Shown in pieces: positions 1 through 64,000 of a DNA stretch of 64,000 nucleotides. The stretch covers positions 3,038,001 through 3,102,000 of the forward strand of contig OY755198.1 of NCBI GenBank assembly GCA_963576735.1, given 5' to 3'. The position numbers and the translations under genes are program-made. Every line of letters starts with the position of its first letter. Positions within the stretch are counted from its first letter, which is position 1. The notes beneath the pieces were generated by a model that had not been told where the DNA came from, searched no databases, and saw only the letters and a program-made list of their open reading frames with translations. Source of the stretch: Bedellia somnulentella (lineage: Eukaryota; Arthropoda; Insecta; Lepidoptera; Bedelliidae).

Positions 1-656
1 CACCCAACATTCACTGCCATACATAAGCGTAGGAACGAGGACAGCATCATGCACAGCCATTCGGGCCTTTTCAGACACCGACCGACTAGACATTAGACTA
101 TCCAGTGCTCCATTTACCGCATTTCCCCTTTTCACTCTTCTCTCGATATCTTCATCACACTTTCCATCCCTAGTAAACAAACTTTCCAAATATACAAACT
201 CATTCACTTGTTCCACTTTCTTACCATTAATCTCAATCACGCATTCGGTCATATTCACCTCTCTCTCAAAAAAAAAACCATAGTTTTTGTTTTATCCACA
301 TTCACCCTCATTCCCTTTTTTTCAAAAGACGCACATGCAATATTCATCATCTCTTGCAGCTCTTCCACCGATGATGCAAGTAGCACTTGATCGTCGGCGT
401 ATAAGAGGCATTTAATGATGAATCCACCCATTCTCAATCCATAATCACTTTCACGCAACTCTGTTAAACAGTCATCCATGAACAAATTGAAGAGCCACGG
501 GGAAGCTACACAACCCTGTCGGACACCCCGAGAGATCCCGAACCAGTCAGTATTTTCCCCGTTTACTCTCACACATGCACTGGAATCCTCATAGAGTGAT
601 ACCAGTGCACGTATAAGTCGACTCCCCAAACCGAACTTGGATAACACCTCCCATAA
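1..656 (-). mobile_element. RTE-type LINE fragment, truncated at both visible ends
   Basis: This is the reverse complement of positions about 16657-17312 of the intact RTE LINE and is almost identical to it. It covers the end of the reverse transcriptase core (GVRQGC and YADD motifs) and the start of the C-terminal region. The reading frame is open from 647 to 278 and then breaks. A run of five A in the intact copy is ten A here (positions 268-277), a +5 shift. One further C-to-T change is seen near 319. The 5' truncation point is at about 656, and the rest of the element lies left of the window. The similarity indicates recent activity of this family. Confidence 0.92.
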
Positions 657-680
657 ATATGTATGTATGATATGTATATA

Positions 681-926
681 TTGTAGTGTCGGCTTAGAAA
701 AGTACTACCCCATTTCTACCCGTGGGTGATCGTAAGAGGTGACTAAGGGTGTAGAGGCTTTTTAAGTGATTTTTGGGTGATGCGGTTGGAGACCCGTCAC
801 CAACAACCTTTATTTTACCATCTTTTCCCCACTCAACTTTCCATACGTGGCTGAGAAATTTCTCATTCCAAAGCTCTGGCTACCCTGTTAAGGGATTTAT
901 AGCCGTGAGTGTATGTATGTATGTAT
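681..926 (+). mobile_element. SINE-A copy, near full length
   Basis: Starts GTAGTGTCGGCTTAG and ends in a short (TATG)n tail. It lies 25 bp beyond the truncated 5' end of the RTE fragment, in the opposite orientation. Family description: about 250 bp, consensus start GCTGTGTAGTGTCGGC, a central GATGCGGTTGGAGACCC, a stem-loop-like CTACCCCTTCTAGGG near the 3' end and a tail GAGTATATGTATGTATG. Confidence 0.85.
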
Positions 927-1046
927 TTTAGTTAATTCTGAGGCTCTTAGTAACACGGTTTTGAGTCTCGGGCTTTGAGTTTGTATTCACACTAAACAGG
1001 CTTTATTCAAAATGTGCAGATTATCTAGACATAATATTTCGTACTT

Positions 1047-1285
1047 TACATACATACAAATACTCACGGCTGTAAATCCCTTAAAGGGGTAGCCAGAGCT
1101 AGGGAATAAGAAATTCCTCAACCACTTTTGGAAGTTGAGTGGTTAAAAGATGGTAAATAAAGGTTGTTGGTGATGGAACCGCATCACCCAAAAATCCCTT
1201 AAAAGCCCCAATATCGTTAGTCGTATCTTACGTACACCCACCGGAAGAAATCGGATAGTGCTATTCTAACCCGACACCACACAGC
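1047..1285 (-). mobile_element. SINE-A copy, full length
   Basis: Complete from the ACATACATAC tail to the GTGTGGTGTCGGG 5' end. It carries scattered substitutions, including a shortened GGTCTCCAACC box. Confidence 0.85.
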
Positions 1286-1891
1286 TAACATTAACCTAAT
1301 GATTTATATCTTCTTTAACATCACAAAATAAATACCCAGAATTATTTATCCTTCACTCACAAGATTAAAAATAACATTCTTTAAGAGATACGGCACTCTT
1401 AAGCGGAATTAAGAAAATAAAGAAAGGAGGTTGTAGAACAAATGTATAAAAACTTCTTTCGCTAGCCAGCACGCTTCACCGAGCTAATAAGGGATTTGGT
1501 GAAATCCTCAGATACTCTTTTGAGCAAAGATTGAAATTGGAACAATACCAGAACGGAATTTTTAAAAATAAAAGCTGGAAAGTTTGTATTTCGAATGTAG
1601 TTTGGCTGTGATGTGATGTTTTTAAATAGGTTTAAATAAACATATGGTTTATAGAGGTTATAGTTTAAAGATTGGATTTACTTTACTTCACTGCTCAGTC
1701 ATTACAATTTGAAAGAAAGAAAGAAAGAAAACATTTCTTTATTGTATGTAACGAAAACTTCACAATTAAAATTTATATTTACAAACACTAAGCACTCAAC
1801 ATAAAGAAAGTAAACAATAACTTAAAAAAATTATTACAAAAAAAATACTTGGACTTAAATGAGATATCCATTAAAAGTTTGCTCAAAGTTA
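1286..1891. other. AT-rich intergenic/intronic stretch
   Basis: No gene is seen. The only recognisable item is an (AAAG)n run at about 1712-1730 followed by ATTTCTTTATTG. This looks like the reversed 3' tail of the CR1/Jockey-like LINE family seen intact at 32521. Confidence 0.5.
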
Positions 1892-2130
1892 ACATACATA
1901 TACTCACGCCATTAGTTCCCATTGGGAAAGGCAGAGACTATCGATCGCCAATTTGTACGATCCTGACAAACCTCGCTTCGTTTACATCAATCTTGTTATA
2001 CAAGCTCTTTTATTCATCATACTTTGAACGCCTGCCTTTTTTAGCACATTCGGTATTTGGTCTAAATGTGTCCTCCGAGGGTCCTCTACTTACATAACTG
2101 TCCACATTGGCTCTATAGATCTCTTTTCTC
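1892..2130 (-). mobile_element. RTE LINE 3' fragment
   Basis: Reverse complement of about 17520-17765 of the intact element, from its (ATGT)n tail back to the AGAGCCAATGTGGA region. It is strongly 5' truncated and carries many substitutions, so it is an old dead-on-arrival copy. Confidence 0.85.
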
Positions 2131-2255
2131 ATCTTAAGTATAAAATAACTAATACTAGGTAAGCATACCGCCTTAAATGTTCATCACTAAAATACAATAA
2201 AATATTTCCAATATCATCTTTCAAACCGCACCTTTCACGATTCACGCTATTTCTC

Positions 2256-2505
2256 ATACATACATAAACATATACTCACGACTATAAATCCCTAGAAGGT
2301 GTAGCCAGAGCTAAGGAATTAGAAATCCCTCAGCCACTTTTGGAAGTTGTGTGGGGAAAAGATGGTAAAAATAAAGATTGTTGGTAATGATTCTCCAACC
2401 GCATCGCCCAAAAATCCCTTAAAAGCCCCAATACCATTAGTCGCCTCTTACGCACACCCACCGGAAGAAATGGGGTAGTGCTATTCTAAGCCGACACTAC
2501 ACAGC
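2256..2505 (-). mobile_element. SINE-A copy, full length
   Basis: Both the (ATAC)n tail and the GCTGTGTAGTGTCGGC end are present. The copy is only lightly diverged. Confidence 0.88.
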
Positions 2506-2780
2506 GAATTTCTTTTTTCTTTTCTTTATAAGGTAGAACAAACTATTTCTCATTTCTCGAAACGTCTAGCAAAGCATACTTAGTGCATTATAAATTCATA
2601 ATGTTTCATGCAAAAACTACTGCATATGCACACCCACGAGCGGAGAAGGGGTGGCCTACATGCATAAATTAATTACGAAGGAACGCAAGAATTTTTCTAC
2701 CTCATTTTAGTTGTACACGGTTTTAAAATTTACACCTGACTAGTTGGATTAGGCAGAAATAGAAAGAATAAGTGTTTTTT
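2506..2780. other. Unassigned AT-rich DNA
   Basis: No gene, known repeat or tRNA-like sequence is recognised between two SINE-A copies. Confidence 0.4.
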
Positions 2781-3051
2781 TCAGCCACCTTCGGAAGTTA
2801 AGTGGGGAAAAGATTATAAAAAAAATGTTTTTGGTGATAGGTCTCTAACCGCGTCGATCAAGAATGTTATTTCACCATCTTTACCCCACTCAACTTTCCA
2901 AAAGTGGCTGAGGAATTTCTAATAGAGGAATTTCTATATGTATGTATGTATTATTTTTTGTTTGTATGTTTTTTGTGCCACACATGGCGAATAAACTTCT
3001 TTTCTTTCTTCTTTCTTCATTCTTTTCTAAGCCGAGACTACACAGCATAGA
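2781..3051. mobile_element. Composite of broken SINE-A pieces and a LINE tail
   Basis: Four pieces are joined. A minus-strand SINE-A piece (2781-2866) meets a plus-strand 3' half (2869-2952) head to head. A CR1/Jockey-like LINE 3' end follows (2953-3027, GGCGAATAAAC then a TTCTTT-rich tail). The last 24 bp (3028-3051) are the 5' end of a minus-strand SINE-A, probably the missing end of the first piece. This is best read as a later insertion into a minus-strand SINE-A. Confidence 0.65.
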
Positions 3052-3423
3052 ATAGAACGAATAAGTGTTATGTGTGCATACACATAATGTGAGCATTCAC
3101 ACTGTGATATTTCAGCCGGAGAACCATCTTTTCTAATGCAGGGGATAGCGTTCAAATACTGAGTCAGGCCCACACATGTGGTTTTTGATGTTTATTTATG
3201 GTTATTTAACATAAAGTTTGAAAGCATCGTAAGAAAACACCTATGGCGGATTTTTGTGGCTTGTATTTAAACGCCTACCAAATATGTTATGAAATTATAT
3301 ACAAAAAATCTTAATGCTTTCCAAAATGGATGAATGCATTACCATGTGACTTAGTCGTGTCGTGTGAAGAATGATTAATGTGACAAAAGCAAGAAGGATT
3401 TTTAGGGATCTTATTTTATCTTT
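3052..3423. other. Unassigned AT-rich DNA
   Basis: No coding exon or recognisable repeat is seen. Confidence 0.4.
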
Positions 3424-3473
3424 TCTCCCTACCCCAATGGGAACAGCAGGGGTGAGTATAAGTAAGTAAGTCT
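3424..3473 (+). mobile_element. RTE-like 3' end remnant
   Basis: Contains CTCCCTACCCCAATGGGAAC, the 3' stem-loop region of the RTE LINE, followed by GGGGTGAGTATAAGTAAGTAAG in place of the usual ATGT tail. A decayed minus-strand RTE piece may follow at about 3555-3645 (ATTGATTGCTAATTCGTA). Confidence 0.55.
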
Positions 3474-3739
3474 TTTCAGAAGTATTAGTTGGTCTGCTAT
3501 CCCTTCTGAAAATTTACGGAGTGAATATTGAGTACGATTGAGCTCACACCATTTTTTTATAGGATAGGGGAAGATCATTGATTGCTAATTCGTATGTAGG
3601 ATCCCGTTTAACCTACTGTGCTTCGTTTGACTTGACTGACCATAAAAAATGTTTTTTTTTATTCTACAAATATTCCGATGCCTTCCTTTTAAAGAAAAAG
3701 AAAAAAGAAACCTTTATTCGAATTAAGAGTACAGAAGTT

Positions 3740-3993
3740 GCTGTGTAGTGTCGGCTTAGAATAGCACTACTCCATTTCTTCCGGTGGGTGTACGTAAGAG
3801 GCGACTAACGGTATTGGGGCTTTTAAGGGAATTTTGGGCGATGCGGTTGGAGACCCATCACCAACAACCTTTATTTTACCATCTTTTCCTGACTCAACTT
3901 TCCAAACGTGGCTGAGGAATTTCGAATTCCTTAGCTCTGGTTACCCCTTCTAGGGATTTATAGCCGTGAGTATATATGTATGTATGTATGTAT
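3740..3993 (+). mobile_element. SINE-A copy, full length
   Basis: Begins GCTGTGTAGTGTCGGC and ends (TATG)n. It is preceded by a reversed LINE tail (AAAGAAAAAGAAAAAAG near 3692). Confidence 0.88.
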
Positions 3994-4204
3994 TATTACT
4001 ATCAGTATTTTGCACATTTGTGAACAGATTTAAGATTTAATTAAGTGAGATTAAAAACCTTGATAGCCAAAGCCAAGGATCTAAGTCAGGTTTTTATTTT
4101 TACCTTTAAATTTGCTATGAATTATGAAATACGCTATGAGCAAAAACTTAAACTGAAATTCAAACTTTCACGCTGTAAATTCATAAGGGCAATTTACCAA
4201 TTTG

Positions 4205-4244
4205 GGTTGGTTTAGCCATGATAAATTAACGACACATATGATTT
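4205..4244 (-). mobile_element. SINE-B core remnant
   Basis: CCATGATAAATTAACGACAC matches the internal part of the tRNA-headed SINE-B family. The rest is missing, and a SINE-A starts directly after it. Confidence 0.55.
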
Positions 4245-4245
4245 T

Positions 4246-4490
4246 GCTGTACAGTGTCAGCTAAATATAGCACTACCCCGTTCTTTCCCATGGGTAATCG
4301 TTAGAGGCAACTAAAGGTATCGAGGCTTTTAAAGTAATTTTTTGGTGATGCAGTTGGAGACCCATCACCAGTAACATTTATTTCACAATCTGTCGCCGCT
4401 TATCTTCCAAAAGTGGCTGAGGAGTTTCCAGTTCTGAAGCTCTGCTGGCTACCCATTTAGGGATTCGTAGCTGTGAGTTTATGTATATAT
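4246..4490 (+). mobile_element. SINE-A copy, diverged
   Basis: All segments are present but with many substitutions (GTACAGTGTCAGCTAAATAT at the 5' end). It is an older copy than its right neighbour. Confidence 0.78.
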
Positions 4491-4523
4491 GATATTAGAA
4501 AATACACATCAGGATTCACATCA

Positions 4524-4770
4524 GCTGTATAGTGTCGGCTTAGAATAACACTACCCCATTTCTTCCGGTGGGTGTACGTAAGAGGCGACTAACGGACTTG
4601 GGGCTTTTTAAGGGATTTTTGGGCGATGCTGTTGGAGACCTATCACCAACAACCTTTGTACTACCATCTTTACCCCACTCAACTTCCAAAAGTGTCTGAG
4701 GAATTTATTATTTCTCAGCTCTGGCTACCCCTTTTAGGGATTTATAGCCGTGAGTATATGTATGTATGTA
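4524..4770 (+). mobile_element. SINE-A copy with partial target-site duplication
   Basis: Full length. The 10-mer ATCAGGATTC occurs at 4508-4517 and again directly after the tail at 4772-4781. Six extra bases (ACATCA) lie between the left copy and the element start. Confidence 0.83.
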
Positions 4771-4771
4771 G

Positions 4772-4838
4772 ATCAGGATTCGTACCCATGCCTCTCTTCA
4801 TGATAGCCGTAGAGGCTCCCAACTGAGCTTTTACGGTT
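4772..4838 (-). mobile_element. tRNA-like SINE head fragment
   Basis: The reverse complement has AGCTCAGTTGGGAG (A-box like) and GGTACGAATCC (B-box like) at tRNA spacing. No matching acceptor stem is seen, so it is called a SINE head rather than a tRNA gene. Confidence 0.5.
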
Positions 4839-4854
4839 GTGTATAGAAACATCA

Positions 4855-5285
4855 ACTCTAACTCACACCTTCACGCCGTATATCCCCGAAGGAGTTGGCA
4901 GAGATACTTTTACTTCTGAACATTGCGTGACAATGTCACCTGGTGTTCAGAGTACCCACGTTTTGTTTAGTCAGTGTAACAAACATTAAACATATTCTCA
5001 CGGCTGTAATTCCCTAGAAGCGGTAGCCAGAGCCAAGGAATTATAAATTCCTCAGCCACTTTTGGAAGTTGTGTGGGGAAAAGATAGTAAAATAAAGGTT
5101 TTTGGTGATGGGTCTCCAACCGCATCGCCCAAAAATCCAATAAAACGCCCCAATACCCTTAGTCGCTTCTTACGACACCCGTGGGTAGGAAGGGGTAGCG
5201 AAATTCTAAGCCGGCACTACACGGCACTCACGTGATAGGGGGCAGGCCTATCGTTTTGTAGGAATACACTGTCACATGACTAACC
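4855..5285 (-). mobile_element. SINE-B interrupted by a SINE-A
   Basis: The 3' half of SINE-B is at 4855-4979 and its core resumes at 5226 (ACTCACGTGATAGGGGGC) to about 5285. A SINE-A sits between the halves. The tRNA head is lost. Confidence 0.75.
4980..5225 (-). mobile_element. SINE-A copy, subtype 2, nested in SINE-B
   Basis: Subtype 2 is recognised by CACCCGTGGGTAG and the GCCGGCACTACACGGC end, in contrast to CACCCACCGGAAG in subtype 1. It split the SINE-B and is therefore younger than it. Confidence 0.82.
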
Positions 5286-5495
5286 AGTGTATAGTAACCT
5301 ATCGTGATTATTCCCCATTAGGTCTAGTAATTTAACGGGCCGGAGCTAAAACAAATAAAAATATGACGTGAAGGTTGTCCCCGCCCTAATATTCGACTTT
5401 TATAGAACCTTTCTCATTACATCACACGGCAAATTAACATAAAAGTATGTCATAAATTATGAAAAACCTACGCAATGTTCAAATTTATCACTTGT

Positions 5496-5745
5496 ACATA
5501 CATACATACATATACTCACGGCTATAAATCCCTAAAAGGGGTAGCCAGAGCTGAGAAATAATAAATTCCTCAGACACTTTTGGAAGTTGAGTGGGGAAAA
5601 GATGGTAGTACAAAGGTTGTTGGTGATGGGTCTCCAACAGCATCGCCCAAAAATCCCTTAAAAAGCCCCAAGTCCGTTAGTCGCCTCTTACGTACACCCA
5701 CCGGAAGAAATGGGGTAGTGCTATTCGAAGCCGACACTACACAGC
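5496..5745 (-). mobile_element. SINE-A copy, full length
   Basis: Subtype 1. The variant GACACTTTTGG plus GTACAAAGG is shared with the copies at 18124 and 19702, so these three form a sublineage. Confidence 0.87.
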
Positions 5746-5829
5746 AAATCTAATTATCACTATCACTTGTGGTTTTGTTATTACTTTGTATGAGTTTGGT
5801 ACCTCAGTGTAAAAGAGAAAGGCATAAAA

Positions 5830-6040
5830 ACATACAAGCAGGTAGAGCTGTGGGGCTAGAAACTCCTCAGCCATATTTAGAAGTTGATAGGGGACAAGAT
5901 GGTAGATATAAAGTATCGTTGGTGATGGTTCTCCAACCGCATCGCCTAAAAACTACTTATTAATGCCCCATATCCTTAGTCCTCCCTTACGACAACCGCG
6001 GGTAGAAAGGGGTAGTGACATTCGAAGCTGACACTACAGG
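5830..6040 (-). mobile_element. SINE-A copy, old subtype 3, truncated
   Basis: Subtype 3 has GGGGACAAGATGGTAGATAT and CTAGAAACTCCTCAGCC. The tail end is missing. It is the most diverged of the three subtypes. Confidence 0.68.
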
Positions 6041-6066
6041 GTATATTATAAAGGACATAAAGCTCA

Positions 6067-6314
6067 GCTGTGTAGTGCTGGCTTAGAATAGCATTACCCC
6101 ATTTCTTCCGGTGGGTGTACGTAAGAGGCGACTAACGGTTTTGGGGCTATAAGGTATTTTTGGGCGATGCGGTTGGAGACCCATCACCAACAAACTTTAT
6201 TTTATCATCTACTCCCCACTAAACTTTCCAAAAGTGGCTAAGGAATTTCTAATCTCTTAGCTCTGGCTACCCCTTCTAGGGATTTATAGCCGTGAGTATA
6301 AGTATGTATGTATG
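6067..6314 (+). mobile_element. SINE-A copy, full length
   Basis: Subtype 1, complete from GCTGTGTAGTGCTGGC to (TATG)n. It lies about 360 bp upstream of the first visible TIA-1 exon. Confidence 0.87.
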
Positions 6315-6374
6315 ACATAAAGATCTTCAATGAATTAAAATACTATCTTTTACTTGTATTTCTTTACTAGCTTT

Positions 6375-6540
6375 CGGTTATTCTGCGGTATAATGCACAA
6401 CTATAGAAAACTTATCATTCCTACGATTTACCTCGGGAATATATTTTTTTCCGGGATGAAAAGTAGCTTATTATTTAATCCGGATTTTTAGCTATGGAAC
6501 AAACAGACAAACTCACTTTCCTTGATATATAATATAAGTA
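6375..6540 (+). repeat. Helitron-like repeat remnant
   Basis: TTTCCGGGATGAAAAGTAGC and the following AT-rich end resemble the repeat family at 9956 and 25509, but much is lost. Confidence 0.4.
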
Positions 6541-6675
6541 AGGATTTCTGTATTAAAGTTAATATATATTAAAACATATTTTAGTTTTGTTATAGAATTG
6601 GGCATTTGTTCTCTCGTGCCATCTTACGACGTTTTACGTGTTAAAATTTCTCACAATCTTCTCTCTTTGTTTCAG

Positions 6676-6763
6676 AGCACTACCACATATTTGTAGGAGA
6701 CCTAAGTCCTGAAATTGAGACGCAAAGCTTGAGAGACGCTTTCGCGGCATTTGGAGAGATATC
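6676..6763 (+). CDS. Rox8: TIA-1 exon: start of RRM2
   Basis: Acceptor TTGTTTCAG|AG, donor TC|GTATGT. It enters with two bases of a split codon and encodes [16 protein letters not shown] and onward, including RNP2 of RRM2. It leaves after two bases of a Ser codon. A minus-strand SINE-A begins 24 bp after the donor. Confidence 0.94.
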
Positions 6764-9700
6764 GTATGTATTTTACTTGTTTTTTTAACATACATACATA
6801 CATATACTCACGGCTATAAATCCCTAAAAGGGGTAGCCAGAGCTAAGGAATTCGAAATTCCCCAGCCACTTTTGGAAAGTTGATTGGGGTAAAGATAGTG
6901 AAATAAAGGTTGTTGGTGATGGGTCTCCAACCGCATCGCCTAAAAATTTCTTAAAAGCCCCAATACCGTTAGTCGCCTCTTACGTACACCAACCGGAAGA
7001 AATGGGGTAGTGCTATTCTAAGCCGACACTACACAGCATACATACATTACATACATTTTTTAACATACTTTCAGTGTTTATACAAACAGACATATACTCA
7101 CGCCATTGTTTCCCATTGGATAGGCAGAGACTATTGATCGCAACTTTGTACGATCCTGGCAAACCTCTCTAGCTTCGTTTACATCCATCAATCTTTTCAC
7201 ACATGCTCTTTTATTCTTCATACTTTAGACGCCGGGCTTTTTGAGCACATTCTCATTGGTCCAGGTGTGTGTATTAGTGTTTATAATATTGGCAAAAACA
7301 AGAACCAAAAGAGATGATTATTTCGTATGACCTTTTACTGTCTCACTAGAACTAAGTATGACAAAGTATCTGTGTCATTCAGACAAAGGAGGAGCAGAAC
7401 GATAAACGGCATGCGCATCTCTTCTATCCATATTAACACTTATTTCTATCTCCTTCACAAGCAAAAAATATACCGATTTTGACATTTTGAAATGTATATA
7501 ACAATATTAACATACATACATACATATACTCACGGCTATAAATCCCTAGAAGGGGTAGCCAGAGCTAAGGAATTAGAAATTCCTCAGCCACTTTTGGAAA
7601 ATTGAGTGGGGAAAAGACGGTGAAACAAATGTTTCCAACCGCATCGCCCAAAAATTCTTTAAAAGCCCCAATACCGTTAGTCGCCTTTTACGTACACCCA
7701 CCAGAAGAAATGGGGTAGTGCTATTCTAAGCCGACACTACACTGCTATATTAACAATGGCGCTTTTTATTCGATGAAATCAACGACAACTACGGAGGTAT
7801 CGATCGTTGGATTCGTCGAATATCTTGATGTATACTGATATGTCAGAAATGTCAAAATCCGAATATTCGTTGCGTGCGAGGGAGATACAAATAAATGTTA
7901 ATATGGGTAAAAGAGATAGGCATGCTAATTATTGTTCTCGATTTGAAGAGGTGTCGTCGTCAAAGTCGGTTAAAAAGAACAATAGGCCATTTTTACTTCA
8001 ATTCGATAAGTTGAACCTCTGATAACTAACTTCCTTCTTATAGCCAATGTGGATTGTAATGTGAATATAAAGTACAGCCAGAGAGAACACATTAAAATCG
8101 AATAGAGAAAGGGATTCAACAGTCGACCGAAGAATAAAAAGCAAACAGGCATATATGAAAAGATAAATGAGTCTCTGCCTACCCCAATGAGAACTAACGG
8201 TGAAATAATATGGATGTATGTAAATTGATTTGCACTTCTGCCAAAACCATAAACGGCGTAAATACATATATAAATATACTCACAGCTATAAATCCCTAGA
8301 AGGGGTAGCTAGAACTAAGAAATTAGAAATTCTTCAGCAACATTCGCAAGTTTAGTGGGGTCAAGCTGGCAAAATAAAGGTTGTTGGTGATAGGTCTCCA
8401 ACCGCGACGTCCAAAAATCCATTAAAAAGTCGTAATACCGTTATGAACACCCACGGAAAGAAACGGAGTGGTGCTATTCTAAACCGACACCACACAGCTA
8501 AATATATGTATGTATTTAAATAATGGGGCTTTTGAGGAATTTTTGGGCGATGCGGTTGGAGACCCATTACCAACAACCTTTATTTCACCATCTTTTCCCC
8601 ACGCAACTTTCAAAAGTGGCTGAGGAATTTCTAATTTCTTAGCTCTGGCTACCCCTTCTAGGGATTTATAGCCGTGAGTATATGTATGTATGTATTTAAA
8701 TTAATTAGTACATCTTCCAAAACCATAAACGACATAGATATATAACATACTTAACAGAACGTAACATAAACATAAAAGTTCGCGCCGTTTATCCCCGAAG
8801 GGGTAGGCAGAGGTACCGATACTACTGAACTCACATGGCAGCGCCAAATAGTGTCCAGAGTAGGTACCCACGTTTTGCTCAGACAGTGTATTCACGTGAT
8901 AGGGGGCGGGCCTATCGCCGTTTTGTACGAATACACTGTCACATAGCTAAGTACAACTCAGCCATGTGGGTTTCCTCACGATGTTTTCCCTCACCGTTAA
9001 CAACCATGATAAATTAACCACACATATGTCTTTAGAAAAGACAAATTGGTGTAGGCCCGACCCAGGATTTGAACACTAGTCGTTTGCACGATAACCGAGT
9101 GTTCTACCCACTGGGCTATCACGGTTGTAAAACGTTTATAAAACTCGTCGTTTATAAAACTAAACACTATTTATCTATTCATAAATAAAAGATGTTATTA
9201 AAGGAAAGAAAAATTTCGACACTGGCGGGGTTCGAACCCGCGACCTTCGGGTATACGCCCTCGTCGCTCTGCCAACTGAGCTACAGTGTCAGTTGGCATC
9301 CAGCGCGAAATTTCTCTATCCTTTGTTTCTTTTTTACACGTTCAAGTAGTGTTTGCGTTTCCTAAAGTTGCCAGTGTCGAAATTTTTCTTTCCTTTAATA
9401 ACATCTTTTATTTATGAGTAATAATCCCCACATGAGGAATTCATGTCAAAAAAACATTAAACTATTTATCTATACAGGTTCTGTTGGGATGTTGTGCGTT
9501 GAATTATCAGTCCCGACTACCTATTACGGTACTAGATGGCAAAGTCTGTTAGCCTAAAATAGACCAAAGTAGGACTATGGCCTAATCACCCTTTTTACAC
9601 TGCATTTCGATTGGGAATTTACATTTGATACATAAAAGAAAGAAACATTTTGACACTAGCGGGTACCAAACCCGTGACCTCCGCGTATACGCCCCCGTCG

Positions 9701-12700
9701 CTTTGCCAATTGAGCTATAATGTCCAGTGGCGTGTGCGAAATTCTTCATTTCTTTCTTTCTGTTACACTTTTTAAGTAGTGTTAGCAAATAACTTAATGA
9801 GATGTAAATGAGGTTTTCATGGAAAAAAGCATTCCAATTAATATATATATTTATATAATTATTTCTTGACCAGCATAGTGGGTTATGACCAGATCAATCT
9901 AAGGGTAGGCACTTCTTAAGAAAGGCGGCCCCAAGTGGAAACAATTACATACTATTAGCTGACCCGACAGACTTCGTACTGGCAAATTTGCTTATAACAA
10001 AATTTTAGACGTTTTTCCGGTACTCTTAGTTCAATCAGCGGTGAATATTTTATTTGTCAGTTTTTGTCCAGGATGAAAAGTATCCTATGTTTTAATTTGG
10101 ATCATTATCTTGCATTCTGCCAAATTTCATTTATATATATTATGTAATTGAAGAGCCTTTTCGCCTCAAACATACAAACATGTAAACTGTCACATTTATA
10201 ATATTACTAGGATTTGAACGTCCCAGCTTCTCACTGATATGCTACGCTACAATAAACACTTCATTTTCAATTATTGGTTACTCTTTGTGAAACTTACATA
10301 CATACATACATATACACACGCCTATAAATGCCTTAAACGGGTCAGAGCTAAGGAATTTGAAATCCCTCAGCTAATTTTGGAAAGTTGCGTGAAGAGAAGA
10401 TGGTGAAATAAAGGTTGTTGGTGATAAGTCTCCAACCGCATCGCCCAAAAATCTTTTAATGCCCAAATACCGTTAATCACCCCTTAAGATCACCCATCGG
10501 AAGAAATGGGGTAGTGCTATTCTAAGCCGACACTACACAGCTTTATGAAACTTGGCGTGATGATATTACAGAATACTAACTGAACCAACAAACGTGGTTT
10601 TGCCTAATAAATTATTTCTAGAGTGTTTCTAGCATACATACATATACTCACGGCTATAAATCCCTAGATGGGGTAGCCAGAGCTGAAGAATTAGGAATTC
10701 TTTAGTGATGGGTCTCCAACCTCATCGCCCAAAAATCCCTTAAAAGCCTCAATACCGTTAGCCGCCTCTTACGTACACCCACCGAAAGAAATGGGGTAGT
10801 GCTATTCTAGGCCGACACTACACAGCATTCGCATTATGTTTGTAGCCTATAAAATTAAAATAAAATGTTTGGGATGACCAACCTTTATCATTTAGGAGTA
10901 TAAAAAATACTTTACAAATTACAAACCTATTCTCAGACCTACTAAATGTGTGCATAAATTTCGTTTAAATCGGTTCAGCCGTTTCCGAGAAATTTAGTGA
11001 CAAACACTGTGAGACGTGAATGTCTAATTTACTTCTGAAGGTTGTAGGTTTCCATTGATGAAAAAATATGAAAATAGGATGAGCGGTTTCGAATTCTATT
11101 CATTAAATATTTACAAAGATATACACGTCTCTACTTTGTAATATTAAAGCAGATAGATGAAGAGCTTATTCCATTTGTCTGAATGAAGACGTCTGAAAGC
11201 CACAGAATCTGAATTCAGACTAGTGGAATAACGTTCAGAACGCTAGACTTCTCAAAAGTAGACAAATTTGTGTAGTGGAATAACAAGCGTCTGCGGCAGT
11301 AACTTCGAAGAACGTCTGAATTCAGAAACGACAAAGTGTGATGGAATAAGCTCTTAAGGAAAAACGAAACAAGAAAAACATCATGTTTTAAAAATTATCC
11401 GCCATTTCTGCACCCGAATACTCGTTCAATTTTAAACTACAAAGCGACGCAATAACTAAAACACATTCATCTCTGTCTATCTCGATTTGTTCCCGATCTA
11501 GTTATCCCTGTCGCGCTTGATAGAGAGGTGGCAATAAATATTTAAAGATGAAATGAAATTTTTATGTCCGCACAAAATGTCCTGGCAGAATTTGCGCTTG
11601 TAGATTGAGCGTTTTTTCGGGGTTATGCAATATTTAAAGCCTTATATTTTAGGATATCATTGTAGATGACAAACGACTGCCAAATATTATTCAAAACAGA
11701 AAAAAATCTGTAATATTAAAAGTTCTACAGCTTCAACGGTGAGGGAAAACATCGTGAGGAAACCCACATGGCTGACTTGTACTTAGTCATGTGACAGTGT
11801 ATTCGAACAAAACGGCGATAGGCCTGCCCCCTATCTCGTGAGTACACTGTCTAAGCAAAACGTGGGTACCTTCTCTGGAAACTAGATGGCGCTGTCATGT
11901 GAGTTTCAGAAGTATCGGTACATCTGCCAACCCCTTCGGGGATAAACGGCGTGAACGTTTATGTTATGTTATATGTTATGTTTATGTTCTACAGCCACTT
12001 TTAACGCACAACAATCACTTAAAATTGTCCAATATAGGGTATTACCTCTTACGGCAACCGCGAAAAAGGAAAAGTGCCATTCTAAGTGATCTCTAGAATA
12101 CTCAATACTTAGTTCTCAAATAAGATACACACATACATATACTCAAGGCTATAAATCCCTAGAAGGGGTAGCCAGAGCTAAGGAATTGAAAATTCCTCAG
12201 CCACTTCTGGGAAATTGAGTGGGCAAAAGATGGTGAAGTAAAGGTTGTTGGTGATGGGTCTCCAACCGCATCGCCCAAAAACCCCTTAAAAGCCCCAATA
12301 CCGTTAGTCGCCTCTTACGTACACTCATCGGTAGAAACAGGGTAGTGCTATTCTAAGCCGACACTACACGGCTTGATGATATAACAATATAAAATAAGAT
12401 ACATTTAACTTTAAATACTTAAAGACCGCCAAAATCCACGGTCCAGACAAAATGATCTAGCGGAATTTTCGATTGTAGCTTGATCCATTATATTCGGGGT
12501 ATATAAGTTTTTTTTTCGTATTAACGCAATATTTAAAACTTAACATTTTTGGGGAAATTATGAAAGATGAAGTACTGCCATTACTTATTTAAAAAAGAAA
12601 AACATAAATACATATAAACATACACTCAAGGCTATACATACATACAAACATATACTCACGGCTATAAATTCCTTGAAGGGGTAGCCAGAGCTAGGGAATT

Positions 12701-15700
12701 AGGAATTCCTCAGCCACTTTTGGAAGTTGCGTGGGGAAAAGACGTGATGGGTCTCTAACCGCTTCGCCCAAAAATTCCTTAAAAGCTCCAATACCGTTAG
12801 TCACCTCTTACGTACACCCACCGGAAGAAATGGGGTAGTGATATTCTAAGCCGACACTACACAGCAAACTCACGGCTATATATTCAAAGAACGGGTAGCC
12901 AGAGCTTTGGAGCTAAGAGCTCCTCAGCCACATTTGGAAGCTGTTAGCGGAGAAGATGCTAGAAATAAAGTAACATTGGCCCTTGAAAAAGCCCTATACC
13001 CTTAGTCGCCTCTTACGAAACCTGTGGGTAAAAAGGGGTAGTGACATTCTAAGCAACGACACGGCACAGAAAAAATTTATTGAAAAACATATAATATAAA
13101 CATAAACATAAACGTTCACGCCGTTTATCCCCGAAGGGGTTGGCAGAGGTACCAATACTTCTGAACTCACATGGCAGCGCCATCTAGTTTTCAGAGAAGG
13201 TACCCACGTTTTGCTTAGACAGTGTACTCACGTGATAGGGGGCAGGCCTATCGCCGTTTTGTACGAATACACTGTCACATGACTAAGTACAACTCAGCCA
13301 TGTGGGTTTCCTCACGATGTTTTCCCTCACCGTTAACAAACATGATAAATTAACCACACATATGACTTTAGAAAAGACAAATTGGTGTAGGCCCGACCCA
13401 GGATTGGAACTCACGCCCCTCTGTTTTCGGGCGGGTGTTCTACCCACCGGACTATCATGTCGTGAATGAAAAACATATAAAATATATAATAATAATACAT
13501 AATACTATATACATACTTCCATAAAAGAAAAGAAAAAAATGTGAAAGATGAAAAATTCAACAATGAATGGTCACTATAACATTCTACTTACTCTGTTTTA
13601 ACTTATTTTCTATTAAATATATTAACATAACATAAACATAAACGTTCGCGCCGTTTATCCCCGAAGGGGTTGGCAGAGGTACTAATACTACTGAACATCA
13701 CGTGACTGCGTCACCTGGTGTCCAGAGTAGTGTACTCACGTGATAGGAGGCAGGCCTATTGCCGTTTTATACGAATACACTGTCACGTGGCTTAGTACAA
13801 CTGGGCCATGTGGATTTCCTCACGATGTTTTCTCTCACCGTTAACAACCATGATAAATTAACCACACGTATGACTTTAGAAAAGATAAATTGGTGGAGGC
13901 CTGATCCGGGATTTGAACTCACGCGTTTCTGTTTTTGGGCGGGTGTTCTACCCATTGGACTATTATGTGATTATGATCTAATGTATAAAATTCACGTGTC
14001 ACAGTGCTTATGACTAATCCCCCCAAACCGATTTCAATTGAAATTTTGCATACATATTTGGTAGGTCTGAGAATGAGTTTGTAACAATTTTATTTTCCTA
14101 AGTGATAAGGGTTGTCTACCCCCAAAAAATATATTTTTATTTTATAGCGGAATAATTAATATGGCAAAACAACGTTTGCCGGTTTAGCGAGTATAATATA
14201 TCACGTATTCATTATGCTATTTAAATTTTCTGCTACTACCTATGGTACAAAATAATGATAATCAAGCAAATTGAATTTAATTAAAATATTTTTAATAAAT
14301 AAAGGAAAGAAAAATTTCGACACCGGCGAGGATCGAACCCTACATTCTAATTATAGAATGTTTGCTGTGTAGTGTCGGCTTAGAAAAGCACTACCCCATT
14401 TCTTTCGGTGGGTGTACGTAAAAGGTGACTAACGGTATCGGGGCTTTTAAGGGATTTTTGGGCGATGCTGTTGGAGACCCATCACCAACATCCTTTATTT
14501 TACCATCTTTTCCCCACTCAACTTTCCAAACGTGGCTGAGGAATTTCGAATTCCTTAGCTCTGGCTACCCCTTCTCGGAATTTAGAGACGTGAGTATGTG
14601 TATGTATGTATATATGTTGTTCGTGAAAACCTATATACCCGGTTCAATCTTCGCTGCTGTCGAATATTTTTCTTTCCTTTATTTCGCCACTCATCACGCC
14701 GTGGTTCCGCACGGGGCGAAAAGTGGGCTAAAGAGACCCGCTTTAGTACGATGAATGTGTGTGGAGGGATGCATGAAAAATTAGATGAAGTATGTTTGAT
14801 TATGGAAGAAAGAAAACTAGATTTTCTTTGTGTAAATGAAACGAAGCGCAAGGGAAAAGAGGTTTCACAACTTGGCCCATTTACAGCTATCTGGTCAGGA
14901 GTTGCCGAGAGTGACAGAGCTTGCCAAGGCGTGGGACTTCTGATATCTGAAAGGATGGCTAAGTGCATGAAAGATTATGCGTGTGTGAGTCCAAGGCTCC
15001 TATGGATAAAGGTGAAGTTAGGGCTTGTCCGGATGCGCATAATTTGCGTGTATGCTCCGGACATGTCTAGATCACTATCCGAGAGGGAGGAGTTTTGGAA
15101 TCTGTTAGACGATGTTGCGAATGGGTGTGATGAAAATGAGAAAATTGTTATGTTAGGAGATTTTAATGGTTGGGTTGGTGTGTCACGCAACGGTTGTGAA
15201 AGAGTTTTAGGAAAGTTTGGTGATAAAAGAGTGAACGAGAATGGTGAGAAAGTGATTGATGTATGTTTGGAGAGGAATCTTTGTGTTACGAACACGTTGT
15301 TTGAACACAAAGATATCCATATGTATACTAGACAGAGGGGAAGCGAGAGAAGTATGATAGATTTTGTTGTAGTGGATGAAAGGCTAAGAGCAAAGGTTGT
15401 TGACACCAGAGTCCATAGGGGCATTAACGTTGGCACAGATCACTTTCTCGTTATATCACGATTTAGGGGTCTGTGCACGCGTTGGCGTCACAGGCCTAAA
15501 GTGTCAACAACGGATTTTGCGAGAATAAAAGTGGAGAAATTGGAAGAGGATGAAAATATTAGAGATGAATATATGAAGAAATTGGACGACAGGCTAAGTT
15601 GCGTGGAGATGAAGGATGAATTGGAAATAGAAGAAGTATGGGATGTGCTCAAATCGTCAATGGTTGAATGTGCGACGGAAGTATGTGGATTGAGTAAAAG

Positions 15701-18700
15701 AACAAATAGACCACCAACAAGTTGGTGGGATAAAGATGTGAAAGAGGCAGTTGGAGATAAGAAGAAAGCTTGGTTAGATTTACTAGCGATTAAAGCTAGT
15801 AAACGAATGGATGCGAGAGTAACAGATGATGTAGTGAAGAATAGTGAAGATGAATATAAGAGAGTTAAGAATGAGGTTAAGAAGAAAATAGAAAAGAAAA
15901 AGCGTGATCTGATAGAATGGTGTGAGAGGAAACTCTCCGATAATTTCCGGAATAACCAAAAGTTGTTCTGGAAATATATCCGGAAAGAAAAGGGAGTTTC
16001 CCAAAACACGAGAGTGAATGTTGTGAGAGATGAACAAGGTGAATTGGCGACGGATGAAAGTAGCATAAGACGAGTATGGAAGAACTATTTTGAGGGACTC
16101 TTTGAAAAAGAGGATACATCCATTTCTTCGCCAATCGGCAGTAATGTTGATTGGAACGACGTTATGGGTGACTTTAGTGACAGTGAGATCAGTATGGAAG
16201 AAATAATGAAAGCAATGAAAAGTATGAAACTAGGGAAAGCGGCAGGGTATGACAGGATAAACACTGAAATGCTGAGGGCTGGTAAAGGGGTGGTGGCTTC
16301 CTGGTTGTACTTCCTTTTCCAAAAATGCTGGTCGAGTGGCAAAGTGCCACAAGACTGGTGCAAAGCGGTAATTGTGCCTTTATATAAAGGAAAGGGGTCA
16401 CACCAGGAGGCTAGAAACTACCGTGGAATTAGCCTACTCAGCATTGTCGGTAAATTGTATGCAAAGGTTTTGATTGAAAGAGTGATGAATGAAACGGAAG
16501 ATAAAATTTGGGATGTGCAAGCAGGATTTAGAAAGGGAATGGGATGTATGGACCAAATCTTCTCTTTAAGGAGCATCACCGAAAAGTTCTTAGCTAAGAA
16601 CCGAAAGGTGTATTGCTCCTTCATTGATTTAGAGAAGGCGTATGATAGGGTGGTAAGAAAGTGTTTATGGGAGGTGTTATCCAAGTTCGGTTTGGGGAGT
16701 CGACTTATACGTGCACTGGTATCACTCTATGAGGATTCCAGTGCATGTGTGAGAGTAAACGGGGAAAATACTGACTGGTTCGGGATCTCTCGGGGTGTCC
16801 GACAGGGTTGTGTAGCTTCCCCGTGGCTCTTCAATTTGTTCATGGATGACTGTTTAACAGAGTTGCGTGAAAGTGATTATGGATTGAGAATGGGTGGATT
16901 CATCATTAAATGCCTCTTATATGCCGACGATCAAGTGCTACTTGCATCATCGGTGGAAGAGCTGCAAGAGATGATGAATATTGCATGTGCGTCTTTTGAG
17001 AAAAAGGGAATGAGGGTGAATGTGGATAAAACAAAAACTATGGTTTTTGAGAGAGAGGTGAATATGACCGAATGCGTGATTGAGATTAATGGTAAGAAAG
17101 TGGAACAAGTGAAAGAGTTTGTATATTTGGGAAGTTTGTTTACTAGGGATGGAAAGTGTGATGAAGATATCGAGAGAAGAGTGAAAAAGGGTAATGCGGT
17201 AAATGGAGCACTGGATAGTCTAATGTCTAGTCAGTCGGTGTCTGCAAAGGCCCGAATGGCTGTGCATGATGCTGTCCTCGTTCCTACGCTTATGTATGGC
17301 AGTGAATGTTGGGTGTGGCAGAAGAAGCATGAAAGTAGAGTGAATGCAGTAGAAATGAGATCCCTCAGAAAAGTGTGTAATGTAAGGTTATGTGATCGTG
17401 TGAGGAATGATGTGATTCGTGAAAGGTGTGGTGTAAAAGATGATATTGTAAGAAAGATAGAAAAAGGAATGTTGAGATGGTTTGGGCACATAGAGAGGAT
17501 GGATGACAGTAAATTGGTGAAAGAGATATATAGAGCCAATGTGGAAGGTAATGTTAGTAGAGGACGACCTCGGAGGACACATTTGGATCAAATAGAACAT
17601 GTGCTCAAAAAGGCAGGTGTCCGCAGTATGAAGAATAAAAGAGCATGTATGAAAAGATTGATGGATGTAAACGAAGCCAGAGAGGTTTGCCAGGATCGTA
17701 CAAAGTGGCGATCGATAGTCTCTGCCTACCCCAATGGGAACTAACGGCGTGAGAATATGTATGTATGTATGTTTATTTATTAGAAATATAATTTAACTGA
17801 AGTCACAAACATTTGTTAGTCATTGTCAGTGTTTTTTAATGGTTTAACCATTATAAAAAAATTCAAAGAACAACATTCGTTCCATCACTAACGTAAAAAT
17901 AAGGACAATGAAGAATTTATTCAGAAGTGAAGTGAAGGTTCCCTATCAACTTCCAAATGTGGTTTAGGAGTTTCTAGCTCTGAAGCTCTGGATACCCCAT
18001 TTTGGGAGTTATGGTCGTGAGTATATCTATGTATGTATGTATCCAGAGAAGCATGTTTGGATTGTTTAATAAACTATAAAATTAAAATAATAGTCATATT
18101 CGCTTATGAAAAAAATTTATCATATCATACATACATATACTCACGGCTATAAATCCCTAAAAGGGGTAGCCAGAGCTGAGAAATAATAAATTCCTCAGCC
18201 ACTTTTGGAAGTTGAGTGAGGAAAAGATGGTAGTACAAAGGTTGTTGGTGATGGGTCTCCAACCGCATCGCCCAAAAATCCCTTAAAAAGCCCCAAGTCC
18301 GTTAGTCGCCTCTTACGTACACCCACCGGAATAAATGGGGTAGTGCTATTCTTAGCCGACACTACACAGCTTCAAAGCTTTTCCGGATCAATCAGCCGTG
18401 AATATTTTATTGGTCATTTCTTTCCGGGATGAAAAGTATCCTATGTCACAAATGGGGTCTTTATCTTGCATTCTACCAAATTTCATTTACATACATTATG
18501 TATTGAGGAAAAGACAATATTTATTGAGGAGCAATTTCGCCTCAAACACACAATCATCCAAACATCTAAACTTTCACATTTATAATATTAATAAGATTGA
18601 AGGTTACTAATGTTTTTTATTTCTTCTTTTGACAGAGACTGCAGAGTGGTCAGAGATCCGCAAACATTGAAGTCAAAAGGCTACGGTTTCGTATCGTTTT

Positions 18701-21700
18701 TGAAAAAATCTGTAAGTACCTTATTTTCAATAAGTTATAACCGCCATAGATTTCTAGCAACTTATTTTAACAAACAAACAAATTGGTATGCAAAGTTGTA
18801 TATAAGTGTTGATGGTTACAAAATTATTTCGAGATTTTATGTTCTTTGACGTTATTTTCAAAATAAAAATTAAAATATAAATACGTAAATACATATACTC
18901 ACGGCTATAAATCCCTAAAAGGGGAAGCCAGAGCTAACGAATTAAAAATTCCTTAGCCACTTTTGGAAAGTTGAGTGGGGAAATTATGGTAAAATAAAGG
19001 CTGTTGGTGATGGGTCTCCGACAACAGCGCCCAAAAATCCCTTAAAAAGCCCCAATACCGTTAGTCGCCTCTCACGTACACCCACCGGAAGAAATGGGGT
19101 AGTGCTATTCTAAGCCGACACTACACAGCAAAATAATTATAATATATCTAAGATTATTGTTATTTTATCGAAACTCTGTAAAAAAATTCAATGGTTTACG
19201 CTACAGAGAATTGGCCTCGACCTCGTTTTTAAAACATACCCGTTTTATATTTTAAATCGATTAAAGACATCAATTTAAACAACTTTGCCTATAATATTGT
19301 AATTTTAAATTTAATTAATACATAAAAAGTGTCGTACCTAGATCAAACTGAGAAAGTATAGTGAGGTTCTTAGCCTCAGCTGAAATAAAAAAAACATTTT
19401 GTGATTTCACCATAAGTATTATTTTTATATTATCTAAGGCTAAGAAACTCACCATACATTCCCAGTTTGATCCAGGCAGTGACACGTTTTAATTATTAAT
19501 TATTTTGAAAATTTCATATTTTTAGATAGGCATTCCAGAGGCAAAGTTGTTTTGTTTTATGTTTTTTATCAATTTAAAATATAAGAAGGGTATGTTTTAA
19601 AGCCGAGGTCGAGGCCAATTCTTTGAATATCCATCCGATAAAATAAAACAAGTCATTTACTCCCAATCACTTCGAAAAATAAAATGTCGAAGTCATATTT
19701 GTTACATACATATATACACATACTCACGGCTATAAATCCCTAAATGGGGTAGCCAGAGCTGAGAAATAATAAATTCCTCAGCCACTTTTGGAAGTTGAGT
19801 GGGAAAAAGATGGTAGTATAAAGGTTGTTGGTGATGGGTCTCCAACCGCATCGCCCAAAAATCCCTTAAAAAGCCTCAAATCCGTTAGTCACCGGAAGAA
19901 ATGGGGTAGTGCTATTCTAAGCCGACACTACACAGCCTATGTTGTTATTCTGATTATGGTCCATTACGCTTAGTTGTCATTTTATAAACTTATATAATTA
20001 TTTTCATCATATTGTACTGGTTTAAATATCCTATATTAAAAAGTAAAAATAATGTTTACTATTTAATGAGAAAATAAATCCATACTGATTTATTTAGTAC
20101 CCTAATAGCGCTTTAAGCTATTTTTTTAGATAAGGAATTTATAAACAAAGGAAATCAAACTTTGTTAGGACAACTCGGACTACAGAAATTGTATCAATTT
20201 GTCGAAATCTGTCAGCTTAATTTGACAAGTACTGATCTTATTGATCACTCTAATAATCGAATATTAGCCAAAACCTATATAATTCTCTATATAACTCGGT
20301 GGTCAGCTGCCGAACTGTCTACTAACTGCTCTATATAATTCTTGTAAAATTTTCAGAAATTTAAATAATCATAACTAATTAATAAATAAGTTTTTAAGAA
20401 AAATATACAAATCAGTCTCCACTGACTACTACTACTACTACTACTTTGCATACCGAATTGAAGTGATCAAGTGCCAAGAATAAGAAAATACATGCGTATC
20501 CATTATATTCATCCATTATATATATATTGTGCGGTGTAGTGTCGGCTTAGAACAGCACTACCCCACTTCAGCCGGTGGGTGTACGTAAAAGGCGACTAAC
20601 GGCATTGGGGTTTTTAAGGGATTTTTGGGCGATGCGGTTGGGGACCCATCACCAACAACCTTTATTTTACCATCTTTTCCCCACTCAACTTCCAAAAGTG
20701 GCTGAGGAATTTCTGATTCCTTAGCTCTGGCTACCCCTACTAGGGATTTATAGCCGTCAGTATATGTATGTATGTATGTATATATATATCCGTATATTGA
20801 TAAGGACAATGGTAGCTAAAAATATGAACTTCCTCAGACACTTTTGTGAAATAATGTTTTTATTATAAATAATCTATATTCAATAAATAAATAAATAGTA
20901 CATAAATAACTACGTAGTGTCAGCTCAGAGTGTGTGTTTTTATTATTTTCTTCGTAATGTAGTATTGCCGTGTAGCGCCGGCTTAGAATGCCACTACCCC
21001 CTTCTACCCATGGCTTTTTAAGTGGTTTCTGGATGATGCGGTTGGAGACCATCACCAACGATACTTTATATCTGCCATCTTATCCTTTATCAACTTCCAA
21101 ATGTGGCTGAAGAGTTTCTAGCTCTGAAGTTCTGGCTACCCCTTTTTGAGATTCATGGCCGTGAGTATCTGTATATATGTATGTATGACGGTGAATATAT
21201 CCCGACTCTTTTTTTCTTTGTATGCGTCTAAAATGTAAAGATATATTCAGAATAGATGATTATTGGTCCTGATCCAAAGAGCCAATGTGGAAGGTAATGT
21301 TAGTAGAGAACGACCTCGGAGGACACACCTGTACCAAATGGAGTGTGTGCTCAAAAAGGCCGGTGTCCGAAGTTTGAAGAATAAAAGAGCATATATGAAA
21401 AGATTGATGGATGTAATCGAAGCTAGAGAGGTTTGCCAGGATCGTACAAAGTGGCGCTCAATAGTTTCTGCAAACCCCAATGGGAAATAATGGCTCGAGT
21501 ACATGTATGTACATACATATATACATATACACACGGCTATATATCCCTAGAAGGGGTAGCCAGAGCTAAGGAACTAGAAATTCTTCAGCCACTTTTGCAA
21601 ATTGCGTGGGGAATCAATGGTAAAATAAAGGTTCTTGGTGATGGGTCTCCAACCGCATCACCCAAAAAACACTTTAAAGCCCCAATACCGTTAGTTGCCT

Positions 21701-24700
21701 CTTACGTACACCCACCTTAAGAAATGGGGTAGTGCTATTCCAAGCCAACACTACACAGCTATGTATATTCATAATATAGGTATACGCGTAAAACACAAGC
21801 TTATTTTATCTTATTCATTATTTTGAAGGTGCTTACAGCTGAATTTACAAAATGAAATTATTAGATAGGCAGAAATAGGCCAATTGCTGTGTAGTGTCAG
21901 CTTAGCACTACCCCATTTCGTCTGACGGTTGTACGTAAGAGGCGACTAACGGTATTGGGGCTTTCAAGGGATTTTTGGGCGATGCGGTTGGAGACCCATC
22001 ACCAACAACCTTTATTACCCCTTCTATTCCCCACTCAACTTTTAAAAGTGGCTGAGAAATTTCTAATTCCTTAACTCTGGTTACCCCTTCTTGAGATTTG
22101 TGGCCGTAAGTATATGTAATAACGATAATGATTGATTCTTCTTAATTCCTAGGAAGCCGAGTCGGCAATCTCAGGCATGAACGGCCAATGGTTGGGATCT
22201 CGGTCGATCCGTACCAACTGGGCGACCAGGAAACCTCCAGCGCCCAAATCTGAATGTAAGTATCTTCAAACTAATATAGAATAGAATACACACACACACA
22301 TAAATACATATATTCATACTACAGGAAAACACGATTTGTTTATGTATTCATTTACAAAAGATTGATGGATGTAAACGAAGCCAGAGAGGTTTGCCAGGAT
22401 CGTACAAAGTGGCGATGGATAGTCTCTGCCTACCCCAATGGGAACTAACAGCGTGAGAATATGTATGTATGTATGTATGTATTTACAAAAATGTGATTAT
22501 TAGTGTCCATTGCTCAGGTTAGACCTATAAGTGCATTAATGTACACTATGTGTCTCACTCTTTATTATAATTGTAAAACATGAGCTCTAATATTATTTTT
22601 TTATTAGAATGGAAAACTTTTTATTGCACATCAAAAATGGAGAAACATTTACAAATACACAGAATTAAATAACGAAAGTAATATTCGCGGTCTTATCACT
22701 AAAAGCGATCTCTTCCAGACAGCCTTTAAATGGAGAGATCAATAAATTACAGTCATATGAGATAGGTGTACAAAAACATGGTGAATCTGATAACTATGCA
22801 TTAATCTACAGAATCAATACAACAATATATATACATACAGATCCACAATCTTTTCTTGGCCGGCGGCGACTACCTACCTACCTAGTCGCCGCCGGCCAAG
22901 AAAAGATTGTGGATCTGTACCTTCGATCATATATACCACAGATACACCAACAAAGAACGAAAAACGGCCCGGCCAAACCGCGCTTATTTATATGACAAGC
23001 ACTGTTTCACTGACAGTCACGTGCTAGATCTCGCAATAAATAATGAGTCTTAAGAAAATGTGGTAAGGTCGATAATTGCAGAAAAATAAATATTTAATTG
23101 TCAAAAGGTCTTTTTATTCTTGCGGTCCACTTTTATGCGTTGAATTTGTATGAAGTGCGGCATCTTTGGTGTATATAATCGAAGATACAAACAAACCATA
23201 ATTATAACGTAAACGTAAACGTTCACGCCGTTTATGCCCGAAGGGGTTGGCAGAGGTACCAATACTTCTGGACTCACATGGCAGCGCCATCTAGTGTCCA
23301 GAGAAGGTACTCACGTTTTGCTTAGACAGTGTACTCACGTGATAGGGGGTAGGCCTATCGCCATTTTGTACGAATACACTGTCACATGACTAAGTACAAC
23401 TCAGCCATGTGGGTTTCCTCACGATGTTTTCCCTCACCGTTAACAACCATGATTAATTAACCACACATATGACTTTAGAAAAGACAAATTGGTGTAGGCC
23501 CGACCCAGGATTGAAATTCACGCCCTTCTGTTTTCGGGCGGGTGTTCTATCCACTGGACTATCATGTCGCCATAATTTTGATTATGTGGCTGTAAAAATG
23601 GTTTGCTATTGAATCTTAGGTTATAATACTTAACTTTAGGATTCACTAGTAGCGATAGCTCTTGCACATTGCTCATAATGGCAGAGTTACTCACATATTC
23701 TCCGTATCAAATTTTTTTTCATGCTAGGTATTAATTCAAATTATAAGTTAATGCCCACCAGCGTTGATGCGATGCGACATTCTGTTTATTTCACTATTTA
23801 GTAGTACATAACATAAACGTTGCTGGAAAATATGTGCACTAAAGTGACACCTAATAATGCACAGGCTCAAGGACAGGTGACACAATATAAACGAACATAC
23901 ATACATACATATACTCACGGCTATATTTCCCTAGAAGGGGTAGCCAGAGCTAAGGAATTATAAATTCCTCAGCCACGTTTGGAAGTTGAGTGGGGAAAAG
24001 ATGGTAAAAATAAAGGTTTTTAGTGATGGGTCTCCAACCGCATCGCCCAAAAATCCAATAAAAAGCCCCAATACCCTTAGTCGCCTCTTACGACACCCGT
24101 GGGTAGTAAGGGGTAGCGACATTCTAAGCCGGCACTACACGGCAAACAAAGAACGAAAAAAGAAATAGAAACGAAAGAATAGAAAAAACATAACATAACA
24201 TAAACTTTTGCTTTGACAGTGTACTCACGTGATAAGGGGTAGGCCTATCGCCGTTTTTGTACGAATACACTGTCACGTGGCTAAGTACAACTCGGCCATG
24301 TGGGTTTCCTCAGGATGTTGTCCCTCACCGTTTACTACCATGATAGGTTAATTTATCATGGTAGTGGCCGTGCGCTTCGTCAGGGAGGCATTCCCCGGCG
24401 AGAATGTTGACGCCTATGACTTTAGAAAAGACAAATTTGTGTAGGCCCGACCCGGGATTTGAACTCATGCCTAGGCAGGCGTTCACAGACGGGTTTTCTA
24501 CCCATTAGACTATCAAGTCGTTACTGAAAATGTGTTAGTATATTAATAAAATAATATTCTTATCGTAGCCTAACTTTTAAAATCCAATCTTTTATAAATC
24601 TAACTTAATCTGAATTCCTTTTTGAAGGGTAATTTGCATCTTTAATATATTCTTTGCGAGAATGAAATAAATATTTTATCAGTCGTTTTCACTTATTTAT

Positions 24701-27700
24701 TCATAAACGAAAGATTAAAGAAACATTATTGAACAAACTCTTAAGAAGTACTGGAAAAAATGATTAATTAATCCGCGCTCTCCATTTGTTTCTAAGATAG
24801 CATTAGAAGACTTATTCAAAATATGGCTCAATTCACGAAATGATTTTAAACGAGAAATGAATATAATTTTTATTAATTGAGCATACTTTTTAACATACCG
24901 TGATAGCTCAATGGGTAGAACACCGGTTATCGTGCAAACGACTAGTGTTCAAATCCCGGGTAGGGCCTACACCAATTTGTCTTTTCTAAAGACAAAAGTA
25001 TAATATTATATACTATATATTAGACATATGTGTGGTTAATTTATCATGGTTCTCAACGATGAGGGAAAACATCGTGAGGAAACCCACATGGCTGAGTTGT
25101 ACTTAGTCATGTGACAGTGTATTCGTACAAAACGGCGATAGGCCTGCCCCTATCACGTGAGTACACTGTTCATGCAAAACGTGGGTATTCTGAACACCAG
25201 TTGATAATGTCACGTGATGTTCAGAAGTATTAGCACCTCTGCCAACCCCTTCAGGGATATTCGGCGTGAACGTTTATGTTATGTTATGTTTTTCACATAC
25301 ATATACTCACTTCATACGTTCCCATTGGGGTAGTCAAAGACTAGGGATCGCCGTTTAGTACAATCCTGGTAGACCTCTCGTGTTTCGGCTACATTTAAAA
25401 TCCTTTTCATACATATTCTTTTATTCTTCATACTTTGAACGCAGACTTCATCATAATTTCAGACGTGAAATGTATTTTGATAAGTAACATTTTCTTAATC
25501 TATTATTTACTAGCTGACCCGACAGACTTAGTACTGACAAATCTGCTCATGATAAACTTTAGGCATTTTTCCGGTACTCTTAGTTCAATCAGGCGTGAAT
25601 ATTGTATTGGTCAAATGTTTTTGGGACAAAAGTATCCTATTAGATAATTTGGGTCATTATCTAGCATTTTGCCTAATTTCATTCATATACATTATGTACT
25701 TGAGGAACCTTTTCGCCTCAAACACACAAACATCCAAACATCTAAACTTTCACATTTATAATATTAATAGGACTATCGATAGGCCAGTGATCGTACTATA
25801 ATTTTCAAACAATTTCAATTAAGTTTGCCGTGTAGTGCCGGCTTAGAATGTCGCTACCCCTTTCTACCCACGGTTGTCGTAAGAGGCGACTAAGGGTATT
25901 GGGGCTTTTATTGGATTTTTGGGCGATGCGGTTGGAGACCCATCACCAAAAACCTTTATTCTTACCATCTTTTCCCCACTCAACTTCCAAAATTGGCTGA
26001 GGAATCCCTTAGCTCTGGTTACTCCTTCTAGGGAAATATAGCCGTGAGTTTGTTCAATAAAGTTATAGATACTTAAAGATCTCTTCTCAGTTTGACCACA
26101 GACAGTGTGCATGCATCCGTGTCAAGTCAAATACAGAGGGTCAACTCTTCACATCGAGAACGAAAATAGGCATACTTATATCTTCTAAAACCTATTAAAA
26201 TTTATTTCTGTCTCGCTCACACGATCGAATTCCGTATTTTGACATTCCCGGTATATGAGAATACATGGTGATATTCGACGAATCCAACGATACCTCCGCA
26301 GTTGTCGTTGGTTTCATCGAATATCCAAATGTCTCAATCCGAATATTCGAACGCGCAAAGAAGAAAGAAATAAATTTTAATATGGATAGAAGAGATAAGT
26401 ATGCTAATTATCTTACTTGGCGTGAAGAGTAGAACTTCAGGGTAGTAGTGTACAGCATGTAATGTATTTTACATACATACATACATATACTCACGGCTAT
26501 AAATACCTAGAAGGGGTAGCCAGAGCTAAGGGATCACAAATTCCTCAGCCACTTTTGGAAGTTGAGAGGGGAAAAGATGGTAGAATAAAGGTTGTTGGTG
26601 ATGGGTCTCCAACCGCATCGCCCAAAAATCCCTTAAAAGCCCCAATACCGTTAGTCGCCTCTTACGACACCCGTGGGTAGAAAGGGGTATGTATGTATGT
26701 ATATGTATATTGTATATGTATGTATGTATGTAATTTTATCAGTGAGCAAAACTTTTATAAATCGTATTTATATTTTTCCTTTTTTACTTGCATAGACTAT
26801 AAATACCAAAAGAGTAGCCGGAGCTTCAGAACTAGAAATTGCTGAACAGCTTTTTAAAGTTAAGTGAAGAAAATATCGTAATATAAAGGATTATAGTGAT
26901 ATATTTTTACTATTTTATTTGCCATGTAGTGCCGGCTTAGAATGTCGCTACTCCTTTCTACCAACGGTTGTCGTAAGAGGCGACTAAGGTTATTAAGGCT
27001 TTGTATTGGTTTTTTTTGGCCATGCGGTTGGAGACCCATCACCAAAAACCTTTATTTTTACCATCTTTTCCCCACTCAACTTCCAAAAGTGGCTGAGAAA
27101 TTTATAATTCCTTAGCTCTGGTTACCCCTTCAAGGGAAATATAGCCGTGAGTATATGTATGTATGTATTTTATTAGTAATCCTCTGAAAACTCGAAAATC
27201 CTTTAACATTTCCGTATTCATAAGAAATACAAAATTAGAAATTCTAGGGGTATTTCGACTTATGATTCATGGAATATGAAGAAAGAAACTAATGTTCTGT
27301 TTTAATTTCCGTTCTGACATTGCATATTGTAGTTAAACTTTTCTTTGTCATTGCATAGTCAATAAGGTAAACATGCTATTCACACCATTTGTTTACGAAG
27401 GGGTGGCAGACATACTTAAAGTTCCCAAAATGGCGGCACGAATTAGAAATGCGAGCCTAAGGGTGCGGATCTACCAAAAACGTATATATGTTTCTAAGAT
27501 CAATAGAATCGGTTCATTTATCTATTCTGATTGACATGTTACACCTTATTATATTATAATTGGGGCTTTTTATTGGATTTTTGGGCGATGTGGTTGGATA
27601 CCCGTCACCAAAAACATTAATTATTACCATCTTTTCCCAAATCAACTTCCAAAAATGGTTGAGGAATTTCTCATTCCAAAGCTCTGGCTACCCCGTGAAG

Positions 27701-30700
27701 GCATTTATAGCCGTGAGTATATGTGTATTTATGTATGTAATAATGAGGTACGCATCACTCATCACACGATAGGTAAATAAAATCATTTCTATTGCTTCTT
27801 AAATCTCTTTTCACACATCTCCTGTGACATGGCATCAGATATATTAACAGGCAGTACTTTAAAAGTTAAGATTAAAATTCCTAGAACCATTTTTGTAACC
27901 AACCAATCGTCGTTGCCATGGCAACCGTTCCATTAGTCACATGCCCACGGGACTTCGCCGTATTAAATATAAAGAAAATTCCAGATTTTGGTGTTTTTCA
28001 ATTACCCAATTCAAGAACAAAGAACAAATCCAATTTTACACGTGAATTAATGCGGCAATTTTGTTCAAACATATAATTTAAGTAATAATTTTAAATATTA
28101 AATTAAATTATGTAAATCCTTTAGGCAAGTTGGGTAGGCAGAGACTCCCGCGCCGAATTTATATATTATTTTTTTCATGTATTTTTGTTCTTCCTTCTTC
28201 AATACCCGCAGGCACAAACCGTTTAGTGCTCTTTTAAGACACTGAACGAAGTACGTCATTCAGTTAAACGTAGTTTAATATGTGTCCATTCTCCGATTGT
28301 GATGTTAAGAAGAACATTATATCTATAACATCAAACGCATTAGGCGGTGATTGTACATACATACATATACTCACGGCTGTAAATCCCTAAAAAGGGTAGC
28401 CAGAGCTAAGGAATTAGAAATTCCTCAGCCACTTTTGGAAAGTTACGAAGGGAAAAGATGGTAAAGTAAAGGTTGTTGGTGATGGGTCTCCAACCACATC
28501 GCCCAAGAATCTCTTTAAAGCCCCAACACCGTTAGTCGCCTCTTACGTACACCCACCGGTACGAAAACAGACGGGCGTGAGTTCAATCCGGAGTCGGGCC
28601 TAAACCAATTCGTCTTTTCTAAAGTCATATGTGTGGTTAATTTACCTACATGGCTGAGTTGTACTTAGTCATACATACATACATACATACATATACTCAC
28701 GGCTATAATTCTCTAGAAGAGGTAGCCAGAGCTAAGGAATTATTAATTCCTCAGCCACTTTTGGAAGTTGAGTGGGGAAAAGATCGTAAAATAAAGGTTT
28801 TGGTGACGGGTGTCCAACCGCATCGCCCAAAAATCCAATAAAAAGCCTCAATACCCTTCGTCGCCTCTTACGACACCCGTGGGTAGAAAGGGGTAGCGAC
28901 ATTCTAAGCCGGCACTACACGGCTACTTAGTCATGCGACAGTGTATTTGTATAAAACGGCGATAGGTCTGCCCCCTATCTAGATATTCGGCATGAACGTT
29001 TATGTTAATGTTTTTCTCGTTCCAGTAAACTCAAAACCTCTCACCTTCGACGAGGTCTACAACCAGAGTTCTCCCACCAACTGCACGGTCTACTGCGGTG
29101 GTCTCACCAACGGTCTCACGGAAGAGCTGATGCAGAAGACCTTCCAGCCGTTCGGGACCATACAAGAGATACGGGTCTTTAAGGATAAGGGATATGCTTT
29201 TATCAGGTATTTCAGGGGAACATACATACACATACTCACGGCTATAAATCCCTAGAAGGGGTAGCCAGAGCTAAGGAACTAGAAGTTCCTCAGCCACTTT
29301 TGGAAAGTTGAGTAGGAAAAAGATGACAAAATAAAGGTTAATATCACCCAAATATCACAGACACGTGTTGGATTAATAACTGAACTGTAATAAGCCTACC
29401 GCTTGGTCATCTTGTAAGGGATCCTTTACTACTCTATGCCCGATTCTCTTGATATATCTCGATTAAGCTTAGGTACACTCCCTTGCCCCGCCAGGGCGGC
29501 CCTCAGCTGCCCGGTACACATAAAATCATGGTGAAGCCGCACAGGCCACAGGACCAGTAGTAATTAACTTGTTTCTGGCGACTCTAAATATTTTCTTTAC
29601 TAGGTATCTAGGTAGAGATGTAGTTTTCTAAAGCTAAAGCGACACCTTTTTGGAACTGAAACCCGTATGTATGATAAAAGGAATTAATAAAGAAAAGAAA
29701 CAGAAGACCCCAAAAAGGGGTCGCCAGAATTTCAGAGCTAGAAAGCCTTCAGCCACATTTGGAAATTGACAGGGGAGATGGTTAAAATAAAGTAAAGTTG
29801 GTGATGAATCTTAATAATAACTTTTACCAATTTCCTACCATCCATACATACATGCATACATATACTCACGGCTATAAATCCCTAGAAGGGGTAGCCAGAG
29901 CTAAGGAATTAAAAAATCTTCAGCCACTTTTGGAAGTTGCGTGGGGAAAAGATGGTAAAATGAAGGTTGTTGGTGATGGGTCTCCAACCACATCGCCCAA
30001 AACCACTTTAAAAGTCCTGTGTAATGTCGGCTTAATATAGAACTACCCCATTTCTATCCGTGGGTGTAAGTAAGAGGCGACTAAGGATATTGGTGCTTTT
30101 AAAGAATTTTCGATGTGGTTTGAGACCCATCACCAACAACCTTTATTGTACTATCTTTTCCCCACTCAACTTCCAAAAGTGGCTGAGGAATTTCTTATTC
30201 CGAAGCAAGCTACCCCTTTAAGGATTTATAACCGTGAGTATATTATAAACACAGCTTATTTATTATTTTAGATATGTATAACAAACTCCTGATTTCAGAT
30301 TTTCAACCAAAGAGAGCGCGACCCACGCTATAGTGGCAGTTCATAACGCTGACGTCAACGGGCAGCCCGTCAAGTGCTCCTGGGGGAAGGAGTCCGGAGA
30401 CCCTAACAATGCTCAGGCTCAAGGACAGGTGACAGAATATATTAAAATACATAAATCGATGGATGGAATAGCACTACCCCATTTCTTCCGGTGGGTGTAC
30501 GTAAGAGGCGACTAACGGTGTTGGGGCTTTTTAAGGGATTTTTGGGCGATGCGGTTGGAGACCCATCACCAACAACCTTTATTTTACCATCTTTTCCCCA
30601 CGCAACTTCCAAAAGTGGCTGAGGAATTTTTAATTCCTTAGCTCTGGCTACCCCTTCTAGGGATTTAAAGCCGTGAGTATATGTATCCTCTGCTAACATT

Positions 30701-33700
30701 TCCTTCCACATTAGCTCTATAGATAACTTTTGGCAATTTCCTACCATCCATACATACATACATACATATACTCAAGACCATAAATCCCAAAAAGGAGGAG
30801 CCAGAGCTTCAGAGCTAGCAACACCTCAGCCACATTTAGAAGTTAATAGGGGACAAGATGGTAGAAAAAAAGTATCACCTATAAATCGCCACGCCACGGG
30901 AAGAAATGGGGTATTGCTATCCTAAGCTGATACTACAGAGCTGCTGTAAAATATTTGCACGTAAGAGACACCTAATAATGCACAGGCTCAAGGACACGAG
31001 AGACAATAAAAACGAAACAAAAGAAAACATAACATAAACGTCCACGCCGTTTATCCCAGAACGGGTTGGCAGAGGTACCAATACTTGTGAACTCACGTGG
31101 CAGCGCCATCTAGTGTCCACAGAAGGTACCCACGTTTTGCTTGGACAGTGTACTCACGTGATAGGGTGATAGTGTACTCACGTGATAGGCAGGCCTATCG
31201 CCGTTTTGTACGAATACACTGTCATATGGCTAAGTACAACTTAGCCATGTAGGTTTCCTCACGATGTTTTTCCTCACCGTTAACAACCATGATAAATTAA
31301 CCACACATATGAGTTTAGAAAAGACAAATTGGTTTAGGCCTGACCCGGGATTTGAACTCACGCCCTTCTGATTCCGGGCGGGTGTTCTACCCATTGGACT
31401 ATCATGTCGTCAAGAAAAATCACGGTTTTATTCAGTTTTAGTATTTCGGAAGCCAGATCCAGAGCACGACAGTATGGCTTTAAATTTTGTTGGGTACGAG
31501 GTGGTAACATATACATCCGAAAGGAAGAAAAACAGTCGCAGATATCAATTCAAACCGTTGCTGACTTGGACACAAAAATCGGTGCTGTGTATTCTATTCC
31601 CACTACGAGCATCTGCAACTAAACAGAAAATATCGAAGACTAGTCAAATCGTCTATTGTTTCGCGTATCTCATTGTTGCATATCTTAATTTAAGTTACTT
31701 TATTATTTGTTTGCTCAAAATTACCTTCAAAATTTTGTCACTTATACACACTGACCTCCATTATACTATATAAGTACGCTGGACTAACGATACGTATCAA
31801 AATGACAGCTATTTACTGTGCCAATTTGAAGCGCCCCCAATGAAGGAACGAGGAACTAAATACGACGTAAACTGCAAAATAGCCAGTGTTTTTTTACCAT
31901 AAAGCATAATATATCTATGGTTTTTAGAAACAATTATAAATCAATAGTGCTGTAAAGTTTCGTTTTGATAAAACTTAGCCTTTCCTTTAAGCAGAAACAT
32001 TTTATCGATATATTTTATCTTACTGTCCCATCTCTTTTATTAGTTCCTTGTTCCTTCACTGCTGCCGTAAGCGCCAAAATGGCGAAAATCAAATCGCCTC
32101 ACTGTCACCCGGCCTATAATTAGTCCAGCGTACTTATATAGTATAATGGAGGTCAGTGCTTATACACAACTTTACACATTTCATTCAACACACTAATTTC
32201 TCCCACTCACAAAAAGACAGCTATAAAAAATTTATTAAATATTATTATTATTTTTATTGCATACTTTATAATTATTATCCTAATGTTAATGTTGGCAAAA
32301 ACCGCATGACAAAATTGCAACTAATACATTTAAATTTTCTAATACCTGATCCATGGCTTCATTAGAGCTGCTTACCGATATCGACACTAAATATAATATA
32401 AAATGTCATGCTATTGAAAACCCGGAAAAATGTGAAAATAGTTTAAATAAATATGAAATAAAAATTCTTAATTTTAACATCAGAAGCCTCAATCGTAATT
32501 TTGATCAACTTTCAATTATAGAAAGAAAGAAAGAAAAACGTTTATTCGCCATTTGTAGGCACAAGAGGAACAAGTTACATAATACAAAATATAATTTACA
32601 GCTTAATTTTAACAACATTTACAATAAATTAGTTATAAAACAAAAAAAAATTATATAAAAACAAAAAAAAGAATCAATAAAAAACATGCAAAAATTTTTC
32701 CTGCACTTCCCGTGCCACCCGAACAGCGAATTGGTGCTGTCTCAGCATTTTCTGTGAGCTTTTGACTCACAGAACTGATTTTCAGACAACACCATGGCAG
32801 AGTGACATCAGAGGCATCTCACGAAACAGAAATGGCAGTATTACCTTAATAAACAATTACAAAATAATAATAAAAAACAATAATATATATGCATATAAAT
32901 ATATATATATACATACATTTATATATCGATCGCACAATATATACCCATACTATTCACTACATACATATCTATAATTCCTACGAGTATATATACAAAAATT
33001 ATAAATTGCTATATCAAATAAGCGAAGCTTGTTTTCGAGAAAAATAAAATACATATTCAAATTGGAGAACTAATTATACTGTAAATAATGCTAGTAAATA
33101 AAATACACAAAATATATTTAATACTATAATTGATACTACTATATTTAATATACTATAATTAATAAATTGTTACTGTTGGGCCAGCAAGAACTCCCTTAGT
33201 TTACGTCTAAAGGTGTTCCTGCCAACCGCATCACGGATTGGTGGTGGGAGATCATTCCAGCACTTGGACGCTGCAAACCTGAAAGAACCTCGAAATGCGG
33301 CAGTTCGATGCATTGGCAAGATCGCCCTGACTTTGAACTGATAGCCAATATTTGACCATTGCAGTTTTTTGTACAAATAAGCCGGTGATTCTTGCTTTAC
33401 AACATCGAACATCAAAGTGGCGAGATGTAATTGTCTTCGCGCTTGCATGTTTAGGAGCTTTGCATCGTCCAAGTATCGTTATACTAAACAGACTTAAGTG
33501 TGATTTCGATGTCATAGTACTAAGTGAATGCTGGTTAAATAAATCTCCAATAATCCATAGTCTAAACGGATACTCACTTTTCAATTCGACAAAATATATA
33601 AACAAATCCTGCGGTGTTGTCATATGCATAAAAGATCGTTGGACTGCAAGCTGTGTTGAACTCGATGTACTTGATTCCAATTGTATTCTTGTGAATGTCG

Positions 33701-36700
33701 AAAACTATTTTTCTGTGGTCGGTATTTATCGCCCCCCTTCTTTTCGAGATCCAAATGCTTTTATAAATACTCTTGAAAATGCCCTCAATTCCAATAAACA
33801 CAGTCCATGTCTCATTGTCTGTGGAGATATGAATATCGATATTCTCGGCACTGCCGTGGATGGAAGACAAGCTTCTGATTATATAGAAATGATGTCTGGA
33901 CTGGGACTAATAACGGCCATCGATAAGCCTACTAGAGGCAAGAGGTGTATAGACCATATTTTTATTCCCTCACTTTGCAAAGCTGAATCCATAATCTGCT
34001 GCACAGATATCACAGACCACGATATCACCATGGCTGGATTAATGACTCAAAAACGCACTAAAAAAACTGCAAAGAAAACCCGAATTAAAATAGATATGGA
34101 ATCGATTAAAGCTGACGTGGCGACACTGGATTGGATTTCTTTAACTAACAATTGTTCCCTAGACGAAACGGTTAAAAAATTCACGGATGAACTCTTAAAA
34201 ATCGTTGAGAAACACAGCGTTACCGTGCAAGTTCCTCATAAAAAGAGAATACTAACACCCTGGGTCACACCTGGCCTGCTAAGATGTTCTCGGCACAGGG
34301 ATAAACTCCATCTTGACTACAAGCGAAATCCTGATAACCCCAGTACAAAGTTAATCTATATCAGATATAGAAACTTTCACATCAGTTTACTTCGGAGTAT
34401 AAAAGCTGAATTCTATGAGAAGCAATTGTTAGAAAATCGTGACTCTCCTAGAAAACTTTGGAGTACTATTAATACTATCACCCATAGATCAAAGCGCCCA
34501 GTCACTTCAGAGGCTCTTACATCAGTGAAGCAATCCGTCTCAGAATCCGTTAATCACGTGAACAGTTATTTTGCCAACGTAGGCCCGACGTTAGCAAACA
34601 AGACCTTAATGAACTTGAAGGAAACGGAAGTGTCACTAGCTAGAAAAGTTCCAACTAATAATCACTCTCCACTTCATTCTTTATTTCTGACACCCACTAA
34701 CGCTGAAGAAGTATTGAATCTAATCTGTTCACTAGAACCTAACAGAGCTCCAGGTCTGGATGAGATTAATAATAAGCTTCTTAAGAGTATCGCGCCCATG
34801 ATTGCAGGCCCGCTTGCTTTTATCTTCAATAAGAGTATTTCAGACGGACAATTTCCCACTCAATGGAAGACTGCCCTTGTAAAACCCATTTACAAATCAG
34901 GCGAGAAAGATGTTCCTGAAAACTATCGACCCATTTCTTTACTTGGAGTTTTTTCTAAATTATTGGAACGTCTTATCAATGATAGACTGGTCGAATATTT
35001 GGAGTCAAATGGACTGCTCATGGATAGACAATACGGATTTCGAAGGGGAAGATCCACTGAAGATGCTACTAAACTATTAGTAGATATTGTATCAGCTCAT
35101 CTAGATCGTGGCCTTAAATCTATTGGTGTTTTCTTGGATTTAGCAAAGGCCTTTGACACCGTATCCATCCGCATACTTCTAAAAAAAATGGAAGCAACTG
35201 GTATTCGAGGCATTGCATATGACTGGTTTTATAGTTACTTGACTAATCGGAAACAGTGCACCAAGTTGGGCACCCACTTGAGTGACCTACAAAGTGTGTC
35301 ATTTGGTGTGCCACAAGGAAGCATACTGGGACCAACTCTTTTTCTTATATATACTAATGACATAATAGCCTCGACAACGCTAAATACCGACCTTCTGTGC
35401 TATGCGGACGACACTGCTATAATATTTTATGGTAAAACGTGGCCTGAAGTGAATAGAATGGCCCAATCAGGACTTACCAGGATCACGGGATGGCTTCAGG
35501 ATAACTTATTAACATTAAATGCTACCACAGATAATATAATACTATACTAGTACAGATACCCAATCCCATACAACGAAATGTGATGTGCTTAAATACCCTT
35601 ATTCGGCGGGCTATTTTCTAGTTCTTTATTGTTCGCTAGATGACGCTAAATATGCATGTAGTAGTACAACAAAAAGTCACAGATGGCGCTAAAAACAAAA
35701 ACCAAATGATAACAAAGCCCGATATCACCCGATATCTGAACTCGGCTAATATTAGGAAATGGCGGCTGCGGGGCGCGCGGGGCGGGGGCGCCTCGGTAAC
35801 ACGACACAAGTGAGACAGATTTTATTACTTTATGACTTTCTTTCACTAAATGTTTATTTGCAAATTAGCAAATATGGTCAAGGACAAAATCGTCGACAAG
35901 GCCAATTGCGTATGAGTATTACATCTTTGTAGATATTTTTGCTTGTAATGTTAACAGTGTCGTTGTCGTTATTCTTCTCTGCTATGTGTCGGCTTAGAAT
36001 AGCACTACCCCATTTCTTAACGTAATGGTTCGTAATAGACGGCTAAAGGTATTGGGGCTTTTAGGTAATTTTAAGGCGATTCTGTTGGGGACCCACCATC
36101 AAAAATCTTTGTTTTATAATCTTATCCCAACACAAGTTCCAAAAGTGGCGAACGAAATTTTTATTCCTAAGCTCTGGCTCCCCCTTCTAGGAATTAATAG
36201 CCGAAAATAAATGTGTGAATAATGATATTATGTTAATTAAAATAAAATAAACAGAATAAACACATTTATTTATTTAATAACATCGTGCAAGACGTATTCG
36301 TGCTGTAGTGGCGGCGTATAATAGCACTACTCCGCATCATTCCGTCAGTGAGGTATTGAGCGCCTGTGTCGAGATTTTTCTTTCCTTTATTTATTCTATA
36401 TTTATTAGTTATAATCCCCATATGAGGTTTTCATGAACAAAAAGATTTAAATGATTTGAGTTGTTTAGTTTGAGGCATAGAATAAAGTTGGTGGCTTGAG
36501 GGTTTAATTTCATTGATTGGTTGACGATGTGGTGATAGACCACAAATATTTAATTAAAAAAAGTATCTTCCACAAGCTGACATTCCTCAAGCATCTGTGG
36601 GTTTGTCGCATTCAAACTTCTGGTTATTACTATACTAAAATGTCAGCTCAAAATGGTATCATTTAATATTATATATGAAACATTATAATTAATTTTACTA

Positions 36701-39700
36701 GGTTATGTGGCTCGAATTTTAACCCATTTCCAAAATTAATGATTCTTTTATAATCTATTCTCCACATAAAGCGGCTAATAATTTGAAAATGTTGAAAGTA
36801 TTATTAGAGAAGTATATTAAAAAAATCTATCTAAATATGAAAAAGCCTTCGACTCCATCGAAACCTGGGCTGTTCTACAATCCTTACAGCGTTGCCGAAT
36901 CGACTGGCGCTACATTGAGGTGTTGACACACTTGTACAATGCTGCGACCATGACCGTCCAAGTACAGGATCAAAAGACGGAACCCATCCAACTGCAGCGA
37001 GGGGTGAGACAGGGGGATGTCATATCCCCGAAACTGTTCACGAATGCGTTGGAGGACGTCTTCAAGATGATGAACTGGAACGGAAAAGGTATATGTGTCA
37101 ACGGCGAGTACATCTCACACCTCAGGTTTGCGGACGACATAGTGGTTATGGCAGAAACGCTGGAGGATCTCGGCGGGATGATTAGTAGCCTAAACTCAGC
37201 CTCTCGGCGAGTGGGGCTTGGCATGAACTTGGACAAGACGAAAATCATGTTCAATCGTCTTGTTCAGCCAAGACCAGTTCTTGTCGAGGGAGCAGAGCTC
37301 GAAGTTGTGACGGAGTACGTCTACCTAGGTCAGACGCTACGACTCGGTAGAAATAACTTCGACAAAGAGGCTGCAAGACGCATCCAGCTGGGCTGGGCTG
37401 CTTTTGGAAAACTTCGGCATATCTTCTCCTCGGCCATCCCACAATGTCTGAAGACTAAGGTTTTCAACCAGTGCGTCCTGCCAGTGTTAACGTATGGTGC
37501 GGAAACGTGGACACTCACGGCTGGACTAGTCCACCAATTCAAAGTCACTCAAAGAGCGATGGAGCGAGCTATGCTCGGCATCACTCTGTTGGATCGCATC
37601 AGAAATGACGTGATCCGACAGAGAACTAAAGTGGCGGACGTAGCTCATCGGATCAGCAAGTTGAAGTGGCAGTGGGCTGGTCACATCTGCCGAAGAACCG
37701 ATAACCGCTGGGGAAGACGAGTTCTTGAGTGGAGACCACGCACTGGCAGACGCAGTGTGGGGCGCCCTCCAGCCCGCTGGACTGACGACCTAAAGCAGGT
37801 GGCCGGGAGTGGTTGGATGAGGCTGGCCGAGGATAGGAAGAGGTGGCGCGCCATGGGAGATGCCTATGTCCAGCCGTGGACGAGTGTGGGCTGATGATGA
37901 TATTAAAAAAATCTATAGCTGGTTTCAACTGCAATCATACGGACATTTAACTCCAACTCAAACGTTAACGCCGAATATCCCCGAACGGGGTCGGCAGTGG
38001 TATCAATACTTCTGATATTTACGTGACATTGTCACCGGGTGTTCAGAGTACCCACGTTATGCTCGGACAGTGTACTCACGTGATAGGGGACAGGCCCATC
38101 GCCGTTTTGTACAAATACAATGTCCCAGGGTTAGAAAACTAATCGTCTGCGAGATAAGCGGTGTTCTACCCACTGAGCTACCAAGTCGTCATTAAACTAC
38201 TTATTTTATTTTATCAAGGTACCTACGCGCTACACCTACAGTACAGAATACTTATCCTATTTGTAAAAAGTATTTATCAATCTTGCAACATCACATACTG
38301 ACATACATATTATTATTTCTCATACCGTTGGAGTAACAGAAAATATAAATCTCATTGTTTAATCATAATGCAAAATGCTGTATACCTGGCTGTTTTAAAA
38401 AAAACCATTATTACATACATAAATATATTTACGACTATAAATCCCTAGAAGGGGTAGCCAAAGCTTCGAAAAAGTCAATCACTGAGTTATTAATATTAAT
38501 TCAAACGTTCACACCGCAAATCCCGACGGTAGTGCAGGCAGAGGTACTAACACTAAAAAACAACTTTCAACAACAAAGTACTAACAGATATAAAAGTAAC
38601 ATACATACATATACTCACGGCTATAAATCCCATGAAGGGGTAGCCAGAGCTTCAGAGCTAGAAACTCTTCAGTCACATTTAAAAGTTGATAGGGGAGAAA
38701 ATGGTATAAACAAATGATCGTTAGTGACGGGCCTCCGAAAATCCAAAAGCCCCAATACCGTTAGTCGCCTCTTACGTTCACCCACCGGAAGAAATGGGGT
38801 ATCGACATTCTAAGCCGACACTACACGGCTAAAAAATAGTGATAAGAAATGGCACAAGGTTATTTTTGAGCGATGCGGCAGGAATTAAAATATTCTCACG
38901 CCGTTAGTTCACATTGGGATAGTTAGAGATTATCGATCGCCACTTTGTACGACCCTGAAAAACTTGGGACACTTGTTTAAGCACAGTCTCTTTTTGGTCC
39001 AAACGTGTACGCCGAGGTCGTTAAAAATTAAAATCACTTAAAAAGCCCCTTTACCCCGTGAGTCGCCTCTTGCAATCACCCACGAGTAGTAATGGGGTAG
39101 TGTTATTTTAAGTCGACAATTATCACCATTTTGATTACTTGGACGCAAATCAAAACAAGTAAGATACGTCAATAAACACAATCTCATTTTGGCGCCATCT
39201 ATTGTCAGTAGTTGAAATCACTAAAAATTTTAGTTAAATAGATGTAGTTCTACAATAATCATTTAGGAATTCAATTTCATAAAAACAAAAACACAGTTTT
39301 TTTATATTTTGCTTATATTTCTAATAATTTATGTTTTATGGTATTAAGTGACATAATAAATTACCATGGTATATTTATCTAACTGGCTTTTGGCTTTTTA
39401 AACGATAATTAGACACTTTAAGTTTTTATTTTAAAAGTCAACTATATCTCAACTCCATCTATTGAGCGTAGAGGTAACTAAAAACATTTTGTATGAGATG
39501 GTATACCATGATGCTACCAAAACATGTTATATCTGTTTTCACAAAACTGAATCGTCCGCCCCGCCCTCTGATCTTGACGCTCTTAAAGTACATCAGATTG
39601 CATGTCCCTTACTCCAATTCAGCAGTGAGACAGTAGGATGCTCATGCAACGAAATCACTAAGTGCCGCTCGATTAGATACCTCGGCATAGTAAATGATGA

Positions 39701-42700
39701 GCATCTTAACTTTAAGGAGCATATTAGTATCACTTCCGCTCGCTTACGGAAAATTATTTTTGTTATAAGGTCTCTACGTGAAGTAACGCATGGCAGGATA
39801 CTACGCACCGTATATTTGGCTTTATGCCAATCTATACTTAATTATTGTATATTGGTTTGGGGTGGATGTGCAACTACAACCATGATTGTCCTAGAGAGGG
39901 CCCAGAGAGCTGTGTTGAAGACATTACTAAGAAAACCTCGAAGATACTCCACTTCAGCATTATATGAAGAAGCTGATTTTCTTAGTGTGCGCAAACTTTT
40001 TATTCAGCGAGCTGTCCTAGCTGCAAAACAAAACATGTGCCAACAGCACCGCAGTGATATGTTTAGCAAACGTTTATTTCAGTTACCGGTACCAGTGACT
40101 CGCACTACTTTTGCTCAACGGTTCCCTAGTTTTTTATCTCCCTTCTTGTTTAATAAACTGGTTAAAGATATTGTCACATTAAAACAATGTGATAAACGTA
40201 AGAGTAAAAAAGAGTTATTTAAAAAATTAATGAATATTTCATACGCTGATACAGAGGCTTTGCTAAAAGTTGTCTCGTAGTTGTCTCTCACACACACACT
40301 CATACATACACACTCTTACTCACTCACAAATATTCACCCTCGCACATACACACAGTCACACATACATTCATTCTCACATACATATCCAATACACACACAC
40401 ACATACACTCGTAACTAAATACTTCGCAATATGCACAAACTATTACTTAGTTGCTTTTGTAATTTAGTTAGTTTTATTTTTATTTAAATCAGTTTTTTGT
40501 TTATTTTTCTCTCTTAATTAATTAATTAAGACTTGTATTATTCGTTGTGTATTTTAAATGTGTTCCCTAGATTCATGCGATACAGGCAATGCCTAGTGCG
40601 TGAATCATTGTAAATTCTAATGTAATGTGTTTTTCTTGTAATAAATGTCTTATCTTATCTGTCTTATCTTATCTTATCTATTCGTTGTATGTTACGTAGG
40701 TATGTTAGTAAAATGTTTGGATTAAAGAGACCCCAATACTGCTCCAGCTCAAGGGCAGTTAAGAGAATAGAATAGAAAACTCTATATTGTACAACCGTTA
40801 AAATATTTTACAGCGGATATTTTCAATCGCCAAATTCCACTATTTTGAAAATCTCGCAGCCTTTTTTTTCATTTCTATTCACTTTGTATTTTACATTCTT
40901 CAAACTTGCTTTTTTATATTTTTACCAAAAATGACTGATGATGACATGCAAATCCATCATCTTCTTAAACTACTATTGATATCACTATGAAATATTCAAA
41001 ACTAACTGACTCGAAAGACTTCGTACTGTCAAATTTGTTTATGACAAATCTTAAAGCGTTTATTCCGGTACTCTTAGTTCAAACAGGCGTGAACATTTTT
41101 TTCATCATATTTTTCCGGGATAAAAAGTATCCTATCTTATAATTTGGTTCACTATCTAGCATTCTGCCAAATTTCATTTATATACATTATGTACTGAAGG
41201 AGCCTTTATGCCCCAAACACACAAACATTCAAACATCTTAACTTTCACATTTATAATATTAATAGGATTAATTATAAATGGAGAGTGTACCCCATGTGAG
41301 GGTTTGGGATAAGCTCGTTGAGCTTGTAAACGATCCAAAGCCCGTACAGGGTGTTGGTTGATAGAAATATGGATCAAATTCTCATCTATAACTTTTTTCT
41401 CACAGTTTACCGAGGCGAACACTATGGTAGGTATTAATAGGCATCCAAAAGCTTGCCCATAATAATTAACATACAAACATATGCTCACGGCTATAAATCC
41501 CTAAAAATGTAGCCAGAGCTTCAGAATTAGATTATTCTCAGCCACTTTTGGAGGAGAGAAAAGTGGGGAAATCATTGGTCCAGACGAAAAATCTGTTTTG
41601 TGAGTCAATCTCACAACTTACTGCTGAGTCAGGGCCTTTTCAATTTAAGGGTATAGTCTGTTGTATTGTATGTCGTTGTATAGATTATTGTTTTTTTTAT
41701 GTGTTTAGGTGTAGTGTTTGATGTATAGATTTGTTATGTCAGTTTAGACGTTTAGATTGTTGTATTTTTATTTTTTCTGTTCTCTTAATGGGCTTATTTT
41801 TTTTTTATTGCCGATGATTCGTCTCTTAAAGCACCAATTCCACGCTCACGCCACGGAAAGAAATAGAGAAGTGCTTTTCTAATCCAGCAGGAAATATATA
41901 TGACTCGTTACCCATTGGTTCTTGGACTATATTCCATACATTTCTACACGAGTCTATTCTAAATAAACAACGAACCAAAAAATTATTTAAATAAAAAAAA
42001 AAAATACACACTAGTTTATTTGTTAGAACGTTTAGATTTTTTGTTGTTGTATAAAACAAAGCAAAAAAATAAATATATATTAATAATTCCTTTTTTTTCA
42101 GCTTACCGGCACCCCGTACAGCCCATTTAGCGCTGCGTACGGAGCGAGCAGCGTACCCACAGGATATTGGTACAACGCTGGGTACCCGCAGCAACTGGGC
42201 GGGTTCCTGCAGGGCATGCAGGGATACTCGTACGCGGGACAGTTTGCGGGGTACCAACACCAGTACATGCCAGGGTATGGATTTGCAATCAGTTTTAGAA
42301 ACGGACGCATAATATTAATTATATTATAAGTTTGCTCGTTTGCCCCACCAAACAACTAATTGTATCTAGAAGGTAAGAAAGTTTATTTTTATTGTTGCTG
42401 ACTCCAAGTCATCAACTGTTAATAACGAAAAAAAACCAATTTATTAAGAAAACATATGTAGAATTTCAACAAAACAATATCAAAAAATAATAATATAACA
42501 ATAAACAAACGAATAAAACAATACATTTTCCCTTCCCATTGCTTGCGTTAGCATTTTGTTGTGAGTGCTATCCCACAACACGGATATCCACACACTAATA
42601 AGATATCTGGTACAACACTGGGTACCCGTAGCAACTGAGCGGGTTCCTACAGTACATGCAGGGGTACTCGTACGCGGGACAGTTTGCGCAGTACTAATAC

Positions 42701-45700
42701 CAGTACATGGCGGGGTATGGATTTGTAACTAATATTAAAAAGTACGGAGAACTTAACTAAATAGAGCAGTACGAATCATAATCATATACAAACATTTGTA
42801 ATATTTTTACTCCGTTTTATATATTACTTCTAATGAATGTACCTATAGGATTGTTATGATAACATGAATAAACATTTTATCTATTTATACAAACATACAT
42901 ACATACATATACTCACGGCTATATTTCCCTAGAAGGGGTAGCCACAGCTAAGGAATTATAAATTCCTCAGCCACTTTTGGAAGTTGAGTGGGGAAAAGAT
43001 GGTAAAAATAATGGTTTTTGGTGATGATCTCCAACTGCATCGCCCAAAAATCCAATAAAAGTTCCAATACCCTAAGTCGCCTTTTACGACACCCGTGGGT
43101 AGAAAGGAGTAGCGACATTCTAAGCCGGCAATACACGGCACATTTATACAAAACCTGCCAAAAACAAAATTTTTTTCCTATGTTCTAATTGGTCATACAT
43201 TAACTTGGCTTAAGTCAGTGATAATAACCTGAGACTCATACGGAGAATGACATTCTTTGTCTCTTATCTATTTAGTTAAGTTCTCCATGTTCTCATCATG
43301 AATCATTTAAAATTTATATATTAGTTATTTAAGTGGAAACCAAAAAAAAGTAATATTCTTATAATAAAATTGTTTTATTTATTCTTTATTACAAAGTTAC
43401 AATTTGTATTTCTATGCAATAAAGTAATAACATTGAATTGAATAAATAAAGAATAAATAAAGGAAAGAAAAATTTCGACACAGGCGGGGATCGAACCCGC
43501 GACCTCGGGTAAACGCCCCAACTGTTGTAGCTCAGTTGGCAGAGCGTCGGGGCGTTTACCCGAGGTCGCCGGTTCGATCCCCGCCTGTGTCGAAATTTTT
43601 CTTTCCTTTATTTATTCTTTATTTATTAGTAATAATCCCCACATGAGGTTTTCATGAACAAAAAGATTTATATTATTGAATTGAATGTGCGTACAGAATA
43701 TTAATCAGGCTCCGATTCGCTTGAGGAGGTGGTGTCTTTATCATCATATAGTTATATTATTATCAATAACAGAATCAATTCTGATATCTCGGTCAAAATG
43801 TTCCAAAATCAGGTTTTTAGTCTTCTCAACAACCTTTGCCCAGCCGTCTCTTGTGACTTCCCCACAGGCTTCTTTTAATAGGGTCATCGTCTTTTTCGTG
43901 CTAAATGGCGGGAAGGTATGGTGGCGGGCGGCGTGACCTTTTATTTGAGCCCAGATTATCTCGATCGCGTTATATTGGCAATGATACGGTGGAATTCTTC
44001 AAACGTGATGACCGTTTTCCAGAGCCAGTTCATCGATTTCGTAACGCACATTTGCCGCTTTGTTTTCTTTAACTAATTTAATTATCTCCGCTTTTAGCAT
44101 CTGCATATTTGCGTCAATGCCTTTTGCATGCAACCAAGCCATTTTTTTTATTAGCTTGGGTAGGTGTTTTCTGTATTTGAACCGAGTGAAAGGAGGCATT
44201 ATCCATGAATATTACAGAAGGCTCTGGTAGGCTGGGAAAAACACGTTCTGGAACCACTCTTTAAATGTAATGGTGTTCATTACCTCATGGTAGTCATTTG
44301 TAGTTTTTGATTGAAATGCCAGTAACGCGTTCTTCACAAAGCTGTATTTTGCTCACCTGTGTGGCATATTATCAGACGGGCCCCCTTACCCACTGATACT
44401 TTTGACGTCGACGCTTGTGTATCATCCGTCCAAGAACGGGGACCCGTGTGATTGGCGTTTAGCATAGATATACTAATAAAAAACCGTAGATGTGTCATGC
44501 GCGCTCATAAGTGGCACTTAAAAGACAGGCTAAATGGCTCATCTGACTTCAGTCGCGCACTAGCTGCCGTCGCAATCGTTCACCTGTTTTGGCGTGTTCG
44601 TTTATCAAAATAATCGAGAATGCCGTAAACTACTAAAATGATGAGATTACTTATCATTCGTAAGTATTATAAATGTACAACGTTATAATTATAATTTATA
44701 ATAAATCGTGCATATAGGTCTTAATTATTTTTTGTCAAACGGTTGTCTTAGTGTCATATTTCACGACGGTACAGAGAAAATATATTTATCTCTTTTTAGC
44801 GCTTGCTTTAAGATTTGCTATCTCGCTTATATTTCAAATGTATTTCTTGGTGTGTTGTTTGAATATATTTCGAGTGGTGTGCGTTCATCTGCCACAATCG
44901 GTGCCACTTTTAAGCGCCGATTTCCTCGTAAATGACCTATCTAACGTTTTTTAATCTATGGGCGTTTAGCAATGTCTCGTCAATGAATACGACATTATCC
45001 CAGTTATCATTTTTTTTTGCTTATCTCAAAAAACTTATCCGTTTTAAAATTATATCGTATCGTTCTAATAAAAATTTGTACTTAAAGGTTAAAAAGAAAA
45101 ACATAACATAAACATAACATAACATAAACGTTCACGCCGAATATCCCCGAAGGGGTTGGCAGAGTTACTAATACTTCTGAACATCACGTGACTTAGTCAC
45201 CAGCACTGGTAGCATGAGGCTTGTGAGAGCGCGTATGTCACATGAGAAGTGAGAAACTGACAGATTGCTCATACAAAATCTGTCAGTATCTCAGTTCTCA
45301 CATGACATACTCGCTCTCACACGCCTCATGCTACGGGGGCTGGTGTTCAGAGTACCCACGTTTTGCATGGGCAGTGTACTCACGTGATAGGGGGCAGGCC
45401 TATCGCCGTTTTGTACGAATACACTGTCACATGACTAAGTACAACTCAGCCATGTGGGTTTCCTCACGATGTTTTCCCTCACCGTTAACAACTATGATAA
45501 ATTAACCACACATATGTCTTTAGAAAAGACAAATTGGTGTAGGCCCGACCCAGGATTTGAACACTAGTCGTTTGCACGATAACCGAGTGTTCTACCCACT
45601 GGGCTATCACGGTTGCACGGTATAAAGAAAAACAAAACGTAATAACATATATAACATAAACATAAACGTTCACGCCGAATATCCCCGAAGGGGTTGGCAG

Positions 45701-48700
45701 AGGTACTAATACTTCTGAACATCACGTGACTTTGTCACCTGGTGTTCAGAGTACCCACGTTTTGCATGGACAGTGAATTCACGTGATAGGGGGCAGGCCT
45801 ATCGCCGTTTTGTACGAATACACTGTCACATGACTAAGTACAACTCAGCCATGTGGGTTTCCTCACGATGTTTTCCCTCACCGTTAACAACCATGATAAA
45901 TTAACCACACATATGTTTTTAGAAAAGACAAATTGGTGTAGGCCCGACCCAGGATTTGAACACTAGTCGTTTGCACGATAAGCGAGTGTTTTACCCACTG
46001 GGCTATCACGGTTGTTCAAAACAAAACGTATTATTTTATATTATAAGTATAACTGTATAAGAACAGATTACGAAACTTGCCTGTTATTTTTAGCACAGCA
46101 CTACAAACATGAAGCGCTGACATAACCTTGTAATAGCGCATTATAATATTTAGAAAAATATTGCTTACCAAGGCATTTGACGCTAAGTTTGGCACAAAAT
46201 TATAACATGAATTGATTATTGATAAAATAATGTTGTTTTAATGCTCATTAATTGTTAAAACGGTAAACAACCAGCAAAAATATTTTTATCGTAACTGCAA
46301 CGCCATTACAAAGTTACGTCGTTAGTTCAATCGCGACGTGACAGGCGCATTCTCGGCAGGTTATAGTATACTTTACGGCAAAGTTGTGAAGGGGGATTTT
46401 GAGAAATTTTGGGAAAACGGGAGAAGTTACTATTTTTTATGCTTCTGTCGCGTATGCATGATTAAAGTTACATAGAAATCACGTATGACGGAAATATCAT
46501 ACATAAAATTGTCTAAAAAATATTCCGCATCAGCATATGTCTATATTTTATGGTTGACTCACAATAACACGTGTAACTCCTGATAGCTTAGCAGTTCGGA
46601 GCATTCTGCTTATATTTGTTTACTTACGTTTATGGTACCCTCAAACATACCTTTTTAAAAAAAATAACATTATTACCAATTCAATAAAAAATAATCATAG
46701 AAATTGGTATAGAAACACCAAAATTATACATGAAAAATAATAGTCGCATGCGATCTTAACCAAATCTTTACTAATTTACATATAACATACAAGATGGCGC
46801 CAGTAGCACGCGTCCTACATCGCGGTAGGTTTTTAGAATGTTATAAATACTTAGCGTTTACTCAACTTTAACTCTCCCAACTTAACTTGAAAATCAGCTT
46901 ATTTGTGGAGATACTGAATAGTTCATAAAAGCGCTGTCAAAATCACAAAAGGCATTGAATGAAGAAATCTTTAGATATTTTTTTAAACTACGCTACGCGT
47001 GCGGAGATTGGCCCATCCACTAGTAAAATATAAAATATGATATTTTTTATGACATACTCTAACTCACGTCTTTTGTTCCTATTGCGGTAGACAAAGACAG
47101 TAACTACTATGTACAATCCTGACAAATATCTCTTACTTCCCTTACATCCCTCAAAGGCTGGCGTCCGAAGTATGAAGAATAAAAGAGCAAGTATGATAAA
47201 ATTTATGGATGTAGACGAAGCTAGAGAGGTTTGCCTCGATCGTACGAAATGGCTATCATTAGTCTCTGCCTACCCCAGTGGGAATAAACGGCGTGAGTAT
47301 ACGCATGTATGTTCCCTTACATTAATCTCTCTTTTCTCCCATCTATTTTCCTTCATTAAATAATAATAATCGTTTATTTTCTAATTAACCTATATACAAA
47401 TTATACTAGAGCACATGTTATACAATTAAAATAAAGGGTGAGACACATAGTGTAGATTAGTGCCATAATAAATAATAACCTTCAAATTTCATTTCAGCAT
47501 GGGCGGCGTACAACTGCCGTGGGGTTTGGGTGGGGGAGTCAGCGGCGTCGGTGGCGTCAGCGGCGTGGGTGGCGTCAGCGGTGTGGGGGGCGTCGCAGCC
47601 ATGTCCGCGCAGCCGCCGCAGGTGTTGCACTACCCAGTACAGCACTTTCAAGTGCAACCTGTAAGTATTTGTTGAGTGTCTTAAAATTTAAGAAGCTCAA
47701 TTCCCTATTGAGTTATATTTTTGTTTTTGTTAAAATTATAGTAAAGTAATGGTAATGGTATCTAAACATCGGAGACGGGCAGGGGTGGGTACTGAGGTTA
47801 AGGGTGAGCGTTAGATTAATATACTAATTATGATACGTGTAGTGCCGGCTTAGAATGTCACTACCCCTTTCTACCCACGGGTGTCGTAAGAGGCGACTAA
47901 GGTTATTGGGGCTTTTTATTGGATTTTTGGGCGATGCGGTTGGAGACCCATCACCAAAAACCTTTATTCTTACCATCTTTTCCCCACTCAACATCCAAAA
48001 GTGACTAAGGAATTTATAATTCCTTAGCTCTGGTTACCCCTTCTAGGGAAATATAGCCGTGAGTATATGTATGATAAGAGAGATTAATTAAATTGACGAC
48101 AGCTGTGGCCGAGTCACTGAGGATAGGTACTTAGCTATAGGAAACCCACATGACTAAGTTGTACTTAACAGCAAAGTTGTACTTAGTCATGTGACAGTGC
48201 ATTCGTACAAAATGGCGATAGGCCTGCCCCATATAACGTGAGTACACTATACAAGCAAATTGTGGGTTTTGAGAGCATATGTGACTAGGTATGCATAGGG
48301 TCCGTCGACACCCTGAAACTGGTTTCAACCTAGCCTGCCTAATAAAGTCGACCCATTTGGATGACTGTTTTATAGTTAATCGTTACCAGTGTAGTTATAT
48401 CAGAAAAATATACATATATCAATATCAGAGCCGATGCACAATTATTAAGTTTTCAATACTTATTTTAATTTGCGATTTTTTATATCAACTGTGTAACTAT
48501 TGGCAGAAACTTTTTTAACTCTAGAAATTCTTTGCATTTCTCTGTTTCTTGAAATATTGTGTACGGTTTGTTTCTCAAATAAATAAATAACCTTTTTTTT
48601 TATTCTGGCGCGTCTTTTTGCATTCCAGAGTAAACCAAACGTTTTTAATTTTCTTTGTTCAAATCACTCTCCAGATTGCCGAGGATGAATGGCTTACCCC

Positions 48701-48716: not shown

Positions 48717-51700
48717 GGACGGAGTCAAGCCCCACTCCCTGACTGCTGTTCCTGTCTTTCACAATCGCACAAACTTGAATGGGCTTAACTTTGCTCCGTG
48801 TTTCCGCTAACTTTCAACCGATGTTTTATTTATTTGCTGTTACTGGGAGGTTCTCAAAATCTTTGTTTACTTTACTTGAAAAATTACTTATGACATCTTT
48901 TAAGTTTGTTGCAAAAACGATGATAGGGGCTTTCGTTATACAGTTTTCTCCTGAAATCTTCAATATAAATGATTACTTCAAAGCAAATCTGTATAGCAAT
49001 ACTTACAGTAATTATTGAAAACAGACTTGCTTGCAATATTGTGTTTTATATAGTTAGTTAATTTGCGTTCTTGAGAACTTCGTTAGTTGTGTTTGATTTA
49101 TTAATGTCGTTATTATTTGTAGAACTAAATACATGTTTTAAGTGCAAACGAAAACATCGATGTCTAATCTTTACTGAAGTTATTTTAAATATATGTAACA
49201 TGAAGTGGTACGACATATTTTGTGTCATCGTGATATTTCTTTATCTTTTTCATCACCATAGCCATTATGTATGTTGAGAAATACAATATTTATTAAATAC
49301 TAATCATAATTTGTTGAACGAAATTTGAATCCAGAAATAGCAAGGGAAAACATTGCCACAAACAAAATAGAACCAAAACTATGTGGCTTTTAGATTGGCT
49401 ATGGTGTTACAAACATGCAATAATATTTATTTATTATTTTATTATCCTGTGACTCAAAATAGAAAAAAAACTACATTCGTATTAGCGAAACATTTTAGTT
49501 TTTTTCTTATAAAAAATTAGCTTCTACTTTCTCACGAATACGAACGGATGTGGTGCGTTTTTTTAAGTTTAATTCTCTAATACTTAAAAACTGTGATGCT
49601 AAAATAAATCTATCCTTTAGTCTTTGGGACAGTCAGAAGAGTGAGACGGCATTAGATGAAAAACCTTCAAAAATGGTTTTCGAAAATGATAATTTTTTTA
49701 AGTCAGATAATGACAGTAGTAATGATTAACTTGCTTATGAAATGTGTTTGTTTAATGAAAAATGCATAACATTAGAATTAGATGTAAGTTCTAGTCTAAA
49801 TTATCACGCGGGCCAAAACGGTTGAAAAAATGAACCAGATAACAAGATTTTTTGAGAAAATTTTGAGTGAAAACTTCGAGAATGGGTACCAAACACCTGA
49901 GCACAAGAATAACTTAAGAAATTAGTCTAAAAGTAGATTTTTGGAAGCATGTTTAGTAGAAAAAGTAGAAAAACTACCAAAGCATAGTTTGCAACAGAGT
50001 GAGAAAATCTTTTGTAAAAAAATTTTTAACCGTATGCAAAAACGATGAAGGTTCATGTGATGAGAAGTATAAATAAATTTAAAAGAATAGATATAATTAA
50101 TATTATACAAAAATGAAGTAATCTTCTAGTCGTATATTAGTTGTAAGACAGTTTAAAACGTTGCTATATAGCCAAAAGCCAAACATTCAATTTCTAACGA
50201 ATCTTGAATTCCATGGTTTTAAAAATGGTTGTGTCTATAAATAAAGATACACTATAATTCTGGATATGATTGGATTCTAGTCAAAATATTAGATCTATTT
50301 ATAAATAGGCAAATGTGGAAAAGAAAAAATATTTATTGTCCTAGATGATATACTTAAGATAAAACATATACTGTAGTTTTGTGAGGGGATAGAAAACTTA
50401 TTCGTTCTCAATGTGCATTCAGCAATTGTTTTTATTCATTCAGCTGTATTTTTCATTATTAAAAGTTACCATCATTAATGAGATAAAAAAAATGTTCGGA
50501 AGTAAAGTGAATATGAAATGATATGCTAGTAAAACGATAATATATGAGGTCCTCTCTGGTATGAAGAAATGTGTTCTTTAAATAATAACTGAACAAGGGA
50601 ATTCTACATCGATGTAGGGCATCACATTGTGTTGGTTTATTAATGAGATGTAATAAAACTTAATATGTTGAAAATTTGATCATTGTCTGCTAAATATCTG
50701 GTCGAAAAGTAATTTAGTGACAATGGAACAATGAAATGGTTTTGGTGAGGTAAAAAGAATTGGAATGGCCAAGGGATTATGACACTTAAATACTATCAAT
50801 TATAATAAATCTAAAGCTAGATGAATGAATAAATAAAATTACTTTCATCATATGACAATTGTAATCGATAATATTTAAGAAAAGGACCAGTAGTTAGAAA
50901 GCTATCTAAATAGAAAAGATATGGAATGAATGTTTCAACTATCGTTTCTTACGAATGTAAGAATCTGTCGAGTGAAAAGTATACAACGTCTCTCGTTGAA
51001 AATTGAACGATGTTTGAGTAGAAAGAAAATATTCTCAATCACCTATTATGACTCGGCTAAGCTAAAAAATAATTGTATGTCATTTTTGAAAACTTTTTTA
51101 ATATTGTTCATATATTTAAAAGTGTATGAAGTTTGAACAATATTTTATAAACGATGTATTTTATATGTATTATATTTAACGGTGTTCTTTATTTATTTCA
51201 GTCTGTTTGTAGTTCAGTCTTTGTTTATCTGTTGTTTGTGCTCTAGTTTTATTTACATATTTAAACTCAGAAAGACATATCGCTAGATGAGATACATGTT
51301 AAGATTAAACTGTAATTTATATATAAAAAGGAATGAATTGTGTATTGTCAATTTGATCATTTCGTCAATATCTTGTGCGATGGGGTGTGACCCCTTCAGA
51401 ATATAATATCAATATATACCTAGCTAGAAAAATTTAGTAAATAAGTCCATTTAAAATGATGCTAGATGACAAAATTGCTGTGCGCCTATAACCGCTTAAA
51501 GTAGCTAATTAAGCATTATCATGATAAATATATATCCCAGTATTTAAGGAGTAATTTTAACCTTGATCTTGTCTCAATGACGACGCAAAAATTGCGCAGA
51601 GATTTCCATGCCTTTCATGTTGCTATATATACATACTTCCCTGTAAGATTAGGTGATAGTATAATTATATATTAGTAATATGTGAAAAGGTTGAGAAACC

Positions 51701-54344
51701 GACACTATTAAAAAAAATAAGTCATTGACACATTATTTAGTAATGTAAGCTTAATTTAAACTACAGCAAGTGGTCGTTTAGATAGATAAATTAATAATAT
51801 ACATTATGTTTAAAGTTTGAATGTGTATATCGATTTTTCAGTTTTTGATAAGTGCTATGGTGAAAATATTTTGCCATGTTTAATTATAATAGTTCTCAAT
51901 GTTTAACATTCCCATGAGACCAGATTTATAATTATAAAAATTAAACTGATAAATCGTTACACACTGTCAAACTAAACTCTAATGATAATTGCGCAAAATT
52001 TAACATTAGGATAAAGTCATCTAGATAGGATTTATAAAAGTTAACGTGTAATCATTAAACATATTTATTTATGTCATACGTTTTGATGTTTTATGTTTTA
52101 TCGAATAGTGAGGTAACTCTAAGTCCCAAAAAATAACACCAAATATTTTTAAAATCCCAACTTATATACCTGGTAGCGTGTTTTACGACAATTGGATAGG
52201 TATCTGATGATAATCTTTAGGTAAATCAAGGTAATGTTTTTAATTGTTTATAATTTTTCAGATTATTTAGTAGTGCAGAAGTTGCAAAAGCTGGTAATTG
52301 AAATAACACAATTCCAAATTAATTTTCAAGTTATTTAAAAATAATCATTTAAGATATAAAATACTTATCTAGCAGATAAAAACTACAACTAAAAGCAATT
52401 TTATTGTGCCTTTCTTCTTACTTAGAAAACTCTATAAATATATTTCAATGCAATCTTGAAAGTTCAGTACTAATTTGAGCCAGCTTTTGCTAACTAAGTG
52501 CCAAACTTTGAAACCTTTATTCAAATTCCTTTTTATTTGTGTTTTCTATGTAATATACAACCATTCAAAGCTCAATTGCGAAATTAATATTGATATTTAA
52601 ATTTATTTGTTTTTGTTCTGGAAATAATAATCATGACGCAACTGTAAACTTTAAGCCAAATGTAATAAAAAAATTACTAGAAAAATGGTCGAATATACAA
52701 AACATTAAATTGAGTCAATGTTATACGAATTACTAAAACTTCTCTTATTCGAACAAAATTCGTGTATTTGGTTATATATTTACTAAACAGCTGATATCTG
52801 TTCAATAGAGTCCTTAATACTATTCATTTAATTTCATCCGTATAATGGTTTTAGGTCATTTTGTCACTGCAAGAATGAAATTCGAAAATGTTAACAAAAA
52901 AACTATGTTATTCAAAATCCGTATATCCTCATATATTGTCACTTAGTGCAGTAGGAGCGTGATTGAGCAAAACAACTGCGAAGTTAAATAACTTCTTACT
53001 GCAATAAACGAATCAATGAAATCAGCTGTTTGTTATGAAAAGGAGCAAATTCCTATCAAAATAACATTTAAATAACCTTCTTAGAGTACTCAACAACTAA
53101 AAAAGCAATACTGAATAAAAAACTTGCCGTTTTGAATATTAAGTGCTTCTAGCTCTCTGACTATAATATTTTTTGTTGAATGTGGGCTAATACAAGTATT
53201 AAAACATAAACTCGATTCGCTTAGTTTTGTTGACATGTATTTTTTGTTTTAATGTTTACCATAAATTGTATGGTTGATTGCTGTCTTAATTTTCCATAAA
53301 TAAAATTTGGGTATTCGGCCCGTTCTTGAGTAAAGCCCAATGTAATACCAATGGTGAGTATATTAAATTAATTACATGTGCATCTATGCACTGGTGCAGC
53401 TAATTTGGTTTAGAACACCAAAGCTTATAAAATAAACCTTTTTATCTTACTTCTATAAGCCTGTATGTCAAATCGATGTCTTAAATGATATAAAATATCA
53501 GCAATACTAAGCAATAGTCTGTGTGTTAGATATCCATTTTATTTTCCGTACCGCTAGTTGATCTTTTCAAATAATAAGCAAGATTTGTCAATCAAGTTTG
53601 TAACCATCTATTTTTTTTTCTAAATGAAAACTTTTAATTTTATTGGAAATTATAAGTTATTTTTAAGTTGCACCTGGATTTCGAAATTCATCACTAACCC
53701 ACAAAAATATGCCTGTGGGACATCGATGGTCAAAAAGTAATGTAATGAAGTAACTTTCTTGTAGCCATTCTAGTTTTGAACTCACAAAATTAATGTTCAG
53801 TTTTAATAATAAAATCAATAAGTAAGATCGAAAATTGTTTACTCACGTTCACAAATCTACAATAACTCAACTCCTAATATCTTGATTGCCAAATCTTGTC
53901 TCAAAAACTTTTGTCATACTGGAAATTGAAACTCAAAAATTATTAAAATACACTTACATTAAAATGTTTATATATTATTCCTCATTTAAAATTAACCAAT
54001 CATCAGTCAAAGCTGGTTTTGTATTTGGCAATAAAATTGCATATTGACCATGACAATCTGCTAAAATGTAACAAATTCAGGTATGACAAAGTTTTTGAAA
54101 TTGTTGTCAATAGTATATGTTAACTTCTATACATAATATACAATGCTTTCGTCCATAACTTTATTTTATTAATGTTAGGCATGTGATTCCTAAATTAATA
54201 TCCAAGAGGAGTGAATTATGTTAGTTTAGAACAAAACAAATACATGGTAGCCAAGATTATACTTCTTGATTTACATGTAGTATGCAATGAAAGCCAATCA
54301 AAACTTTGTTAGGAAACAAATAAAAAACGTGAACATTAATAATT

Positions 54345-54540
54345 TTATTACAGATTAACTTATGCCAAGTATACGCACGTTTATAAATCCTGAAGAATGA
54401 GAGAATGTATGCAATGTTTGCGAGTGTGTCTATATGCAACGAAACATGGTATTAAATAAACGATGGTTGGTAATGAGACTCTAATCACATCGTACTAAAA
54501 TAATATAAAAAATCCTAATACCCCTTACCGTTTCATTAAG
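54345..54540 (-). mobile_element. Ancient SINE-A copy
   Basis: ACGCACGTTTATAAATCCTG then GGTTGGTAATGAGACTCTAA and CCTAATACCCCTTACC keep the order of the family, with heavy divergence. Confidence 0.55.
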
Positions 54541-55494
54541 CAATCCTGCATCGATTTTAATCAGCGTTTTATTCAACAAATGCTGTCTCTAAATATTCAA
54601 TTCATATTTCTCCTGAAATACTTGCATTAATTAAAAATGCTTTAGATTCAGTGAAGACTAAAACAAAGTTATGGATCACAGAAGTTCAATTATGCTATTG
54701 ACAACAAACCTAGGTGTTTTTAATTTCATCGTTGTGTGTTTTGTAAATCTTTGTGTAGGATATCCTCTAAGACCTGTTTGTGTATGTATCTAGATGAAAA
54801 TATACTTGAAAAGTATAAACTTTTAAGTGGCTTCAAAGCCCTAATTTCTTCCAAGGGCATTTGATACTGCTTCATACTAAAACGAAAAGGTAAAGGTAGA
54901 ATCAAGATAAATAATAAAACGACTAATATGTAATGATGTCTAGTGCAATATATCTTCATTTGTTGGTAACCGTCCATTCGGTGTTGTAAAATGTAGTAAC
55001 AGTGACAAAGCAGCTGGATTATTAAATCTATTAGAGAATGAGTCACCTGCGAATGGTTTTTTTTGACAAATTTACGTCAGTTAGTTCATTCTGCTTGTGT
55101 TGAACTATCTTATGCATTTGAATACTTTTGCAAGATTTGCGCACACCATATTTTTTAACGCGTTCTCCTATCTAAAAAGAAAACAACTTTGTTCGGAAAT
55201 GATCCCAGCGTTATTTTTTTTAACAAATCAATCCATACGGCTGGTTTTTGCTCTACTATAGTTTTTATATTTTCTTATATTGATATTTTAGTTAATTTGT
55301 CCCAAAAACGGAATTTTTAGAAAAAGCAGAAAACATATTTATTCTATGTTTATTTCAGTTTTTACACACTTCCTTTCTCCTGGGTCAATGGAATTAAGAA
55401 TGATTCTTATTCGCAATGATCACCTTTATCTAATATCTTATTTTCCATATTTCTTAAGTAAAAGAAAGTGGTGTTTACACTATTTATAACTCGA

Positions 55495-55645
55495 CAACAG
55501 ATGAACCGATCCAGCTGAAAATTGTCAGAAAGGTAGTTTAGAACCAGGAAAAGGATATACGATATATATCATCGCTAAATATTGTAGGGGGTAGGCAGTA
55601 AATAATATTTAACAGTATCCGTGCGAAGCCGGGGCGGACCACTAG
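55495..55645 (+). repeat. Helitron-like 3' end
   Basis: GATGAACCGATCCAGCTGAA then CCGTGCGAAGCCGGGGCGG and a terminal CACTAGTA. Such ends (CTAG-type terminus) are widespread in insect genomes. Class assigned from memory. Confidence 0.45.
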
Positions 55646-56523
55646 TATTTCAAATAAAATCAAACGCAGGTGGCTTTTTTCAGTGGTACTTATTATAAAT
55701 ATTTGAATTTATTAGATTTCCTTTCTTTATCGAGTATTTTCATGTAATTGGGAGCTCTTTAGAAGATGCACTTTGTTGAACTAGGATAGAGTTCGAGATT
55801 TTTTTCTTTGAGCATTTTGTTTTAAAAGAGAGCAATTTCATAATTACTGAATAATGCATTTATGATTTGCTTTAATTAAGCATATTAACAATCCTAATCT
55901 ATTATCGTGACTTTTAACACGGAACAGTTATAAAATGTGCTTGTAAAAATGATGTTCTATATTTATTTTATAATGAGTTATTATTTCAATTGATTCTTAA
56001 GAGTTCCCATTTACTATATAAGTTGGTACGGTACATTCTTAATTTCAAAATTTCAGAACGCACAGAACCGTAAACAGTTATTTGAAACAAAAATCAAGTA
56101 AGAATGTGATTTTTTCGAACTTAATTAAAAAACCTTTGACCACAGAGCGGGTTAGTGATTTTCGTCGATAATCCTTTTATAATTCTCCAAATTTTTACAA
56201 TATATTAAAAATGTATCCCTAAGAAAATGAGTAGGACTTATTTTTATAACCCCTCTTGAATTTTTTACCCAGCGGCAGCGGGTATTTTTCTTTTGTTTAT
56301 GAAAAATAGCTAAATTAGAACTAGATTTTAAAAAGTAGAAAATTAAGGATATTAAAATATATGAATACATATAACTTTAAGGCTATGCATACGAAAAACA
56401 ACTGTTTTGTTTTGTTGATTCTTCGATGTTTTGTTTCGTTGTGTTATTTGACTGTTGCGTTAAAGATAGAAAGATTCTTCATATTTGCATTGCAGTTTTT
56501 TAAATGATAAATGGTATTTGCTA

Positions 56524-56645
56524 TTTTTGTCATGAACTCAAACTCAAACGTTTGCGATGTATATTCCAGAAGGGATTGGCAGAGGTACTAATACTACTGA
56601 ACATCAAATAGAAATTGTCAAGTGATGTTCAGAGTTCCCAAGTCA
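56524..56645 (-). mobile_element. SINE-B 3' part, decayed
   Basis: CAAACGTTTGCGATGTATAT to AAGTGATGTTCAGAG. Confidence 0.7.
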
Positions 56646-57296
56646 TAAACGTGAGTTTTGTCGTAAATATCTCGATTACATTTTTTTGGAAGAAAACCAT
56701 TCTATTTGGTCTTCATATCAAACAAATAGTCGGTTTTGTTATTTTCAGTTAAATATCACATTAAAGTTCATTAAAAGCCACAATTTTTTGTAAATTACAA
56801 AATCTAATTATCGAAGTTTTAGTGAGTGTTCTTTTGCTAACATTTTTTTTTATTTAGTGAAATCAGCAGTCAATAGATCAAAACTAAGATTTTAGATGGG
56901 ACTGAGATTTATGGAAAAGATAAATTTAGTAGCCTATCTGATGCCTTGGTGTTTTTTTTTAAAAAAAAAGTACTTGTAACTTTAAAGTTCTGGATATTTT
57001 AATTTGTTCATCATTTTCCACCGCAAAAATCTCTCAACTAAAAAAACCATTTCTTGAAATATTATATCATATTAGTGTTCTATTGATATGGAACATTAAG
57101 CCAATTCACTATACAAATGACACATGTAAACTCAATTAGTTTTCGTATTAATGACAAATTCAATTAAATAAATAAAAAAAAATACATAACTCATAAATCT
57201 ACTAGTCCGTCTAACTGTTTGGACAGTTTTTGTCAAAGTCATTAAATCGTGTAAACGATTATAAAACCATAAGTACGTAGTAATTTTTAAACTTAC
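56646..57296. other. AT-rich unassigned DNA
   Basis: No gene or recognised repeat. Confidence 0.4.
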
Positions 57297-57432
57297 TTAC
57301 TTATACTCACGCCCATTTTTCCCATTGGGGTAGGTAGAGACCATCGATCGCCACTTTGAGCGATATTGACAAATCTCTCTTGCTTCCCTTACATTCATTA
57401 TTCTTCTCATACATGCTCTTTTGTTCTTTTAC
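57297..57432 (-). mobile_element. RTE LINE 3' fragment
   Basis: CTTATACTCACGCCCATTTT to TACATGCTCTTTTGTTC. Diverged and 5' truncated. Confidence 0.8.
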
Positions 57433-57683
57433 AAGAATATTAAAAACTATTTAATTTATTATATTATTTAATTTGGCTACCATAAGTTAAAAAGCTGCGA
57501 TGCAAATTTAATAGCAATTTAAAGTAAGTATATACGATATACTGTGTACCTACCTATGTTAAGATAGCCATATGATGCATACATATGATATTAACTTGTA
57601 AGAGAAGACGAAGCGAAATAAAAATACGAAAATATATTGGCTTTTTTATTTAATACATTCCTTAGTTTGTAATAAAACAAAAC

Positions 57684-58245
57684 GTTCTACTCTTCACATC
57701 GAGAAATATAAAAAACAATACTTATCTCCTCTGCTGGTTGCTGTGTAGTGTCGGCTTAGAATAGCACTACCCCATTTTTTCTGGTGGGTGAACGTAAGAG
57801 GCGACTAACGGTATTGGGGCTTTTAAAGGATTTTTGGGCGATGCGGTTGGAGACCCATCACCAACAACCTTCATTTTACCAACTTTTCCCCACTCAACTT
57901 TCCAAAAGTGGCTGAGGAATTTCTAATTCCTTAGCTCTGGCTACCCCTTCCAGGGATTTATAGCCGTGAGTATGTATGTATGTATGTTATCTCTTCTATC
58001 CCTTAAAAAAAGTTTTCTATCTTGCTCACACAAAACGAATATTCGAATATTTTGATAAGTGAGTATACATGGTGATATTCCACGAATCTAACGATACCTC
58101 CGTAGTTGTCGCTGCTTTAATCGAATAGAAAGTGCCAATATTAGTTAGAGGATATATCATAATGTCAAAATTCGAATATTCGTGAGAGCGAGACAGAAAT
58201 AAATGTTAATATAGGTAGAGGAGATCCGCATGCCAATGAGAGGTT
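57684..58245. mobile_element. MITE-1 copy C, interrupted by a SINE-A
   Basis: The left end GTTCTACTCTTCACATCGAG is followed by a SINE-A. The remainder resumes at 57988 and includes ATTCCACGAATCTAACGATA and AAATTCGAATATTCG. Confidence 0.68.
57740..57987 (+). mobile_element. SINE-A copy inside MITE-1
   Basis: Full length, subtype 1. TTATCTCCTCT before and TTATCTCTTCT after it (57722-57732 and 57988-57998) form a target-site duplication, with seven extra bases (GCTGGTT) before the element start. Confidence 0.88.
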
Positions 58246-58341
58246 TTCCATTTTTTCTTTTTTTCTTCTTCCCTGTTCTCGGGATAGATAGCGCCAGACT
58301 TGCTATGTTACTGGTAGGAACGGAACGTCACACCGTTAAAT

Positions 58342-58690
58342 CGTTACCCCACGCAACTTCCAAAATTGGCTGAGGAATTTCTACTTGCTTAGCTCTTACA
58401 TACATACATATACTCACGGCTATAAATCCCTAAAAGGGGTGGCCAGAGCTAAGGAATTAGAAATTCCCAAGCCACTTTTGGATATTTGAGTGGGGAAAAG
58501 ATGGTAAAATAAAGGTTTTTGGTGATGGGTCTCCAACCGCATCGCCCAAAAATTCCTTAAAAGCCCCAATACCGTTAGTCGCCTCTTACGTACACCCACA
58601 GGAAGAAATGGGGTAGAGCTATTCTAAGCCGACACTACACTAACTTAGCTCTTCTAGGGATTTATAGCCGTGGGTATATGTATGTACGTA
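58342..58690 (+). mobile_element. SINE-A copy split by another SINE-A
   Basis: The plus-strand host is 58342-58396 and 58644-58690. The break carries CTTAGCTCT on both sides. Confidence 0.86.
58397..58643 (-). mobile_element. SINE-A copy nested in SINE-A
   Basis: The 9-bp target-site duplication CTTAGCTCT (58388-58396 and 58644-58652) lies within a plus-strand SINE-A. Full length. Confidence 0.9.
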
Positions 58691-58699
58691 TGAAGTGTT

Positions 58700-58915
58700 A
58701 GATCCGGCTTCAAAACATTTACGCCGTACATCCCCGACAGAATTGACAGAGGTACTAATACTTCTAGGGATCACTTGAGATTGTCACCTCCTATTAAAAG
58801 TACCCACGTTTATGTGGACAGTAAACTCACGTGACGGAGGATCAATGTCAGTCACGTGATAGACACATAACTAAGCGCAAGTTAGCCACGTGGGTTAGTG
58901 GGTTTGAGATGTCCT
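58700..58915 (-). mobile_element. SINE-B copy, decayed
   Basis: ACATTTACGCCGTACATCCC to AGCCACGTGGGTTAGTGGG. The head is lost. Confidence 0.7.
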
Positions 58916-58917
58916 TA

Positions 58918-59040
58918 ATCTAACTTACTTAATACTCATGCCCATTATTCCCACTGGGGTAGACAGAGCGCGATCTTGACAAATCTTTCTTGCTTTCCTT
59001 ACATTCAGTATTTTTCTCATACATGCTCTTTTATTGTTCT
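58918..59040 (-). mobile_element. RTE LINE 3' fragment
   Basis: TTAATACTCATGCCCATTAT to ACATGCTCTTTTATTG, with a ~12-bp deletion. A SINE-A scrap (AATTGGGTAGGGAAAAGAAG) follows at 59063-59120. Confidence 0.75.
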
Positions 59041-59147
59041 CTCTTTGTTAGTAGAGCTCGGCCTTGTTTTGAAAATTGGGTAGGGAAAAGAAGGTTACTT
59101 TAAGGATGGTTGTTGATAGTTAAATAAATAAGTAAATATATATGGAC

Positions 59148-59335
59148 CAAATTGGGAGTGTGCTCAAAAAGGCTGGCGTCCGAAGTATGAAGAACAAAAG
59201 AGCATGTATGAAAAGATTGATGGATGTAAACGAAGCTAGAGAGGTTTGTCAGGATCGTACGAAGTGGCGATGGATAGTCTCTGCCTACCCCAACGGGAAT
59301 TAATGGCGTGAGTATATGTATGTATGTATGTATGT
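59148..59335 (+). mobile_element. RTE LINE 3' fragment with target-site duplication
   Basis: ATATGGAC at 59140-59147 and 59336-59343. About 190 bp of the 3' end, close to the intact copy. Confidence 0.88.
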
Positions 59336-59391
59336 ATATGGACATATTACACAGATGAAGTTAGCCCTAAACTGAATAGAACTTGTTTTAT

Positions 59392-59575
59392 GGTATACTT
59401 ACTTAAAGATATATTTAATATTACATAATACACATATAAATAAGATCCAAGACTAAGAAACAATCATTTATGCTCGTCACATAAATGTTGCTCTACGCGG
59501 GGATCGAACCCGCAACCTCCGGAGCGAGAAGCTAGTCACCTATCCACTCGACCACGGCTGTCGTCGTCTCCATAT
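59392..59575 (-). mobile_element. SINE-D, lepidopteran-type tRNA-derived SINE
   Basis: On the minus strand: head GACGACAGCCGTGGTCGAGT, B-box-like GGTTCGATCCCC, then GAGCAACATTTATGTGACGA and TTAGTCTTGGATCTTATTTA. The body resembles SINEs I recall from many Lepidoptera. The acceptor ends do not pair, so it is not a tRNA gene. Confidence 0.72.
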
Positions 59576-59789
59576 ACTAGTAAATAAATAAACGTGAACG
59601 GGCGTGCATATAACTGTATGAGAAGGGCAAGCACGAGCGCTATTTTTTCGACACGATAACGGTTAGAATGAGATGGCAGTATACGATACTAAGTAAGTGC
59701 ATAAAAGATGGCTGCTTTATCCCACGCGATAACTAGTTTAAACATGGCTCGTGCTTGCTCTGCAGAAAACATAAACCATTGATTTATTT

Positions 59790-59958
59790 CAAAAAGGGCA
59801 CGCGTCCGAAATATGAATGATAAAAGATCATGTATGAAAAGATTGATAGAGGTGAACAAAGAGAACATTTCTTCGTTGCCAGGATTGTACAAAGTGGCGA
59901 TCGATCTCTGCCTACCCCAATAGGAACTTACGACGTGAGAATGTATGTAGGTATCTTA
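59790..59958 (+). mobile_element. RTE LINE 3' fragment, decayed
   Basis: AAAGGGCACGCGTCCGAAAT to GACGTGAGAATGTATGTAGG. Confidence 0.78.
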
Positions 59959-59960
59959 TT

Positions 59961-60245
59961 TGTTTTTTTTATCAATTTAAATATAGACAGTGTAATACTA
60001 ATATTAATAAATTTCTTCGCTTAATTCCGCTAAATAATACCTGCAGTCTTCATGCAACATGCACTGTGCACCGCCCGCCCTTCCACTTACAAGAAATCGA
60101 AAAGCAGACAATGCACCACACACACACCCGCAAGCGAAAACCACAGGCAACCACAAACATGCGACGCGTTTCGACTCAACACGAGTCATTGACGAGCAGT
60201 TAGTAGACAGTTCGGCAGCTGACCACCGAGCATGTTTGTGGTAGT
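59961..60245. other. Stretch with nested short inverted repeats beside the viral element
   Basis: Contains CCACAAACATG (60151-60161) and its inverse CATGTTTGTGG (60231-60241), GACTC-AACAC-GAGTC, and the 37-bp segment (60194-60230) shared with 20295. It may be a terminal region of the viral element or an older repeat; it cannot be decided here. Confidence 0.45.
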
Positions 60246-60459
60246 AGTATGAAATTGGGCATCCTGGCTCACGGTCTTTCAAACATAATTGAAGTTTTAG
60301 TTTTCAGTTATAGTGAATAGATCAACTATAAGCGCGCATGAGAGGCGCTCTACGAGCGCCTCTTGCGCGCGCCACGAGTCGATCTATTCACATATAACTG
60401 AAAACTAAAACTTCAATTATGTTTGAAAGATCGCGATCCAGGATGCCCAATTTCATACT
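60246..60459. repeat. 214-bp near-perfect palindrome
   Basis: Arms 60246-60350 and 60354-60459 are complementary with a 3-base centre (TAC). Differences are a block of about 7 bases (CTCACGG against ATCGCGA on the other strand), one 1-base indel and a short mismatch patch near the centre, where the stem is GC-rich (GAGGCGCTC). It lies beyond the last gene of the viral element. Confidence 0.9.
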
Positions 60460-60673
60460 TTTATTATAAATCATATTAATATAGAAACGTAAGTTATAAA
60501 CTTTAACATTAATCGATCGACATTTAATTCAATCAATACATACATAACATTTAGATAGAAATTAAAAATTGCTATCTAATTCAATCAATACCTACATACC
60601 TGTTAATACTTCTTATCTGTAAAGAGTTGATCTATTCAATTTAAGGTGTAAAATTAAAGACTAAGTAGATTTC
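60460..60673. other. AT-rich spacer with a short duplication
   Basis: TAATTCAATCAATACATACA and CTAATTCAATCAATACCTAC lie about 50 bp apart (60524 and 60576). No gene. Confidence 0.5.
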
Positions 60674-61150
60674 TTAAAAAACTTTATTTTCTTTAAACCA
60701 TTTGTTTAAACACATTACATTTTTTAAAGCGCATGTATCAGTGTGATACACACAACTTATAACATCGATTGAATCTTTATATTTATCATACAAACTTAGT
60801 AAACTAGGACAATTTTTATCTTCTAGATTATAAACATTATTATTTTTTGTTATTTCTATAAGCCACTTTACCTTTTCCATTCCTTTAGTGTAAATAATCT
60901 TATTTGATAATAGTTGTACAATATAATTTTTATGACATGAATATGGTATGAAACCTTCTTTCCAATAAATTGCTCTATTTCTCTCAATCCAACTTACTTG
61001 TCTTCTTTCTGTTTTACTTAGATCATAATACGCAAATGGTGGTTTTATCAGAAAAACTTGTACTTGTTTTTCATGTATCATAGCTATTTCTTTAAGAATG
61101 AATTGATTATCGTCTGTTTTAAAACCTTGTACGTCTACTATAACATTCAT
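60674..61150 (-). CDS. Unknown 158-aa protein of the Polinton/adintovirus-like element
   Basis: Starts VIVDVQGFKTDDNQFILKEI: a short hydrophobic strand with an acidic pair, then a Lys-Glu motif. Aromatic and basic middle (PPFAYYDL, WIERNRAIYW), and a C-terminal HTDTCALKNVMCLNKWF. I recall similar proteins from insect genomes but cannot name a function. The opening strand would suit an RNase H-like or exonuclease-like fold; this is only a guess. Its ATG overlaps the stop of the capsid gene before it by ATGA. It is the last gene before the palindrome. Confidence 0.7.
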   Translation of the reverse strand: MNVIVDVQGFKTDDNQFILKEIAMIHEKQVQVFLIKPPFAYYDLSKTERRQVSWIERNRAIYWKEGFIPYSCHKNYIVQLLSNKIIYTKGMEKVKWLIEITKNNNVYNLEDKNCPSLLSLYDKYKDSIDVISCVYHTDTCALKNVMCLNKWFKENKVF

Positions 61151-62352
61151 GATAATTTTCTAACTATTTTACTCAAGGGTTTATATTCAATCAAACGATC
61201 ATTGATAATTAAACAGTATGCTGTTGTGTTTTCTGGTAAGTATTCAGAACATTCGATTTCTATTCGTACATCTACAGGACCAGTTTTCAAATTATCGTTT
61301 TGTCTTGAGCAATCAATTATAAACAACGGAGCACTATCTTTAAAATTTATTAGATTAAGCAGTGGGTCTGCTGGAATGTTATAATATGACTGGCGGAATT
61401 TAGTGTACATATCGTATAATATACTGTATTTATCCTCATTAAACTTTAAATGCATAGATTCATATGGATAATAATGTGAATTTAGAAAAAGTGTAACATT
61501 TGTAACATTGCAATGATCAAATTTTGAACAGTCTTTTGTTCTGTTATTCTTTTTATCAGTTTGTAAACCCAAAATCACATACCGAGGTTTTTCTATTTGT
61601 GAAGCAGTCTTAACTGACCAGGAATGTTTAACTGTTTTAGGTAATATAGGGTATTCGTATAAATCCCAATTTCTGAATGCAATTTGTATTGGTTTATCTT
61701 TTTCAAGAAGTTTAAGTAGCGATAGTTTCTCATAATCTGATACTTTAATATGGGGTACTCGCCACTGTACTTTTTGTATGTTAATTTTAACATAAGCTAC
61801 ATCATCTGATAAACTGACGCTGTTTAATACAGTATTACCCCTGTTTAAAATAAGTTCATGCTTGCAGTTCATTACAATTTTTTTATAATCTTCCGCAAAT
61901 CCTAATATTTTGTTGAGAGGTATAACAGCGCTAAAACCCTGACTGTTCATAGTTCCATTTAAATTCCAACCCCATATAGCTGCAGCTTTGCTCTCCCCCT
62001 CATTCATTGATATATATGACTTCATAGTAGTTGTTATGCCAGCATTTTTGATGCGGTCTATTTCAATACCATTCATTTCATATCTGATATCTTGAAACAG
62101 AAATAGAACTGGGTTGTTAGTGAGCTTGATGGCTTTTTGTATAGGTTTGTCATCTTTGCCCCTAAGTTTTATATCTCCTTCTATATAAATAGCACTAGCT
62201 GATGGTAATATGTATATGTCTTGCTGATGAATTGGAATTCTTATTTCATCATTTTCACTAAAATTGTTATTATATGGATTATAAGTATGCATTTCAAAAC
62301 TTTCAATTGAATTATCATACTGGGGGAAATCACTTATTCCGAGAATACTCAT
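61147..62352 (-). CDS. Major-capsid-like protein (double jelly-roll type), Polinton/adintovirus-like
   Basis: 401 aa, intact. Beta-rich throughout, with IYILPSASAIYIEGDI near residue 50, FLFQDIRYEMNGIEIDR near 85 and VKTASQIEKPRYVILGLQT near 250. The last part, FIIDCSRQNDNLKTG and VDVRIEIEC, resembles the closing strands of hexon-like capsid proteins of Polinton/adintovirus elements as I recall them. It would form the trimeric capsomer. It is shorter than most relatives (about 500 aa or more, from memory). It overlaps both neighbours by ATGA. Identification also leans on the penton and protease next to it; an unrelated structural protein cannot be excluded. Confidence 0.68.
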   Translation of the reverse strand: MSILGISDFPQYDNSIESFEMHTYNPYNNNFSENDEIRIPIHQQDIYILPSASAIYIEGDIKLRGKDDKPIQKAIKLTNNPVLFLFQDIRYEMNGIEIDRIKNAGITTTMKSYISMNEGESKAAAIWGWNLNGTMNSQGFSAVIPLNKILGFAEDYKKIVMNCKHELILNRGNTVLNSVSLSDDVAYVKINIQKVQWRVPHIKVSDYEKLSLLKLLEKDKPIQIAFRNWDLYEYPILPKTVKHSWSVKTASQIEKPRYVILGLQTDKKNNRTKDCSKFDHCNVTNVTLFLNSHYYPYESMHLKFNEDKYSILYDMYTKFRQSYYNIPADPLLNLINFKDSAPLFIIDCSRQNDNLKTGPVDVRIEIECSEYLPENTTAYCLIINDRLIEYKPLSKIVRKLS

Positions 62353-62495
62353 ATTTTAAATCCTAAGGCCTGAAGAAACTTTTTGTTGTTTTTTGTAATT
62401 TTTTTATTAAGCTTAACACGTGTGCTCACTTTAACACTACGGGGGATATTGATACGTTTAGTATTCGTATTTTGAACTTTATAAAATACTATCAT
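62349..62495 (-). CDS. 48-aa basic protein between the two capsid genes
   Basis: ATG at 62495, TGA at 62351-62349. Rich in Lys, Arg and Asn, with a C-terminal KKFLQALGFKI. ATGA overlaps join it to the penton gene upstream and to the capsid gene downstream, exactly filling the 139-bp gap between them. That both ends fit is the main support. A role as a small DNA- or capsid-binding protein is possible but unproven. Confidence 0.68.
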   Translation of the reverse strand: MIVFYKVQNTNTKRINIPRSVKVSTRVKLNKKITKNNKKFLQALGFKI

Positions 62496-63196
62496 GGTGT
62501 CCTACGTAGATGAAGACGCAATTGAATAGTTTCTCCTCTGAAATTAATGTAATTTCCGTGTTCGTCTAGTATCTTTACGCTCAATGATGATATATTATTT
62601 CTGTGAACAGGCAGATATATAATATTTTTCGGTATTTCTATATACCTATGCCCGGGTGAAACGTCTGGCACAAATTCGTGTATAACATGTGACGGTGATC
62701 CGTTAATATACGATCCTTGAACTAGATCACATTCGATCCTTATCACAGACACAGGGAGAATGTTTACCGGACTCATAGATTCATACCATTTATTCGGTTC
62801 TAACTTTGTGTTCTGAAAACCAAGCAAGTGTCCAATACTATTGTTTGCTGTAAAGTTCACGCTTTCAGAACAATATAAGTAACATTTCAGTGTATTATTA
62901 CTCGGCTTAATTTTGATTTCACAATCGATGATGTTTGTTTCAAGATATTCCGCTATATCGTAAAGATCATAAGTTCCCTCTGGTATTATTAATTGCTTAT
63001 TTGCTTCACCATAAGTAAATATATTATTGCGAGATGTAACATTTGGTATAGAGTTTAAAGCAGAAAAGTATAATAATCCACATTCGCAATTTTCCCAAAG
63101 AGTTAAAGGAGGTTGGAATTGTGATTCTAAGTGTGACTTACTTCCAGTGATGGTTAATGTAATAGACATTATGTTACACGGATGCCCAAAGTACAC
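62492..63196 (-). CDS. Penton-like minor capsid protein (single jelly-roll)
   Basis: 234 aa from the ATG at 63196; a second Met at codon 9 (63172) could also serve. Middle: YDLYDIAEYLET and NNSIGHLLGFQNT. The C-terminal half, SPSHVIHEFVPDVSPGH, IEIPKNIIYLPVHRNNI and NFRGETIQLRLHLRR, is the typical ending of penton-type minor capsid proteins of Polinton/adintovirus elements. It would occupy the fivefold vertices. It starts 24 bp after the protease stop and is uninterrupted. Confidence 0.82.
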   Translation of the reverse strand: MYFGHPCNIMSITLTITGSKSHLESQFQPPLTLWENCECGLLYFSALNSIPNVTSRNNIFTYGEANKQLIIPEGTYDLYDIAEYLETNIIDCEIKIKPSNNTLKCYLYCSESVNFTANNSIGHLLGFQNTKLEPNKWYESMSPVNILPVSVIRIECDLVQGSYINGSPSHVIHEFVPDVSPGHRYIEIPKNIIYLPVHRNNISSLSVKILDEHGNYINFRGETIQLRLHLRRTP

Positions 63197-63220
63197 TAAT
63201 ACACTAGAAAACGATACTGG

Positions 63221-63598
63221 CTATTTATTATTCCTTTTAGACCAAAAGCTTCTTAGAAACTGAAGACATAGATGACCACAATTAAAAGGGTGGTTTTTCT
63301 GAATATTTTCATTATTATATTTTATATCACAATTATCTACATAAGAAATGAATTCTTTTGGTGGCCTTAGATTACCATAACTATCAAAATATGTTATATT
63401 TTTATAATATTTTACATAGGCTACCCAATGAGAACCTGGGTTTTTTGAGCTATCTAGATTAATAATACCACATTCTTTTAAAAATGGGTACTTAGGAAGC
63501 TCATCTCGCATGAAAACACCGCGGAAGAATGGGATATCTTGAGCATTGTTTATAATGTCAATATTAGTCAGGGGTCGATTAGGTAGCCGATTACTTAG
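63221..63598 (-). CDS. Adenain-type cysteine protease, no AUG for its conserved N-terminus
   Basis: Capsid maturation protease of the C5 (adenain) type. Catalytic His in NPGSHWVAYVKYY, acidic residue in TYFDSYG and Cys in FNCGHLCLQFL, in the right order and spacing. The first Met (63511) falls inside the conserved motif FRGVFMRD. The same frame is open upstream to a stop at 63607-63605, and its residues LTNIDIINNAQDIPFFRG look like the family's normal N-terminus. No AUG precedes them. The frame is the -1 frame of the preceding gene at its slippery heptamer, so expression as a frameshift fusion is likely (see findings). Confidence 0.85.
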   Translation of the reverse strand, partial: LSNRLPNRPLTNIDIINNAQDIPFFRGVFMRDELPKYPFLKECGIINLDSSKNPGSHWVAYVKYYKNITYFDSYGNLRPPKEFISYVDNCDIKYNNENIQKNHPFNCGHLCLQFLRSFWSKRNNK

Positions 63599-63604
63599 TT
63601 TTTT
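63595..63604 (-). promoter_or_regulatory. Candidate -1 ribosomal frameshift site
   Basis: On the minus strand: A AAA AAC (63604-63598) in the phase required (X XXY YYZ), followed immediately by TAA (63597-63595). A -1 shift continues at CTA AGT AAT CGG into the protease frame without a stop. No strong downstream stem-loop or pseudoknot was found by eye. Confidence 0.65.
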
Positions 63605-64000
63605 TTATTCGAAATGAATATGCCGAAGCCTTTATTATATGGCTTTACTTCTAAACCTCTACCGATGCACAAACCTTCCATCTTTTCGTTATGTCGCTTT
63701 AATTCAGCAAAATGTTTTTTAGCTGCTTTAAACTCATTAATAACTTTAGTGATGGCTGCTGCCCCACCAGCTAAGCTTCCCACAGCAGAAAGACCAGCAA
63801 ATATAGGTATGAGCGGAAGAATACCACCAGTCTTTGGGACAGGAATCATACGAGGAAGTTTTACAGATGAATCTTTCATAGACTCCTTAGCTGCTGCTAT
63901 TGCTAGTTCGATAGCCATTTTCTTACACTTAGGCTTCAGTTTTTGTAAATGTTTTCTTGTATGGGAAACAATCTTTTTAAAATGTTTCTTCAAGCCAACT
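63595..64000 (-). CDS. Basic, Gly/Ala-rich core/membrane-active-like protein (partial)
   Basis: 132 codons are visible from 63993, where the codon is TTG, not ATG. The frame is open to the window edge, so the true start lies outside. The N-terminal part is Lys/Arg-rich (HFKKIVSHTRKHLQKLKPK). Next comes a hydrophobic segment LIPIFAGLSAVGSLAGGAAA, then a charged helix KAAKKHFAELKRHNEKMEG and a conserved-looking end GLEVKPYNKGFGIFIS. Proteins of this layout accompany Polinton-type capsid genes and are compared with adenovirus core or lytic proteins (pX/pVI); that parallel is from memory. It ends AAT AAA AAA AAC TAA. Confidence 0.72.
   Translation of the reverse strand, partial: VGLKKHFKKIVSHTRKHLQKLKPKCKKMAIELAIAAAKESMKDSSVKLPRMIPVPKTGGILPLIPIFAGLSAVGSLAGGAAAITKVINEFKAAKKHFAELKRHNEKMEGLCIGRGLEVKPYNKGFGIFISNKKN

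What the first reader, a model, noticed from the sequence alone, without database searches (positions are those of the whole stretch)
63221..64000. Programmed -1 frameshift may fuse the core-like protein to the adenain-type protease
Seen: the upstream gene ends AAT AAA AAA AAC TAA. A AAA AAC is a canonical -1 slippery heptamer in the correct phase, directly before the stop. The -1 frame runs from the C of AAC straight into the protease. Its 29 or so codons before the first Met match what I recall of the protease N-terminus in this family (LTN-DI...FRGVFMRD). No AUG exists there, because a stop in that frame lies at 63607-63605. Known: A AAA AAC drives -1 frameshifting in many viruses, and adenovirus protease is activated by a peptide from pVI. 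Inference: the element makes a fusion in which the protease is tethered to its own structural partner. I know of no description of this for Polinton-like elements.
Basis: partly seen in the sequence, partly recalled or inferred. Interest (0 to 1): 0.9.

Follow-up and report, generated by a model that had tools for sequence, protein, structure and literature searches.

The report
Frameshift fuses virus core to protease
A virus-like element in an insect-type genome carries, at the end of its inner-core gene, a conserved ribosome-slippage signal that should attach the virus's own protease to a share of its core proteins, much as retroviruses do with Gag and Pro.

Summary
On the minus strand the core gene ends AAT AAA AAA AAC TAA. 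The heptamer A AAA AAC (63604-63598) is in phase and the -1 frame opens directly into an adenain-type protease (63604-63221). Here a -1-frame stop (63607-63605) precedes the heptamer; the first in-frame Met is residue 32.

The genome holds six divergent subfamilies. All 83 copies that align from protease residue 1 (of 98 loci) have A AAA AAC and an adjacent core stop (TAG 47, TGA 27, TAA 9); the -1 frame stays open for at least 110 codons in 74 of 83. Five subfamilies have exactly six A, which disfavours a miscounted A-run or transcriptional slippage. Of 26 amino-acid-conserved core codons only the heptamer's AAA and AAC are invariant. The segment before Met32 evolves as -1-frame coding (pN/pS 0.27) and belongs to the predicted fold.

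The element is an insect Maverick/adintovirus with a PLA2-type core. No shared 3' stimulator was found. A preprint suggests slippery sites for Penton and Hexon-Adenain; my searches found no report of core-adenain.

The parts
63595..64000 (-). 3' part of the core gene (PLA2X/CAP type); continues beyond the window to a 259-aa ORF; ends ..SNKKN stop
   Evidence: one homolog is named PLA2X [Spodoptera moth adintovirus 2]; PF08398 E 8.8e-12 in the full ORF
63598..63604 (-). slippery heptamer A AAA AAC, in phase with the core frame
   Evidence: in 83 of 83 aligned copies
63595..63597 (-). core stop codon TAA directly after the heptamer
63605..63607 (-). stop codon TAA in the -1 frame immediately upstream of the heptamer
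63221..63604 (-). adenain-type cysteine protease in the -1 frame, 127 codons from the heptamer (KKLSNRLPNRPLTN...)
63509..63511 (-). first in-frame Met (residue 32) of the protease frame; a start here would drop helix 14-20 and most of strand 27-32
62492..63169 (-). next ORF, 225 aa from its first Met (candidate minor capsid protein by position only; not tested)
   Evidence: no Pfam match at E 1
61147..62352 (-). major capsid protein, double jelly roll
   Evidence: PF21738, 383 bits
60674..61150 (-). 158-aa ORF; its ATG overlaps the MCP stop as ATGA
   Evidence: same length as ORF8 of Sf Maverick (158)

Best explanation
The element is an endogenous insect Maverick/adintovirus (Eupolintoviridae). 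Ribosomes translate the PLA2-type core gene; most stop at the stop codon next to the heptamer and release free core protein. A minority, with tRNA-Lys and tRNA-Asn on A AAA AAC, slip back one base and read on into the protease frame, making a core-protease fusion. Shown: the heptamer, its phase, the adjacent stop, the -1 frame, conservation over six subfamilies, nucleotide-level constraint on the heptamer, amino-acid constraint on the -1 segment, and the predicted adenain fold. Inferred: that shifting occurs and at what rate, and what it is for: a fixed minority of protease molecules, packaged by being tethered to the core protein, as in retroviral Gag-Pro. The core's conserved C-terminal hairpin would lie directly before the protease, where it could act in cis as pVIc does in adenovirus (least certain step).
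For: 83 of 83 copies aligned from protease residue 1 have A AAA AAC + stop; subfamily sizes 9, 26, 27, 12, 7, 2; stops TAA/TGA/TAG differ while the heptamer does not. -1 frame open for at least 110 codons in 74 of 83. Of 26 core columns with one residue in all six representatives (Met and Trp left out), 2 have one codon in all six, and these are the AAA and AAC of the heptamer; the codon before ends in A in each. Between heptamer and Met32, five representatives (F left out for indels): pS 0.77, pN 0.21; differences at codon positions 1/2/3 of the -1 frame are 90/30/164. Proteins from outside: core homologs end in KN in 53 of 56 (P0089-P0144) and 72 of 80 (P0209-P0288; P0209 is nearly the window's own), and the residue before KN can in every case have a codon ending in A. 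P0013's -1-frame extension is compatible with a core C-terminus at 23 of 23 positions; best of 60 shuffles 14. None of the 120 listed (of 902) core relatives is longer than 279 aa, although lengths to about 400 were allowed. Met32 lies inside the predicted fold (pLDDT 92); the best PDB matches are adenovirus proteases. A_AAA_AAC is named among the most shift-prone sites for mammalian ribosomes (PMC5009743, passages).
Against: No 3' stem or pseudoknot shared by the six representatives was found. In the window copy, stretches of 67, 97 and 127 bases fold no better than shuffles; the 147-base one has z -1.98 (8 of 200 shuffles as good) through a hairpin some 100 bases downstream, far for a stimulator. 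z-scores of -2.9 (E) and -4.1 (F) are not shared; pseudoknot scan: 8 of 30 shuffles as good for the window copy. No transcript, ribosome profile or peptide was available. Subfamily C (27 of 83 copies) has an ATG in the -1 frame just upstream of the heptamer. In weaker core relatives P0145-P0208 only 11 of 64 end in KN, and 31 of 64 have xKN within the last 26 residues, at least one of them (P0184) elsewhere in the tail. Copies within a subfamily are not independent. Of ten proteins tested for frame compatibility, three beat all 60 shuffles in the -1 frame (P0013, P0220, P0258), one in +1 (P0096), and six beat none (P0007, P0017, P0025, P0088, P0122, P0242).
Confidence: 0.88

Rival explanations
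1. Transcriptional slippage: RNA polymerase adds an A in the A-run, so some mRNAs carry one continuous frame.
For: The window family has a run of 8 A, long enough for some slippage.
Against: The 74 aligned copies of the five other subfamilies have exactly 6 A, and A AAA AAC keeps its phase in all; a polymerase does not read phase.
Confidence: 0.05
2. The protease is started independently: at Met32 from its own transcript or internal entry, at a near-cognate codon, or, in subfamily C, at the ATG inside the core gene.
For: Subfamily C has an upstream -1-frame ATG; the window copy has CTG at residue 12; an isoleucine codon (a weak near-cognate) stands at residue 24 in all six representatives; a distant Maverick family in the genome has a protease ORF with its own Met behind an MCP-like ORF.
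Against: No ATG before Met32 in the representatives of the five other subfamilies; the first Met downstream of the heptamer is residue 32 in 81 of 83 copies, 30 in L065 and 33 in L091. CTG, GTG or TTG codons stand at different places in A, C, E and F and are absent in B and D. The segment before Met32 is under amino-acid constraint and part of the predicted fold. It leaves the invariant AAA AAC codons unexplained.
Confidence: 0.05
3. An intron removes the core stop and joins the frames.
For: GT and AG dinucleotides that would fit exist in each representative (6 to 28 pairs).
Against: No pair lies at the same place in all six; the window copy has only 6; a splice would not need a heptamer.
Confidence: 0.015
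4. Assembly error or decay: the frames are really one ORF.
For: Length variants may occur: the tail of P0096 fits the +1 frame; 9 of 83 copies have an early stop in the protease frame.
Against: Nine window-family copies on six contigs share the junction string; all 83 aligned copies have the heptamer and stop; no one-frame fusion among 120 listed relatives.
Confidence: 0.005

Closest known systems
Sf Maverick 1 and 2 (Spodoptera frugiperda; PMC5803895, passages and section 11 part 1) and Spodoptera moth adintovirus 2 (PLA2X record)
   Same: CAP with PLA2 (258 aa; here 259), PRO, ORF7 (404 aa; here the 401-aa MCP), ORF8 (158 aa, as here) and INT (310 aa, as here), in the same order by the paper's table
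   Different: CAP and PRO are treated as separate ORFs; the two uses of 'frameshift' in the text concern errantiviruses; ORF6 is 148 aa there, the ORF in that position here 225 aa
Retroviral gag-pro / gag-pol -1 frameshifting (review PMC5009743, passages)
   Same: Structural protein then protease in the -1 frame; same class of heptamer
   Different: Double-stranded DNA virus/transposon; unrelated proteins (PLA2-type core, adenain-type cysteine protease); no 3' pseudoknot found here
Adintovirus Penton slippery sequences and potential Hexon-Adenain ('Hexain') fusions (Buck et al. 2024, PMC11071296, passages)
   Same: Predicted -1 frameshift in the same virus group, in one case with Adenain as partner
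   Different: Other genes (Penton C-terminus, Hexon); KnotInFrame predictions; the core-Adenain junction does not appear in the passages read
Adenovirus adenain with pVIc (1avp, 1nln)
   Same: Protease fold; in adenovirus the protease is activated by the C-terminal peptide of a core protein (PMC8537868, passages)
   Different: Chain of 204 residues in 1avp, made as its own protein; here 127 residues, and the core C-terminus would be joined to it in the same chain

Membership tests
Programmed -1 ribosomal frameshift site | In-phase X XXY YYZ heptamer | tested here: met
Programmed -1 ribosomal frameshift site | Conserved -1 frame starting at the heptamer, coding for protein | tested here: met
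   open at least 110 codons in 74 of 83 copies; constrained as amino acids
Programmed -1 ribosomal frameshift site | Heptamer conserved as nucleotides over diverged relatives | tested here: met
   AAA and AAC are the 2 invariant codons among 26 conserved columns
Programmed -1 ribosomal frameshift site | 3' stimulatory stem or pseudoknot a few bases downstream | tested here: inconclusive
   none near the heptamer in the window copy beyond shuffles, none shared; the pseudoknot scan is crude
Programmed -1 ribosomal frameshift site | Fusion product made | not testable with these tools
   no expression data on hand
[quoted passage not shown]
   PF21738, 383 bits
Maverick/Polinton (Eupolintoviridae, adintovirus) | Retrovirus-like integrase | tested here: met
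   310-aa ORF next to the core gene, rve E 1.2e-12
Maverick/Polinton (Eupolintoviridae, adintovirus) | Adenain/Ulp1-type protease | tested here: met
Maverick/Polinton (Eupolintoviridae, adintovirus) | Protein-primed DNA polymerase B, packaging ATPase, terminal repeats | not tested
   outside the window; a PolB family search was sent and never answered
Peptidase C5 (adenain) | Family profile | tested here: inconclusive
   PF00770 14.4 bits, under the 21.3 cut-off; a profile of relatives finds 1avp at E 1.2e-5
Peptidase C5 (adenain) | Fold and catalytic His, Gln, Cys | tested here: met
   Foldseek ranks 1-5 are adenovirus proteases; H59, Q102, C109 invariant in the 82-row alignment; which residues are catalytic is recalled
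Retroviral Gag-Pro | Homologous retroviral proteins | tested here: not met
   core and protease belong to PLA2X and adenain-type families; the likeness is in mechanism only

The most novel reading that the evidence does not exclude
A large lineage of insect Mavericks/adintoviruses uses -1 frameshifting as retroviruses do: to set the ratio of structural core protein to protease and to carry the protease into the particle by fusion. The core's C-terminal hairpin, placed directly before the protease, is its built-in activator, the covalent counterpart of adenovirus pVIc. Lineages whose core ends GLFL-stop may use U UUU UUA instead.
Probability: 0.4. Interest if true: 0.86.

Novelty: new variant of a known kind. 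Interest (0 to 1): 0.74.

Why it matters
It would give a group of DNA viruses/transposons the Gag-Pro logic known from retroviruses and suggest how their short adenain-type protease is made, dosed and packaged. It would explain why the protease ORF of this copy lacks an early AUG and why many database entries of its relatives begin at a late Met. It also ties the protease to a pVI-like partner and makes protease activation in Polintons directly testable.

Tried and rejected
Scans of viral contigs with single proteins and alignments gave no relative. One genome-contig scan gave L001 (a bacterial MAG), a 19-residue match that I judge to be chance. RNA folding and a home-made pseudoknot scan gave no shared stimulator; the scan is crude. 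Splice pairs: none shared. P0007, P0017, P0025, P0088, P0122 and P0242 did not beat shuffles. A core search of the genome with P0160 (92 matches) showed, on inspection, mostly core genes at protease loci already held and no new lineage; I made no formal pairing, and two weak matches (C7:16227032, C69:26846111) are not next to a protease match. The structure model of the core piece is weak (pLDDT 69); only its C-terminal hairpin (10-residue blocks of 66-80) is used, as a lead.

Full report
What is there. [quoted passage not shown] The core ORF is cut by the window edge. Read from the genome copy it has 259 aa with a PLA2-like domain, and a 310-aa rve integrase lies behind it. One relative of the core is named PLA2X of Spodoptera moth adintovirus 2. 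The order and most sizes match Sf Maverick 1/2 (PMC5803895, section 11 part 1); ORF6 differs (148 aa there, 225 here). So the element is an insect Maverick/adintovirus. PolB, ATPase and the element's ends were not examined.

The junction. The core ends AAT AAA AAA AAC TAA. The -1 frame reads TAA AAA AAA CTA AGT AAT CGG, so a -1-frame stop (63607-63605) precedes the heptamer and the frame is then open for 127 codons. The first Met is residue 32. With the codon use of the core, 225-aa, capsid and 158-aa ORFs, A AAA AAC would end a gene with probability 0.00065.

Copies in the genome. The genome (549 Mb, 486 contigs, window at C30:3038001-3102000) gave 103 protease matches. 98 loci cover them: 30 came with the search and 68 by region. 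83 align from protease residue 1. All 83 have A AAA AAC at the start of the protease frame and a stop codon of the core frame directly after it (TAG 47, TGA 27, TAA 9). They fall into six groups by sequence (A window 9, B 26, C 27, D 12, E 7, F 2). Recount: in 80 of 83 the best core alignment is in the frame that puts the protease at -1; in L018, L057 and L094 it is not, though the junction string is the same. 74 of 83 keep the protease frame open for at least 110 codons; 9 have an earlier stop; 5 have a stop within the last 60 core codons. These are decayed copies. Of the other 15 loci, 7 are partial or broken (4 with AAAAAAC plus stop at the core end) and 8 belong to a distant family whose protease ORF contains its own Met and follows an MCP-like ORF. 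The A-run is 8 in the nine copies of group A and exactly 6 in the 74 others. A plain sequencing error or polymerase slippage on a long run therefore does not explain the family.

Selection. Between one representative each of A-F, shared residues of the core piece often use different codons (for example A-E 18 of 55 identical, C-D 43 of 74). Of 26 columns with one residue in all six (Met and Trp left out), two have the same codon in all six, the Lys AAA and Asn AAC of the heptamer; the codon before ends in A in each. Asn codons in these core pieces are otherwise AAC 11, AAT 16 (heptamer codons taken off). Between heptamer and Met32 (27 codons, A-E; F left out for indels) pS is 0.77, near saturation (1.07 for A-B), and pN 0.21; differences fall 90/30/164 on codon positions 1/2/3 of the -1 frame. 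This is the pattern of a stretch translated in the -1 frame. In the structure model (82-row alignment, pLDDT 92) it forms helix 14-20 and strand 27-32; a start at Met32 would remove most of this. Foldseek's best matches are adenovirus proteases, 4wx4, 1avp and 1nln first; a profile finds 1avp at E 1.2e-5. The Pfam model of adenain stays under its cut-off (14.4 against 21.3 bits).

Outside this genome only proteins were available. Close core relatives end in KN in 53 of 56 (P0089-P0144) and 72 of 80 (P0209-P0288; P0209 is nearly the window's own). The residue before is K, Q, E, S, T, A, P, R or G, each of which can have a codon ending in A. Three more (P0122, P0220, P0258) continue after KN for some residues, so KN is not simply a C-terminal tag. 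Frame-compatibility tests on ten proteins (60 shuffles each): P0013, a protease called from an upstream start in the -1 frame, fits a core C-terminus at 23 of 23 positions (best shuffle 14). The tails of P0220 (11 of 14, best 10) and P0258 (8 of 11, best 7) fit the protease N-terminus in the -1 frame. P0096 fits it in the +1 frame (14 of 19, best 13) and may be a length variant. P0007, P0017, P0025, P0088, P0122 and P0242 do not beat shuffles. Weaker relatives (P0145-P0208) end in KN in 11 of 64 and have xKN in the last 26 residues in 31 of 64. No one-frame core+protease ORF is among the 120 listed of 902 (longest 279 aa).

Mechanism. A_AAA_AAC is listed among the most shift-prone sites for mammalian ribosomes (PMC5009743, passages). 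The likeliest course is tandem slippage of tRNA-Lys and tRNA-Asn, giving ...KKN-LSNRLP...; unshifted ribosomes stop at once (inference). No shared 3' structure was found. In the window copy the only fold better than most shuffles (147 bases, z -1.98) owes it to a hairpin some 100 bases downstream. So the rate may be low, or a stimulator may be of a kind I did not model. In retroviruses the same layout fixes the ratio of Gag to Gag-Pol (PMC8537868 and PMC5009743, passages); that it also packages the enzyme is recalled. In adenovirus the protease is activated by a peptide of a core protein (PMC8537868, passages). The core's conserved C-terminus is predicted, at modest confidence, as strands 110-113, 116-121 and 124-129 just before the shift site. 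A cis-acting activator is therefore a fair but untested idea.

Weak points. Copies within a group are not independent; the weight lies on six groups of one genome. Group C has a -1-frame ATG five codons upstream of the heptamer (27 copies), so it could in principle start the protease there. Isoleucine codons, weak near-cognate starts, occur before Met32 in all six representatives. No expression data exist here.

Prior art. Searches of the open PMC library (listings, of which seven papers were opened for passages) turned up one relevant mention: Buck et al. 2024 (PMC11071296, passages), with possible -1 shifts in some adintovirus Penton ORFs and potential Hexon-Adenain fusions. Starrett et al. 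2021 on adintoviruses is not held, so I saw nothing of it. The absence claim is limited to those searches.

Mended against the calls: contigs of the window family (six, not seven), A-run lengths (exactly 6), openness of the -1 frame (74 of 83), the core-frame exceptions, near-cognate codons, the 147-base fold, and the tally.

Noticed in passing
window 61147-61150, minus strand: MCP stop and the start of the 158-aa ORF overlap as ATGA, a layout that could couple termination to reinitiation.
   Followed up: no
L043-L064, L066, L067, L074, L075, L094 (subfamily C): An ATG in the protease frame lies five codons upstream of the heptamer inside the core gene, in these 27 of 83 copies only.
   Followed up: partly
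L100-L107: A distant Maverick family in the same genome has its protease ORF, with its own Met, behind an MCP-like ORF; L100 and L101 were read in all three frames and show no core gene in front.
   Followed up: partly
L011-L015 (window copy is L013): These five copies differ pairwise by 1 to 12 bases in 3381, pointing to recent spread.
   Followed up: no
proteins P0147, P0179, P0183, P0184, P0186, P0204: These core relatives stop right after G[LI]FL, where a U UUU UUA slip site would fit; no DNA was available to test it.
   Followed up: no
proteins P0096, P0242: Core relatives that seem to read into the protease region in the +1 frame, possibly after a homopolymer length change (only P0096 beats its shuffles).
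   Followed up: partly
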